DNA from: Chitinophagales bacterium
GTDB taxonomy: Bacteria; Bacteroidota; Bacteroidia; Chitinophagales; Chitinophagaceae
Assembly: GCA_025353485.1 (NCBI GenBank)
Contig: JANXQO010000067.1
Location: forward strand, 1-55,932
Direction: 5' to 3'
Length of the DNA stretch: 55,932 nt
The notes under the pieces were generated by a model. It searched no databases and was not told where the DNA came from. It saw nothing but the letters and a program-made list of their open reading frames with translations. The translations under genes were made by a program, and so were the position numbers. The first letter of the stretch is position 1. Each line of letters begins with the position of its first letter. This document shows positions 1 to 55,932 of the stretch, in pieces.

Positions 1-23
1 TTAAAGGGCATCTCTAATTATTG

Positions 24-86
24 AACTTTCCAAAAGTTGGCAATTATAAACTAACGCCAATGCTTAATTTAAACTTTTGGAAAGTT
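24..86. repeat. paired inverted repeat downstream of glpF
   Basis: AACTTTCCAAAAGTT at 24-38 and its exact reverse complement AACTTTTGGAAAGTT at 72-86. Each arm is itself a dyad of the form AACTTTnnnAAAGTT, with centres 48 bp apart. It could be two operator sites for a dimeric regulator of a minus-strand gene lying left of the window, or a large hairpin ending the glp transcript. There is no T-run typical of an intrinsic terminator. Confidence 0.6.
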
Positions 87-126
87 TTAAACTTACTGTT
101 ATTACAGATTCCCTTAAATGAATAAA

Positions 127-840
127 TTATAAATGAATAAATGTTTTATATATAAAAGCTGCCAGCAGTGCACCCGCAATTGGGCCAATAACAGGGATCC
201 AGCTGTAGCCCCAATCACTTTTCCCTTTGTTTTTTATGGGCAAAATAGAATGAATTATCCTGGGGCCTAAATCCCTGGCTGGATTAATAGCATATCCTGT
301 AGGTCCGCCTAATGACAAGCCAATACCCAATACTAATAAACCCACAGGCAAAGCATCTAAGGTGCCTAAAGAATTTCCCGGTTTCGTCATAAACAATACA
401 CCTAACACCAAAATAAATGTGCCAATAATTTCACTAATAATATTGTGAACTGTATTTCTTATAGCCGGCGCATTACAAAATGTTGCTAACTGCAAAGCCG
501 GGTCTTTTGTTTCATCCAAATGTTGGCGGTAACTCAACCATACAAGCACAGCACCAATCATAGATCCTGCAAACTGCCCTGCTAAATACACAGGCACATC
601 GCTCCATGGAAAATTATTAAAGGCTGCCATTGCTAATGTTATAGCAGGATTTAAATGTGCCGCACTGCCATGTGATGCCACAAACACACCGGTAAATACT
701 GCAATAGCCCATCCAAATGTAATTACTATCCATCCGCCGCTGTTACCTTTTGTTTTTGCCAATACAACATTGGCTACCACGCCATCTCCTAAAACTATCA
801 GGAACATGGTGCCAAGCATTTCTGCTAAAAATGGAGTCAT
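127..840 (-). CDS. glpF: glycerol uptake facilitator (aquaglyceroporin, MIP family)
   Basis: Inner-membrane channel for facilitated entry of glycerol. The 237-residue length is normal for the family. Both pore motifs are present: NPA at residues 64-66 and NPARD at 186-190. The Asp after the second NPAR is the residue typical of glycerol facilitators and not of strict water channels. About six hydrophobic segments plus two half-helices can be seen. It is the last gene of glpK-glpD-glpF, 15 bp after glpD, so imported glycerol feeds directly into the kinase and dehydrogenase encoded upstream. Confidence 0.95.
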   Translation of the reverse strand: MTPFLAEMLGTMFLIVLGDGVVANVVLAKTKGNSGGWIVITFGWAIAVFTGVFVASHGSAAHLNPAITLAMAAFNNFPWSDVPVYLAGQFAGSMIGAVLVWLSYRQHLDETKDPALQLATFCNAPAIRNTVHNIISEIIGTFILVLGVLFMTKPGNSLGTLDALPVGLLVLGIGLSLGGPTGYAINPARDLGPRIIHSILPIKNKGKSDWGYSWIPVIGPIAGALLAAFIYKTFIHL

Positions 841-855
841 AAATATTTATTTTTA

Positions 856-2409
856 TTAATTGAGTAAATAACCTTTTGCCAGTTTATTAAATGCCTCAAG
901 CTGTTGCTGTTCCCATTGTAAATTATTGCCGGTAAGCGATGCAAGCTTTGTTGTTACTAATGGCGCTGCTTCCATTGCAGCTTTTGCATCGAGAAAAAGC
1001 AATCGTATTCTTCTTGCCAAAACATCTTCAATTGTAATTGCCATTTCATTTTGGATAACCCATTTTACTTCTGCCTTTGTAAATGGAAAGCATGAATGAA
1101 TTTTTTCTGATAATGAAATATCTTTTTCCATCATTTGTTTTATTGCAGATGCATCAGCTCCATAAATTGATAAATGAGTATCAATTTTATTATCTGTCCA
1201 TCCATGAATTTTTAAATGTTTTGTTTTGCAAAACGAAATTTTTAATCCTGCCGTTTGTATTGCTTTGTCAATAGTATGTTCAGCCATACTTCGGTAGGTT
1301 GTAAATTTACCACCTGTAACATGCACCAAACCTGATGGCAACACTTTTATTAAATAGTCTCTGGGCATTACTGCGGTTTTCTTTTTATTACTAACTTTTG
1401 CCAATGGACGAAGACCAACAAAAACACTTTTTATATCTTTATAATGAATCTCTGAAATTGTATAACGGTTAAAATGCCTGATTATAAAATCAATTTCTTC
1501 CTGCAGTGGTTTTGGTTCTGTTGTAATGTTTTCAACAGGAGTGTCTGTTGTACCTAACAACAATTTATCATGCCAGGGGATAGCAAATAAAACTCTGCCG
1601 TCATCTGTTTTTGGTATCATCATTCCTGCATTGCCTTTAAAAAAATGTTTTTCTATAACCAAATGAATTCCCTGTGACGGGGCAATCGTTTTTTCTGAAT
1701 GTCCTTCCGCTAACTGCAGCAACGCATCTGCAAAAACACCGGTGGCATTGATAACCGCTTTTGCTTTAATCTCAAATTCATTTCCACTTATTTCATCTTT
1801 TGCTTTTACACCTGTAATAATATTTGCTTCTTTAATAAAACCGGTTACGCCACAATAATTAACAACTACAGCCCCCTGCTCAATGGCTGTTTTAGCAAGG
1901 TTTACAGCCAACCTGCTATCGTCAAACTGTCCGTCAAAATATAAAACACCACCGGTTAAATTATTTACTGACAAGTCAGGCAGATGCTGTAAGACTTCCT
2001 TCTTTGAAAGTAATTTAGTTTTACCCAAACTTAATTTGCCCGAAAGAAATTCATACACCCATAAGCCAATTCCGTAATACCACTTTTGCCACCATTTGTA
2101 ACATGGTACTACAAAAGATAATGTATGGCAAACATGCGGAGCATTCTGTAAAAGTCTTCCTCTTTCCAACAAAGCTTCTCTTACCAAACGAATATTGCCC
2201 TGAGCCAAATACCTTACGCCGCCATGCACTAATTTGGTAGTGCGGCTTGATGTTCCTTTTGCAAAATCATATTTCTCTAACAACAATGTTTTATAACCCC
2301 TGGAGGCAGCATCCACTGCACATCCCAGCCCTGTGGCACCGCTGCCAATGATAATTATATCGAACTTTTTTTCATTGCTGAGTTTATCTATCTGTTCCTT
2401 TCTGTTCAT
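856..2409 (-). CDS. glpD: aerobic glycerol-3-phosphate dehydrogenase (FAD)
   Basis: Membrane-associated flavoenzyme oxidising sn-glycerol 3-phosphate to dihydroxyacetone phosphate and passing electrons to quinone. The N-terminal dinucleotide-binding motif GSGATG lies near residues 22-27, followed by the family signature HGGVRYL near 62-68. The C-terminal region matches the DAO_C domain. The ATG at 2409 shares one base with the glpK stop (TGATG), which favours this start over the in-frame TTG three bases upstream and implies translational coupling. At 517 residues it has the usual family length. It is the middle gene of the glycerol operon. Confidence 0.94.
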   Translation of the reverse strand: MNRKEQIDKLSNEKKFDIIIIGSGATGLGCAVDAASRGYKTLLLEKYDFAKGTSSRTTKLVHGGVRYLAQGNIRLVREALLERGRLLQNAPHVCHTLSFVVPCYKWWQKWYYGIGLWVYEFLSGKLSLGKTKLLSKKEVLQHLPDLSVNNLTGGVLYFDGQFDDSRLAVNLAKTAIEQGAVVVNYCGVTGFIKEANIITGVKAKDEISGNEFEIKAKAVINATGVFADALLQLAEGHSEKTIAPSQGIHLVIEKHFFKGNAGMMIPKTDDGRVLFAIPWHDKLLLGTTDTPVENITTEPKPLQEEIDFIIRHFNRYTISEIHYKDIKSVFVGLRPLAKVSNKKKTAVMPRDYLIKVLPSGLVHVTGGKFTTYRSMAEHTIDKAIQTAGLKISFCKTKHLKIHGWTDNKIDTHLSIYGADASAIKQMMEKDISLSEKIHSCFPFTKAEVKWVIQNEMAITIEDVLARRIRLLFLDAKAAMEAAPLVTTKLASLTGNNLQWEQQQLEAFNKLAKGYLLN

Positions 2410-3911
2410 CAATGGAAATCATTTTCAGCTATCGACAATGATGCTGTTACAGCTTTCTTCCATCCTTTAGTTAATTTGTTTCTGTTTGCCTCTGTTATTT
2501 CAGAAGAAAATATTTTTTCAATTTGCCACTGTTGTTGCAACTCGTCAATGCTGTTCCAAAAGCCTGTGGCAAGGCCTGCAAGATAGGCGGCTCCTAATGC
2601 TGTGGTTTCTGTAACTGTAGGACGAACAACTTTTGTATCAAGCACATCACTTTGAAACTGCATGAGCAAATCATTTTTTGTGGCTCCTCCATCTACCCGT
2701 AATTCTTTTATGCTGATACCGCTATCTGCTTCCATCGCTTTTAGTACATCCATTGTTTGATAAGCAATGCTTTCAACAGCAGCCCTTGCTATATGGGCAG
2801 CAGTACTGCCTCTTGTTAATCCTGTAATAGTTCCTCTTGCATGCTGGTTCCAGTAAGGAGCACCAAGCCCTGCAAAGGCAGGAACAACATACACTCCATC
2901 AGTTGTCTCAACCTGCTTTGCTAATGCTTCTACATCAGCAGAAGTTTTTATAATTCCCAATCCATCTCTTAACCATTGTACCACGGCACCTGCTATAAAA
3001 ACACTGCCCTCTAATGCATATTGTGTAATGCCATTTATTTTCCAGGCAACAGTGGTTAATAAATTATTGTTGGAAACAATCATTTTTTCTCCTGTGTTCA
3101 TCAACATAAAACATCCGGTTCCATAAGTATTTTTTACCATGCCGGGTTGTGTACACAATTGCCCAAAGAGTGCTGCCTGCTGGTCGCCTGCAATACCTGC
3201 TATAGATATTTCGGTTTTATCATCCAGTAAAACAGTGCTGCCATATACTTCACTGCTGCTGCGTATTTGCGGCAGTATGTTTCCGGGTACATCTAATATT
3301 TTTTCCAGTTCCCCATCCCATTGACAGGTTTCAATATTGCAAAGCATGGTACGGCTGGCATTACTTACATCAGTGGCATGAACTTTACCATTGGTTAGTT
3401 TCCACAGCAACCATGTATCTATTGTGCCAAAGCATAATTCGCCTTTTTGCGCTTTCTCTCTTGCGCCTGCAATGTTATCTAATATCCATTTTATTTTTGT
3501 TCCGCTGAAATAAGCATCTATCACCAACCCGGTTTTTCGTTGTATGGTTTTTTGCAATCCTTTTTCTTTTAGTTCATCGCAAAAGGATGCTGTTCTTCTG
3601 TCTTGCCAAACTATTGCATTGTAAATTGGTTCCCCTGTATTTCTATTCCAGACAACCGTTGTTTCTCTTTGGTTGGTAATGCCGATAGCAGCAATATCAA
3701 CGGCAGAAATATTCGCCTTTGCCATTACTTCCTTAGCAGTAGCCAACTGAGTTTCCCATATCTCTTTAGGGTCATGCTCTACCCAACCGGGCTTAGGAAA
3801 GATCTGTGTAAATTCTTTTTGTGCAACAGCAATTATGTTCCCTTTTTTATCAAATAAAATAGAACGGCTGCTGGTGGTGCCCTGGTCTAATGCTAAAATG
3901 TATAATGACAT
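2409..3911 (-). CDS. glpK: glycerol kinase
   Basis: Phosphorylates glycerol with ATP to sn-glycerol 3-phosphate, trapping it in the cytoplasm. It is a FGGY-family kinase of 500 residues. It begins with the ATP-binding motif DQGTTSSR (residues 9-16), carries the glycerol-contact segments around WNR and WQDRRT, and has the second FGGY block [13 protein letters not shown]. It is the first gene of the operon, and its stop overlaps the glpD ATG. The 292 bp upstream to feoB holds its promoter, but I could not identify a clear TAnnTTTG element there. Confidence 0.96.
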
Positions 3912-4203
3912 TTTTTAGGTTTATTGGTATGAATATATTGAAGTAAAAATTTATCCCCTTTTAATAAGTGTAATACCGGAAAAAAGTAAATGTCTTTAAA
4001 AAATAGTGCAGTTAAGGTATGCTAAGTTTTCGCAAAACAAAACCTTTTCTAACGATTGCTTATGCAAAAAAATCCGGATTTAAAATATAAAGTTGATGTG
4101 GCAATTAAACCAGTTCTTAAAATGAAGAATTATAATTTATTACCTGGTAACATTTTTTGAGACATGGATGAGATGAAGAGAAAGATGCGTAGGATAGTTT
4201 CTT

Positions 4204-6324
4204 CTATTTAAAAATAGTATACACGATCCAGCTCATAACATAGGCCAGCCCTGTCATGTAAACTAATTGGATGATGGGCCATTTCCAGCTACGGGTTTCT
4301 CTTTTTACAACAGCAAGCGTGCTCATACATTGCATGGCAAGAACATAAAACACTAAAAGCGAAAGCCCGGTTGCAAGATCATAAACTTTTGTACCATCAG
4401 GTCTTACTGCTGCCTGCATTTTTTGGCGAAGAGTAGTATTATCCTTGTCCTTATCTTCTCCTACACTATACAATGTGGCCATGGTTCCTACAAAAACTTC
4501 CCTTGCTGCAAAAGATGTTATTAAAGCGATACCAATTTTCCAGTCGTAACCTAAAGGTTCTATGGCCGGTTGAATGCTCTTTCCTAAAATGCCTGCGTAA
4601 GAGTTTTCAAGCAGGGCTGTTTTTCTTTCTTTCTTATATTGATCTGCCTGCGAAGGATTAGCCGCTGCAAGTGTTTCATACTTTTTACTTGCCTCACTCA
4701 TTCTGTCTTTCGGTCCATAGCTGCTTAATACCCACAAAAGCAAACTGATGACCATAATAATTTTACCGGCATTAAAAACAAAAACTTTTGCTTTTTCTAC
4801 CATTGTATAAAAAATATTTTTCCATCGTGGTCCACGGTAAACCGGTAGTTCTAAAATAAAATAACTACGTTCTATACTTTTAATAAACCATTTAAAAATA
4901 TATGCTGTAACCAAAGCCATTACAGTACCTAATAAATACAACGCCATCATTACAAGCCCCTGCACGCTTAAAAAACCAAAATATAAATGACTTGGGATAA
5001 TGAGTGCGATCAGTATTGTATATACCGGCAACCGGGCACTACAGCTCATTAGCGGTGTACACATTATAGTAAGTAATCTCTCTTTTTTATTCTCAATATT
5101 TCTTGCACTCATAATAGCCGGCACTGCGCATGCAAAGCCGCTGATCATTGGCATAACACTTTTTCCATTCAAGCCTGCTTTTCTCATAACCTTATCGGTA
5201 AGAAAACTTATCCGTGCCATATAGCCTGTATCCTCCAACAAGGTTATCAATCCAAATAATATCATTATCTGCGGAATAAAGATCATTATTCCGCTTAGCC
5301 CTGCCAGTACACCATTTATTAAAACATCGCTAAACCAGCCTTGTGAAAGTATACTGCTTAGAAATCCTCCCAACTTTGCAAAACTCCATTCAATCGCATC
5401 CATAGGATATTGTGCCACCCAGAATATACTTTGAAACAATAAAAAAAGTACAGTTATTAAAATAAGATATCCCCAGGTGCGATGCAATAAAATATTATCG
5501 AGCTTTTCAGTAAACAAAGCTTTTTGCAAAGGGTCGGCCTCAACAACTGTTTGCTTCATGATATGTTTTATGCGGCCATACCGCTGCATTATTTCTTCTG
5601 CCTGTGTTTTAGTTGGGTTGAATTTATTTCTGATCTCTATATTTTCAATAACATCCTGTGTTACTTCATCCAAATCAAAATTTTCATGGTTGATCAAATA
5701 GTGAATAGCACGATAATCACTAAAGCCCGGGAACCGGTTTTGTATTTCTTTGATTGCTTCCGGAGCAAATGCATTACTATCAATAAAATCTCTTGCCGGA
5801 GTTTTATATAAATTCTCAGCGGTTTGTTCAATTGCTTTTTTTAATTCTTTTATCCCTTTATTTTTTCGTGGATTAACCGGTATCACGGGAACGCCTAATT
5901 CTCTTTCAAGCCCTGCAATATCAATCTGGATATTTTTTTTATTGGCAAGGTCCATCATGGTAAGCGCTACCACAACCGGCTTTTTAAGATCAATAAGTTG
6001 TGAGCAGAATAAAAGGTTTCGCTTTAAATTAGATGCATCGGCGATGAGCAAAAAAATATCAGCCATTACATCCTTATCCTGGTTAATAAGCACTTTGTAA
6101 GACACCCATTCATCATGCCTTTTGGGATATAAACTATAAGCGCCGGGCAGATCAATGATATATGCTTTTAAAGATTCTGATATATTAGATATCCCGGTTT
6201 TTTTATCAACCGTAACTCCCGGAAAGTTGCCGATCTTTTGATTTAAGCCTGTAAGGGAATTAAATATTGAGCTCTTACCGCTATTGGGATTTCCTACTAA
6301 TGCGATATGTAATGGAGAAGGCAA
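4204..6324 (-). CDS. feoB: ferrous iron transporter FeoB
   Basis: Inner-membrane Fe(II) transporter with an N-terminal G domain. The G1 P-loop GNPNSGKSS is at residues 11-19, the switch Thr lies in FPGVTVDKKTG, the G3 motif DLPG is at about 58-61, and a G4-like TMMD follows near 118. The C-terminal half has about ten membrane segments, with two Gate-type repeats including a conserved Cys in GFACAVPA and CTPLMSCSARLP. At 706 residues it is of normal size without a fused FeoA. No feoA is adjacent; a free-standing FeoA lies at 18859-19086. Confidence 0.95.
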   Translation of the reverse strand: MPSPLHIALVGNPNSGKSSIFNSLTGLNQKIGNFPGVTVDKKTGISNISESLKAYIIDLPGAYSLYPKRHDEWVSYKVLINQDKDVMADIFLLIADASNLKRNLLFCSQLIDLKKPVVVALTMMDLANKKNIQIDIAGLERELGVPVIPVNPRKNKGIKELKKAIEQTAENLYKTPARDFIDSNAFAPEAIKEIQNRFPGFSDYRAIHYLINHENFDLDEVTQDVIENIEIRNKFNPTKTQAEEIMQRYGRIKHIMKQTVVEADPLQKALFTEKLDNILLHRTWGYLILITVLFLLFQSIFWVAQYPMDAIEWSFAKLGGFLSSILSQGWFSDVLINGVLAGLSGIMIFIPQIMILFGLITLLEDTGYMARISFLTDKVMRKAGLNGKSVMPMISGFACAVPAIMSARNIENKKERLLTIMCTPLMSCSARLPVYTILIALIIPSHLYFGFLSVQGLVMMALYLLGTVMALVTAYIFKWFIKSIERSYFILELPVYRGPRWKNIFYTMVEKAKVFVFNAGKIIMVISLLLWVLSSYGPKDRMSEASKKYETLAAANPSQADQYKKERKTALLENSYAGILGKSIQPAIEPLGYDWKIGIALITSFAAREVFVGTMATLYSVGEDKDKDNTTLRQKMQAAVRPDGTKVYDLATGLSLLVFYVLAMQCMSTLAVVKRETRSWKWPIIQLVYMTGLAYVMSWIVYTIFK

Positions 6325-6484
6325 TTTTTTGAACTATTGGTAAAATTAAATTGAACAATTAACTCTACCTTACGATTTAAGAAAAGAGATAACATTAGAA
6401 AATCTTTTAACAGCCTTGAACATTAGTTAACTTTTTTAAGGATTTTTACAACCTTTATATTTTGATTTTTTATTTCCCTTCTAA

Positions 6485-6919
6485 ATGAAATTACGAATAG
6501 ACAACCAGATTTTAGTTGATGAGTTCTTTGAGGACACAAGACTCCTTGGAATTGTTGCGCCAATTAAGGATTATCAATTTTGCTGGCATCTTAATCATAT
6601 TTTAAGTTTTGATTTCAGGATGAATAACAGTATAGAAATTCAGCTTAATAAAAAACAACGCACTTATTTTTTTTCTGTTTATGAATATGCAGAGAATTCC
6701 GGAACCATAAAGCACTACTTATACAACAATCAATTTGATGGTGAATACCTGTTACCCGAATTTAAGCATCTTGATTTTTTATGGTTGATAAAAGATGACA
6801 TAATTCAGGATGATGAAGTAACTGCATTAATGGGCTCTATAAGAACAATTCCGGCGGTACAGCTTATCACAGAAATGACAAATGAAAAAATCAGAAATAA
6901 ACAGCATCTTATCTTTTAG
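6485..6919 (+). CDS. IPExxxVDY family protein
   Basis: Small cytoplasmic protein of 144 residues belonging to a Bacteroidota-specific family of unknown function. The family signature appears here as LPEFKHLDF (residues 90-98), a conservative variant of IPExxxVDY. The family's opening pattern (ILDEEFxxDxxLLGIxxxxKDYxxCWxLN) is also visible in residues 10-37. In related genomes these proteins often lie near central-metabolism genes, but here it stands alone after feoB and before a repeat array. No function can be stated. Confidence 0.8.
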   Translation: MKLRIDNQILVDEFFEDTRLLGIVAPIKDYQFCWHLNHILSFDFRMNNSIEIQLNKKQRTYFFSVYEYAENSGTIKHYLYNNQFDGEYLLPEFKHLDFLWLIKDDIIQDDEVTALMGSIRTIPAVQLITEMTNEKIRNKQHLIF

Positions 6920-6990
6920 CCCCTATCCCCTAAAGGGGGAATTAAAAAAACCTATCCCCTGAAGGGGAATTAAAATTCTAACTTCGTTAG
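6918..6990. repeat. tandem pair of CCCCT-AA/GA-AGGGG hairpins
   Basis: Two copies of a roughly 27-bp unit (CCTATCCCCTRAAGGGG followed by GAATTAAAA) lie between 6922 and 6975. A third small dyad, CTAACTTCGTTAG, sits at about 6978-6990. Each unit forms a GC-rich hairpin. The same CCCCTAAAGGGG core occurs at 41383-41407, so this is a dispersed family and not a unique terminator. Confidence 0.75.
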
Positions 6991-7008
6991 ATAATTAAAT
7001 AATTTTTT

Positions 7009-7251
7009 ATGTGGAAAGAAGAAGATAATAAACTCTATAAAAAATTTGAGTTCAAAAATTTTTCAGAAGCTTTTGCTTTTATGACAAGAGTTGCGCTGGT
7101 CGCAGAAAAAATGGATCATCACCCGCTATGGACCAATGTTTACAACAAAGTTGAGATATGGTTAAACACCCATGATGCAGGAGATGTTGTTACTGATAAA
7201 GACAGAAAATTATCAAATTTGATTGATGGTTTTTACCCATCTGCAAAATAA
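7009..7251 (+). CDS. phhB: 4a-hydroxytetrahydrobiopterin dehydratase (PCD/DCoH-like)
   Basis: Dehydrates pterin-4a-carbinolamine during tetrahydropterin recycling, normally linked to aromatic amino acid hydroxylases. The 80-residue protein is a slightly short member of the family (90-110 residues is common). It keeps the signature: HHP at residues 37-39 followed by [11 protein letters not shown] with His55, and a downstream Asp in VVTDKD. No hydroxylase gene is in the window, so the substrate context is unknown. Its stop abuts the stop of the convergent gene at 7252. Confidence 0.85.
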
Positions 7252-7497
7252 TTATTTTCTTTTATAATAATTAAACAAAGCCATTAACGAAACAATTGTC
7301 CATACCGCCTCCAGAATAATGAATGGAATATAATGAATGAGGTAAGATGCAAAGCACGCCAAAGCAGCGCCTACAGTGTTCATTAGAATATAAAATATAT
7401 TATCTATTGAAATCTTATTCAACAGGTTTAACACAAAAGCAAGAAGTAAAATAAATACACCAATGCTTCCAATAATATCACTAAAGTAAATATTCAT
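7252..7497 (-). CDS. small membrane protein, CBU_0592-like
   Basis: An 81-residue protein with three predicted membrane helices (about residues 7-26, 33-51 and 54-74). The pattern LNxxxxxNxxxxxxNxxGAxLxCxAS followed by PFIILEAVWTIVSLMAL matches the CBU_0592 family of short membrane proteins, whose function is not known. It follows the DinB-like gene by 13 bp and is probably the last gene of the minus-strand run that begins with mnmH. Confidence 0.65.
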   Translation of the reverse strand: MNIYFSDIIGSIGVFILLLAFVLNLLNKISIDNIFYILMNTVGAALACFASYLIHYIPFIILEAVWTIVSLMALFNYYKRK

Positions 7498-7510
7498 TAT
7501 TTTTTTTACT

Positions 7511-8041
7511 TCAATTTTTTCTCATTCTCACAATTTGTAAATGATGTTCATTATGATAAATTGTAAAAAACAACATTTCTCTCAATGTTATTTTTCCTAA
7601 TAATGGATGAGGTAAAATATAATTATCCAGGTCTGCCTCACGTTGCTTTTTAATTTTTTTAATCAGGTTTTCTTTTTGACTGTTATATTTTTTTACAAGA
7701 AAATCTTTTTTATTAAATAAAATTACTTTTGGAATAAAGCGGCCGGAAGCTTTTCCGCCTGATAATAATTTTAATCTATATTTTTCGACTAATACTTCAT
7801 AAGATCTTGATGGCCGGTTAGCTTTTCCAAATAAAGTTTCAAGCAAAAATTTTGGAAGCCCGAATGCGGGCTGCATCGGCTTTATTGCAAGAATGAGGTG
7901 ATAAAGGTTTTGGCCTGCCGACCATTTTCCATCGTTTGTATTTTCAAATTGTTCTTTATTTAGAGATAGAATAAATTGATTAAAAGCATTTACATTTTTA
8001 TTAAGTGCGTCAATAATTTCATTTATATTACAGACTGACAT
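7511..8041 (-). CDS. DinB-like four-helix-bundle protein
   Basis: A 176-residue soluble protein of the DinB/YfiT superfamily, putative metal-dependent enzymes often acting with thiol cofactors or in stress responses. The putative metal-ligand histidines are visible as His in GKWSAGQNLYHL (about residue 48) and the terminal pair in IYHNEHHLQI (about 163-168). It starts 4 bp after the selD stop and shares its operon. The real substrate cannot be told from sequence. Confidence 0.75.
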   Translation of the reverse strand: MSVCNINEIIDALNKNVNAFNQFILSLNKEQFENTNDGKWSAGQNLYHLILAIKPMQPAFGLPKFLLETLFGKANRPSRSYEVLVEKYRLKLLSGGKASGRFIPKVILFNKKDFLVKKYNSQKENLIKKIKKQREADLDNYILPHPLLGKITLREMLFFTIYHNEHHLQIVRMRKN

Positions 8042-8045
8042 ACCA

Positions 8046-9113
8046 TTAATTTTTTACTTCTATAATTTTATTTGAACTTTTAATAAACATGCCGATTGGT
8101 TTAATAAATTTTATTCCCTGTTCAGATAAAATTTGTTTAACTTTTTCAACACTGTTTTTTTCTACTGAAATTAATAATCCGCCACTGGTTTGCGGATCAG
8201 CAAGAATTGCTTTTTGATATTCATTAATGTCTCCGATCTTATCGCCATAACTTTCCCAGTTTCTGTTAGTACCACCGGGCACGCTTTTTTGATCAACATA
8301 GTTTTTGATATCATCAATTATTAAAGGAAAATTATTAAAATCAATAACAGCGCTTAGGCCGCTGCCTTCAGCCATTTCAACCAAATGCCCCAACAAACCA
8401 AAACCGGTAACATCTGTCATTGCATTCACTCCTTTAATGCCTCCTAATAATTCTCCGGCTTTATTCAATTGCATCATTTGTTTTGCTGCAATGCCTCTAT
8501 GCTCTTCTTTTAAAATACCTTTTTTTTCTGCAGTAGTTAAAATGCCAACTCCTAATGGCTTGGTTAAAAAAATAATATCACCTTCCTGCGCCCGGTCATT
8601 TTGCTTTATGTTTTCAATTGTAACAAGTCCGCTAACTGCAAGGCCAAAAATTGGTTCGGGAGAATCAATGCTGTGCCCGCCAGCCAAAGGAATTCCGGCT
8701 TCTTTACAAATGCTGCGGCTGCCTTCAATTACTTTTTGAGCTATTGCAGGCGATAATACATTTATAGGCCAGCCTAAAATTGCAATGGCAACAATTGGCC
8801 TGCCACCCATTGCATACACATCACTTATTGCATTGGCGCTGGCAATACGGCCGAACTCAAAAGGGTCATCAACAATAGGCATAAAAAAATCTGTGGTGGA
8901 AATTAATGCCATTCCATTTTCAAGATCATACACTGCAGCATCATCCTTACTGCTGTTGCCAACTAAAAGATTTTTATTGTCAGGTAAAGCGAGGTTACTT
9001 TTTAAAATTTCATCTAAAACCGAAGGGGAAATTTTACAGCCACAGCCGGCACCATGTGAATACTGTGTGAGTTTTATTTGTAATGAGTCATTGGTCATTG
9101 GTTCATTTGTCAT
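8046..9113 (-). CDS. selD: selenide, water dikinase
   Basis: Makes selenophosphate from selenide and ATP. The N-terminus carries GAGCGCK, in which Cys24 and Lys27 align with the catalytic Cys17 and Lys20 of E. coli SelD; the catalytic residue is Cys, not selenocysteine. AIRS-type N and C domains follow, with [12 protein letters not shown]-like [10 protein letters not shown] near the middle. The 355 residues match the family. The first few residues (MTNEPMTND) come from a short ATGACNAATGA-type repeat, so initiation at the second Met (9098) is possible. It works with mnmH (10646-11764) for tRNA selenation. Confidence 0.95.
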
Positions 9114-9149
9114 TTGCGCAAAATTATAAAACTTAGAATGACAATTGAC

Positions 9150-10649
9150 TTAATGACTATTGACTTTTCTTCTGAGTATAATTGCAGCATTTTTTTGCAG
9201 ATCACCGGCAAATCTTATCTGGTAAATATCTTCTCCGTCATGAATGATAAGCAAGCCTGTATTGGGTGGAATGCTGCCAAGATTTTCAGCATACATTATC
9301 AGTTGCAACGAATCACCAAGATCGGGAGTAATGTAAATTGTTTTATTTATTGCTTTTGTACTTAATCCCTGATGTGGCATAATATTTTTTCCGTTAAGTA
9401 ATACGCTCACTGTATCTCCATCCACAATTCCATTATCATATAGCGTTAGAGTAAGACTATCCGATTTAAACTCTACTGTTTTTATGGTTTCTATTTGCCT
9501 ATTTGCCAGCTCTGCTGTATAGATGGGAGGCGTAGGAGTTAACACTGATTTCTGTAAAGGCTTTGGTGAAGTAACTATTGCCTCATCCGGTTTTTGTTTT
9601 TGCAAAGAACTATCAACTGGTTTTTTTATTACAACCTGTGTATTTGCATTTTCGTTATTAATAATTTTTTGTTGAGGTATTGGTTCTGTCTTTTTAATTG
9701 CTTGAGAGATGGATGTTGTTACCGTTTTTTCTTTGGATTGTGGTAGCGCATGTATGTTTTTATTTTCTCTAACCGGAATATTTACCACTTCATTTTTGGG
9801 CTGAACAATTTGTGGGGGTTTTGTAGTTGCAGGCGCAACAACTGTTTGCTGCTTTGCTTTAATAAGTGATTGTTCCTTCGTTGTTGTCGGCGTATTTACT
9901 GTATTTGTATTTTGCTTTTCCACCGTATCCTTATCTTTTGATTTAACAACATCAGGCTTGTATTTAATTGTGTCTTCTTTAAAAACGATCAGGATATTAT
10001 CTGCAGTTTTGTATTCATTCGCAGTAGATATTTTTTCCTTTTTAATATCAGGTAAAGATATTTTTGCCACATCTTTTTCCTGTTGTTGTGGTTGATTAGT
10101 CTGAGTGATTTTGTTTACCGGTACAATTGCTACTTCTTCTTTTGGTTTATTTTGAATGAACGATAATGAACTTGCAAGATTCATTTCTTCAAGCTTTGGA
10201 ATTATTTTGGTTTCAGCTATTTTATTTTTTCTCTGGAGATGAATAGTTCCTGTTGCCGATGAATAATCTTTTGTTCTGTTGGTATTAAATGCACCAATAA
10301 GAAAAAATCCCGAATCACTTTGAATTAAACTTAAAACACAATATTGTCTTACTCCTTTAGGAGGGCGGACTGTATAATTATCATAAATTAATTCATCGTC
10401 TTCTATTAATATTTTATCTCCCTTCTTTTTTACTTTTAATTTTTTTACGCCCGTTTCTGAAATATTATTTTCATCAATAAAAATAGTATGAGAAAAACCA
10501 CTAAGCTTACCATTATTTTCAGTAATGGCTATTTCATAGGGAAAATATTTCTTGATGGTATCATGATATAAAGTACCAGTCCACACCCCTTCTACGTCCT
10601 GTGAAAAAAGTTTTATTGGCAGTAACAAAAAAATTAAAAGGCTCTTCAT
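9150..10649 (-). CDS. secreted protein of unknown function between mnmH and selD
   Basis: A 499-residue protein with a clear signal peptide (about residues 1-17, ending LFSQ). It has a beta-rich N-terminal domain (18-155) beginning EGVWTGTLY, a long low-complexity linker rich in Lys, Gln, Thr and Pro (about 165-370), and a C-terminal beta domain (about 380-495) containing DNGIVDGDTVSVLLNGK. The N domain resembles small lipocalin-like or beta-barrel domains in shape, but I do not recognise a named family. The ATG overlaps the mnmH stop by 4 bp, so it is co-transcribed with mnmH. A role in selenium metabolism is not evident from sequence. Confidence 0.75.
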   Translation of the reverse strand: MKSLLIFLLLPIKLFSQDVEGVWTGTLYHDTIKKYFPYEIAITENNGKLSGFSHTIFIDENNISETGVKKLKVKKKGDKILIEDDELIYDNYTVRPPKGVRQYCVLSLIQSDSGFFLIGAFNTNRTKDYSSATGTIHLQRKNKIAETKIIPKLEEMNLASSLSFIQNKPKEEVAIVPVNKITQTNQPQQQEKDVAKISLPDIKKEKISTANEYKTADNILIVFKEDTIKYKPDVVKSKDKDTVEKQNTNTVNTPTTTKEQSLIKAKQQTVVAPATTKPPQIVQPKNEVVNIPVRENKNIHALPQSKEKTVTTSISQAIKKTEPIPQQKIINNENANTQVVIKKPVDSSLQKQKPDEAIVTSPKPLQKSVLTPTPPIYTAELANRQIETIKTVEFKSDSLTLTLYDNGIVDGDTVSVLLNGKNIMPHQGLSTKAINKTIYITPDLGDSLQLIMYAENLGSIPPNTGLLIIHDGEDIYQIRFAGDLQKNAAIILRRKVNSH

Positions 10650-11764
10650 ACTTCCTGAGGCGACAGTTTATTTATATTAATAGTACTATTAACGCCTGTG
10701 CAGGGAATTATATTTAATAATACCTCATAATTTTTTCTATTGTGCAGGCCTTTCGCATAAAGCTTATCATAATATTTTAATAATATGCTGAAGCATTCCC
10801 TGGTATTATCTTCTGATAAGAAGCTTATTGCATTCTTTGTTTCAAGCCCACCCAATCTTTTTTGAATTCGTTCAATAGCTTCTGACAATTTTTCTTTTTC
10901 AAAATTGCCGTAAGTATCCACCAGGTAATTTAATCTTTCTTCAAAGGGAATATCTAAAAAATAAACAGGGCTTTCTCTCATCTTCTCCCAAAATGTATTT
11001 GGTATGATCATCTTTCCAATTCGCTGGCTTTCATCCTCTATCCAAATATCTGAAGTATGAGGTAAGAAATCTGAGATAAGATTTCTATCTCTTACTTCCT
11101 GCTTCCTGCTTCCTGCTTTATGTAATTCTATTGCCAATACGTTTTCAAACATCTCCTGGGTGGGTTGGGGGTTTTCTCCAATCGCCCCAAATGCAGAGCC
11201 TTTATGGTTTGCAATATTTTCAAGATCAATAACTGGATAGCCTTTGCGTTTTAATTCCTGAAGTATTACTGTTTTTCCTGAGCCGGTATAACCACCTAAT
11301 ATTTTTAAATTATACATTGCATCAAATTGCTTTAATACCCAATTTCGAAATGCTTTATATCCTCCGGTTAATATATACACTTTAAAACCATACATATCCA
11401 AAAGCCAGGCTACGGCTGCACTTCGCATTCCTCCACGCCAGCAGTGAACCAAAATGGTGTTGCCGGTTACCGGTTGCTGGTTATCGGTAACCGGTAACTG
11501 GCAGCCTGCAATTGTTTCCACTTCTTCCACCATCTTCTTCATCTTTACTCCAAAGAAATCTAATCCAATTTTAATAGCCGCTTCCCTGCTTTGTTGTTTA
11601 TAGGTAGTTCCAACTATTTTTCTTTCTTCATCAGTAAATAATGGAAGAGAATATGCACCGGGAATTTGTGCATGGCTATATTCTGCCGGGCTGCGTACAT
11701 CAATAACAGGATATTGATTCGCCAGCTGCAAAAATTTTTCAATATCTATTTTTTCAATGCTCAT
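10646..11764 (-). CDS. mnmH: tRNA 2-selenouridine(34) synthase (rhodanese + P-loop)
   Basis: Replaces sulfur by selenium in 2-thiouridine at the wobble base of Lys, Glu and Gln tRNAs, using selenophosphate from SelD. The N-terminal rhodanese domain has catalytic Cys108 in VHCWRGGMRS. The C-terminal domain has the P-loop GGYTGSGKT (157-165). Two stretches, residues about 88-102 and 218-238, are encoded by repeat DNA and look like insertions relative to the family, yet the frame is kept. The length of 372 residues is near normal. It is first in the run mnmH-secreted protein-selD. Confidence 0.93.
   Translation of the reverse strand: MSIEKIDIEKFLQLANQYPVIDVRSPAEYSHAQIPGAYSLPLFTDEERKIVGTTYKQQSREAAIKIGLDFFGVKMKKMVEEVETIAGCQLPVTDNQQPVTGNTILVHCWRGGMRSAAVAWLLDMYGFKVYILTGGYKAFRNWVLKQFDAMYNLKILGGYTGSGKTVILQELKRKGYPVIDLENIANHKGSAFGAIGENPQPTQEMFENVLAIELHKAGSRKQEVRDRNLISDFLPHTSDIWIEDESQRIGKMIIPNTFWEKMRESPVYFLDIPFEERLNYLVDTYGNFEKEKLSEAIERIQKRLGGLETKNAISFLSEDNTRECFSILLKYYDKLYAKGLHNRKNYEVLLNIIPCTGVNSTININKLSPQEV
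11051..11118. repeat. in-frame repeat insertion in mnmH (second)
   Basis: Read on the minus strand, this has tandem GGAAGCA units followed by an imperfect dyad around AGATAGAAATCTTATCTCAG and a TCAGATTT/TCAGATAT direct repeat. It encodes about residues 218-238 of MnmH, a stretch with no counterpart I know in other MnmH proteins. Confidence 0.6.
11459..11503. repeat. in-frame CCGGTTAC repeat in mnmH (first)
   Basis: Several direct and inverted copies of GGTTACCGG/CCGGTAAC lie within 45 bp. They encode the Gln/Pro/Val/Thr-rich segment at residues 88-102, just before the catalytic Cys108 of the rhodanese domain. Confidence 0.65.
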
Positions 11765-11820
11765 TGCAAAGCAAATTAATTATTAGTAAACTATTTTATC
11801 TAAACTTTGTTACGCAATTA

Positions 11821-12480
11821 ATGAAACAAATAAAATTATTTATAAACAAGATAATGGCTTTGCCGGTGTTGATGGCCAAATTATTTATTGTACAATTTTT
11901 TACCTGGTTTGGCTTATTTGCTTTATGGATATATGCAACACCCTTGATTACCAAATACGTTTTTAATGCTATTGATTCGTCAACAAAAGAATTTGAAAAA
12001 GGAATAAGCTGGGTTGGCTATTGCTTTGCTTTTTATAGTTTATTTGCCGCTTTTTTTGCTTTTTATTTACCCCGGATTTATAAAAAAACAGGTATGTGCC
12101 GTCTGCATGCAATTTTGTTATTAACCGGTAGTATAGGTATTATGCTTTTATTTTTAATTAATAACAGATGGTTGCTGTTTATTCCGTTTTTATTAATTGG
12201 TATTGCATGGTCAGCTATTTCAAATATTCCATACAGAATTGTAGGGGAATTAGCAGATGAAAACACAGACTTTTATTTTGGAATTTTTAGCTTTTCGGTA
12301 GTGATACCGCAAATATTTGCTGCGGCAATATTAGGTTTAATAACAAAGTTTTTTAACGGCGAAACTAATTATACAATCTTATGCGGTGGTTTATCAATGC
12401 TTGCAGGCAGCATAATAATGTTTTTCATTAAAGAAAATAATTCTCAACCAAAAAATACTGTAAAAGAAATTACTAATTAA
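11821..12480 (+). CDS. C-terminal half of an SLC45/GPH-type MFS sugar transporter
   Basis: A 219-residue membrane protein with about six helices. The segment beginning MAKLFIVQFFTWFGLFALWIYATP is the usual start of the second six-helix half of SLC45-like sugar:cation symporters. The downstream pattern (GIAWSAISNIPYRIVGEL, then YFGIFSFSVVIPQI) matches the end of such proteins. The first half of about 200-220 residues is absent. An in-frame TTG at 11764 would add 19 residues but would overlap the mnmH start. It is probably a 5'-truncated remnant, though a functional half-transporter cannot be excluded. It converges on rho with 3 bp between stops. Confidence 0.7.
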   Translation: MKQIKLFINKIMALPVLMAKLFIVQFFTWFGLFALWIYATPLITKYVFNAIDSSTKEFEKGISWVGYCFAFYSLFAAFFAFYLPRIYKKTGMCRLHAILLLTGSIGIMLLFLINNRWLLFIPFLLIGIAWSAISNIPYRIVGELADENTDFYFGIFSFSVVIPQIFAAAILGLITKFFNGETNYTILCGGLSMLAGSIIMFFIKENNSQPKNTVKEITN

Positions 12481-12483
12481 ATT

Positions 12484-14112
12484 CTATCCATTCATCGAAG
12501 TCAGAAATTCCATATTATCTTTTGTGCCTTTCATATTTTTCATTAATGTATTGATAGCTTCTTCAGGGTTCATGTCTGCCATGTGATTGCGCAACACCCA
12601 CATGCGCTTAAGAACATCTTTGTCCAATAAAAGATCGTCACGCCTTGTAGAAGATGCAACAATATCTATTGCAGGAAAAATTCTTCGGTTAGATAAGCGC
12701 CTGTCTAATTGTAATTCCATGTTACCCGTTCCTTTAAACTCTTCAAATATTACCTCATCCATTTTGCTTCCTGTATCAACAAGCGCTGTAGCAATTATTG
12801 TAAGAGATCCGCCATGTTCAATTTTACGTGCAGCCCCAAAAAACTGTTTTGGTTTTTGCATTGCATTAGCTTCCACACCACCTGATAAAACTTTACCACT
12901 TGCCGGTGCAACAGTATTGTGTGCCCGTGCCAAACGTGTTATACTATCTAATAATATCACAACATCATGTCCACATTCTACAAGGCGTTTTGCTTTTTGC
13001 AATGCCATCGTACTAACTTTCACATGTTTATCAGCAGGTTCGTCAAATGTAGATGCAATAACTTCTGCCCTTACACTACGCTCCATATCCGTTACCTCTT
13101 CCGGTCTTTCATCTACCAGCACGATCATCAAATAACATTCGGGGTGATTGGCTGCAATTGCATTTGCAATTTCTTTCAGCAACATTGTTTTACCGGTTTT
13201 TGGCTGGGCAACAATTAATCCACGCTGGCCTTTACCAATTGGGGTAAACAGGTCCATAATTCTTGTAGAAAGATTATTGGATTCTGTAAATAAATTTAAT
13301 TTCTCAAATGGAAATAATGGTGTGAGATAATCAAACGGCACACGGTCACGAACTTCTTCAGGACCTTTGCCATTTATAGTTTCAACTTTTAATAATGCAA
13401 AATATTTTTCACCTTCTTTTGGTGGGCGAACAGATCCATAAACGGTATCGCCTGTTTTTAATCCAAACAATTTTATTTGTGAAGGAGATACATAAATATC
13501 ATCAGGAGATGATAAATAATTATAATCACTGCTTCTTAAAAACCCATATCCATCAGGCATCATTTCCAAAACACCTTCGCCTAAAATGATACCATCAAAT
13601 TCAATATTAAATGCAGGCTCTCTGCGTTGCGGATAGTTTCTTTGCTGCACAGCAGATCCTCCGTTGCTTTGGGTTTCGCCGCTTTGCGGTACGTCATCGT
13701 TTAATAAGCTAACAAGGGCCGGCGCAATTGACATTGGGCTATTTTGCGAATCTTCATTGTCTTGTTCATCTGTAGGCTGATCATCATCATTTGGCTCTTC
13801 TTCTTTTTCTTTTTTAATACTTTTCTTTTTATCAACTACAATTACTTCAGACTTTTTCATTCTCGGTTCGTGTTTCACCTTTTCTTCTTCACCTTTGGGA
13901 ATATCGTTATTTGCATCCGCAGCAGGTTTAATAATTCTTTTTCTTTTTGGCTTTTCGCCATCAGTACCAATATTCATTGTGTTTTGTTTATTCAGGATTT
14001 GTGAAATAAGTTCCTGCTTATTTAATTTTTTTGCGTCGGAAATATTTTGTTCTATTGCTATATCCTGCAACTCAGGAACGAGCAGGTCGTTCAGTTGTGA
14101 AATGTCGTACAT
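12484..14112 (-). CDS. rho: transcription termination factor Rho
   Basis: Hexameric RNA-dependent ATPase that ends transcription. Residues 1-42 form the Rho_N helical domain. Residues about 50-165 are a charged, repetitive, probably disordered insert (Lys/Glu/Asp-rich), common in Bacteroidota Rho. The cold-shock-type primary RNA site covers about 172-250, with GYGFLR (189-194) as its RNP-like motif. The P-loop AQPKTGKT is at 302-309 and the Walker B region is [13 protein letters not shown]. The 542-residue length reflects the insert. The gene stands alone, convergent with the transporter fragment. Confidence 0.96.
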
Positions 14113-14403
14113 AAAATGCTTGTAGATTGAAACTCAAAAACGGTCTTAAAGTGTGAACTATAAATTTTGATGATTTATATGGAATGGATTCTATTATTAA
14201 ACTGAAAAGCTTAGAGAAAAAGGAGAACCTATCAGTTGATTCCAATGCAATAATAAGATAAATTTATAAAAAAAGGAAATATTTTCTATCCTACTTTTTT
14301 TCTTTCCTGATTGAACTTTGCAGTTTCCAAATGATTATCTAAGCCATAACCTGTAAGATAACAGACATTTATTTACAGTAATTCTATCAGCACATCCCGG
14401 CAT
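14113..14403. other. intergenic region between rho and asnS
   Basis: With the asnS promoter and leader, this divergent gap is 337 bp long. I see no conserved gene or RNA in it. It must hold the rho promoter, but no convincing TAnnTTTG element is visible on the minus strand. Confidence 0.4.
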
Positions 14404-14433
14404 ATTGTGTTTATATGTATCCTGTATCTTTAC
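14404..14433 (+). promoter_or_regulatory. asnS promoter (Bacteroidota type)
   Basis: ATTG at 14404-14407, 17 bp spacer, then TATCTTTAC at 14425-14433, close to the TTTG/TAnnTTTG consensus of the Bacteroidota housekeeping sigma factor. Transcription would start near 14439, which excludes the upstream ATG at 14405 as the asnS start. Confidence 0.65.
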
Positions 14434-14449
14434 CCACCAAAATAACAAT

Positions 14450-15889
14450 ATGTTTAATAAAAGAACAAGAATAAAGGATCTGCTGGCAAATGAGAGCCTT
14501 AGCTCTGGGGTTATAGTTATGGGATGGGTGCGCACTTTCAGAAATAATCAATTTATTGCTTTAAATGATGGAAGCACCAATAATAATTTACAGGTTGTAG
14601 CAGAGCTTGGGAAGTTTAAGGAATCTATTTTAAAAAGAATAACAACAGGGGCTGCTTTAAAGGTTAGCGGAGAGATGATTTCTTCATTAGGAAAAGGACA
14701 AAAAATAGAATTAAAAGCAAATTCAATTGAAATATTAGGAGATAGTGATGCTGAAAAATATCCGCTACAGCCAAAAAAACACAGTCTTGAATTTTTAAGA
14801 GAGATAGCCCACCTGCGTTTTAGAACCAACACATTTGCTTCGGTTTTCAGGGTTCGCCATACATTGGCTTTTGCTGTTCATAAATTTTTTAATGATAAAG
14901 GATTTGTTTACCTGCACACACCCATTATAACTGCATCGGATGCAGAAGGTGCAGGAGAAATGTTTCATGTTACCAACTTTGATTTAACCCATCCTGCAAA
15001 AAATGAAGATGGTTCAATAAATTATAAAGAAGATTTTTTTGGCAAAGCAACTAATCTTACCGTAAGCGGGCAATTAGAAGGAGAGCTTGCTGCAATGGCG
15101 CTTGCAGATGTTTATACTTTTGGTCCAACTTTTCGTGCAGAAAATAGTAACACGGCAAGACATCTTGCAGAATTTTGGATGATAGAACCAGAGATGGCTT
15201 TTTATGATCTTGAAGATAATGCAAACCTTGCGGAAGAATTTATTAAGTATATTATTAGCTATGCTTTAGAAAACAATAAAGAAGATCTTGAATTTTTATC
15301 GCAACGGTTGGCCGAAGAAGAAAAACAAAAGCCCCAACAGGAGCGAAGCGAAATGGGGCTAATTGAAAAATTAGAATTTGTAATCAACAATAATTTTGAG
15401 CGGCTAACTTATACAGAAGCCGTACAAATTTTAAAAGAATCAAATCATAATAAGAAAAAGAAATTTCAATATTTAATTGAAGAATGGGGAGTTGATCTGC
15501 AAAGCGAACACGAAAGATATCTTGTAGAAAAACATTTTAAAAAACCGGTAATATTAATAGATTATCCAAAACAAATAAAGGCGTTTTACATGCGCCAGAA
15601 TGATGATGGAAAAACAGTTGCTGCAATGGATATTTTAGCACCGGGTATTGGTGAAATAGTCGGTGGTTCACAAAGAGAAGAAAGATTAGATAAGCTTACT
15701 GAACGCATGAATGAAATGCATGTATCAACTGAAGAATTGGATTGGTATTTAGATACAAGAAGATTTGGGTCTGTTCCTCATGCCGGCTTTGGGCTTGGCT
15801 TTGAGAGGGTTGTTCAATTTGTAACTGGTATGACAAATATCAGAGATGTAATTCCTTTCCCAAGAACGCCTAAGAGTGCAGAGTTTTAA
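14450..15889 (+). CDS. asnS: asparaginyl-tRNA synthetase
   Basis: Charges tRNA-Asn with asparagine. The N-terminal OB-fold anticodon-binding domain is followed by a class II catalytic core, with motif 2 in [21 protein letters not shown] and motif 3 in [15 protein letters not shown] near the C-terminus. The ATG at 14450 was chosen because the ATG at 14405 lies inside the promoter and its 15 extra residues are not family-like. The length is 479 residues. Residues around 295-304 ([10 protein letters not shown]) are encoded by a palindromic repeat inserted in frame between conserved helices. Confidence 0.95.
15330..15360. repeat. palindromic repeat inserted inside asnS
   Basis: Perfect 7-bp arms AGCCCCA (15330-15336) and TGGGGCT (15354-15360) enclose a small inner dyad GCGAAGC. 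Such AGCCCC...GGGGCT elements are normally intergenic in Bacteroidota; here the element is translated within AsnS. Confidence 0.75.
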
Positions 15890-15895
15890 TTCGGA

Positions 15896-16954
15896 TTATT
15901 TTTTTAGAAAGGATGTAATCCTTGTTGTCACATTTTCTTTAATGTTCATGTAAAATAAATTGTAGTCGGCAATATGATAGTTCTTTGTTTTCAAAAAAAT
16001 ATTTCCAAAAAATTTTGGCTTACTCGTCCATAAAATATTCCCGTGTACCTGTGCACTTACTACTCCCGGTACTACCTTATTAAAATTCTTCAGAATGCCG
16101 CCCCTGTTTAATTTGGCTGGTGCAAACTCTTCTGATATAGTCCATGTGAGAGGGTTTGTAACATAAGCAACTTCTTTTTCTTTTGCAATAAAAGGGGCTA
16201 TGTACCCTTCCTTAAATGTTCGCCAGCTAACAAAGCAACCGGTAGATGTAGAATCAGAACATGGCTGCAATTCCATAAAATAATTTTGGAAAACCGGCAA
16301 TCCAATTATATATGCACATACCAATTTTTTCTGTAGCGGTTTTCTTTCAAAAAACTCTTTTAATAATCTACCTGCATGCAATGTGCCCTGGCTGTGCGAT
16401 GCAATTATTATTGGCCTGCCATGATTGTAATATTTCAGATAATATTCAAATGCAGCTTTCAGATCTTCATAAGCAAGATCGAAGGCTTTTTCGGCTTCTA
16501 ATTTATCCATTGTATAAAAGGCCTTTAAATTTGCCTGCCGATATCGGGGAGCAAATATTCTACAGTGCTCATTAAACACACTTGCCTGGTATAAAATAGT
16601 TGAGTTATCGGTTTTTTTGTTCAATGCTTCATTGTCTATCTCGGCATTCCAGCCCATAGACATTTTTACATCTGTATATGTTGTAGGATGAATAAAGAAT
16701 ACATCAACCAACGAGTCTTCTTTTTTATTTTGGATAGACAATGGAATATTATCTGCAGCATCTGTTTTCCATGGATGCGATGCCCAATAATTTAAGTTTG
16801 AATAGTCTGGTTTTCCTGAAGGGTTTTTAAATTGATAATTAGTTTCGTTAAGATATTTAGAAGGGGAACAGGAAGCTATCGGGTAAAATAAAATAAAATA
16901 AAGTAAAACGTTTGCTGATTTATTGAATAAAGATTTAACTTGATTTATTTTCAT
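15896..16954 (-). CDS. DUF3089 alpha/beta-hydrolase-like lipoprotein
   Basis: Predicted lipoprotein hydrolase of about 352 residues. A hydrophobic N-terminus ends in a lipobox-like PIASC (Cys near residue 29). The serine-hydrolase elbow ASHSQGT lies about residue 190, and the DUF3089 pattern DVFFIHPTTY near 80 is clear. The ATG at 16954 was chosen over a TTG at 16960 because a TAnnTTTG box (CAAATTTA on the plus strand, 16958-16965) covers that position. It converges with asnS, 6 bp apart. The substrate is unknown. Confidence 0.8.
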   Translation of the reverse strand: MKINQVKSLFNKSANVLLYFILFYPIASCSPSKYLNETNYQFKNPSGKPDYSNLNYWASHPWKTDAADNIPLSIQNKKEDSLVDVFFIHPTTYTDVKMSMGWNAEIDNEALNKKTDNSTILYQASVFNEHCRIFAPRYRQANLKAFYTMDKLEAEKAFDLAYEDLKAAFEYYLKYYNHGRPIIIASHSQGTLHAGRLLKEFFERKPLQKKLVCAYIIGLPVFQNYFMELQPCSDSTSTGCFVSWRTFKEGYIAPFIAKEKEVAYVTNPLTWTISEEFAPAKLNRGGILKNFNKVVPGVVSAQVHGNILWTSKPKFFGNIFLKTKNYHIADYNLFYMNIKENVTTRITSFLKK

Positions 16955-17040
16955 ACACAAATTTACATTTGTAAAACCTAATTCATAGAATTGGGTTCTT
17001 CAATATAAAAGACATTTTTTATTTTTAGTATTTTCAAAGA

Positions 17041-18261
17041 ATGCTTCTGCGTCATGGTTCATTTTTAAAAGCCGTTTTTTTTTATAGTATCTCTGCTTTT
17101 GGCGGCCCTCAGGGTCATTTGGGAATGATGATGAAAACTTTTGTTGATAGAAGAAGGGATATTACCAAAGAGGAATTAATGGATTACGTTTCGTTTTGTC
17201 AACTGCTTCCCGGAGCTTCTTCTACTCAAACATTAACCTTAATCGGATATAAAAGAGGTGGTGTTCCTTTGGCGGTTGTTACACTGATTATATGGATATT
17301 GCCTGCCTGTGCTTTAATGTCTGTATTCTCATTCGCTGTTCAATATATAGATACAAAACATTCCGGTCTAAGTATTTTTAAATTCATACAACCTATGGCT
17401 GTTGGATTTTTAGCATTTGCTGCCTATCGGATTTATAAAACTTCGATAATAAATTTGATCACATACGTGATAATGCTTTTGTCATTATTAATCACATTTA
17501 TCTTGTTTAAGACACCGTGGGTTTTTCCAATTCTGATAATCCTTGGGGGGGTTGTTACAAATTTCAGCGATAAGCGTTATCCAAGAAATAAAGCATTAAA
17601 ACCAAAATTGATTAAGTGGACTAATATCTGGTTATTTGTTTTGATTTTTATTATAGCCGGAATTTTTAGTGAAGTTTCACGAACTCATAACTGGGAAAAT
17701 AAGCGAAGCTTTGCTTTATTTGAAAATTTTTATCGCTTTGGAAGTTTAGTTTTTGGAGGAGGAGATGTTTTAATGCCATTAATGTATGATCAGTATGTGG
17801 TAAGAGATAAAATAAAATACAATATAACACGAGAGGAATATTTAACCGGTTGGGGTATGGTAAGAGCTATACCCGGCCCTGTTTTTTCTGTGGTTTCTTA
17901 TACAGGTGGATTGGTAATGCGACCGGAAGGAAAATTCATGCAAATACTTGGTTGTATAATTGGTGCTATTGCTATTTTCTTACCAAGTGCCTTGTTAGTT
18001 TTATTTTTTTATCCGGTATGGCATAATCTAAAAAAATATCCTATTGTTTATCGGGCTTTAGAGGGGATAAACGCAGCAGTAGTGGGCATAATGTGGGCGG
18101 CAACATTTTATTTATTACATGACATATCAATTGCTAATTTTAAAACGGTTAGTTTTATTAATATTGGAGTAATAATAGGAACGTTTTGTTTATTAAGTTT
18201 TACAAAAATAAAATCTCCTTATGTAGTGTTTGGCTGTTTATTACTAGGTTGGATATTTTAG
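17041..18261 (+). CDS. chrA: chromate transporter, ChrA family (two-domain)
   Basis: Inner-membrane protein of 406 residues made of two homologous CHR domains, the long-chain form of the family. The first repeat starts [12 protein letters not shown] (about residue 20) and contains [12 protein letters not shown]. The second starts [12 protein letters not shown] (about 240) and contains [11 protein letters not shown]. Around ten membrane helices are apparent. Family members export chromate or related oxyanions; whether this one confers resistance is not decidable here. It ends 4 bp from the convergent nadD stop. Confidence 0.9.
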
Positions 18262-18265
18262 ATCG

Positions 18266-18835
18266 TTATTTATAGTAATGATTTTTTTCAATTTCTTCTT
18301 TTACAACATCTGGAACAAGAAATTTAATTGAGTTCCCCTTTTTTATCATGTCGCGGATTTTCGTTGAAGAAATATTGAGTAGTGGGGCTTTTAGTATAAG
18401 AATATTTTTACCGAAATTATTTTCATAAATAAATCCTGCTCTTTCATAAACTAATATTTGATAGTTTTTGATCAATACTTCATAATTTTTCCACTTAGTT
18501 ATATTTTGCAAGCTATCACTTCCCATAATAATTGAAAATGTAGAATTAGGATATTTCTCCTTTAAATACGTTAAAGTATTTATCGTATATGAAGGAATTG
18601 GTAAAGAAAATTCAATAGTACTTGATCTTAGTTTTTTCTCACTATCTATCGCAACATCAATGAGATATTTTCTGTGATATTTATTTAATAGTGTATTGTT
18701 GGCTTTTAATGGATTTTGAGGAGAGATAACAAACCAAACTTGTTCTAAATCTGTATTATTCGCAATATAATTTGCAATAATTAGGTGTCCTACATGTATT
18801 GGATTAAATGAGCCGAAATAAAGACCAATTTTCAT
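18266..18835 (-). CDS. nadD: nicotinate-nucleotide adenylyltransferase
   Basis: Adenylates nicotinate mononucleotide to deamido-NAD in NAD synthesis. The 189-residue protein begins with the nucleotidyltransferase motif GSFNPIHVGH (residues 8-17) and ends with the second substrate motif ISSTKIRDMI (about 155-164). It lies 23 bp after feoA in the same direction. nadA, another NAD biosynthesis gene, is at 32006-33016 but not linked in an operon. Confidence 0.94.
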   Translation of the reverse strand: MKIGLYFGSFNPIHVGHLIIANYIANNTDLEQVWFVISPQNPLKANNTLLNKYHRKYLIDVAIDSEKKLRSSTIEFSLPIPSYTINTLTYLKEKYPNSTFSIIMGSDSLQNITKWKNYEVLIKNYQILVYERAGFIYENNFGKNILILKAPLLNISSTKIRDMIKKGNSIKFLVPDVVKEEIEKNHYYK

Positions 18836-18858
18836 TTAAAATATTGATTATCAATAAT

Positions 18859-19086
18859 TTATATATCTTCTACCAATATAGTTTCTGCTTCGTTTAAACG
18901 TAAGCTTAAAAAATATCCCGAAACCTTAATGGAAATAGGATCTCCTAATGGAGCAATTTTTTCTATACTAATTATTTCTCCCGGCAAACACCCCATCTCC
19001 ATCAATTTTAAGAAAATATCATTATCTATGAAAGAGTTTATTCGTACAAATTTTCCCACCTTCATATCTGATAATTTTTTAAGCAT
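18859..19086 (-). CDS. feoA: FeoA-type SH3-like iron transport accessory protein
   Basis: A 75-residue cytoplasmic protein of FeoA size and pattern: LSDMKVGKFVRI at the N-terminus, then LKLMEMGCLPGEIISIEKIAPLGDPISIKVSGYFLSLR. This is a single FeoA domain with a central GDPI strand. FeoA proteins modulate FeoB. It sits between nadD and the divergent ybeY, about 12.5 kb from feoB, instead of next to it. Confidence 0.88.
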   Translation of the reverse strand: MLKKLSDMKVGKFVRINSFIDNDIFLKLMEMGCLPGEIISIEKIAPLGDPISIKVSGYFLSLRLNEAETILVEDI

Positions 19087-19136
19087 CCAGGATGTAAATA
19101 TATTCTTTGCAAACTTCTATATTTTCGGGTTTCCAT

Positions 19137-19592
19137 ATGTCTTTGAATATAATACGTTTTCACGAAATCAATATTAAATCGAGGCTTAGACAAAGAAGGG
19201 GTTTAAAAGAATTTCTTCTTACTATATTTAAAAAAGAGAGTATTCTTATAAAAAGTGTTGATGTCATTTTTTGTACAGATGAATATTTACTATCACTAAA
19301 TAAAGAATTTTTAAATCATGATTACTATACCGACACTTTAAGTTTTATTCTTTCTAATTCAGGAAATCCAATTATAGGAGAGATATATATCAGCATTGAT
19401 CGAATCATTGCAAATGCTAAATCTTTAAATTTTTCTTACCAAGATGAACTTTACAGGGTAATTATTCATAGTTGTTTACATTTATGTGGCTATTTAGATA
19501 ATCCTAAGTACGCTGCAGTTAAAATGGAGATACTACAAGAAAAATATCTTAAAATGTATATTGTTTCACGTGAAACTCAAATTGGAGGTTAA
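19137..19592 (+). CDS. ybeY: endoribonuclease YbeY (rRNA maturation factor)
   Basis: Single-strand endoribonuclease used in 16S rRNA 3'-end processing and ribosome quality control. The metal-binding motif is HSCLHLCGYLD, giving His-x3-His and an Asp where most YbeY proteins have the third His; this substitution is usual in Bacteroidota. TDTLSF(I) and GEIYIS strands are present. The ATG at 19137 (151 residues) was chosen over a TTG at 19107. The gene lies 24 bp ahead of mnmG, and its 3' end contains a parS-like palindrome that encodes VSRET. Confidence 0.9.
   Translation: MSLNIIRFHEINIKSRLRQRRGLKEFLLTIFKKESILIKSVDVIFCTDEYLLSLNKEFLNHDYYTDTLSFILSNSGNPIIGEIYISIDRIIANAKSLNFSYQDELYRVIIHSCLHLCGYLDNPKYAAVKMEILQEKYLKMYIVSRETQIGG
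19562..19577. promoter_or_regulatory. parS-like ParB binding site
   Basis: TGTTTCACGTGAAACT matches the near-universal parS consensus TGTTTCACGTGAAACA in 15 of 16 positions and is a perfect 14-bp palindrome inside. It lies within the last codons of ybeY. parS sites mark the origin-proximal chromosome region bound by ParB. Confidence 0.75.
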
Positions 19593-19612
19593 AATTGGTT
19601 CTTGTAATTTTG
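19581..19612 (+). promoter_or_regulatory. mnmG promoter
   Basis: ATTG at 19581-19584, 20 bp spacer, TAATTTTG at 19605-19612. This fits the Bacteroidota consensus. The ATG of mnmG follows at 19617, so the transcript would be leaderless or nearly so. Confidence 0.55.
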
Positions 19613-19616
19613 TCAG

Positions 19617-21479
19617 ATGTTCCCAACTTATGACGTAATAGTAGTAGGCGCTGGCCATGCGGGGTGTGAGGCAGCAAGTGCAGCTGCTAATTTAGGCAGT
19701 AAAGTACTATTAATCACCATGAATTTGCAAACTGCTGGAGAAATGAGTTGTAATCCAGCAATGGGCGGTATTGCTAAAGGACAGATAATCAGGGAAATAG
19801 ATGCTATGGGGGGCTATAGTGGGATAGTCACTGATGAAACTATGATTCAATTTAGGATGTTGAATAAAAGCAAAGGGCCTGCAATGTGGAGCCCTAGAAC
19901 TCAAAACGATCGAAGTCTTTTCTCTTTAAAATGGAGGCAAGTTCTAGAGCAAAACCCTAATATTGATTTTTATCAGGATATGGTAATCGGTTTGGCCAAA
20001 CTAGATAGTAAAATAGCAGGGGTTAGAACCAGATTAGGTCATGAAATTCTGGGTAAATCCGTAATTCTAACTAATGGCACATTTTTAAACGGGATAATTC
20101 ATATTGGTGAAAAGCAAATGGCAGGAGGAAGGGTTTCTGAAAAAAACTCTACTGGAATTACAGAGCAATTACAAAATTGGGGGTTTAAAAGCAATCGTCT
20201 CAAAACCGGAACTCCACCAAGAATAGATGGCAGAAGTTTGGATTATACCAAATTTGAGGTTCAAAACGGAGATAAAGAAATAAAGGGCTTTTCTTTTACA
20301 AATACCAAAAAACCTTCTCAACAAAAAAACTGTTGGATAGCTTATACTAATAAAAAGGTACATCAGGTACTTGAGAGTGGTTTTAGCAAAAGTCCAATGT
20401 TTCAGGGCCGGATTCAGGGGGTAGGACCCAGATATTGCCCTAGTATAGAGGATAAAATCACCAGATTTTCACAGAGAGAACGCCATCAGCTTTTTATTGA
20501 ACCTGAGGGGTGGAATACGGTTGAAATCTATGTTAATGGGTTTTCCTCTTCCTTGCCAGAAGATATTCAAATTCAAGCACTTAGAGAAATTGTTGGGTTT
20601 GAAAAATGCAAAATATTTCGTCCCGGCTATGCTATAGAATATGATTATTTTCCTCCTACTCAACTACAAAACACACTTGAGACTAAGTTAATCAAAAATT
20701 TATTTTTTGCAGGACAAATAAATGGGACAACCGGTTATGAAGAAGCTGCATGTCAGGGATTAATGGCTGGCATTAATGCTCACCAAAAAATAAATGATCT
20801 CGAAGCAGTTATTTTGAAAAGAAATGAGGCATATATTGGTGTTTTAATAGATGACTTAATAAATAAAGGTACTGATGAACCATATAGGATGTTTACCAGC
20901 AGGGCAGAATTTAGAACACTTTTACGCCAAGATAATGCCGATATCAGGTTAACAGAAAAAAGTTATCGAATCGGATTAGCTTCTCAGGAACGAATGGACA
21001 AAGTAAAAACTAAAAGTGAGAATGTCTCGGAAATAAAAAAAATATTATCCGAATTTATTTTTGACATGGATGAAATAAACCCATATTTAATGGCTTTAAA
21101 TTCATCCTCTTTGGATAAAAAACAAAGGGCTTCTCAATTAATATTAAGGCCTGCCATAAACTTGGGTGATATGATGAAAGCCAGCCCATCATTAAACTCA
21201 CATTTAAAACATTACCAAACTGAAACATTGGAGCAGGCAGAAATCCAACTTAAATATGATGTTTATATTCAAAAGGAAAAAGAACTTGTAAGCCGAATGA
21301 GTACTCTTGAGGAAAAGATTATTCCGGAAAGTTTTAATTATGATAAAATCCACTCTCTCTCAAATGAAGCTAGACAAAAGTTTAGTAATATCAGGCCACA
21401 AACTTTAGGACAGGCTAGTAGAATTAGTGGTGTAAACCCGAGTGATGTACAAATCCTTTTAATTTATATGGGCCGCTAA
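19617..21479 (+). CDS. mnmG: tRNA U34 carboxymethylaminomethyl synthesis enzyme MnmG (GidA)
   Basis: With MnmE, installs the cmnm5 group on wobble uridine 34 of several tRNAs. It has the FAD-binding motif GAGHAGCEAA (residues 11-20), the family signature NPAMGGIAKG (about 46-55), Cys-containing AACQGLMAG in the second conserved block, and a C-terminal helical domain ending VQILLIYMGR. The length of 620 residues is normal. The tRNAs it modifies overlap with those of MnmH in this window. parS-like sites flank the gene on both sides. Confidence 0.97.
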   Translation: MFPTYDVIVVGAGHAGCEAASAAANLGSKVLLITMNLQTAGEMSCNPAMGGIAKGQIIREIDAMGGYSGIVTDETMIQFRMLNKSKGPAMWSPRTQNDRSLFSLKWRQVLEQNPNIDFYQDMVIGLAKLDSKIAGVRTRLGHEILGKSVILTNGTFLNGIIHIGEKQMAGGRVSEKNSTGITEQLQNWGFKSNRLKTGTPPRIDGRSLDYTKFEVQNGDKEIKGFSFTNTKKPSQQKNCWIAYTNKKVHQVLESGFSKSPMFQGRIQGVGPRYCPSIEDKITRFSQRERHQLFIEPEGWNTVEIYVNGFSSSLPEDIQIQALREIVGFEKCKIFRPGYAIEYDYFPPTQLQNTLETKLIKNLFFAGQINGTTGYEEAACQGLMAGINAHQKINDLEAVILKRNEAYIGVLIDDLINKGTDEPYRMFTSRAEFRTLLRQDNADIRLTEKSYRIGLASQERMDKVKTKSENVSEIKKILSEFIFDMDEINPYLMALNSSSLDKKQRASQLILRPAINLGDMMKASPSLNSHLKHYQTETLEQAEIQLKYDVYIQKEKELVSRMSTLEEKIIPESFNYDKIHSLSNEARQKFSNIRPQTLGQASRISGVNPSDVQILLIYMGR

Positions 21480-21508
21480 ATGTTTGGCTATTCTTTAAAA
21501 CTAAATAA

Positions 21509-22024
21509 ATGAAATTATCTTTTTCCCGTGAAACAAATAGAAATATTGTTTTCGAAACAATTGAAAAACATTTATTACATAGCAAACTCAATATTATTAG
21601 TAAAGATATGGATAGACCATGGGGTGGATTTTTCGTGATAAACGAAAACCAATCGGAAAGCTTTATAAACGAATATTTCTCCACCCTGAACCAAATTGAT
21701 TTATTCCATGGTAACAAGTTGAGTCCTAAAATATTAGTTGTAGAATCTGGAAAAAGACTGAGTTGGCAATACCATTTCCGTAGAGCTGAATTATGGAAAG
21801 TTATTGATGGAGATGTGGGAATAGTGACAAGTGAAACGGACGAAGAAAATGAAATGAAAATATATATTCCCGGTTCGATTATTAAATTAAGGAAAGGCTT
21901 GCGACATAGATTAATAGGTTTAGATACCTGGGGAATTGTAGCTGAAATATGGCAACATACAGATGGTACCAATCCCAGCAACGAAGAAGACATTGTACGA
22001 TTGCAGGATGATTATGGAAGATGA
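21509..22024 (+). CDS. cupin protein, mannose-6-phosphate isomerase-like
   Basis: A 171-residue cupin of the type II phosphomannose-isomerase-like group often annotated as a phosphoheptose isomerase-type cupin in Bacteroidota. It shows RPWGGFFVI, a metal-binding His in SWQYHFRRAELWKV with the paired Glu, GLRHRLIG in the second cupin motif, and the family-typical end WQHTDGTNPSNEEDIVRLQDDYGR (split motif near residues 147-171). It follows mnmG by 29 bp. The substrate is not established. Confidence 0.75.
   Translation: MKLSFSRETNRNIVFETIEKHLLHSKLNIISKDMDRPWGGFFVINENQSESFINEYFSTLNQIDLFHGNKLSPKILVVESGKRLSWQYHFRRAELWKVIDGDVGIVTSETDEENEMKIYIPGSIIKLRKGLRHRLIGLDTWGIVAEIWQHTDGTNPSNEEDIVRLQDDYGR
21520..21535. 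promoter_or_regulatory. second, weaker parS-like site
   Basis: TTTTTCCCGTGAAACA matches the parS consensus at 14 of 16 positions, with an intact right half GTGAAACA. It lies in the first codons of the cupin gene, 1.96 kb from the stronger site at 19562. Confidence 0.4.
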
Positions 22025-22105
22025 CTTTCGGTATTATTCTGCATTTAAAATGGTTCAAAAGTTGTTAGCATACATCTTATATATATTCTTGTTTAAAAAA
22101 ATAAA

Positions 22106-22555
22106 ATGAAAGATTTATATAAGATAGTTGAAACTACTTTCGAAAAATTTAGTCTGGCTGCAACACGGGTATTAGGGAATTCAATAACCTTTATGTTAGC
22201 TCTATCATTGGTTATTAGATATTTTACAGATGAAAAAGTATATAGTGAACCAAGGCATAATCTTATTATGGATATAATATTTTCTGTCACCTTTTTAAGC
22301 ATATTTATTATTCAAAAATCAGTAAACCGTTTTTCAGCAGCGCTACATTTAAAAATGAATGAATTGGTTGCGTCTCATGATAATGCCAGTAACCGAATTA
22401 TTAATGTAGAAGAAAAAACCGAAGAGGAGATAAGAGATCTGGCAAAACATTATTCAACAATTGCTGAAAATGCTAAAAGCTCTGATAGTATGCAGTCTTC
22501 ACAATCTATAGAACATGTAATTGAAGAAGTAAAAAAAGCGGAAGAGAATAAATAA
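22106..22555 (+). CDS. low-affinity iron permease-like membrane protein (PF04120 type)
   Basis: A 149-residue protein with two N-terminal membrane helices (about residues 18-40 and 53-73). A cytosolic segment follows with the hallmark ALHLKMNELVASHDNASNR and the acidic EEKTEEEIRDLAKHY. This matches the small bacterial proteins grouped with fungal Fet4-like low-affinity iron permeases. The bacterial versions are much shorter than Fet4, and transport has not been shown for most. An intrinsic terminator follows. Confidence 0.75.
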   Translation: MKDLYKIVETTFEKFSLAATRVLGNSITFMLALSLVIRYFTDEKVYSEPRHNLIMDIIFSVTFLSIFIIQKSVNRFSAALHLKMNELVASHDNASNRIINVEEKTEEEIRDLAKHYSTIAENAKSSDSMQSSQSIEHVIEEVKKAEENK

Positions 22556-22570
22556 ATTGTTTTTTAAAAT

Positions 22571-22604
22571 AAAAACCCACAACGTAATTGTGGTTTTATT
22601 TTTT
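22571..22604 (+). terminator. intrinsic terminator after 22106-22555
   Basis: Stem AAAACCCACAA / TTGTGGTTTT with one bulged C and a short loop, followed by a T-rich run (TTTTATTTTTT). It lies just after the stop codon and before the convergent tRNA gene. Confidence 0.7.
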
Positions 22605-22618
22605 AAAGTTTCTTTTTG

Positions 22619-22691
22619 TGGTGTGGGGCGGGATCGAACCGCCGACACAAGGATTTTCAGTCCTTTGCTCTACCGACTGAGCTACCGCACC
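22619..22691 (-). tRNA. tRNA-Phe (GAA)
   Basis: A 73-nt cloverleaf on the minus strand: acceptor GGTGCGG, D-arm GCTCAGTCGGTAGAGC, anticodon loop CTGAAAA (anticodon GAA) on a 5-bp stem, T-arm GGCGG-TTCGATC-CCGCC, discriminator A. CCA is not encoded. The 3' acceptor strand CCACACC leaves one C-A mismatch at position 5-68. Confidence 0.95.
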
Positions 22692-22732
22692 ATTAATTTA
22701 AATTCGGGCAGCAAATATAAGATTTACATTGT

Positions 22733-25018
22733 TTAGTTCCCGTATTCACACAAAAACTTTATTCTCATAATTTTTAATTGCTCCCAACTGTAATTTCCAT
22801 CTGCTAATTCTTCTTTTGCAATATCAAGGCTTGATGTTTGACATCCCTTAAAATAATCAATGATCTCTTCTCTCTCATATTCTTCAACAATATCTTCAAT
22901 TGCATAATCCAGATTCAACTTTGTTCCACTTGCAACAATAGTCTCCATCTCTTCTAAAAGTTCTTCCAGCTTTAATGTTTTATTTTTTGCAATAAGTTCT
23001 AAGGGCATTTTTTTGTCTACATTCTGAATAATAAAAATTTTATTATTGTTTTTGTTCAATACACTTTTCATCACAAATTCATCCGGCTTCTCAATTTCAT
23101 TTTCTTCCACATATTTATTTATCAGGGCGGCAAATGGTTTTCCAAACTTTAAAGCCTTGCCTTTACTAATTCCCTGACATTTTTCAAGCTCCTGTATCGT
23201 TGTGGGATAGAGGGATGCCATATCCTGCAAACTGTTTTCAAGAAATAAAACAAAGGGTGGCAGATTATGTTTTTTTGCTTCGTCCTGCCGCAGTTTTTTC
23301 AACATTTCAAATAATACTTCATCGGAAGCACTTCCATTAATACCGGCACCGCCTTCGCCATCATCATCATCTGCATTAGCCTCTTCAAATTTATTATTCA
23401 ATGCTACTTTAAAAGTTGTGGGTTTCTTTAAAAAGATCTCACCTTTTTTGGTAAGTTTTAATACGCCATATTCTTCTATATCTTTTTGAATACTATTTTC
23501 AAGCAACATTTTTCTCAAAAGCGAATTCCAAAAATGTTCATCTTTTTCTTTCCCTATCCCAAATAACTCCAGCTCATCGTGTCTGTACATTTTTATTTGC
23601 GGATTAAGATTGCCCGTTAATACACCAATTGTATACTCCATTGTAAAGCCCTGATTTAAAGCTTTAATAACTTTAAGCGCCTGTTGCATCTCTGTTTTAG
23701 CCTCAATTAACTCTTTCGGATTTTTGCAGTTGTCGCACATGCCTCCACATGTTTCCTTATCATATTCTTCGCCAAAATAACTAAGTAAGATTTTTCTACG
23801 GCACACCGCACTTTCAGAGTATGCAACGGTTTCATTTATCAATTGTGCTCCCACTTCTCTTTCGCTTAGTGCCTTATCTTTCATTAAATGTTCGAGCTTG
23901 GAGACGTCTTTATGAGAATAATACAGAATGCATTTTCCTTCAAGGCCATCCCTGCCGGCCCTACCCGTTTCCTGATAATAATTTTCAATTGATTTAGGAA
24001 TATTGTAATGTATAACAAAACGCACATCGGGTTTATCTATACCCATACCAAAGGCTATCGTAGCAACTATTACCTGCACCTCTTCGTTTAAAAACTGATC
24101 CTGTCTTCTTGCTCTTAATTTAGCATCTAACCCGGCATGATATGCCACAGACTTAATACCGTTAGCCATAAGCATCTCTGCTAACTCTTCGGTTGTCTTT
24201 CTGTTTAATGTATAAATTATCCCACTCTTCCCCATGTTTTGGGAAATATATTTTACTATGCTCTTTACTGCCTGATCTTTGTTTATTTTAGGTTGAACTT
24301 CATAATGAAGATTGGGACGGTTAAAGGAAGAAATAAAAATATTGGGATCACGCAATCCAAGGTTTTTTACAATGTCACTTTGAACTTTAGGAGTGGCTGT
24401 GGCTGTTAGTGCAATTACCGGAATATCTTTATTTATCTGATCCATTATTTCTCTAAGCCTGCGGTATTCAGGTCTAAAATCATGTCCCCATTCACTTATA
24501 CAATGTGCTTCATCCACTGCAAAAAAAGAAATTTCCAATTCTTTAAAAAACTCAACATTATCTTCCCTGGTAAGTGTTTCCGGTGCTACATAAAGCATTT
24601 TTGTTTTGCCGGAAACAAGGTCTTCTTTTACAATTTTTTGCTGCCCTTTGTTTAATGTACTGTTTAAAAAGTGAGCTACATCATCACTTGTACTGTATCC
24701 CCGCATAAGATCAACCTGATTTTTCATCAATGCAATTAATGGAGATACAATTATTGCACAACCTTTACTAATAAGTGCCGGTAGCTGATAACAAAGACTT
24801 TTACCACCCCCGGTTGGCATAATTACAAAAGTATCCTTGCCACTAAGAAGAGTTTTAATAATTTCTTCCTGGGGAGTTTTAAATCCATCAAACCCAAAAT
24901 ATTTCCGGAGGTGTTGGCTAAGTTCTGAAGATGAATTATCTGCGGATTTTTTCTTTATAGTGATTTTAGAATCACTTTTCGTTTTTGTATTTATCATCGT
25001 CATAACATTCCTGCTCAC
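22733..25018 (-). CDS. recQ: ATP-dependent DNA helicase RecQ
   Basis: 3'-5' helicase in recombination and fork repair. The P-loop MPTGGGKS is at residues 67-74 and the DEAH box at 169-172. Helicase C motifs include GMGIDKPDVRFVIHYNIPKSIENYYQETGRAGRDG (split over about 325-360). A zinc-binding RQC segment has Cys in AVCRRKILLSYF and CGGMCDNC (about 405-432). An HRDC domain follows about 585-660. The 761 residues include a C-terminal extension beyond the HRDC domain. It is divergent from kdsD across 267 bp. Confidence 0.95.
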   Translation of the reverse strand: MSRNVMTMINTKTKSDSKITIKKKSADNSSSELSQHLRKYFGFDGFKTPQEEIIKTLLSGKDTFVIMPTGGGKSLCYQLPALISKGCAIIVSPLIALMKNQVDLMRGYSTSDDVAHFLNSTLNKGQQKIVKEDLVSGKTKMLYVAPETLTREDNVEFFKELEISFFAVDEAHCISEWGHDFRPEYRRLREIMDQINKDIPVIALTATATPKVQSDIVKNLGLRDPNIFISSFNRPNLHYEVQPKINKDQAVKSIVKYISQNMGKSGIIYTLNRKTTEELAEMLMANGIKSVAYHAGLDAKLRARRQDQFLNEEVQVIVATIAFGMGIDKPDVRFVIHYNIPKSIENYYQETGRAGRDGLEGKCILYYSHKDVSKLEHLMKDKALSEREVGAQLINETVAYSESAVCRRKILLSYFGEEYDKETCGGMCDNCKNPKELIEAKTEMQQALKVIKALNQGFTMEYTIGVLTGNLNPQIKMYRHDELELFGIGKEKDEHFWNSLLRKMLLENSIQKDIEEYGVLKLTKKGEIFLKKPTTFKVALNNKFEEANADDDDGEGGAGINGSASDEVLFEMLKKLRQDEAKKHNLPPFVLFLENSLQDMASLYPTTIQELEKCQGISKGKALKFGKPFAALINKYVEENEIEKPDEFVMKSVLNKNNNKIFIIQNVDKKMPLELIAKNKTLKLEELLEEMETIVASGTKLNLDYAIEDIVEEYEREEIIDYFKGCQTSSLDIAKEELADGNYSWEQLKIMRIKFLCEYGN

Positions 25019-25035
25019 AATTTTTAAAAAGTTCT

Positions 25036-25063
25036 CAAAGGTAATTCAAATTGCAAAGGCAAA
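25036..25063 (-). promoter_or_regulatory. candidate recQ promoter
   Basis: On the minus strand, TACCTTTG (plus 25036-25043) fits TAnnTTTG. An upstream TTTTG (plus 25060-25063 region) lies 16 bp away, slightly short of the usual spacing. Confidence 0.4.
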
Positions 25064-25285
25064 ACCATTGAGAACGATCTAAGATGGAGCAATGAAAACT
25101 TTTGTTAAGATATTAAGATACGCTTTTAAAAATTGCTTAATAAAATAAGTTCGTGACTTTTTGCCTTATCATGCAATTAAAGTACGTTTGCACAGAATTT
25201 TTCTAAGAGATTTTTCATCACTAAATACGTAATGGGGTTAATGAATTCCTTTCTTTCTCTGCATGGTTTAATCAGTAAAATATAA

Positions 25286-26251
25286 ATGCAAAAACCTGAT
25301 ATCATTTCTTTAGCCAAACAAACTATCACGCAGGAAGCAGACTCCGTTGCAGGCCTGGTGGCTTTTATCAATAATGATTTTAAAAAAATAATTGATCTGA
25401 TAATAAATTGTAAAGGAAGGTTAGTGATAAGCGGCATGGGTAAAAGTGCAATCATTGCCCAAAAAATAGTAGCAACGCTTAATAGTACAGGAACCGCATC
25501 ATTATTCATGCATGCTGCTGATGCAATACACGGGGATATTGGAATGATACAGCAGGATGATGTGGTAATGATAATTAGTAAAAGTGGTGACAGCCCGGAA
25601 ATAAAAGTTTTGGTGCCGATTGTAAAAAACTTTAAAAATAAAATAATCGCTATGGTTGGGCAAATGCAATCTTATTTAGCCAGGCAGGCGGATTTAATTT
25701 TAAATACTACCGTAAGTAAAGAGGCTTGCCCCAATAATTTAGCGCCAACAAGCAGCACAACAGCACAAATGGTAATGGGTGATGCTGTCGCAATTTGTTT
25801 AATGTACGCTAAGGGTTTTGGTGCTGATGAATTCGCAAAGTTTCATCCCGGGGGAACGTTGGGAAAAAAATTATACCTGAAAGTTTCCGACCTTTCCTTC
25901 CAAAATGAAAAGCCACATGTAGATGAAAAAAGTTCTTTAAAAGATGTAATTGTAGAGATAACAAAAAATCGTTTGGGCGCTACTGCGGTTTTGGATAAGA
26001 ATAAATATATCGCCGGAATTATTACGGACGGCGATTTACGCCGGATGCTGGAAAAAAATATTTTATTACACAACATTATGGCAAAAGATATTATGTCAGT
26101 TAATCCAAAAACAATATCACAATCCCAGCTTGCTGCAGATGCATTGGATTTAATGAGAAAAAACAATATCAGTCAATTGCTTGTTGTTAATAATAAAAAA
26201 TATGCAGGCATAATCCATTTGCACGACCTGGTTCGTGAAGGAATAATTTAA
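25286..26251 (+). CDS. kdsD: D-arabinose-5-phosphate isomerase (KpsF/GutQ family)
   Basis: Interconverts ribulose 5-phosphate and arabinose 5-phosphate, the first step towards Kdo. The N-terminal SIS domain shows GMGKSAIIAQKIVATLNSTG and SKSGDSPEIK. Two CBS domains occupy about residues 205-320. At 321 residues it has the usual length. It is followed by manC with a 13-bp gap, so both serve surface-sugar precursor supply. kdsB lies at 47339-48082 in the same window. Confidence 0.93.
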   Translation: MQKPDIISLAKQTITQEADSVAGLVAFINNDFKKIIDLIINCKGRLVISGMGKSAIIAQKIVATLNSTGTASLFMHAADAIHGDIGMIQQDDVVMIISKSGDSPEIKVLVPIVKNFKNKIIAMVGQMQSYLARQADLILNTTVSKEACPNNLAPTSSTTAQMVMGDAVAICLMYAKGFGADEFAKFHPGGTLGKKLYLKVSDLSFQNEKPHVDEKSSLKDVIVEITKNRLGATAVLDKNKYIAGIITDGDLRRMLEKNILLHNIMAKDIMSVNPKTISQSQLAADALDLMRKNNISQLLVVNNKKYAGIIHLHDLVREGII

Positions 26252-26264
26252 TGTGGAAAGAACA

Positions 26265-27347
26265 ATGAAGAAAAATAATTATGTGGCAATTATGGCCGGC
26301 GGAATAGGAAGCCGCTTTTGGCCAATGAGCCGTACAGGATTTCCAAAACAATTTCTGGATATTTTAAACCATGGCAGAACATTGATCCAGTCTACCTATG
26401 ACAGGTTTGCACAATTTATTCCTAAAGAAAATATTTATGTAGTTACTGCGCAGCAATATTGTGATATTGTTTCAAAACAACTTCCGGATATAAACCCGGA
26501 TAATATTTTATGTGAGCCTTCAAGAAAAAATACGGCTCCATGTGTTGCCTATATAGCTTATAAATTGCAGCAGCTCGATCCAAAAAGCAATTTAATATGC
26601 ACCCCTGCCGATCATATTATTTTAGAAGAAACCTCTTTTATAAAAGTAAGTTTAGAGGCGCTTGCTTTTACAGAAAAGCATAATGCTTTATTAACAATGG
26701 GCATTAAACCTTCTCATCCCAATACAGGGTATGGCTATATTCAATACGAAGAACAATCTGTAACAGACAATATTTATAAGGTAAAAACATTTACTGAAAA
26801 ACCCGACCTGGAACTGGCAAAAACATTTTTAGCCAGTGGAGATTTTTTATGGAACTCCGGCATTTTTGCCTGGCAAACAAAAAGTATAATAACTGCTTTT
26901 GAAAAATATCTGCCGGAAATACACGAGGTTTTTGATGCCGGAAAAAAAATGTTTAATACACCAAATGAAAAAGATGCAATAGAAAAAATATATCCCCAGT
27001 GTGTAAACATTTCTATTGACTATGGTATTATAGAAAAAGCAGATAATGTTTATGTTATTCCTTCATCATTCGGATGGAGTGACCTGGGAACATGGGGAAG
27101 CGCTTATGAAAATCTTGAAAAAGATTATTTAGAAAATGCAGTTGCCGGGGATAATGTAATGGTCTTTGATGCCAGAAAAAATGTTGTTCACGCAGATAAT
27201 AAAAAGCTTGTGCTGTTACAGGGGCTTGAAGATTTTATTATTGTGGACACAAAAGACGTTTTGCTTATCTGCAAAAAAGATAAAGAACAGGAAATAAAAG
27301 AATACCTCGCCGAAGTAAAAAGAAATAAGGGGGATAAGTTTTTATAG
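26265..27347 (+). CDS. manC: mannose-1-phosphate guanylyltransferase
   Basis: Makes GDP-mannose from GTP and mannose 1-phosphate. The pyrophosphorylase signature GGIGSRFWPMSRTGFPKQFLD is at about residues 11-31 (GxGxRxxPxS/T...PKQF). Later NTP-transferase motifs include CTPADHII and FTEKPDLELA. The ATG at 26265 (360 residues) was preferred to a GTG at 26253 because the family starts just before the glycine-rich loop. It is the short form lacking the C-terminal phosphomannose isomerase cupin. It is likely co-transcribed with kdsD. Confidence 0.93.
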   Translation: MKKNNYVAIMAGGIGSRFWPMSRTGFPKQFLDILNHGRTLIQSTYDRFAQFIPKENIYVVTAQQYCDIVSKQLPDINPDNILCEPSRKNTAPCVAYIAYKLQQLDPKSNLICTPADHIILEETSFIKVSLEALAFTEKHNALLTMGIKPSHPNTGYGYIQYEEQSVTDNIYKVKTFTEKPDLELAKTFLASGDFLWNSGIFAWQTKSIITAFEKYLPEIHEVFDAGKKMFNTPNEKDAIEKIYPQCVNISIDYGIIEKADNVYVIPSSFGWSDLGTWGSAYENLEKDYLENAVAGDNVMVFDARKNVVHADNKKLVLLQGLEDFIIVDTKDVLLICKKDKEQEIKEYLAEVKRNKGDKFL

Positions 27348-27427
27348 CTATAGTTAAAATAATAAAACGCTGCATTTCACGTTTATCATCTTTATACAGG
27401 TTTTTGATTTACACAAGATGATATTTT

Positions 27428-28216
27428 ATGAAATTAATTTTAATAGTCTTTTCCGCATTATTATTGCTCCCCAATTTTTTCAATGTTCATCTTGAAAAAA
27501 CACCGCTATACGATCATAAAGAACAGTTTGATCCCCGGCTTGCTTATATAAACTCAACAGAAAAGCTTATTGAAGTATCCGACAGTATTGGTAAGCAAAA
27601 TAATATTGCTCCTAATTCATTTGCCTATGCACTTACCGTTTCTAAAATTCTTAGAATGCGCTTCTATCATGGCTTCAGCAGGTATCCGCTAAATCAAAAC
27701 TGGATAGCCGCTACCGGTGAATATTTTTTTGGGTATGGCCTGGCATCTATTGTTAAGCCCGACGATATTTTAAAATATAGCTTTGGTGGATGCTCACAGC
27801 AATCTATAGTATTGATGGAGGTAATGAAAAGAAAAAATATCCCCTATCGTTTTGTAGGCTTTCCCCATCATTATGCAACTGAATTAAAGTTTAACAACAA
27901 TTGGTATTTTTTTGATCCCAATATGGAACCAAACATTCCCGACAGTGACCGTTTAGAAAGTAAGTGGAATTGTTGCGCAGACAACCTGAAAAAATATTAT
28001 GACACAACCCGTTTTAAAGATCTTGACTGGAAATTTGGAAAAAATCTATCGGTTACTTTCGGGAATGAAAATGCTGCTGCTGCACCACACGCCTCTCTCT
28101 TCCATACTGCCACAAAATATCTTTCAAAAACGTTGTGGCTTTTTCCTTTGATCATTGTTTTTTACCGCCGTAAAAAAGTGGGCAACAGATCAAAATATTT
28201 TTCACAACACAATTAA
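27428..28216 (+). CDS. transglutaminase-like membrane-anchored protein
   Basis: A 262-residue protein with an N-terminal signal/anchor helix (1-16), a soluble domain and a C-terminal helix (about 234-246) followed by a basic tail (YRRKK). The soluble domain has a putative Cys-His-Asp triad in transglutaminase order: GGCSQQS (Cys122), FPHHYATEL (His147/148) and NNWYFFDPN (Asp163). No named family is recognised. It follows sugar-nucleotide genes kdsD and manC by 80 bp, so a cell-envelope or polysaccharide role is possible but inferred only. Confidence 0.6.
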   Translation: MKLILIVFSALLLLPNFFNVHLEKTPLYDHKEQFDPRLAYINSTEKLIEVSDSIGKQNNIAPNSFAYALTVSKILRMRFYHGFSRYPLNQNWIAATGEYFFGYGLASIVKPDDILKYSFGGCSQQSIVLMEVMKRKNIPYRFVGFPHHYATELKFNNNWYFFDPNMEPNIPDSDRLESKWNCCADNLKKYYDTTRFKDLDWKFGKNLSVTFGNENAAAAPHASLFHTATKYLSKTLWLFPLIIVFYRRKKVGNRSKYFSQHN

Positions 28217-28249
28217 TTATTTTTGATGAATCTGTCATCAAAAATAATT
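28215..28249. terminator. 15-bp inverted repeat, probable terminator
   Basis: AATTATTTTTGATGA (28215-28229), 5-nt loop, perfect complementary arm to 28249, then TCCTTTTG. It starts at the stop codon of the preceding gene and ends 5 bp before the next start codon. Confidence 0.6.
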
Positions 28250-28254
28250 TCCTT

Positions 28255-29403
28255 TTGTCACCATCAATTACAAGCAAGCTTCCTTCTATAGGTCCTACTA
28301 TTTTTACAGTAATGAGCTCCCTTGCTGTTGAATACAAAGCCATCAATCTGGGCCAGGGCTTTCCTGATTATCCAATAAGTGAAGAATTAATATCATTGGT
28401 AAGCCAACACTTGAAAGCTGGCCATAACCAATATGTGCACATGAATGGATTACCTTCATTAAGAAATGTGATTGCAGAAAAAGTTTTTGGATTATACCAG
28501 CAACAAATAAATGCAGATAAAGAAATTACAGTAACACCCGGCGGTACGTATGCCATTTATACCGCACTTACAACCGTATTGCAAGCGGGGGATGAAGTAA
28601 TTATTTTTGAGCCGGCATACGATAGTTACATTCCCAATGTTAAGATTAATGGCGCTGTGCCTGTATTAATTCCACTCACTTATCCTGATTATAAAATTGA
28701 TTGGGATGAAGTAAGAAAAAAAATTTCTTCTAAAACAAAAATGATAATGCTTAACTCTCCACACAACCCTACCGGTGCGGTTTTGAGCAAAGAAGATATT
28801 AAGCAATTGCAAAGTATTGTTGCGGGGACAAACATTTTTATTTTAAGCGACGAGGTGTACGAACATTTGATTTTTGATGATATGCAGCATGAAAGCATGT
28901 TGCGCTATCCTGATCTTTTAGAAAGAAGTTTTGTTTGTTTTTCATTCGGTAAAGTGTATCACTGCACAGGATGGAAACTTGGATATTGTATTGCCCCTGC
29001 AGCATTAACCAATGAGTTTAGAAAAGTTCACCAGTTCAATTGCTTTAGCTGCAACTCACCCATGCAATTTGCGCTCGCTGATTTTTTAAAGCATAAAGAA
29101 TCTTATATAATGCTGGGGAAATTTTTGCAAAATAAGCGTGATTATTTTATGAAGCTGATGACACAAACAAAATTTACTCCATTGCCTTCTCACGGAAGTT
29201 ATTTTCAACTGTACAGTTACAAAGGCATGAGCAATGAAAGCGAAAAAGATATTGCCATACGGTTGACAAAAGATTTTGGTGTAGCAACAATTCCTACATC
29301 AGCATTTTATAAAAACGGAAAAGACGATAAGGTTTTACGCTTTTGCTTTGCAAAAAAAGAAAGCACTTTGGAAGAAGCTGTAAATCGTTTAATGAGAATT
29401 TGA
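28255..29403 (+). CDS. PLP-dependent aminotransferase, methionine/kynurenine type
   Basis: Class I/II aminotransferase of 382 residues, closest in pattern to YbdL-like methionine aminotransferases. PLP residues are visible: Asn171 in HNPTG, Asp199 and Tyr202 in DEVYEH, and Schiff-base Lys233 in SFGKVYHCTGWK. The start is a TTG at 28255. The residues it encodes (SKLPSIGPTIFTVMSSLA) match the conserved family N-terminus, so initiation at the ATG at 28312 would remove conserved sequence. Its start lies right behind a strong hairpin, an odd place for a translation start. Confidence 0.88.
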   Translation: MSPSITSKLPSIGPTIFTVMSSLAVEYKAINLGQGFPDYPISEELISLVSQHLKAGHNQYVHMNGLPSLRNVIAEKVFGLYQQQINADKEITVTPGGTYAIYTALTTVLQAGDEVIIFEPAYDSYIPNVKINGAVPVLIPLTYPDYKIDWDEVRKKISSKTKMIMLNSPHNPTGAVLSKEDIKQLQSIVAGTNIFILSDEVYEHLIFDDMQHESMLRYPDLLERSFVCFSFGKVYHCTGWKLGYCIAPAALTNEFRKVHQFNCFSCNSPMQFALADFLKHKESYIMLGKFLQNKRDYFMKLMTQTKFTPLPSHGSYFQLYSYKGMSNESEKDIAIRLTKDFGVATIPTSAFYKNGKDDKVLRFCFAKKESTLEEAVNRLMRI

Positions 29404-29465
29404 TTTTACATGGCCTGCAATTTGAGAGAACTTTTATAATTATTATTAACCAAAAAAAATAAATC

Positions 29466-30077
29466 ATGAAAAGGTTAAGCATAGCATTTTTATTTTTAGC
29501 AGCAACATGCATTTTTGCAGCGTGCAACAACAGGGATGAAAATGGCAGCACTGATACAAGTAATACCAATGCCAGCCATTCGGTTACCGATAGTACACGT
29601 GGTGATAAACCGGCAAATACAAGTTCAATGGTTAACAACACATTGCCCAATAAAGCGTCTATGGATTTTGTAACCAAAGCTGCCAGTGGCGGTATGCTTG
29701 AAGTACAACTGGGGCAACTGGCTCAGCAAAACTCAAAAAGTCATCGTGTAAAAGATTTTGGCAATATGATGGTAACAGACCATAGCAAAGCAAATGATGA
29801 GCTTAAAAGTTTAGCTGCTTCAAACAACATTACAGTATCCCCAACACTTTTGCCCGATCATCAAAAGCATCTTGATATGATGAGTAAAATGAAAGGTGCA
29901 GGTTTTGACAAACATTATATGGATATGATGGTTAGCGATCACAAAGAAGATATTGATGAATTTAAAAAAGAAGCCAACAACAGTAATAATGATGCGTTTA
30001 AAAGTTTTGCTTCTAAAACTTTGCCTACGCTGCAAAAACATTTAGACAGTGCACAGGCCATTCATAGTAAGATGTAA
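29466..30077 (+). CDS. DUF4142 lipoprotein
   Basis: A 203-residue predicted lipoprotein: signal peptide with lipobox FAAC (Cys20), a Ser/Thr/Asn-rich linker (about 21-60), then a DUF4142 helical domain. The domain's paired patterns are SGGMLEVQLGQLAQQNSKSHRVKDFGNMMVTDHSKAN (split across 75-112) and DKHYMDMMVSDHKEDIDEFKKEA. The conserved His-rich helices resemble ferritin-like bundles. Function is unknown, though such proteins are common and often stress-induced in this phylum. An intrinsic terminator follows. Confidence 0.87.
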   Translation: MKRLSIAFLFLAATCIFAACNNRDENGSTDTSNTNASHSVTDSTRGDKPANTSSMVNNTLPNKASMDFVTKAASGGMLEVQLGQLAQQNSKSHRVKDFGNMMVTDHSKANDELKSLAASNNITVSPTLLPDHQKHLDMMSKMKGAGFDKHYMDMMVSDHKEDIDEFKKEANNSNNDAFKSFASKTLPTLQKHLDSAQAIHSKM

Positions 30078-30100
30078 TATTTTATAATTTTTATTTTTAA

Positions 30101-30128
30101 AAGAGAGGATGCTGTGTCCTCTTTTTTT
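30101..30128 (+). terminator. intrinsic terminator after the DUF4142 gene
   Basis: Stem AGAGGA (30104-30109) / TCCTCT (30117-30122), 7-nt loop, T7 run. It overlaps the stop of the convergent dehydrogenase gene at 30127. Confidence 0.75.
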
Positions 30129-31137
30129 ATAACCGCATAATTTCTTCCCATATAGTTTTTATAACAGGAATTCCTTTGGCAAGATTATTTTTTCTTGTTT
30201 CCAAAACACGTTCGCCGGGATACAGGATCTTGGTTTTTTCATCTTCCGTTGCTGACTGGTGATAATCATTAATGATGTTTGCGATCATACCGGGGATAGA
30301 AGAATGGTTATTCAATTTGGAAATATCAATTACAATAAAAACCTGCGACAATGCGGTTTCAACGTCGCTCTTACTTATTTCATTTGTTGATAAACCACCC
30401 GATAATATTGTTGCCAGCATATCCAACAACAATGATAAGCCTGCTCCTTTCCAGTAGCCAATTGGCAGCGGACGTTTGGATGCAATAATTTCAGAAGGAT
30501 CTTTCGTTAATTGTCCTGATGTATCATAGCCTCCATTTACCAACAGTTTTTCATCTTTCATTTTTGCAAGCTCCATACTGCCGAAAGAATATTGGCTCAT
30601 TGCCATATCCAAAACAATTGCTTCATCATTAAACGGCACTGCAATTACAAGGGGATTATTGCCAAGCCTGTTATCAACAGCTCCCCATGCCGGCATGTTC
30701 GCAATTGTATTTGTCCACCCAATAAAAACAAAACCTTTCTTCGCTGCATGCCATCCATATGCTCCGCCACGCATCCAGTGATTGGTATTTGATAATGCCA
30801 CACAGCCAATTCCATATTGCAGCGAAAGATTTATTGCAGTATCTGTTGCATGCATTGCATTCAACGGGCCGGGGCCAAGGTTTCCATCCCATCGTTCTAT
30901 CCCTGCATGCTTATTTTTTAATGAAGGAATGTTGTTAGGTTTTACAAAACCGTCATCAACCATTTTTACAAAAGTTGCAAAGCGGTTTACACCATGAGAG
31001 TACACTCCATCAACACTATTGTTTGTAAAAATTTCTGCGCATTGCAAAGATCTATCCTCGGTAAATTCACGACTAGTAAGTACCCGCAGGAATTCGGCTA
31101 ACATTTTTTCAGAAGGAATATTTACTATTTCCACCAT
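30127..31137 (-). CDS. Ldh2 family dehydrogenase (3-dehydro-L-gulonate 2-dehydrogenase-like)
   Basis: NAD(P)-dependent oxidoreductase of the malate/L-lactate dehydrogenase family with the atypical fold. The 336 residues show the YSHGVNRF motif near residue 41 (catalytic His), the NTNHWMRGGAYGWHAA block near 120, LGNNPLVIAVP, and KGAGLSLLLDMLATILSGG near 240. The pattern is closest to YiaK-type enzymes acting on 2,3-diketo-L-gulonate. The substrate is inferred from memory of that subgroup and is uncertain. It stands alone. Confidence 0.8.
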   Translation of the reverse strand: MVEIVNIPSEKMLAEFLRVLTSREFTEDRSLQCAEIFTNNSVDGVYSHGVNRFATFVKMVDDGFVKPNNIPSLKNKHAGIERWDGNLGPGPLNAMHATDTAINLSLQYGIGCVALSNTNHWMRGGAYGWHAAKKGFVFIGWTNTIANMPAWGAVDNRLGNNPLVIAVPFNDEAIVLDMAMSQYSFGSMELAKMKDEKLLVNGGYDTSGQLTKDPSEIIASKRPLPIGYWKGAGLSLLLDMLATILSGGLSTNEISKSDVETALSQVFIVIDISKLNNHSSIPGMIANIINDYHQSATEDEKTKILYPGERVLETRKNNLAKGIPVIKTIWEEIMRL

Positions 31138-31170
31138 AGCCGATTAAGTTAGAGTTATGTATATTGAGTG

Positions 31171-31983
31171 ATGTTCAAAAATAAATTTTGGGAAAAGGCA
31201 GTTGCTCTAATAAAACTAAGCATTAAAAAAGTTCTGCTTCTGCCCAGCCTACTTTATTTTAAAATAGCGAATAGCAACGTGGAATGTAATATTTGCAAAT
31301 TTAAAGCAAATAGATTTCGTAGTAATGATTGGCATTCGTACATCATATGCCCAAATTGTGGTTCTGAAGTTAGGCATAGATTATTATGGGCAACCTTTGA
31401 GCATATTAATGATTTTAGTTTGACCAAATTAATTAAAAACAAATCCGTACTTCATTTCGCTCCTGAAAAAATAATTAGGCTCTTGCTTAAAAAGTTCGCC
31501 AAAAATTATAAAACCGCTGACTACTTTTCTGAAGGTTATACTTATGATAATATTGATTACTATATTGATATATCGAATATGTACGATATTAAAGATGAAT
31601 TTTTTGATTGTGTGATAGCCTGCGATGTTCTTGAGCATGTAGAAGATGATACTAAAGCTATTAAAGAAGTTTATCGCATTTTAAAAAATGGGGGTTATTC
31701 CATTTTTACGGTTCCCCAGCGGGACAATTTAAAAATTACTTATGAGGATCCGTTAATTACGAATCCAGATGAACGGGAAAAAGCTTATGGGCAATTTGAT
31801 CATTTGAGAATTTATGGAGATGATTTTATTAGCTTACTTGAGAGTTATTCTTTTAAAGTTTTTGAAATTGATGAAAATTGTTTTACAAAACAAATAGCTG
31901 AGCGAAATGTATTGTTTCCCCCAATAAAATCAGAAATTAAGAACGTGACAAACTATAGAAAAGTTTTTATTGGATTGAAATAA
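31171..31983 (+). CDS. class I SAM-dependent methyltransferase with zinc-ribbon-like N-terminus
   Basis: A protein of about 270 residues. An N-terminal basic hydrophobic segment precedes a CxxC-x17-CxxC array (Cys near 39, 42, 60 and 63), suggestive of a zinc ribbon. The catalytic domain keeps the post-motifs of methyltransferase type 11: FDCVIACDVLEHVEDDTKAI and EVYRILKNGGYSIFTVPQ. The usual glycine-rich motif I is degenerate (VLHFAPEK). The ATG at 31171 was preferred to the GTG at 31168. Acceptor substrate unknown; base use looks AT-richer than the neighbours. Confidence 0.78.
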   Translation: MFKNKFWEKAVALIKLSIKKVLLLPSLLYFKIANSNVECNICKFKANRFRSNDWHSYIICPNCGSEVRHRLLWATFEHINDFSLTKLIKNKSVLHFAPEKIIRLLLKKFAKNYKTADYFSEGYTYDNIDYYIDISNMYDIKDEFFDCVIACDVLEHVEDDTKAIKEVYRILKNGGYSIFTVPQRDNLKITYEDPLITNPDEREKAYGQFDHLRIYGDDFISLLESYSFKVFEIDENCFTKQIAERNVLFPPIKSEIKNVTNYRKVFIGLK

Positions 31984-32005
31984 ATTAGGGATTATAGATT
32001 GTTAA

Positions 32006-33016
32006 CTATAACCCGTACCTGTGGCTTATTTCCAGCATTCTCTGAATTGGCTTCAACGCTGCTGCTCTTAAATTTTCATCCATTATAATTTGTGGCTCTT
32101 CATACTCCATGCACAGGTATAATTTTTCAAGCGTGTTTAATTTCATGTAAGGGCAATCATTGCAGGCACACATGTTTTCAGGCGGCGCCGGTATAAATGT
32201 TTTGTGCGGAGATTCTTTTTGCATCTGGTGAAGTATTCCGGTTTCTGTTGCAACAATGTATTCCTGTGCATCATCCTGCATACTGTATTTTAAGAGAGAT
32301 GTTGTGCTGCCTATAAAATCAGCAACTCTTAAAACAGGCTCTTCACATTCAGGATGAGCTATCACTTTTGCTTTAGGATGGCGGATCTTTAGTCTGGTAA
32401 TTTTCTCCAGGCTAAATATTTCATGAACAATGCAGGCACCGTTCCATAAAACCATATCACGCCCTGTTTTCTTTTTTAAATACGCTCCCAGGTTTTTATC
32501 GGGAGCAAAAATTATTTTCTGTTCAGGTGGTAAGCTTTCAATTATTTTTTGTGCGTTACTGGAGGTGCAGATTATATCGCTGAGGGCTTTTATTTCTGCA
32601 GTGCAATTGATGTAGCTGATGACAATGTGATCAGGATGTTTATCTCTGAATTGTTTGAAAAGCTGTGCCGGCGCAGAATCTGCTAGGGAACATCCTGCTT
32701 TAAGATCGGGTAATAAAACTTTTTTGTGGGGATTAAGGATCTTTGCAGTCTCAGCCATAAAATGTACGCCGGCAAAAACAATGATGTCAGCTTTTGTTTT
32801 CTCGGCCTGTTGAGCAAGCCCAAGGCTGTCGCCAATAAAATCTGCAACATCCTGTATATCGGGTTCCTGGTAGTAGTGGGCAAGTATGATGGCATTTTTT
32901 TCTTTTTTAAGCCGCTCAATTTCTGAGAAGAGGTCCAAGTTAACATCAATCTCAATATCTAAAAAACCTTTTTGTTCGATATTTTTTTTTGCCGCTTCAA
33001 TGTGTATATCTGCCAT
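32006..33016 (-). CDS. nadA: quinolinate synthase
   Basis: [4Fe-4S] enzyme condensing iminoaspartate and dihydroxyacetone phosphate to quinolinate in de novo NAD synthesis. It has 336 residues. Candidate cluster ligands are Cys109 (KAGCSLAD), Cys194 (NGACIVHE) and one Cys of the CACNDCP group (282-287). The substrate motifs LAHYYQ (45-50) and [10 protein letters not shown] are present. nadB and nadC are not in the window. The start faces a 548-bp gap that holds a possible replication origin. Confidence 0.95.
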
Positions 33017-33059
33017 AGTATTAGTATTTAATACATTATTTATATAATAGCTTATTACT

Positions 33060-33260
33060 ATTATGGGTGTGGATTTGTGGAAAGGAAATTATTTTCATCT
33101 GATACAAAATTAAAACTTCCATCTTATCCACTCTCATCCACAAATAACTAACACTGTAAATTAACAATGTGGGTATGAACATAGACCGGTTTGTTAACAG
33201 AGGTGGATTAAAAAGTATGAGGAAAAAATTATTTATCAAATTTAAAAATTTCATGTGAAT
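33060..33260. other. candidate replication origin: DnaA-box-like cluster with AT-rich flank
   Basis: Within 33068-33210 lie several 9-mers close to TTATCCACA on either strand. TTATCCACT (33124-33132) and TCATCCACA (33134-33142) have one mismatch each. TGTGGATTT (33068-33076), TGTGGAAAG (33076-33084), TGTGGGTAT (33168-33176) and GGTGGATTA (33202-33210) have two each. An A/T-only-rich stretch follows at about 33207-33250. The rest of the gap to 33500 shows nothing else besides the next promoter. The call is tentative. Confidence 0.45.
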
Positions 33261-33500
33261 GAAGGAAGAGTAAAATGTTTGTTATTATCCTGTTTATAAA
33301 AAATGTTGGGTAATCAGGAAAATTAGCGCTCTGTTATCAAGAATATTTTTTTAATACAAGCCGCTTTTCAACAGGAAATACAATTTCTCCCCATGGCATT
33401 GTTAACAGAATTATTTGCAGGTTATAAAAATGTAAAATAAACCCATGTTCCAACCTATTTAAAATGCCTGCTTTGCTTTATAATACAGGCTTTACTTCCC

Positions 33501-33531
33501 TTTGTTCCTATCTTATTTTAGTTTATTTTTG
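33501..33531 (+). promoter_or_regulatory. promoter of the PpiD/SurA-like gene
   Basis: TTTG at 33501-33504, 19 bp spacer, TATTTTTG at 33524-33531: a near-perfect Bacteroidota promoter. It places transcription start near 33538 and rules out the in-frame ATG at 33502. Confidence 0.75.
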
Positions 33532-33564
33532 CCGACTTATTTTAAAACAAAGTACAGCACATCT

Positions 33565-35703
33565 ATGTCTATCATTCAGACCATTCGTGATAAAGGAGCC
33601 GCCATTGTTATTGGGGTAATTGCACTTAGCCTTATCGGATTTTTATTAATGGATGCCCGCAGCGGCGCAGCAAAAGGATTATTTGGCGGCGGAAATTCAA
33701 AGACAATAGGAATTGTAAATGGAAAAGATATAGAGTACGATGATTTTAATGCTAAGGTAAAAGATGCCGAAGCTCAATATCAAAATGCCGGTGCAGCAAT
33801 GAGGCCGCAAATAATGCAGAGCGTTTGGGACCAGATGGTGGCAGAGAAAGTTGTGGCTTCAGAATTTGATAAGCTTGGCCTGGTATTTACACCAAAAGAA
33901 ATGAATGCTACCATGTTTAGTGATGATGCACCGCAACAACTAAAACAGGCATTTACTGATCCCAAAACGGGACAATATGATATTGTGAAAGCACAGCAAT
34001 GGTGGGCAGAAACAAGAAAAGCAAAATATGAAGAGCAGCGCACCGCAGTTAATTCGCAGGTTATAGACCCCATGCGTTTAAATAGTTTGTATACAAAATA
34101 TACATCTATGATTGCCGGCAGTATATACACACCCTCATGGATGGTGGCTAAAGACAATGAAGCAGATAATTCATTCGCAAATATTTCTTATGTGGCAATA
34201 CCATATAGTGTAATTAGCGACAGCGCAATAAAAGTAACCGATGATGATATTGAAAAATATTTTGAAAAAAATAAAATAAAATATAAGCAGGAAGCAGGGA
34301 GAATGATCTCCTATGTTGCATTTAGCGGTGCCCCAAATGCAAAGGATACCGCAGATGCTAAAAAATTTATAGAAGGTTTAAAACCACAATTTGTTTCAGA
34401 TACAAATGCAAAAGCATTTTTGGCAAGAAATACAACAGCCATAAATTTCTTTGATGGGTATGTTTTAAAATCAAAGATGCAGATGCCTGAAAAAGATTCT
34501 ATAATTAATCTGCCCGAAGGAAAAGTTTTTGGGCCTTACCTGGATGCCGGAAATTATGTGCTGGCAAAAAAACTTTCAACAAAGCTTTTGCCCGACAGTA
34601 TAAAATGCAGGCACATATTATTAGGGACAACCAATCCTCAAACCGGACAGGCATTAATGCCAGATAGTATTTCCAAACAAAAAACAGACAGTATTGAAAG
34701 GGCAATAAAATCAGGAGCAGATTTTACAGCGCTGGAAGAAAAATACTCTACTGATGAAGCAGCGAAAAAAGATAAAGGTGTAATGACGTTTGATATTGCT
34801 ACCATACAGGGCGATGGTTTTGCAAAAGAATTTGGGGATTTTTTACTGAATGAAAAAGGTGAAACAAAGAAGGTTGTAAAAACACAATTTGGCTGGCATT
34901 ATATAGAAATACTGGAAAAGAAAAATTTACAACAAGGCTATAAGGTGGCATACCTTGCTAAAGAAATAATTCCGAGTGATGAAACCGTTAATGCTGCAAA
35001 TACAGCAGCAACCAAGCTTTCCGGAATGGCAAGAGATATAAAAGCGTTTGACGAATATGTAAAGAAAAACGGCTTAACCAAAGTGGATGTGCCTGTTGTA
35101 GTAAAAGAAAACGATGCGCAACTTGGAAGCCTGCAGGATGCCCGGACAATTGTAAAATGGGCATTTGATGCAAACGAAGGAGAAGTTTCTGAACCGTTTA
35201 GTGTGGGCAATCAATTTGTGGTTGCCGGGGTAACTAAAAAAGTTAAAGAAGGATTACCCGATGTTAAGACGGCCAGACCATTGGTTGAGTCGCTGGTTCG
35301 CAATAAGAAAAAAGCGGAAGAAATAATTAAGAAGACAGGAAAGGCTACTACCCTGGAAACCGCAGCAGCAGCCTACCAGAAACAGGTGCTTACAACCGGC
35401 GCTGATTCAACCCTTACTTTTAATGCTGCTATAATTAATGGTATCGGCAATGAGCCAAAGGTTGCAGGCGCTTCATTTAATAAAGAATTTCAAACAAAAT
35501 CATCTCCCGCAATTGAAGGTAACACCGGAGTATTTTTTGTTAAGATAAATAGTATTAATCCAAAACCGCTGCCACCAGATTCTATTGCCCGGCAACAAAG
35601 AAATATGAAGGTTAACCAGGCTATGCAGTCTGCTCTTGGTAAATCTTTTGAAGCATTAAAAAAGATAGCGGATATAAAAGATAAGAGAAGTAAGTTTTTT
35701 TAG
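33565..35703 (+). CDS. periplasmic peptidyl-prolyl isomerase, PpiD/SurA-like
   Basis: Membrane-anchored folding factor of 712 residues. One N-terminal helix (about residues 13-31) is followed by a SurA_N-type chaperone region (to about 240). A parvulin domain around 345-450 is marked by IKCRHILLGTTN and FGWHYIEI, and a C-terminal region may contain a second degenerate parvulin-like unit. The start at 33565 is set by the promoter. Such proteins assist outer-membrane and secreted protein folding. A strong terminator follows. Confidence 0.9.
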   Translation: MSIIQTIRDKGAAIVIGVIALSLIGFLLMDARSGAAKGLFGGGNSKTIGIVNGKDIEYDDFNAKVKDAEAQYQNAGAAMRPQIMQSVWDQMVAEKVVASEFDKLGLVFTPKEMNATMFSDDAPQQLKQAFTDPKTGQYDIVKAQQWWAETRKAKYEEQRTAVNSQVIDPMRLNSLYTKYTSMIAGSIYTPSWMVAKDNEADNSFANISYVAIPYSVISDSAIKVTDDDIEKYFEKNKIKYKQEAGRMISYVAFSGAPNAKDTADAKKFIEGLKPQFVSDTNAKAFLARNTTAINFFDGYVLKSKMQMPEKDSIINLPEGKVFGPYLDAGNYVLAKKLSTKLLPDSIKCRHILLGTTNPQTGQALMPDSISKQKTDSIERAIKSGADFTALEEKYSTDEAAKKDKGVMTFDIATIQGDGFAKEFGDFLLNEKGETKKVVKTQFGWHYIEILEKKNLQQGYKVAYLAKEIIPSDETVNAANTAATKLSGMARDIKAFDEYVKKNGLTKVDVPVVVKENDAQLGSLQDARTIVKWAFDANEGEVSEPFSVGNQFVVAGVTKKVKEGLPDVKTARPLVESLVRNKKKAEEIIKKTGKATTLETAAAAYQKQVLTTGADSTLTFNAAIINGIGNEPKVAGASFNKEFQTKSSPAIEGNTGVFFVKINSINPKPLPPDSIARQQRNMKVNQAMQSALGKSFEALKKIADIKDKRSKFF

Positions 35704-35722
35704 GAGATTTAATCCTTTATAC

Positions 35723-35760
35723 AAAGGGTTGACAACTTAAACGGTTGTCAACCCTTTTTT
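35723..35760. terminator. bidirectional intrinsic terminator
   Basis: Perfect 14-bp stem AAAGGGTTGACAAC (35723-35736) / complementary arm (35744-35757), 7-nt loop, T6 on the plus strand and an A-run giving Ts on the minus strand. It separates the convergent ppiD-like gene and the carotenoid operon, whose last stop codon lies inside the arm at 35748. Confidence 0.85.
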
Positions 35761-36449
35761 ACGGATATTAATTTCGTTTTAAAAAATTCATACAAAATAA
35801 CATTTAGCAAAATAAGTTCAAACCCATAAAAAAAATCTTCAGCGGGGATAGTTAACAATCTGATCCCAAGATTTTGCGAATTGTTATACAATACTACAGG
35901 TTGTTGTAAACAGCTGCCGGTAAGTATTCCGTTTACAATAAAAAAAGGAATAAGTAAAACAGGATACCCCAAAATTAATTTACACAACGATTTTTTATTT
36001 ACAAAAAAGTTAATAAAGAACAACGTACAAGCCAAACTAATAAAAGTTGTAGTGGTGTATAATTTTGAGTGATAGTAAACACCTGCAATAAATAATGATG
36101 AGGATACTAAAAGAACAAATATGTTTTGCATTCTGCTTCTCCATTTAAATTTAATAAATAAACAAATGCAGTGATACGTAAATACGCAGGCAAACGGGAT
36201 GCAGATAAAAAATAATATTTCTTCAACAGGAAGATTAAAAAGATACACCCCGGATATATAATTTTGATTAAATTCCCAAACACAAAGTTTTATAAATAAA
36301 ATATCCCAGGCGATAAAAATTATTGATACTATTATGTTTGCCAAAAAAAACACTTTCCAGTGTTTATAAAAATTTAATTTGGGATGAAATGAAAAAAGGA
36401 GAGGAATGATTACAGTAAAAATGTCAATCAGTAGGTAAAGCCATTTCAT
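35748..36449 (-). CDS. crtY: lycopene cyclase, fused CrtYc-CrtYd type
   Basis: Integral membrane protein of 233 residues with about seven helices, made of two lycopene cyclase domains. Each repeat carries the family's acidic motif: NLPVEEILFF near residue 73 and TIPAEDFFYGF near 198. It cyclises lycopene to beta-carotene. Its start overlaps the crtZ stop by 4 bp, so it is translationally coupled as the last gene of the carotenoid operon. Confidence 0.9.
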   Translation of the reverse strand: MKWLYLLIDIFTVIIPLLFSFHPKLNFYKHWKVFFLANIIVSIIFIAWDILFIKLCVWEFNQNYISGVYLFNLPVEEILFFICIPFACVFTYHCICLFIKFKWRSRMQNIFVLLVSSSLFIAGVYYHSKLYTTTTFISLACTLFFINFFVNKKSLCKLILGYPVLLIPFFIVNGILTGSCLQQPVVLYNNSQNLGIRLLTIPAEDFFYGFELILLNVILYEFFKTKLISVKKG

Positions 36450-36919
36450 TTTACACTTTTAGAATTTTGATCATGGAAATATTTGAAAGGAACCCATAAC
36501 ATTCCGAAACATTCTCCTTCCTCTTTGTTAATATGTTTATGATGCATTTTATGAGCCCTTCTTATCGCTTTAAAATAGTTATTATCAGCCGACCTAAAAA
36601 GTTTAAAACGCTGGTGAATAAAAATATCATGCACTAAAAAATAAGCGAAACCGTAAAGTGTTATTCCCAGGCCTGTCCAAAAAAGAAAATTAAAACCATT
36701 GTTCATGCCAAAAAATAATCCTGCTATTCCGGGGAAAGAAAATATGAGAAAGAAAAAGTCGTTGTGCTCAAAAAAACCTAAACTTTCTTTTTTATGGTGG
36801 TCTTTGTGTAAACGCCAAAGCAAACCATGCATAATAAACTTATGCGTTAACCAGGCGACACATTCCATGCTGGAAAAAGAGCTCAACACAATTAAAAAAT
36901 TAATTAATACTGTTTGCAT
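36446..36919 (-). CDS. crtZ: beta-carotene hydroxylase (fatty-acid-hydroxylase-like)
   Basis: Di-iron membrane hydroxylase of 157 residues adding 3-hydroxyls to beta-ionone rings (zeaxanthin formation). The histidine boxes are visible: HKFIMHG (about 26-32), HKDHH (about 38-42), HDIFIH (about 116-121) and HKMHHKH (about 138-144). It lies between idi and crtY with gaps of 3 bp and a 4-bp overlap. Zeaxanthin would therefore be the expected product unless other modifying genes lie elsewhere. Confidence 0.92.
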   Translation of the reverse strand: MQTVLINFLIVLSSFSSMECVAWLTHKFIMHGLLWRLHKDHHKKESLGFFEHNDFFFLIFSFPGIAGLFFGMNNGFNFLFWTGLGITLYGFAYFLVHDIFIHQRFKLFRSADNNYFKAIRRAHKMHHKHINKEEGECFGMLWVPFKYFHDQNSKSVK

Positions 36920-36922
36920 TTA

Positions 36923-37486
36923 TTAATAAATATTAATTCTTCGAAAATTTTTTTTCTGACTTTTGATGAATGAATTAGTTATATAGCTTTTTATTTGCGG
37001 GAAACATATTTTCATCCATTCGGTATATTGATCAGGATGCCGGTCAATTTCAATTTCAATTTTTGGCAAACTTAAATACTTCCAGTTTTTTACTTCCAAA
37101 CTTTTGGGAATTGGCAGGTCGTCTGATATTCCTACATATACCTTGTCGTATTCATGTTCAGTTAATCCATTTTCAAAAACCGCCTTGTAAATAAAATTAA
37201 ATGCATATTGGGTTTTACAATTCATTCCCATTTCTTCATACAGGCGTCTTTTAATTGCGCCATTAATATTTTCTCCAAACAACGGGTGGCTGCAACACGT
37301 GTTTGTCCATAGCCCGGCCGAATGATATTTATCATCAGCCCGTTGTTGTAACAATAATTCACCTTTTGTATTAAAAATAAAAATCGAAAAAGCCCTGTGA
37401 AGCAAACCCTGCATGTGTACTAAAAGTTTTTCCATACTACCAACCTGCCTGTTGTTTTTGTCTACAAGTATCAGTAATTCTTTCAT
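36923..37486 (-). CDS. idi: isopentenyl-diphosphate delta-isomerase, type I
   Basis: Nudix-fold enzyme converting IPP to DMAPP, supplying carotenoid precursor. In the 187 residues the catalytic Cys lies in NTCCSHP (about residue 65). The Glu of the metal site follows in the Nudix-like segment RRLYEEMG, and further His residues sit in LLHRAFSIFIF and SAGLWTN. It lies between crtB (11-bp gap) and crtZ (3-bp gap). Type I enzymes of this sort accompany crt genes in many Bacteroidota. Confidence 0.92.
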   Translation of the reverse strand: MKELLILVDKNNRQVGSMEKLLVHMQGLLHRAFSIFIFNTKGELLLQQRADDKYHSAGLWTNTCCSHPLFGENINGAIKRRLYEEMGMNCKTQYAFNFIYKAVFENGLTEHEYDKVYVGISDDLPIPKSLEVKNWKYLSLPKIEIEIDRHPDQYTEWMKICFPQIKSYITNSFIKSQKKNFRRINIY

Positions 37487-37497
37487 AATAATTTACG

Positions 37498-38334
37498 TTA
37501 AACCAAATTCATTTTATATTGAAACATACTGTTTACCATCAATCTTAATTTGCCGCCATTACTTATCCTTATTCTTTCGGTTAGCATACGCTCTGCCGGC
37601 AAGCTTTTTATTTTATTGAAGAGCGATTTGTAATATACGTAAGCAAGATATACACCACCTTTTGAAGAGGGTGGCAGTTTTTTAATTCCTGCCAATGCCT
37701 GTTTAAAATCATTTTCAATTTCAGACTCTATCTCTTTCTTTGCCTGTGTGGTAAATTTTCGTATGTCAATATTTGGAAAATAGGTTCTTTCCAATGTCTG
37801 GTAATCTGCTTTAATATCCCGTAAAAAATTTACTTTTTGAAATGCAGACCCCAGCTTCATTGCAAACGGTTCCAGCTCTTTATATATATTTTTATTTCCT
37901 TCAGTAAAAACATGCAGGCACATCAATCCAACCACTTCAGCCGAACCGAGAATGTATTGTTCATATTTTTCTTTGGAATAATTTTTCTTTTCAAGATCCA
38001 TTTCCATACTTAATAAAAAGGTATCAATTAATGCAACATCAATATTATACTGATAAACAACATGTTGAAAAGAATTTAAAACAGGATTTAAAGAAATTCG
38101 GTTTTCAATAGCATCATAAGTATCTGATTTAAATTTTTCAAGAAGATATTTTTTGTTATACCCATGAAAGCTATCAACAATTTCATCAGCAAAACGTACA
38201 AATCCATAAATTGAATAAATTGGATTTCGCAAACGGTTATGAAGAAAATATATTCCTAAAGTGAAACTCGTACTATAGGCACGGGTAGTAAGTTTGCTGC
38301 ACATAACCGACACATCATCATATAGCGATTTCAT
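37498..38334 (-). CDS. crtB: phytoene synthase
   Basis: Condenses two geranylgeranyl diphosphates to phytoene. The 278-residue squalene/phytoene synthase fold shows the first aspartate-rich region as YGFVRFADEIVD (about 43-54) and the second as KVNFLRDIKADYQTLERTYFP (about 167-187). It starts 17 bp inside the end of crtI, implying coupled translation. Membrane association is expected but not visible as a helix. Confidence 0.93.
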   Translation of the reverse strand: MKSLYDDVSVMCSKLTTRAYSTSFTLGIYFLHNRLRNPIYSIYGFVRFADEIVDSFHGYNKKYLLEKFKSDTYDAIENRISLNPVLNSFQHVVYQYNIDVALIDTFLLSMEMDLEKKNYSKEKYEQYILGSAEVVGLMCLHVFTEGNKNIYKELEPFAMKLGSAFQKVNFLRDIKADYQTLERTYFPNIDIRKFTTQAKKEIESEIENDFKQALAGIKKLPPSSKGGVYLAYVYYKSLFNKIKSLPAERMLTERIRISNGGKLRLMVNSMFQYKMNLV

Positions 38335-39814
38335 GTTCGGTTTTTTTTAAATGTTTTATTAATTGTTGCGCTGCAATTTTGCCGGATATTATAGATGGCG
38401 GAACACCAGGCCCCGGAACTGTTAACTGGCCTGCATAAAAAAGATTTTTAATTTTTTTATTCCTGATCTTAGGTTTTAAGACCGCCGTTTGCATCAGGGT
38501 ATTGGCGAGTCCGTAGGCATTGCCTTTGTAAGAATTATAATCAGTAATAAAATCATTTATGCAATAGCTTTTCTTATAATCAATAAAGGATAACAGGTCT
38601 TCTTCGGTTTGTTTTTCTAAGCGTGTCATCATCAAATTAAAATACTTATTGCGCAATTCTTCATTATCACTTAAACCTGATGCAAGCGGCATTAATAAAA
38701 ATAAATTTTCATGGCAGGCAGGAGCAACACTTTCATCAGACCTTGATGGACAGCAAACATAAAATAGTGGTTTAGATGGCCATTGGGGATCTTTATAAAT
38801 TTCTTTTGAATGTTGAAATAACTCTTCATCAAAAAATAAAGTGTGATGGGTAAGGGAATTTATTTTTTTATTTATACCAAGAAAAAAGATAAGGCAGGAT
38901 GGCGCTAACGTTTTCTTTTCCCAATATTTTTCATCATAATTTTTATATTCAGCGGGCAACAATTTATTTTCTACATGATGATAATCAGCAGAGGCTATTA
39001 CAGCATCAAACTCATAACCTTCTCCGTTAATAACTAATTTATGTACAAGGTTATTTTCAATTTCCAGTTTCTCTACTGTTGCATCAAAATGAAAAACAGC
39101 GCCATTTTTTTCTGCAACATGCACCATTGCATCAACAACTTTTCCAAAACCGCCAACAGGGTACCATGTTCCCAACTTTAGCCCGGCATAATTCATTAAG
39201 CTGTATAATGCAGGCGTATGCTGTGGCATAGCGCCTAAAAACAGAACCGGAAACTCCATCAGCGCTATTAATTTTGGATGAGAAAAATATTTTCTCACAT
39301 GCCTGCTGAAGGATGAAAAAACCTGCAAGCGAAAAACGTCTTTTAACACGGCTGTATTTGCAAACTCAAGAATAGAAAGCCCGGGTTTATAAACAAGGCT
39401 ATCCATGCCTTTATCATATTTGTATTTAGCCTCTGTCATAAATTTTTTAAGTTGTTCTGCACTGCCGTGTTCAATAGATTCAAAAAGACTGCATAAACTT
39501 TTAAAATCAGCCGGAACGCTCATCGTATCTTTTTCGCCAAATACAATTTCAAATGAGGGATTTAATAAATTTAGATCATATAGATCAGGAATGCGAAATC
39601 CAAAATCATTAAAAAATTTTTCAAATACACCAGGCATCCAATACCAACTGGGCCCCATGTCAAATACATAACCGGTGTCTGTTTTCAATTGCCGTGCTCT
39701 TCCACCGGGTTGATCATTTTTTTCAAATACATGTACATCATGTCCCTCAGATGATAAGTAAGCCGCAGCACTTAAACCGGAAAAGCCGGAACCTATGATG
39801 GCGATTTTAGACAT
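38318..39814 (-). CDS. crtI: phytoene desaturase
   Basis: FAD-dependent desaturase turning phytoene into lycopene. The N-terminal Rossmann motif is IIGSGFSGLSAAAYL (residues 5-19), followed by the GGRARQL segment near 43. The C-terminal family signature lies in NLFYAGQLTVPGPGVPPSIISG (about 458-479). The length is 498 residues. It is the second gene of the operon, 39 bp after the regulator. I see no separate strong promoter in that gap, so expression probably depends on the promoter at 40755-40786. Confidence 0.94.
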   Translation of the reverse strand: MSKIAIIGSGFSGLSAAAYLSSEGHDVHVFEKNDQPGGRARQLKTDTGYVFDMGPSWYWMPGVFEKFFNDFGFRIPDLYDLNLLNPSFEIVFGEKDTMSVPADFKSLCSLFESIEHGSAEQLKKFMTEAKYKYDKGMDSLVYKPGLSILEFANTAVLKDVFRLQVFSSFSRHVRKYFSHPKLIALMEFPVLFLGAMPQHTPALYSLMNYAGLKLGTWYPVGGFGKVVDAMVHVAEKNGAVFHFDATVEKLEIENNLVHKLVINGEGYEFDAVIASADYHHVENKLLPAEYKNYDEKYWEKKTLAPSCLIFFLGINKKINSLTHHTLFFDEELFQHSKEIYKDPQWPSKPLFYVCCPSRSDESVAPACHENLFLLMPLASGLSDNEELRNKYFNLMMTRLEKQTEEDLLSFIDYKKSYCINDFITDYNSYKGNAYGLANTLMQTAVLKPKIRNKKIKNLFYAGQLTVPGPGVPPSIISGKIAAQQLIKHLKKTEHEIAI

Positions 39815-39853
39815 TATTAATTTATAGACATTTACTTAGGTATATACTTTTTT

Positions 39854-40738
39854 TTAAAGTTGCTTTTCTAAATCTTCAACCGAATGAATCCATTTAGTTG
39901 CTTTACCAATCTTTAATTGGCTGATCAATTTCTCATTCCCTGATATATATATATTGATATTTTTATTTAAGTATCTGCATAAAGTGTTTAAATATTTTTG
40001 TGTGTTATTTGGAGTATCATTATGCACAAGGAAGAATAAAAGATTAGCAGGAGTAATTTCTTTTGCAATTTTAGTGAGGGTCTCAATAGGAACATTGGCT
40101 CCCAGATAAAAAACTTTTTTGCCTGTACTGCGAATTAAATAATGTGCAAACAATAATCCTATTTCATGAAATTCATTTTCGGGTAAAAACAAAAGCCATG
40201 AGTTTTTTGCTGATTTTACAGAAGGCAACGAATCAATAGCAGAAAATAATTTTTGCCTTATTATATTACTTATAAAATGCTCCTGGGCAGGCGGCATTGT
40301 ATCATTTGCCCACATAAGCCCAATCCGTGCAAGCATTAGATAGATCACATCAACATAAGTATTTCTTATTCCATAACGTATTACACATTCAGAGAAAAGG
40401 GTATCAAAATAATTTTCATCTAAACTCATACCTGCAGCAAGCAGTTGCGAAACAGCGTATTCAACTGCGAGATCGGGGCCGGAGAAATTTTTTAAATGCC
40501 TTTTGATAATTTTGAACAACATCTCATCAGGCATGGAACATAGCTCTGAAATTTTGTATTCATATCCCATTAAACTAACAATATTCAGTAATCTTCTTAA
40601 CTGGTGGCTGCTATAATATCTTGTATTGCCTTCTGAACGCTTTGGGCTAAGAGCATTATATCGCTGCTCCCAAATTCTTATTGTATGGGCTTTAATTCCT
40701 GAAAATTGTTGTAATTGTGAAATTGAGAACAAATCCAT
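39854..40738 (-). CDS. MerR-family cobalamin-binding regulator, CarH-like
   Basis: A 294-residue regulator. The N-terminal MerR winged helix (about 5-72) contains KAHTIRIWEQRY. A helical bundle (about 85-170) carries W143-x9-E153-H154. A Rossmann-type B12-binding domain carries the cobalamin motif E189-x-H191-x-x-G194 and YLGANVPIE (211-219). These match CarH/CarA-type regulators that use adenosylcobalamin to repress carotenoid genes in the dark. The residue after Trp143 is Ala, where (from memory) Thermus CarH has the His of its light-state adduct. The ATG at 40738 was chosen over 40771, which lies within the operator. Confidence 0.85.
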   Translation of the reverse strand: MDLFSISQLQQFSGIKAHTIRIWEQRYNALSPKRSEGNTRYYSSHQLRRLLNIVSLMGYEYKISELCSMPDEMLFKIIKRHLKNFSGPDLAVEYAVSQLLAAGMSLDENYFDTLFSECVIRYGIRNTYVDVIYLMLARIGLMWANDTMPPAQEHFISNIIRQKLFSAIDSLPSVKSAKNSWLLFLPENEFHEIGLLFAHYLIRSTGKKVFYLGANVPIETLTKIAKEITPANLLFFLVHNDTPNNTQKYLNTLCRYLNKNINIYISGNEKLISQLKIGKATKWIHSVEDLEKQL

Positions 40739-40740
40739 AT

Positions 40741-40770
40741 TGTTTAAATATTTACAAATATATTTAAACA
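40741..40770. promoter_or_regulatory. palindromic operator at the carH-like promoter
   Basis: TGTTTAAATAT (40741-40751) and its exact reverse complement (40760-40770), separated by 8 bp. It overlaps the -7 box of the regulator-crt operon and lies 2 bp upstream of the ATG, as expected for autorepression by a dimeric or tetrameric MerR-type protein. Confidence 0.7.
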
Positions 40771-40786
40771 AAATAAAACAACCAAA
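40755..40786 (-). promoter_or_regulatory. promoter of the regulator-crt operon
   Basis: On the minus strand: TTTG (plus 40783-40786), 20-bp spacer, TATATTTG (plus 40755-40762). Both elements match the Bacteroidota consensus, and the -7 box is embedded in the palindromic operator. Confidence 0.7.
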
Positions 40787-40849
40787 TTTTAGGATTATTC
40801 TGCATATCTCATAGTTCTGTAAAAATAAATGATAGGAAGTTCAGTTATG

Positions 40850-40880
40850 ATTGTAATGGACAAATTGGTTAGTAACTTTG
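40850..40880 (+). promoter_or_regulatory. promoter of the DUF2480 gene
   Basis: ATTG (40850-40853), 19-bp spacer, TAACTTTG (40873-40880). The ATG at 40885 would coincide with the expected transcription start, suggesting a leaderless mRNA. Confidence 0.65.
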
Positions 40881-40884
40881 TTTA

Positions 40885-41409
40885 ATGGAAGATGTAATTG
40901 TAAATAAAGTGGCAGAGAGCGGATTGATAACACTTGATCTTGAAGAATATTATCCAAAAGAAGAAACAGCGGGTTTCGATTTGAAGAACTTTCTTTTTAT
41001 GGAGCTGATTTTAAAAGAAAAAGAGTATCGCGAAGCTTTAAAAAATCTTGACTGGAGTGTGTATCAAAATAAAAATGTTTGCATTACGTGCAGCGCAGAT
41101 GCAGTGATACCCATGTGGGCTTATATGCTTGCCGCTACGTATTTACAACCAGTTGCCAAAGAAGTTTTTTTTGGTAATGAAGATTTTTTACATAGAACAT
41201 TATTCCTAAAAAATCTTTCAAGAATTAACCCGGCAGAATTTACAGATAAAAGAGTGGTTATAAAAGGCTGCGGAGATAAAAATATTTCCGAATCAGCATA
41301 CGTGGAAATAACAAAACTTTTAACACCTGTTGTTAAAAGTATAATGTATGGTGAGCCTTGCAGTACGGTGCCTATATATAAGAAGCCCCAACCCCCTAAA
41401 GGGGCTTAA
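40885..41409 (+). CDS. DUF2480 family protein
   Basis: Cytoplasmic protein of 174 residues found widely in Bacteroidota with no known function. The family pattern is clear: NKVAESGLITLDLEEYYP at the N-terminus, WSVYQNKNVCITCSADAVIPMWAYML (about 53-78), VVIKGCG, and SIMYGEPCSTVPIYKK near the end. Normal family members stop after that lysine pair. The last residues (PQPPKGA) are encoded by a CCCCTAAAGGGG repeat that supplies the stop codon. The gene is divergent from the carotenoid regulator. Confidence 0.85.
   Translation: MEDVIVNKVAESGLITLDLEEYYPKEETAGFDLKNFLFMELILKEKEYREALKNLDWSVYQNKNVCITCSADAVIPMWAYMLAATYLQPVAKEVFFGNEDFLHRTLFLKNLSRINPAEFTDKRVVIKGCGDKNISESAYVEITKLLTPVVKSIMYGEPCSTVPIYKKPQPPKGA
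41383..41407. repeat. palindromic repeat forming the 3' end of the DUF2480 gene
   Basis: AAGCCCC (41383-41389) / GGGGCTT (41401-41407) arms with an inner CCCCCTAAAGGGG. Same core as the array at 6918-6990. It encodes the last residues and overlaps the stop codon. Confidence 0.75.
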
Positions 41410-41419
41410 TACGCTACGA

Positions 41420-43633
41420 TTATTTTTTGCTGATGTCTTCTAATTCAATTGCAATGCTCCTGCGTTCCTGAAAGTAGCGGGTTAATGCATTATCCAGAGA
41501 GGGCAGCAAAATTCCTTTCTCACTTTTAAGCACGCTATATTTAGGACGGACAGCTTTCCAGTTTAATAAATGCATGGGTTGTGCATCTATAAGATCTATA
41601 TCTAAACCAGCTTTTTCCAAAACCTTTTTTGCCAGGTTAGCCCAGGTTATTTCTCCTTTATTGGTAAGATGCCAGATTCCCTTTTCATTATCAATTAATA
41701 AGTCAAGCGATGCATTTACAAGATCAGGTATATAGGTTGGGGAAATAACAATATCAGAAGCTGCTACAAAATTGTTATTGGCAGAAAGTGTATTAATCAC
41801 CTTGCTTACAAAATTATATTCATCCCACGGTCCAAAAAAAGAACTTGTTCTAATAACCAGAGAATTGGGATTAATATCTAAAACTACAGACTCAGCCCTG
41901 GCTTTACTTCTGCCGTAAATATTAAGCGGATTAATTTTATCACTCTCCAAATAAGGACGCCCTTTTGTTCCATCAAAAACAAGGTCAGAAGAAAAGGTAA
42001 TGAATTGTATCCCCTCTTTTTTACATGCGTTTGCCAGCAAATAAGCAGAGTGAGAATTGTTATTAAAGCATTTTTCGATTTCTGTTTCCGCATCATCAAC
42101 TCTTACAAACCCCGCTGCGTTTATGATAGCCCATGGATTATATTTTTTTATAGCCGCATCAATTTGCAACTCCACGGTAATATCAAGCTCCTCTCTGCCC
42201 AATAGTTTATAATTAATAAAACGGAACCCGCATATTTTTCCAAAAGCTTTTCCAAGCGTTCCGTTTTTGCCGATAATTAATACGGGCTGCGAAGAATCAT
42301 GACCGGTTGATGATTTTGCTGTAAAAGATTTTTCATAAATAAAGCGAACATCCCTGTGCCACCATCCTTTATTGTCAACTAATGGATGAGAATAGGGTTG
42401 ATCAGCCACCAACGATTTGATAACAGAAGCTAATGCCGTTGCTCTTGGAGATCCGGAACCTATATCAAATGCCCCCGGTTCATACTGCATTTTTTTTGAT
42501 GTAAGAAGTTTATCCCAGCCATAAGACCCCAGCAAAGCCCAGGCTGTTACTGCCTTAATATCTACTCCCTCATTATTTAGTTTGAAACAAATATCCCAAA
42601 CTTCTTTCAGCCACCGTGCCTGATCCTCCCTGCCGCAGTTAAGTTGCACTTCGGTAATGGCGATGGGTAAAGCATATCTTTCCCAGGCTTCTTTTAATAA
42701 TATTTTTAAACCACCCGGTTGTGTATGCGGAACCCTGCATGCTTCTACATCAGCATACAGCTGCAGCTCATTACCTCCATGTGTAAACGAAGGATATTTT
42801 TTATAATCCTCATCAAGAAAACGTTCAGAAGTTATATAATAATTAAAACCCATAATATCCGGAGGACATATATTTTCTAAAAAGAAAATCAATGCAGTTT
42901 GGGGTATTCCTAATCTTAAAAAATAATTCCACATTTTGTGACCCGGCTTTATATTACCGCATAACAGATCATAAGTAAGCCATCTTCTTTCATTCTCAAA
43001 ACTTGCCTGGTATTGTAAGGAGGGTGAGCAATATGTTTTTCCAAGATCTTCTGTTTGCAGCAGCTTTGCATCAGGATTTATTTTCCTGATTGCCCGCATT
43101 GCCAATACAACACCCCGCATTTGATTTAAAAACATTTTTGCAAAGCTTACATCATTCTTTGCATGGGGATACCAAAATCCATACAGTCCGCTAAACCGTG
43201 CAGTTGTTAGCGGCTCATTAACGGGGGTATAATATTCTATCCAGGGAAATTTAGTTGCTACCTTTTCTGCATATTCTGCAAGGCCATCTGAAAATTTTTC
43301 ATCTAAAAGATTAGTATAAAGAGGACCACTGCCATGATGAACTAATCCTGCAATTGGCCTGATGTTATTCTTTGTTAAGATAGTCAGTTGCTTTTCTGTC
43401 CAACCCCAATCTATTTGTGTATCCGGCGCAGGTTGATGACGCTCCCACAAAATTGGATACCGCAAAGTTTTTATACCTAAACCGGCAATAAGATAAAGAT
43501 CGTTTTCTCTTTGATAATGATTTGCATATTCCAACTGATCAAGATATAAATCATTAATCCTGTTTATAGTGCATTCAATACCTCCCCAAAGTTCAGGATT
43601 GCTGCAGTTTGCCTGCTGTAACTTTTTGTCCAT
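41420..43633 (-). CDS. fusion: GH1-like glycoside hydrolase + RmlD-like sugar-nucleotide reductase
   Basis: A 737-residue two-domain protein. Residues 1 to about 430 resemble glycoside hydrolase family 1, with the acid/base motif TPVNEP (Glu140) and nucleophile motif ITEVQ (Glu328), both glutamates kept. Residues about 448-737 are a short-chain reductase of the RmlD type: GKNGTLG (455-461), INAAGFVRVDDAE, SSDLVFDG and catalytic Tyr573-x3-Lys577. It starts 41 bp inside the end of the glf-like gene. The context (Glf, glycosyltransferase) suggests making or trimming of a galactofuranose- or deoxysugar-containing glycan, which is inference. Confidence 0.85.
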   Translation of the reverse strand: MDKKLQQANCSNPELWGGIECTINRINDLYLDQLEYANHYQRENDLYLIAGLGIKTLRYPILWERHQPAPDTQIDWGWTEKQLTILTKNNIRPIAGLVHHGSGPLYTNLLDEKFSDGLAEYAEKVATKFPWIEYYTPVNEPLTTARFSGLYGFWYPHAKNDVSFAKMFLNQMRGVVLAMRAIRKINPDAKLLQTEDLGKTYCSPSLQYQASFENERRWLTYDLLCGNIKPGHKMWNYFLRLGIPQTALIFFLENICPPDIMGFNYYITSERFLDEDYKKYPSFTHGGNELQLYADVEACRVPHTQPGGLKILLKEAWERYALPIAITEVQLNCGREDQARWLKEVWDICFKLNNEGVDIKAVTAWALLGSYGWDKLLTSKKMQYEPGAFDIGSGSPRATALASVIKSLVADQPYSHPLVDNKGWWHRDVRFIYEKSFTAKSSTGHDSSQPVLIIGKNGTLGKAFGKICGFRFINYKLLGREELDITVELQIDAAIKKYNPWAIINAAGFVRVDDAETEIEKCFNNNSHSAYLLANACKKEGIQFITFSSDLVFDGTKGRPYLESDKINPLNIYGRSKARAESVVLDINPNSLVIRTSSFFGPWDEYNFVSKVINTLSANNNFVAASDIVISPTYIPDLVNASLDLLIDNEKGIWHLTNKGEITWANLAKKVLEKAGLDIDLIDAQPMHLLNWKAVRPKYSVLKSEKGILLPSLDNALTRYFQERRSIAIELEDISKK

Positions 43634-44741
43634 TGAGATGCGTTTCAGATTGACGTTGCATTAGTTTTTTAAACAGGGTTAGTGATTGGGCTACCACCTG
43701 GTCCATATTATAATATTTATAAGTAGCAAGGCGCCCAACAAAATAGGTGTTGGTCATTGCTGTTGTAAGCTGTTGATATTTTTTATATATCTCAGCATTT
43801 TCCGGCCTTGGAACAGGGTAATAAGGATCTCCATCAGCTTTCGGGTACTCATATACTATTGTCGTCTTAGGATGTTTTTGCCCGGTTAAATATTTAAAAT
43901 CTGTTATTCTTGTATAGGGGTGTTCATTCGGATAATTTACGGTACCTGTAGTCTGAAATTTTTCTGCTTCCACTGTTTCAAATTTAAATTCCAGTGAACG
44001 GTAAGGAAGTTTTCCGTAGCAATAATTAAAATAAGCATCCACAGGGCCGGTATAGATCATAAATTTATGCGGAATGCTGTCTACTATTTCTTTGTAATCA
44101 GTATTCAACATTATTTTAATGTTGGGATGAGACAACATTTTCTCAAACATCTTTGTATATCCATGTAAAGGCATTGCCTGGTAGGTATCGGTAAAATACC
44201 TGTCATCTTTATTTGTTCTTGTAGGTACCCTTGCTGTTACAGAAGCATCCAATTCCGAAGGATCAAGGTCCCATTGCTTTCGTGTATATCCTTTAAAAAA
44301 TTTTTCATATAATTCACGGCCAACTTTACTCACAACTACATCTTCCGATGTTACTATCCTGTCTACCTTTTCAGCTTTGGATTCAAAAAAATTCTCTACC
44401 TGGTCAGAACTAAGATTAAGCCCATACATCTGGTTAATTGTATTTAGGTTGATAGGTATTGGAACCAACTGCCCGTCAACACTTGCTAAAACTTTATGTT
44501 CGTACTGCCTCCATTTGGTAAACTGGCTTAAATATTCAAATACATCTTTTGAATTGGTATGAAAGATATGAGGCCCATATTTGTGGATCAATATCCCATC
44601 GTTATTATAATAATCATAGGCATTACCACCGATATGGTTTCTGGTATCTATTATTAAAACTTTTTTGCCTGCCTTTGATGCCAGTCTTTCTGCCAGAACG
44701 CTTCCGGCATAACCTGCACCTACTATTAAATAATCAAACAT
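43593..44741 (-). CDS. glf: UDP-galactopyranose mutase
   Basis: Flavoenzyme interconverting UDP-galactopyranose and UDP-galactofuranose. The N-terminal FAD motif is GAGYAGSVLAERLA (8-21). The family marker RNHIGGNAYD (34-43) follows, then YGPHIFHT (55-62), and the C-terminal YKYYNMDQVVAQSL contains the conserved Asp. The length of 382 residues is normal. It overlaps the upstream glycosyltransferase gene by 8 bp and the downstream fusion gene by 41 bp. Within the family the flavin and substrate residues look intact. Confidence 0.92.
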   Translation of the reverse strand: MFDYLIVGAGYAGSVLAERLASKAGKKVLIIDTRNHIGGNAYDYYNNDGILIHKYGPHIFHTNSKDVFEYLSQFTKWRQYEHKVLASVDGQLVPIPINLNTINQMYGLNLSSDQVENFFESKAEKVDRIVTSEDVVVSKVGRELYEKFFKGYTRKQWDLDPSELDASVTARVPTRTNKDDRYFTDTYQAMPLHGYTKMFEKMLSHPNIKIMLNTDYKEIVDSIPHKFMIYTGPVDAYFNYCYGKLPYRSLEFKFETVEAEKFQTTGTVNYPNEHPYTRITDFKYLTGQKHPKTTIVYEYPKADGDPYYPVPRPENAEIYKKYQQLTTAMTNTYFVGRLATYKYYNMDQVVAQSLTLFKKLMQRQSETHLNGQKVTAGKLQQS

Positions 44742-45891
44742 ATGCGTTTTCTTTTTTTAAATTGTTTGCAATGTTGTTTCCTAAACCATTCAATTTTGTT
44801 TCTTTTACAGCAGTGATGAGATGCAACATTTTACTCCATGTTTTATCCCAGGAATTTTGTGACAGAAACATATCTATTTTTTGTAACCAGTGCTGATGGT
44901 CTTTCCTTTTTAGTTCAAATTCTGCTGCTGCAATAAATTCGTCTGCTGTATCAGCAATATGAACAAGATTGTTTACTCCATAAGGAGTTACCACATCAAT
45001 AATAGAGGTAGAAATAACAGCTTTTCCTCCTGCCAGATATTCGGGAGTTTTAGTAGGGCTTATATATTTTGTTGAATCGTTACACAGGAAAGGAATAATT
45101 GCAACATCCCATCCAGCAAGATATTTTGGCAATACTTCATAGTTTCTCGGTCCTGTGTAATGAATATTATTTAATTTGGGAAGCGTTTCCGGATCGATCT
45201 TAACCACCGGGCCCAGAATTATAAAATGCCATTCAGGTTTTCTTTCAGCCACTTCTTTAATAAGATCTATATCAAATCTTTCATCAATTACTCCATAATA
45301 ACCAAACCTTGGATGTGGAATGTTTGCCTGGTCTTCCTGATCGGTTGTAATGTTGCGGGCCTGTATAAAATGTTCTTTATCTATACTGCTTGGGAAAGAA
45401 TGAATATTATGATGGCTGTTCTTTTTTGCCTGGAATAAATTACGGCCACCGGTAAATACCAGGTCAGCTTTATTAAACAATTCTTTTTCCCTATCCTTTA
45501 ATTCTATTGGTGCAAATTTAAATAACGACAACTCATCCATACAATCATATATTATCATTTTGGGAGAGAAGTAATTTCCAACGGCCAGTGCCATAGGCGT
45601 ATAATACCAAAAGTAATAGTTAGTAATATTTTCTTGTTTGAACAAACCCCTGAGGAGGTTAACCTGATGAAAAGTACACTCTTCATTTGAAAGACCTTGT
45701 TGTATATGCGGAATAATTATAGTTAAATTTTCTTTATGCTCTAATTGTAAATGACTGGTATGTTCAGCATCAAACCAAGGCTCTTCAATAAAAAAAACAC
45801 GGGTTTGTTTGGCAAACCTGCTCATCAGGTGTTGAGGTCTTTGATAGACAAAATTCCATCTTAAATGGCTAAAGCATATAAGGTCGTCCAT
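44734..45891 (-). CDS. glycosyltransferase (GT4/GT1-like)
   Basis: GT-B-fold glycosyltransferase of 385 residues. It opens DDLICFSHLRWNFVYQRPQHLMSRFA, a pattern seen in glycosyltransferases linked to glf-type clusters. The donor-binding half contains FGYYGVIDERFDIDLI and the C-terminal SPTKTPEYLAGGKAVIST with the usual Glu. Sugar donor and acceptor are unknown; UDP-galactofuranose is a guess from the neighbour. It is the first gene of the three-gene cassette. Confidence 0.85.
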   Translation of the reverse strand: MDDLICFSHLRWNFVYQRPQHLMSRFAKQTRVFFIEEPWFDAEHTSHLQLEHKENLTIIIPHIQQGLSNEECTFHQVNLLRGLFKQENITNYYFWYYTPMALAVGNYFSPKMIIYDCMDELSLFKFAPIELKDREKELFNKADLVFTGGRNLFQAKKNSHHNIHSFPSSIDKEHFIQARNITTDQEDQANIPHPRFGYYGVIDERFDIDLIKEVAERKPEWHFIILGPVVKIDPETLPKLNNIHYTGPRNYEVLPKYLAGWDVAIIPFLCNDSTKYISPTKTPEYLAGGKAVISTSIIDVVTPYGVNNLVHIADTADEFIAAAEFELKRKDHQHWLQKIDMFLSQNSWDKTWSKMLHLITAVKETKLNGLGNNIANNLKKENAYV

Positions 45892-45960
45892 AAGTTGTTT
45901 CCGTATTAAATTAGGTTATTAAAAAAGTTTTCCGGTATAATACCCCATTGTAAATACTAT

Positions 45961-46143
45961 TTGTGTGCCAATGACTTTCAGCCTATTCCGGGTTTTACGG
46001 AAGTTACTAAAAACGAAGAACTTGTGCAAAAAAATACTCAAATTGGAGGAGTTGTGGGGCATGCCAACTTTGTATACTATGATACTATACCACACTATGG
46101 CTATGAACCACAGTATCTCACAACAGGTAATGTTACTAAATAA
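45961..46143 (+). other. possible short gene or gene remnant
   Basis: In the 281-bp gap between two divergent minus-strand units there is an open frame from TTG 45961 to TAA 46141-46143 (60 codons). It is open further upstream without an ATG. Its composition looks protein-like (GGVVGHANFVYYDTIP, then YGYEP), but I recognise no family and see no start signal. It may be the tail of a decayed gene, or non-coding. Confidence 0.2.
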
Positions 46144-46172
46144 GATTTGAAAACAATTCTTAGAAAAAGAAA

Positions 46173-47267
46173 TTATAATTTTTCATACAAAGCCCTCAGC
46201 TTTTCTTTTGTCATAATTTTTTCCCAGTCTGTGCCTAAAGCATTTTCCCAAAGAGGCTTCATGCCAAGAGAAACATTTATCATTACCTGGAATTGTTCTT
46301 CCGTTAAAGCTGCGCATATATTTTTAGGGATATGGATATTATTTTTATCAACCATTTTTTTAAACTCTTTTACACCATCAGGATAATATTCTTCAAGATG
46401 ATTAAAAACAATACAATTACCAATACCATGTTTGGTGCCCAACAAATAACTCAATCCATAACTTACTGCATGGGCAACCCCAACCTGGCTGTATGCAATG
46501 CTCATTCCTCCGGCATAAGAGGCCATCATTAATTTATCATCATTTTCTTTATCCCATTTATCCCCGCCTGACCGTCGGGCAGGGTTTTCGATAAAAACTT
46601 CTCTGCAAAGCTGTAAGGCTTTTTCTCCGTAAGATTTACTGAATTCATTTAAAAATGTTCCCTGTAAACTTTCTATGCAATGAATATAACAATCCATACC
46701 TGTATAAAAACGCTGGTCTTTGGGAACGTTTGAAGTTAATTCGGGATCCAGAATAATTTGATCAAAGGGTGTAAAATCAGAATTCATTCCAAGCTTTTTG
46801 GTGGGCCCGGTAAGCACTGTTGTGCGGCTTACTTCAGCCCCGGTACCGCTTAATGTTGGGATACCGGCCTTGTAAACTCCCGGAACTTTTACCAGGTCCC
46901 ATCCCTGGTAATCAGCAGAGGAGCCGGTGTTGGTCATCATTAAAGCAACAGCTTTTGCAAGATCCATTGTACTGCCACCACCTATGCCAATAACTCCGCT
47001 AACGCTGCCAAACTCTTCCTTTAATTCAGCAGCAATACTATCTACGTAAGTTGTTTTGGGTTCGTAAGTAACATCGGCAAAAATTATTTTATCATTTTCT
47101 TTTACCGGAATTCTTTTTACCAATTCTTTATTATTAAAAAAATGATCTACTAAAAATATCATGGGCAAGCCTTCGCTGCGTTTAGTCTCCAGTATCTGAT
47201 CTAACTGGTTAAAAGAACCACGGCCATAAATAACATAACCCACCAGTTTAAAATTTCTGAATTGCAT
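46173..47267 (-). CDS. kdnB: iron-containing alcohol dehydrogenase family, KdnB-like (Kdo 8-oxidase)
   Basis: Fe-ADH family protein of 364 residues (a GTG at 47285 would give 370). NAD motif GIGGGSTMDLAKA is near residue 99. Metal ligands are a conserved Asp and His in MDCYIHCIES, His in GVAHAVSYG, and His in TKHGIGN. The pattern is closest to KdnB, which oxidises C8 of Kdo before KdnA aminates it. The adjacent kdsB supports that role. A palindromic repeat encodes NPARRSGG around residues 228-235. Confidence 0.8.
   Translation of the reverse strand: MQFRNFKLVGYVIYGRGSFNQLDQILETKRSEGLPMIFLVDHFFNNKELVKRIPVKENDKIIFADVTYEPKTTYVDSIAAELKEEFGSVSGVIGIGGGSTMDLAKAVALMMTNTGSSADYQGWDLVKVPGVYKAGIPTLSGTGAEVSRTTVLTGPTKKLGMNSDFTPFDQIILDPELTSNVPKDQRFYTGMDCYIHCIESLQGTFLNEFSKSYGEKALQLCREVFIENPARRSGGDKWDKENDDKLMMASYAGGMSIAYSQVGVAHAVSYGLSYLLGTKHGIGNCIVFNHLEEYYPDGVKEFKKMVDKNNIHIPKNICAALTEEQFQVMINVSLGMKPLWENALGTDWEKIMTKEKLRALYEKL
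46563..46584. repeat. palindromic repeat inserted inside the kdnB-like gene
   Basis: CCCGCCTGACCGTCGGGCAGGG: arms CCTGACC / GGGCAGG pair apart from one G-U-type position. Similar CCTGCCCGTCGGGCAGG elements are common between genes in Bacteroidota. Here it lies in frame. Confidence 0.65.
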
Positions 47268-47300
47268 TGGAGAAAATTGAAACACGAATTTAAGAATGAA

Positions 47301-47318
47301 TCCCGATAGCTATCGGGA
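47301..47318. repeat. TCCCGATAnnTATCGGGA palindrome, copy 1
   Basis: Perfect 18-bp palindrome TCCCGATAGCTATCGGGA between kdsB and kdnB. Two further copies differing only in the central 2 bp lie at 49615-49632 and 50874-50891. Confidence 0.8.
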
Positions 47319-47338
47319 CTAAATTATTCGCAACAAAA

Positions 47339-48082
47339 TTAATTCGTTTTAATTCGTGTAATTAGTGTTCTGGCCCTTTCCAGGTCTTCAGGAGTATCAA
47401 TTTCAATACCCATATAATCTGAAACAACCATTTTTATGGGTACCCCATTTTCAAGATAACGAAGGCATTCAATTTTTTCTGTTGTTTCCAGAGGTGTCAT
47501 CTCCCAATTTGTAAAATTCATCAATGCCTGTTTTTTAAAAGCATATATACCGATATGCTCATAATAAACCGGGGTAACTTCTGAATTTCTGTGATAAGGA
47601 ATCGGGCTGCGGCTAAACATAAGTGCGTTCATATTTTTATCAACCGCAACCTTTACATAATCAGGATCAGCAATTTGTTTCTCATCTTTCATTTGCTGCA
47701 TAATTGATGCTACCTGTATATTGTTGGGTTCATCTTCATAAAAAACATTCAGGAGCTTTAGCAATGCATCTTTATTTACAAAGGGTTCATCTCCCTGAAC
47801 ATTTACAATAATGTCTACTTCAAGATCAGCAGCCGCTTCAGCAATACGGTCGCTGCCGCTTTCATGTGTTTGTTTACTCATTGTAACATAGCCTCCATAA
47901 TGAGTGATCTCATCAAAGATTATCTGGCTATCAGTAACCACCATCACTTCATCAAACAATCTTGTTGCCATTGTATTTTCATAGGTATGTGCAATTACAG
48001 ATCTGTCACCGAGCTTTTGCATAAGCTTTCCGGGGAAACGGGTTGCTGCATAACGGGCGGGTATCATGGCGATAGTTTTCAT
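47339..48082 (-). CDS. kdsB: 3-deoxy-manno-octulosonate cytidylyltransferase
   Basis: Activates Kdo (or 8-amino-Kdo) as the CMP-sugar for lipid A core assembly. The 247-residue protein begins with the nucleotide-binding IPARYAATRFPGKLM (residues 7-21), has VNVQGDEPFV (about 93-102), and ends with the conserved EIDTPEDLERAR. It overlaps the upstream DUF2007 gene by 1 bp (TAATG) and precedes the kdnB-like gene, so it may favour the 8-amino sugar, as KdsB of Shewanella does. Confidence 0.93.
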   Translation of the reverse strand: MKTIAMIPARYAATRFPGKLMQKLGDRSVIAHTYENTMATRLFDEVMVVTDSQIIFDEITHYGGYVTMSKQTHESGSDRIAEAAADLEVDIIVNVQGDEPFVNKDALLKLLNVFYEDEPNNIQVASIMQQMKDEKQIADPDYVKVAVDKNMNALMFSRSPIPYHRNSEVTPVYYEHIGIYAFKKQALMNFTNWEMTPLETTEKIECLRYLENGVPIKMVVSDYMGIEIDTPEDLERARTLITRIKTN

Positions 48083-48501
48083 TAATTGTAAGATTCCGAT
48101 TCAACCTCCGGCAGCGTTTCGCTTTCGTAGCCGCAATGGCTACACTGGTAAATATTTTCTGCAGAAACTGCATAAGAAGAAAAAAGCCATGTAGTAATAG
48201 CTGTTAAAAGATTTTCAGTACTTCTTTTGGGAACCAGGATAAATTTATGAGAACCGCATTGAGGACAAAGAAGTTTGCTGTCAGCTTCTTCATTCATTTC
48301 TCTCAATAGTTTTTTAACATTGCGTTCTTCGCTTTTTCTAACCATCAGTTTTATTCCTCCGATTGCATTTGATAATAGTGGGTCAAGGGTAACAGTGTAT
48401 TCATCTTTTAAATAACATTCAATGCCCGCTGATCTTAACCTCGTCAATTGTATGTTGGCATTAAAATAATTATCGAATGTTTGTATGGTAATGAGGTCCA
48501 T
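48082..48501 (-). CDS. DUF2007 domain protein with zinc ribbon
   Basis: A 139-residue cytoplasmic protein. Residues 1-70 follow the DUF2007 pattern (ITIQTFDNYFNANIQLTRLRSAGIECYLKDE, split, then GGIKLMVRKSEERNVKKLL), labelled putative signal-transducing in some databases. Residues about 78-128 hold two CxxC pairs (CPQCG and CSHCG) likely to bind zinc. It is translationally coupled to kdsB. The role is unknown. Confidence 0.75.
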   Translation of the reverse strand: MDLITIQTFDNYFNANIQLTRLRSAGIECYLKDEYTVTLDPLLSNAIGGIKLMVRKSEERNVKKLLREMNEEADSKLLCPQCGSHKFILVPKRSTENLLTAITTWLFSSYAVSAENIYQCSHCGYESETLPEVESESYN

Positions 48502-48520
48502 GTTAATTCTATTTGAATTG

Positions 48521-48569
48521 AATCGTGAAACGTGAAAATCTCACGTTTCACCTCTCACGTTTCACGATT
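48521..48569. repeat. inverted repeat built from TCACGTTTCAC units
   Basis: AATCGTGAAACGTGA (48521-48535) and its perfect complement (48555-48569), with a third TCACGTTTCAC copy at 48541-48551 between them. The right arm touches the stop codon of the prohibitin-like gene. Confidence 0.8.
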
Positions 48570-49471
48570 TATTTATCACTAAGCATTACAGGAGTGTTTC
48601 CCTTACCCATTATAACGATCTTGGAATTTTGACTGAGTGCTATCTCTTTCATTGCTTTTATTTGCTCGTATTGTAATTGCTGATCGGTCAGTCCTGTATT
48701 TATGATACGCTGATAATCGGCAATACCCTGGGCTTCCACTCTTTTTCTTTCAGCTTCCTGCCTTTCTTTTTGCAGAACAAATTCCATTTTCTTGGCATCC
48801 TGTTCGGCATTTATTTTTGATTCAATAGAAGCCTTTACAGAATTTGGAAGTGTAATATTTCTTACCAATAATTGCTCAAGTAATAATCCCCGCTTTTTAA
48901 AATCTTCTTCAATGCTTTTATAAATACGTTGTTGAAATTCATCCCTCTTGGTGCTGAATAATTCAATTGCCTGGTAATACACAGCATTGTCACGGATCTT
49001 TGTTCGTGTAATAGGCCGTACAATTTTATCTTTAAAATCAAGCCCTGTTTGTTGTATCAATTTGGGGGCATCATCCGCAACAACCCTGTACAAAACAGTA
49101 AGGTCAATGGTTACTTCCAGGCCATCGCTTGTTAAAACCCGGATGGCATCATCTCCTAGTTGATTACCTTCATCATGTACACCACTCATTGTGTAATTCT
49201 GTGTTTTTACATCCACCTTTTTTATTTCATACAAAGGGTTTACCAAGTGAAGGCCGCTGTTAAGCACATCATTTTTTACACTGCCAAACAAAACCTTAAT
49301 ACCAATTTCCCCGGCATCTATCTGCACAACAGAAGAAATAATTATTCCCAGCAAAATAAACAACACGCCAATAATGCGGCCGATTTTGCCATATGGATGC
49401 AGCGCAACATTATTTTTTACAATTATGCCGGTTACACCAAAAATTATAAGACCAAGAATAATGAATATCAT
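48569..49471 (-). CDS. prohibitin/SPFH domain membrane protein
   Basis: A 300-residue protein with two N-terminal hydrophobic helices (about 1-18 and 31-50). An SPFH/Band 7 domain follows from QIDAGEIGIKVLFGSV to about 225. A coiled-coil tail contains EAERKRVEAQGIADYQRIINTGL. It is the prohibitin subtype, thought to form membrane microdomain scaffolds. It is flanked on both sides by repeat clusters and is probably transcribed alone. Confidence 0.88.
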   Translation of the reverse strand: MIFIILGLIIFGVTGIIVKNNVALHPYGKIGRIIGVLFILLGIIISSVVQIDAGEIGIKVLFGSVKNDVLNSGLHLVNPLYEIKKVDVKTQNYTMSGVHDEGNQLGDDAIRVLTSDGLEVTIDLTVLYRVVADDAPKLIQQTGLDFKDKIVRPITRTKIRDNAVYYQAIELFSTKRDEFQQRIYKSIEEDFKKRGLLLEQLLVRNITLPNSVKASIESKINAEQDAKKMEFVLQKERQEAERKRVEAQGIADYQRIINTGLTDQQLQYEQIKAMKEIALSQNSKIVIMGKGNTPVMLSDK

Positions 49472-49510
49472 AAGAGAAAGTTTTAGAAAGCAAATATAAC
49501 CTCTCTAAAT

Positions 49511-49640
49511 CTCTCCTGAAGGGGAGACTTGCTAACACACAAAGCCATTTATGCTTTTCGTGGTCTTTAATAAATTCAAATTAAAAGGACATACAAAGTC
49601 CTCCCTTCAGGAAGTCCCGATAACTATCGGGATAGGAGGG
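49511..49640. repeat. cluster of palindromic repeats before dnaN 3' end
   Basis: A TCTCCTGAAGGGGAGA hairpin lies at 49511-49528. Further on, CTCCCTTCAGGAAG (from 49601) leads into TCCCGATAACTATCGGGA (49615-49632) and GGAGGG (to 49640). The separate families are thus nested in one 130-bp stretch. It may also act as the dnaN transcript end. Confidence 0.75.
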
Positions 49641-49664
49641 TGTTAGATTTAGCGGGGTGATGTT

Positions 49665-50780
49665 TTAATTATTCAGCATCAAAGGCATTACCAGCATCAG
49701 CAACTCTTCATTTTCATCAGCATCTGTTGGTTTAATAATTCCTGCTTTTGTGGGTGTGCTTAATTCAATTACTACTTCGTCAGAATCTGCCGCATTCAGC
49801 ATTTCAATTAAAAATTTTGCATTAAAAGCAATCTGCAGATCTTCACCATCGTATTGACAGGCCATACGTTCATTTCCTTCAAAACTAAAATCAACATCCT
49901 GCGCCGCAAGGTGCAGCTCGCTGCCACTAATGTTTAGCGCAACCTGGTTGGTACTCTTATTACTAAACACGCTTACCCGGCGCAATGCACTCTGAAAATC
50001 ATTTTTATTAACCGTAAGCTTGTAGGGATTATCTGTTGGTATCACCACTTTATAATCAGGGAACCTTGCATCAATCAACCGGCAAACCAATTCGGTGCCG
50101 CCATGTTTTACAAAAAGGTGATTGCCGTTATAAGATATCTGCAGCTCATCTTCATTTTGCGGCAGGGCGCTCTTTAATAAATTCAACGGTTTTTTGGGAA
50201 CAATGAAAGTATCTGTTTTAGGGCAGCTTACATCTGTTCTTTTATACCTAACCAGGCGATGGGCATCTGTTGCAACGCAGGTAATACCTTTGGTGTCAAG
50301 TTCAAAATAAACTCCTGTCATAGCGGGTCTCAGGTCATCATTGCTTACCGCAAACAAACTTTTATTTATCGCCGTAACCAATGCAGAAGAAGGCATTGTA
50401 AAAGAAGTTGCGGAATCAGCAACAGGCTCCTTTGGAAAGTTATCAGGATTTTCTCCCATTACTTTGTACTTACCGTTATCGCTGGTTATCTCTATCCCGA
50501 AATTTTTATCAATATTAAAAGTGAGCGGCTGCTCAGCAATGTTCTTTAAAGAATCAAGCAAAATTTTTGAAGGAATACAAACCTTGCCGCTATCCTTTGC
50601 TTCAATATCAAGATGAATTTTCATAACCGTTTCCAAATCGGTGGCAACTACGGTAAGTTTGTTCTTTTCAATCTCAAACAAAAAATCTTCCAGTATCGGC
50701 AAAACCGTGTTGGCATTAATTACGCCGCTGATCTGTTGCAGGTGCTTAAGTAATTGAGACGAGGAAACGATGAACTTCAT
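49665..50780 (-). CDS. dnaN: DNA polymerase III beta subunit (sliding clamp)
   Basis: Ring-shaped processivity clamp. The 371 residues follow the three-domain clamp pattern, with KFIVSSSQLLKHLQQISGVI at the start, the TDLETVMKI strand (about 46-54), GVYFELDTKGITCVATDAHRLVRYK near 155-178, and the C-terminal LMLVMPLML. It is not next to dnaA here, as is common in this phylum. A TATCTTTG box lies 22 bp upstream. Confidence 0.95.
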   Translation of the reverse strand: MKFIVSSSQLLKHLQQISGVINANTVLPILEDFLFEIEKNKLTVVATDLETVMKIHLDIEAKDSGKVCIPSKILLDSLKNIAEQPLTFNIDKNFGIEITSDNGKYKVMGENPDNFPKEPVADSATSFTMPSSALVTAINKSLFAVSNDDLRPAMTGVYFELDTKGITCVATDAHRLVRYKRTDVSCPKTDTFIVPKKPLNLLKSALPQNEDELQISYNGNHLFVKHGGTELVCRLIDARFPDYKVVIPTDNPYKLTVNKNDFQSALRRVSVFSNKSTNQVALNISGSELHLAAQDVDFSFEGNERMACQYDGEDLQIAFNAKFLIEMLNAADSDEVVIELSTPTKAGIIKPTDADENEELLMLVMPLMLNN

Positions 50781-50801
50781 AAAAATTTTAAATTAGAAAA
50801 C

Positions 50802-50809
50802 CAAAGATA
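50802..50809 (-). promoter_or_regulatory. dnaN -7 element
   Basis: CAAAGATA on the plus strand is TATCTTTG on the minus strand, a perfect TAnnTTTG box 22 bp before the dnaN ATG. No convincing -33 TTG is seen at the usual distance. Confidence 0.5.
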
Positions 50810-50873
50810 AAAGATTGCGGCTAATGATTTGAAGATAATAAAAATATTTATGTAGTGGGGGAAAGTATCGCAA

Positions 50874-50956
50874 TCCCGATAATTATCGGGACGCTGAGGG
50901 TTTCGCAAAGATTGCAAAGAACTTTGCGCTCTTTGCGGTTCTTTGTGTTCTTTGCG
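50874..50956. repeat. palindrome copy 3 plus CTTTGCG repeats upstream of recX
   Basis: TCCCGATAATTATCGGGA at 50874-50891, then GCAAAG twice (50905, 50914) facing CTTTGCG-type units at 50922, 50931, 50941 (CTTTGTG) and 50951. The two halves form an inverted arrangement. Read through from GTG 50855 this would encode a spurious 40-residue N-terminal extension of RecX. Confidence 0.75.
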
Positions 50957-50974
50957 ATACTTATTTTTACATCA

Positions 50975-51439
50975 ATGATTAAAAAGCTTTCTAAAGAGCA
51001 GGCCCTGCAGCGGATAAAACAGTATTGCGCTTACCAGGAAAGATGTCATAGCGAAGTAAAGGAAAAACTCTATTCACTCGGCTTGTATAAAAATGATGTG
51101 GAGCAACTGATGGCACAATTGATAGAAGAAAATTATCTTAACGAAGAACGCTTTGCCAAACAATATGCCGGTGGTAAATTCCGCATGAACCAATGGGGAA
51201 GGGTAAAAATAAAATATGCGTTAAGGCAAAAGCAGGTAAGCGATTACTGCATTAAAAAAGGAATGAAAGAGATCAGCGATGCTGATTACAAAAAAACGTT
51301 ACACAAACTTGCCGAGCAAAAATTAAAAACATTAAAAAATGAAAGCAATCTTTTTAGCAAGAAAAAAAAGTTACAGGATTATTTATTGCAGAAAGGTTAT
51401 GAGGGGGAGTTGGTGAGAGAGGTGGTTAATGATTTATAA
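50975..51439 (+). CDS. recX: regulatory protein RecX
   Basis: Modulator of RecA filaments. The 154 residues from ATG 50975 are made of three-helix repeats: KEQALQRIKQYCAYQERCHSEVKEKL, then LIEENYLNEERFAKQYAGGKFRMNQWGRVKIKYAL (split around 45-80), which is the family signature. The GTG at 50855 is rejected because the added residues are encoded by repeat DNA. recA is not in the window. Confidence 0.88.
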   Translation: MIKKLSKEQALQRIKQYCAYQERCHSEVKEKLYSLGLYKNDVEQLMAQLIEENYLNEERFAKQYAGGKFRMNQWGRVKIKYALRQKQVSDYCIKKGMKEISDADYKKTLHKLAEQKLKTLKNESNLFSKKKKLQDYLLQKGYEGELVREVVNDL

Positions 51440-51461
51440 CGAGTAGAAAATGCAGTCTGAA

Positions 51462-52190
51462 TTAGTCTGCCGACCCGGTTTCTTTTTTTCTTTGGATAAA
51501 ATCATAAATTGACAATACTTCATCTGGCGAAGTTAGAAACCACTCTGCACCAGGTGAGTTGTCAATTTTTTTTCCTCGTATAGTCAAAACGTCGTGAATT
51601 ATATTTTCTAGCTCAAATGAAAAATCAGTTCTTATGATTATAGCCACATGAGGTTTTTCAGGTAAGTCTGTTGCAGCTTGTGATAAGATTCTCTGCAATG
51701 GGTCGCCGTCTGTTCTGCCGATTTTACATTGCCAAAACGTTTGGTCTTTTTGTTCAGCGATTTGACGATACAAGGGAAGATAATATAAATATACTGCACT
51801 TTTTCCTGTACCTATTTCTATGTCAGCAATTTTTTCTTTTTCAACTATTAAGATATCTTGGTTGACGATAACGGTATTAAGTTCGTAATCTATATTTTCT
51901 TCTCTCGGAAGCTCATTTGAAGTTTCTCCGATTTTCCAAAATCCAGTCATTGAACTTTCAGCAAGCCCCTTTTTTCTAAGAGCGTTAAACCCTTTATGAA
52001 TAATATCTCTTGAATTTTTTGCATTGGGTTTCTTACCGCCATTAACTATATGATAATTTAAAGTTTCATCATAAACGGTTTTTGACTCAACAATTCTACC
52101 TGTAAATAACTTCAAAGCGAGTTCTGACAAGATTGGCGATTGAAAAGGAAGTTCTTTATACCTATACGGCTCGTTTATTTCTATGTCCAT
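51462..52190 (-). CDS. winged-helix + GIY-YIG nuclease-like domain protein
   Basis: A 242-residue protein. Residues about 13-88 look like a winged-helix DNA-binding module (SPILSELALKLF ... HKGFNALRKKGLAESS). Residues about 131-225 match the GIY-YIG variant of the T5orf172/Mug113 type: AVYLYYLP, then CKIGRT (155-160), an Arg in LQRILSQA, Glu and His in ELENIIHDVL, and GAEWF. It could be a restriction-like or mobile-element nuclease. Start chosen at the Met at 52190; an upstream start at 52244 adds 18 residues. Composition differs from neighbours and it borders a hicBA remnant. Confidence 0.6.
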   Translation of the reverse strand: MDIEINEPYRYKELPFQSPILSELALKLFTGRIVESKTVYDETLNYHIVNGGKKPNAKNSRDIIHKGFNALRKKGLAESSMTGFWKIGETSNELPREENIDYELNTVIVNQDILIVEKEKIADIEIGTGKSAVYLYYLPLYRQIAEQKDQTFWQCKIGRTDGDPLQRILSQAATDLPEKPHVAIIIRTDFSFELENIIHDVLTIRGKKIDNSPGAEWFLTSPDEVLSIYDFIQRKKETGSAD

Positions 52191-52328
52191 ATTGTTTTTT
52201 TCTCGTCGAAGATAATTAAGGTTGATACTAAAGAGTGCATACAACTCATAAATATACGAAGGTTTTTAAAAGCTAATTTCCAAAGCAAACCAATGTCTAT
52301 TGGCTTTATTAATCCATAACTTTACATC

Positions 52329-52424
52329 ATGTCTTCTCTCACCATAACCATTATACAACCAAATCTTCATTGGGAAAATAAAAAAGCAAATCCTAATATG
52401 CCTGCTCAATAAATTGAACGCATA
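52329..52424 (+). pseudogene. duplicated, decayed 5' end of the nitrilase gene
   Basis: About 95 bp starting ATGTCTTCTCTCAC closely resemble the first codons of the nitrilase gene at 52782. The reading MSSLTITIIQPNLHWENKKAN differs from the intact copy at a few residues and meets TAA at 52410-52412, where the intact gene has AAA. Similarity fades near 52424. Between the two copies lies the hicBA module. Confidence 0.8.
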
Positions 52425-52464
52425 AACTCTTAAAAGAATTAATTAAATTTGATAAAACAATTGT

Positions 52465-52680
52465 ATGACCACAGAGTTTAAAAATATTGTTTGGAAAGAA
52501 GGGGAATATTATGTTGCACAATGCCTGAATATAGAAGTTTCATCTTTTGGCAAAAGCAAAGAAGAAGCATTAAAAAATTTAAAAGAAGCAATTGAGCTTT
52601 ACATGGAAGACGCTTCTGTTGATGACATGAATAAAATTGAAGAACCGGAAATTATTCATTCGCAAATAGAGCATGCCTAA
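52465..52680 (+). CDS. hicB: HicB-like antitoxin
   Basis: A 71-residue protein with the HicB partial RNase-H-like fold pattern: WKEGEYYVAQCLNIEVSSFGKSKEEALKNLKEAIELYME. No C-terminal DNA-binding helix is evident, as in short HicB variants. A TAAATTTG -7-like box lies at 52444-52451. It overlaps the truncated hicA by 8 bp. Normally it would neutralise the HicA mRNA interferase, but with hicA broken its present role is unclear. Confidence 0.82.
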   Translation: MTTEFKNIVWKEGEYYVAQCLNIEVSSFGKSKEEALKNLKEAIELYMEDASVDDMNKIEEPEIIHSQIEHA

Positions 52681-52777
52681 ATTATATTCCTCAGACCACA
52701 TAGTAAAAACTCTTTTACAAAAAGGTTTTGTTTTTATATCCCAGAGAGGCAGCCATAAAAAATATCGTAAAACATAA
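52673..52777 (+). pseudogene. hicA: truncated HicA toxin
   Basis: The 34-codon frame MPKLYSSDHIVKTLLQKG followed by FVFISQRGSHKKYRKT and a TAA at 52775-52777. This is the N-terminal half of HicA including the catalytic His in RGSHKKY. The usual remaining 30-40 residues are missing, and the nitrilase ATG begins 4 bp after the stop. A toxin lacking the last strand and helix is unlikely to be active. Confidence 0.75.
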
Positions 52778-52781
52778 AATC

Positions 52782-53588
52782 ATGTCTTCTCTCACAATAA
52801 CGCTTATACAACCCAATCTCGTTTGGGAAAATAAAAAAGCAAACCTTGATATGCTTGCTCAAAAAATTGAGAGCATACAAGAAAAAACAGAAGTGGTTAT
52901 TCTTCCCGAAATGTTCAGCACAGGATTTAGCATGCAGCCAAAACTGTTAGCAGAAACAATGACTGGAGAAACAATTGAGTGGATGAAAAAAATCGCTTCT
53001 TCAAAAAAAATAATTTTTACAGGAAGTGTGATCATAGAAGAGGATGGAAAATATTTTAACCGTCTTGTGTGGATGTTGCCAAACGGAGAGTATGGTGTGT
53101 ATGATAAGCGGCATTTGTTTGCGTACGCAGATGAACACAATCATTATTCGGCAGGAAATAAAAGATTGATCGCACAGGTAAAAGGATGGAAAATAAATCT
53201 GCAGGTTTGTTATGATCTGAGGTTTCCGGTGTGGGCAAGACAATCTCCCCCCCCCGGGGGGGAGGCCGGGAGGGAGCTTGAATATGACTTGTTAGTATAT
53301 GTAGCAAACTGGCCCGAGAGAAGAATTACTGCATGGAAAACTTTGCTGCAGGCGAGGGCGATAGAAAATCAATGTTATGTTGTTGGAGTTAACCGTGTGG
53401 GTGACGATGGTAATAATATTCATTACAGTGGTGAGAGTATGATCATTGATCCGCTGGGAAAAATTTTGTACCACAAAGCAAATGAAGAAGATGTTTTTAC
53501 TTATACATTGCAAAAAGAAAAACTGGATGAAGTGAGAGAAAAATTTCCTTTCTGGAGAGATGCAGATTCTTTTGATATATTGCCATAA
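52782..53588 (+). CDS. omega-amidase-like carbon-nitrogen hydrolase (nitrilase family)
   Basis: Nitrilase-superfamily amidase of 268 residues, closest to YafV/omega-amidases that hydrolyse alpha-ketoglutaramate or ketosuccinamate. The catalytic triad is Glu43 (LPEMFSTGF), Lys109 (YDKRHLF) and Cys143 (QVCYDLRFPVW). Residues 154-166 (QSPPPGGEAGREL region) are encoded by a C/G-rich palindromic repeat interrupting a normally continuous FPVWAR...YDLLVYVANWPERR block. ATG 52782 is supported by the family N-terminus. A possible substrate link is the aminotransferase at 28255, an inference from enzyme families. Confidence 0.9.
   Translation: MSSLTITLIQPNLVWENKKANLDMLAQKIESIQEKTEVVILPEMFSTGFSMQPKLLAETMTGETIEWMKKIASSKKIIFTGSVIIEEDGKYFNRLVWMLPNGEYGVYDKRHLFAYADEHNHYSAGNKRLIAQVKGWKINLQVCYDLRFPVWARQSPPPGGEAGRELEYDLLVYVANWPERRITAWKTLLQARAIENQCYVVGVNRVGDDGNNIHYSGESMIIDPLGKILYHKANEEDVFTYTLQKEKLDEVREKFPFWRDADSFDILP
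53241..53279. repeat. C10/G7-type palindromic repeat inside the nitrilase gene
   Basis: A run of ten C directly followed by seven G plus GGAGG and GGGAG units, in frame, next to conserved codons for the active-site loop. Such CTCCC...GGGAG elements recur at 49511-49640. Confidence 0.75.
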
Positions 53589-53590
53589 TT

Positions 53591-54685
53591 ATGCAAACCA
53601 TTTTTACTGCTGATAAAATTTTTACAGGTAGCGACTGGCTTCCCGACCACGCAATTGTTACAGAGAACGAATTGATAGCAGATCTGCTTCCGATGGTTTC
53701 TCTACCCCACGATTCGGTAATAAAAAAACATTCGCAATTGATCGCACCGTCATTTCTTGATGTGCAGATCTACGGCGCTTCAGGAAAATTATTTGCAGCT
53801 TATCCAACAACCGATAGTCTTCAAAAACTTTATGAACATTGTGCTGCAGGAGGCACTCATAATTTTTTGCCAACCGCAGCCACTAATACAATGGAAGTAT
53901 TTTACCAATGCATTGATGCAATAAAAAAGTATTGGGAAGAAAAAGGAAAAGGAGTTTTAGGATTACACATTGAAGGACCGTGGATAAATAAATTAAAACG
54001 GGGCGCACATATTGAAAGTTTGATTCATCCGCCAACATTAGATGAGGTAAAAGAATTGTTGGGGTATGGCAAAGGTGTAATAAAAATGATAACACTGGCT
54101 CCTGAAATTTGCAGCAAAGAAGTTGTTGATCTTATTTTGGCAAACGATATAATTATTTCTGCAGGGCATAGCAATGCAACTTTTGGTGAAGCAACAAATG
54201 CTTTTGATAATGGTATTGAAGCCGCCACCCATTTGTTTAATGCGATGAGTCCGCTGCATCATCGTGAGCCAGGGTTGCCTGGTGCAATAATGCAGCACCA
54301 CTCAGTAATGGCAAGTATAATTCCTGATGGTTATCATGTAGATTTTGAAATGATAAGCATTGCAAAAAAAATAATGAATGACCGGCTGTTCATCATAACG
54401 GATGCTGTTACAGTAACCAACGAAGGCTTATATCCGCATCAATTAACCGGTGATACCGATAGCTATCGATATGAATCGAACGGGATCCTCAGTGGCTCAG
54501 CATTAACGATGGCGAAGGGGGTAAAAAATTTAGTTGTAAAATGCGGGATAGAATTAACGGAAGCATTGCGGATGGCTTCTTTGTATCCATCAAGATTATT
54601 GGGAATGACCAATAATTCAGGAATGATAAAAAAAGGCTACAGCGCTGATATTATTTTTTTTGATGATGATCTGAATATTATTTAG
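53591..54685 (+). CDS. nagA: N-acetylglucosamine-6-phosphate deacetylase
   Basis: Amidohydrolase converting GlcNAc-6-P to GlcN-6-P in amino-sugar and cell-wall recycling. The 364 residues show HIEGPW (metal Glu, about 119-124), SAGHSNATF (about 182-190), AATHLFNAMSPLHHREPG (about 202-219) and the catalytic Asp in FIITDAVTV (about 266). It follows the nitrilase gene by 2 bp. Its end overlaps the convergent S41 peptidase gene by 8 bp. Confidence 0.94.
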   Translation: MQTIFTADKIFTGSDWLPDHAIVTENELIADLLPMVSLPHDSVIKKHSQLIAPSFLDVQIYGASGKLFAAYPTTDSLQKLYEHCAAGGTHNFLPTAATNTMEVFYQCIDAIKKYWEEKGKGVLGLHIEGPWINKLKRGAHIESLIHPPTLDEVKELLGYGKGVIKMITLAPEICSKEVVDLILANDIIISAGHSNATFGEATNAFDNGIEAATHLFNAMSPLHHREPGLPGAIMQHHSVMASIIPDGYHVDFEMISIAKKIMNDRLFIITDAVTVTNEGLYPHQLTGDTDSYRYESNGILSGSALTMAKGVKNLVVKCGIELTEALRMASLYPSRLLGMTNNSGMIKKGYSADIIFFDDDLNII

Positions 54686-55932
54686 CATTCTTTTCTTTGA
54701 TGATCTGTTTTACAAATTCCATCTTTCTGTCAATATCTTTTCTTGAAGATTCTACTGTTGGCCCTACATAAATATCAGGCTCAACACCAGTACCTGTTTT
54801 TGGTACATGCTGATATTGCACCAGCCGGAACATTGGCAACCGTACTCTGAGTTTTGTATTGGGTAAAGTAATATCAGGAATCATAATGCCTGAGTTGCCA
54901 TGCCATCCACCACCTGTGTTTTCACCAACAAGCGTAACATTCATTTGACCTCTAACGCTGCCACAAAATAAAGATGATGCAGAAAAGGTTAGCCCGTTAG
55001 TAAGTACATATATATCTCCCGAATAATGATCTTTATTCTTTGGCTTCATTGAATGGTTTTCCCAATATCCAAAATGAAAACGTCCATTATCTCCTTTTTT
55101 GGTAAGAAAGAGCAATCCTATATTATTAAAAAAGCCTGACTTAATATAACGTGTATAGGGAGCAAAACTTTTGCTGGTAGCAACTGCCGTGTCGGCTACT
55201 TTAAACGGAGTGTTGCGGATATATTTTGCAAGTAAAACATAATTGGAAATATCGCCCCCACCATTTGCACGAATATCTATTACAAGATCTTTGATATTAT
55301 TTTTTCTTACTGATTTAAATGAATGCCTGAAAAAACTTTTAAGATGGCTTCCATTTGCAAAGCTGTTTATCGTCATCACAGCTATACCATTATTTGTTTT
55401 TAGCGAACGCACATTCTCTAATTTTTCTTTGCGTGTAATATGTTTTTGTTTTACAGGGGGAAAGTCTTTTATCTTTTTTAAAGTATCTTCCGTAAGACCA
55501 AATATTGGCAGCAATGTTTTTCTTTCTATACCCAAACTGTCAATATATTGAACCGAATAATTTTTATAAATGCCAAAAATATTCCGGTGAAAATAAGGAA
55601 AGCTTGAACTCAATCGTATGTAGTTCACATTATCTTCATAACCATCTTCTACAAGGTAGCCAAACATTTTTTTTATCAAATCAGTGTTCCTTATTCCGTT
55701 TATAGAAGTGATGAGCATTCCTTTTTTTATTACAGAATCTTTACGGTTAAGATTAGCTGTTACAACCATCGTATCCTTCCATATTTTTAAATACAAAGGG
55801 AAAGAAGGGATTCTTTTATTCCTGATAAACCTGTTCCATCCTTTGCTCATACTAAAGCTGGTGTGCCCGCAATGAATTTTATTGGTAAGAGGCGCTACTA
55901 TTTTCCAGCCAAATTGCAGTTCGGTCATTGAG
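54678..55932 (-). CDS. S41 family peptidase (C-terminal processing type), partial
   Basis: At least 416 residues, running off the window's right edge with no stop upstream of the last Met, so the N-terminus (usually a signal peptide and helical domain) is missing. Visible are a PDZ-like region with GMLITSINGI (about 70-79), the S41 core DLVIDIRANGGGDISNY (about 216-232), and LTNGLTFSASSLFCG, whose Ser is the likely nucleophile, followed by GENTGGG with conserved C-terminal VEPDIYV. Probably periplasmic. Confidence 0.82.
   Translation of the reverse strand, partial: SMTELQFGWKIVAPLTNKIHCGHTSFSMSKGWNRFIRNKRIPSFPLYLKIWKDTMVVTANLNRKDSVIKKGMLITSINGIRNTDLIKKMFGYLVEDGYEDNVNYIRLSSSFPYFHRNIFGIYKNYSVQYIDSLGIERKTLLPIFGLTEDTLKKIKDFPPVKQKHITRKEKLENVRSLKTNNGIAVMTINSFANGSHLKSFFRHSFKSVRKNNIKDLVIDIRANGGGDISNYVLLAKYIRNTPFKVADTAVATSKSFAPYTRYIKSGFFNNIGLLFLTKKGDNGRFHFGYWENHSMKPKNKDHYSGDIYVLTNGLTFSASSLFCGSVRGQMNVTLVGENTGGGWHGNSGIMIPDITLPNTKLRVRLPMFRLVQYQHVPKTGTGVEPDIYVGPTVESSRKDIDRKMEFVKQIIKEKNAK

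Follow-up and report, generated by a model that had tools for sequence, protein, structure and literature searches.

Does the palindrome inside the asparaginyl-tRNA synthetase gene (asnS) of this Chitinophagales bacterium represent a mobile element that was inserted in frame into an essential enzyme? A precedent is given by the Rickettsia palindromic elements (RPEs), described in the available sections of PMC10969869 as palindromic repeats that lie in frame in unrelated genes and add a tolerated peptide. The initial annotation likened the hairpin AGCCCCA...TGGGGCT to these RPEs and took it, together with mnmH, kdnB, a nitrilase and a DUF2480 gene, to indicate a family able to spread into coding DNA. 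Our analysis of the window (the whole stretch of 55,932 nucleotides), of its genome and of related genomes leads us to conclude with high confidence that a different palindrome, CTCCCC-GGGGAG, is an element dispersed between and inside genes, and that the asnS palindrome is a mere coincidence of codons.

Table 1. Features of the window discussed in the text
Feature	Position	Strand	Reading	Basis
asnS, asparaginyl-tRNA synthetase	14450..15889	+	intact	ORF and NCBIfam match
Palindrome in asnS	15330..15360	+	ancestral asnS codons (eleven residues), no insertion	orthologues, 6pqh, shuffles
Palindrome in mnmH	11463..11498	.	in variable loop; repeat pattern tested not dispersed
DUF2480 hairpin	41383..41407	.	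over last codons, between convergent genes, terminator-like
Nitrilase-superfamily amidohydrolase	52782..53588	+	element copy in variable loop
Looser CTCCCC-loop-GGGGAG copy in nitrilase	53245..53279	+	8-nt loop, read in frame as SPPPGGEAGREL

The asnS palindrome is ancestral coding sequence

The palindrome is present as described: AGCCCCAACAGGAGCGAAGCGAAATGGGGCT, the sole such match within the window, combines a perfect 7-bp stem with a 17-nt loop. It is also read without a break of frame, asnS running across it in eleven codons within an ORF that stays open for 478 residues beyond the start Met, and the product scores 658 bits against the NCBIfam model PRK03932 (cut-off 414).

The clean insertion expected on alignment with relatives did not appear. 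AsnS was searched in 59 genomes (own included), 58 of which gave some match, and our alignment comprises the 29 orthologues from other genomes that were returned as loci; outside it stand seven full-length hits without a locus, two partial hits and weak AsnS/AspS-like hits from more distant genomes. None of the 29 is gapped at the palindrome region. The identical eleven residues occur without the palindrome in five of them, all from the same genus (L019, L023, L024, L025 and L028), and the remaining orthologues carry one to several substitutions across the segment. At the DNA level the 5' arm AGCCCC is found in 3/29 (L026, L030, L038) and the 3' arm GGGGCT in 4/29 (L011, L014, L016, L017), the two arms together in none of the 29, and the stem is not present in the nearest relatives G008, G015 and G010. 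The solved structure 6pqh, an AsnS that aligns with residues 6-478 of the protein studied here, reads KPEKERAKEGL at this region without a gap, and in the more distant structures 5zg8 and 1x54 the region is missing within a wider gap; together, these structures indicate that the segment belongs to this type of AsnS and is older than the genus. With the orthologues ungapped, insertion is rejected, and what remains is ancestral coding sequence of an ordinary kind, in which the codons used for pre-existing residues, CCC for Pro and GGG-CTA for Gly-Leu, happen to form a palindrome.

Counting as a hairpin any stem of 7 bp or more that includes five or more G/C and encloses a loop of 3-30, we found one in 17 of 300 synonymous shuffles of asnS. 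The asnS hairpin alone is unremarkable; hairpins are over-represented across the window, whose 47 CDSs hold seven (two in mnmH) versus a shuffle mean of 2.45 (range 1-4, 20 shuffles). Nor does the element recur. Across the 3.82-Mb genome, AGCCCC-N3-25-GGGGCT is found at just three places, with three different loops (reversed control 0), which rejects membership in a dispersed family, and the 7-bp stem, when loops of 8-24 are allowed, is found at two places, again with different loops. The word that forms the loop, AGCGAAGCGA, is present at seven places, of which the six outside asnS have flanks unrelated to it; the reversed control for this word is uninformative, as it reads the same in reverse. 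The whole-genome search thus leaves the supposedly dispersed asnS element as a single copy, unique in the genome.

That the DNA or RNA has been kept for a regulatory role in this species, over an ancestral protein, is very improbable: the stem is perfect in its own genome and the 31-mer folds as DNA at -5.9 kcal/mol (z -1.98, equally stable in 11 of 200 shuffles), but it is missing from the three nearest relatives and its frequency fits synonymous shuffling. As an intrinsic terminator the hairpin was rejected, since it lies in mid-gene and is followed by aattgaaaaa with no T run, and we know of no reason for assigning a role to it. That it is an inserted RPE-like element of a decayed or rare type, as a perfect in-frame stem and the existence of intragenic palindromes in the genome might suggest, has practically no likelihood left in the face of ungapped orthologues, an ungapped 6pqh, identical residues without the palindrome and the lack of repetition in the genome.

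The other palindromes of the window

The proposal that the palindromes of the sibling genes form one family survived in part. The nitrilase copy does resemble the dispersed family described below, and its insert is missing in two of the three nearest congeners (G008 and G010); at the same loop, G007 and G018 have DNA like that of this genome (CTCCTCCTCCTTTGGG...GAGGCCGGGAGGGGGC type), and G003 and G015 a different palindrome (CTCCCCTCTCC...). As a dispersed family the mnmH palindrome was rejected, the one pattern tested occurring at one place only in the genome. The DUF2480 palindrome, which lies where the Pfam match runs out (residues 4-167 of 174) and adjoins the convergent gene, is placed as a terminator would be. 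The iron-alcohol-dehydrogenase-like gene 46173-47285, which we took to be the kdnB of the initial annotation, has no stem above thresholds and no family model at cut-off.

Several further repeats were seen in or around these genes. The MnmH loop holds unrelated repeat-like sequences of differing length in most relatives. A 107-bp direct repeat (52318-52424 and 52771-52877, 84% alike) covers the start of the nitrilase gene, and the copy lying upstream aligns to residues 1-44 of the nitrilase, interrupted by three stops; the small ORF between the repeats presumably resembles a HicB-type antitoxin. A palindrome of GTGAAACGTGA-type repeats (48521-48569) occupies the gap before an HflK-like gene (48569-49471).

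A dispersed CTCCCC-GGGGAG family

Testing of the nitrilase palindrome led us to the CTCCCC-GGGGAG family. The pattern CTCCCCN{3,5}GGGGAG occurs at 52 places in this genome versus none for the reversed control, and the wider CTCCCCN{2,30}GGGGAG, the only set in which the nitrilase copy of the window is counted, at 63 versus 1. Among the matches listed we read 45 distinct copies of this genome with loops of 2-6, and in addition the window copy, the other copies with loops above 6 (C87, C159:24687) being left out. Flanks are common to most of them. The strict form is AAAGTCTCCCC-NNNN-GGGGGAGATTTAGAGGGGGCT, about 36 bp, from which relatives differ in flank or loop: in this genome, ATAGAG or GCCGGGAG-type flanks replace ATTTAGAG, and a few copies have 3-nt loops with other flanks. 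Among the matches listed from named genomes, 122 copies define a conserved unit of 36 bases, AAAGTCTCCCCTaCCGGGGGAGATTTAGAGGGGGCT, with information near zero on either side; since the inner 32 bases served as the search pattern, independent support for this boundary comes from the outer AAA and T only.

The distribution of the family is patchy. Among the 59 genomes searched (own included), CTCCCCN{3,5}GGGGAG is absent from 43, with counts of 34 in G015, 25 in G010, 17 in G031, 9 in G003 and 8 in G008; within the genus copy number runs 52, 34, 25, 9, 8 and often 0. The strict form is found in six of 395 genomes drawn over the phylum (own included) and in at least 117 stretches of named genomes, mostly of Mucilaginibacter; the matches listed also include Chitinophagaceae, Terrimonas, Chryseotalea and Bacteroidetes MAGs, and single listed MAGs labelled Prevotellaceae, Bacteroidaceae, Kapabacteria and Proteobacteria. 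One 32-mer is identical in this genome and in G154, which belongs to another family; this match suggests that the element was transferred or has spread recently.

Copies inside genes

We scored a copy as in-gene when its ORF was 180 aa or longer and the coding flanks reached at least 30 and 20 codons. By this measure 22 of the 45 copies are read in frame in long ORFs, compared with 2223 of 3000 random positions of the window, indicating that copies are scarcer in genes than chance predicts, yet far from absent. Their hosts are PDH E2, a MetH-type homocysteine methyltransferase (two copies), NadB, an alpha/beta hydrolase, Fmt (fmt), MetRS (metG), AroA (aroA), AroB (aroB), an aminotransferase (two copies), QueE (queE), the CCA-adding enzyme, IcmF, GuaA (guaA), HolB (holB), A2M (two copies), UvrA (uvrA), RelA/SpoT (relA/spoT), hydroxyproline epimerase (HypE) and DUF2400. 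The match to a family model extends across the insertion in 18 of these 19 proteins (20 of the 22 copies), A2M being the exception. The tRNA synthetase that carries a family copy in this genome is thus MetRS, not AsnS. The GuaA, AroB and second MetH copies have a 3-nt loop and flanks unlike the strict form, and may, with the 8-nt-loop copy of the window, constitute a related but distinct type.

In the named genomes, 19 of 120 strict copies among the matches listed lie in long ORFs as judged by ORF length alone; of the 17 ORFs concerned, 10 have a family model that extends over or brackets the element, 2 have one located entirely downstream of it, and 5 gave no match at thresholds. The hosts include Mucilaginibacter leuS (two copies in two genomes), smc (SMC, three genomes) and ispG (IspG, two genomes), with UvrA, HsdM and MnmC2 as further cases; in threonine synthase and in the small subunit of acetolactate synthase, the matched domain lies downstream of the copy. 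The two leuS copies, seen in two genomes (L163, L196), are in opposite orientations about 156 codons apart.

Presence and absence in congeners

Twenty joined segments were queried against G008, G015 and G010, and 19 gave any orthologue. For nine of the 19 (MetH, two aminotransferase sites, A2M, GuaA, QueE, AroA, AroB and the alpha/beta hydrolase), at least one of these relatives has an orthologue without the element. All three relatives lack it in MetH and at both aminotransferase sites, although at the first of these G015 has other filler of similar length. In A2M it is missing from 2/2 orthologues at the second site and 1/1 at the first; G015 has a core palindrome at another position of the same piece of contig (C131:3541). 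It is missing from two of three relatives in GuaA, QueE, AroB and AroA, with other filler in both AroA cases, and from one of three in the alpha/beta hydrolase. RelA, DUF2400, IcmF, CCA and HolB have an element or similar filler in most or all relatives examined; the one MetRS orthologue found in the three genomes also has an insert, and HypE gave no orthologue. Net insertion lengths vary from 15 to 120 nt, which does not support a clean single-step insertion of 36 bp, and no target-site duplication was identified at the insertions.

The element in the CCA enzyme of G015 is oriented the other way. In two unrelated G010 genes, for the CCA enzyme (L283, at the DNA level) and PDH E2 (L308), the element itself harbours a further palindrome-like unit in frame, translated as LPxGQAG.

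Reading frames of the strict copies

Across 128 copies of the strict pattern, two of the six frames are always closed and the others are open in 128, 128, 125 and 46 copies. The in-gene strict copies number 23 (4 of 8 in this genome and 19 of 120 among the matches listed from named genomes), and all 23 use only two frames, 20 reading VSPxGGDLEGA and three APSKSPPxGET. The LPHRGRFRGG frame, open in all 23, and the PPLNLPRWGR frame, open in 12, are used in none. On the assumption that each copy takes any open frame with equal probability, independently of the others, P would be about 3e-6; independence does not fully hold, since leuS contributes two copies in each of two genomes, smc three and ispG two. 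Such a bias in frame use indicates that selection acted once copies had inserted.

Discussion

The broader claim that a palindromic family can spread into coding DNA in the manner of RPEs is strongly supported, through other copies in this genome and in others, even as the asnS palindrome leaves nothing to explain; the idea behind the initial annotation was right for another element, CTCCCC-GGGGAG. Most likely, we think, this is a selfish, REP/MITE-like element moved in trans by a putative enzyme. Read as VSPTGGDLEGA on one strand and APSKSPPVGET on the other, it would add a short peptide, with a high content of Pro, Gly, Ser and charged residues, that is probably neutral and tolerated in a loop or linker, and insertions in other phases would be removed by selection.

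Which enzyme might move it? A RAYT-type Y1 transposase of the same genome is an obvious candidate, for ten Y1_Tnp matches exceed the cut-off and the accessible text of PMC3733652 links REPs to RAYTs. None of the ten loci, however, has the CTCCCC-GGGGAG element in the stretch read, where an isolated 7-base core word in L120 is the nearest likeness, and six have other palindromes within 700 bases. The flanks of these genes are thus rejected as the source of the element, and mobilisation by one of them strikes us as unlikely. In L113, L120 and L121 the Y1 transposase genes are flanked on both sides by palindromes of their own (CTCCGCC...GGCGGAG; TGTCCT...AGGACA type).

We also weighed whether the in-gene copies are convergent Pro/Gly-rich protein linkers and not DNA elements at all, given that the encoded peptides are linker-like and that the PDH E2 and MetRS copies lie in or beside inter-domain linkers. 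We reject this as scarcely credible, because the same DNA, synonymous sites and palindrome included, stands outside long ORFs and in both orientations, recurs as an identical strict 32-mer in a genome of another family and occurs in GuaA and QueE, where some relatives lack any such stretch.

The selfish element that we favour can be set beside several known systems. In the parts of PMC3733652 open to us, GTAG/CGTC REPs are 20-40 bp palindromes of high copy number that are mostly intergenic; some are in frame in genes of several species, including uvrA and tRNA synthetases, and CGTC repeats are mentioned in Bacteroidetes. A palindrome of about 36 bp at 52 places is of the size and abundance of REPs in general, but the GTAG/CGTC tag is missing, the consensus of 122 named copies being AAAGTCTCCCC...GGGGGCT without GTAG or CGTC at its ends, and so is the RAYT flanking (0/10 own-genome Y1_Tnp loci). 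As excerpted, PMC12306157 (RepRanger) defines REPs as seldom overlapping coding regions, and PMC6006769 deals with Y1 transposases, chiefly from Bacteroidetes, whose flanking structures are atypical. MITEs are introduced in the consulted part of the review PMC10969869 as small non-autonomous repeats that create in-frame fusions; both they and the present family are small repeats in frame, and the family is without demonstrated terminal inverted repeats and target duplication.

The likeness to RPEs is closer. Going by the portions seen of PMC10969869, both are palindromic repeats in frame in unrelated genes, and the CTCCCC-GGGGAG family likewise has numerous copies, some of which are read in frame within unrelated genes, and orthologues that lack the element. 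The two differ in that RPEs are about 150 bp long and the present element, in Bacteroidota, about 36 bp, a comparison made by description and not by sequence; asnS contains no insertion. In-frame palindromic elements are described, within the sections consulted of PMC10969869 and PMC3733652, mainly for Rickettsia and as tagged REPs of other bacteria, and we found no description of the CTCCCC-GGGGAG family in the open-licence PMC literature, taken without supplements. With dozens of in-gene copies and congeners that lack them at the same site, the family offers natural experiments on peptide addition to working enzymes, and it provides a substrate for seeking the mobilising enzyme. On balance, and with some reserve, we are inclined to regard it as the Bacteroidota's own, independently arisen counterpart of the RPEs: an untagged selfish palindrome of about 36 bp, or 12 codons, that spreads between families, is tolerated in two frames and has repeatedly entered the same permissive loops in essential enzymes, at times in opposite orientation or with a second palindrome nested in frame.
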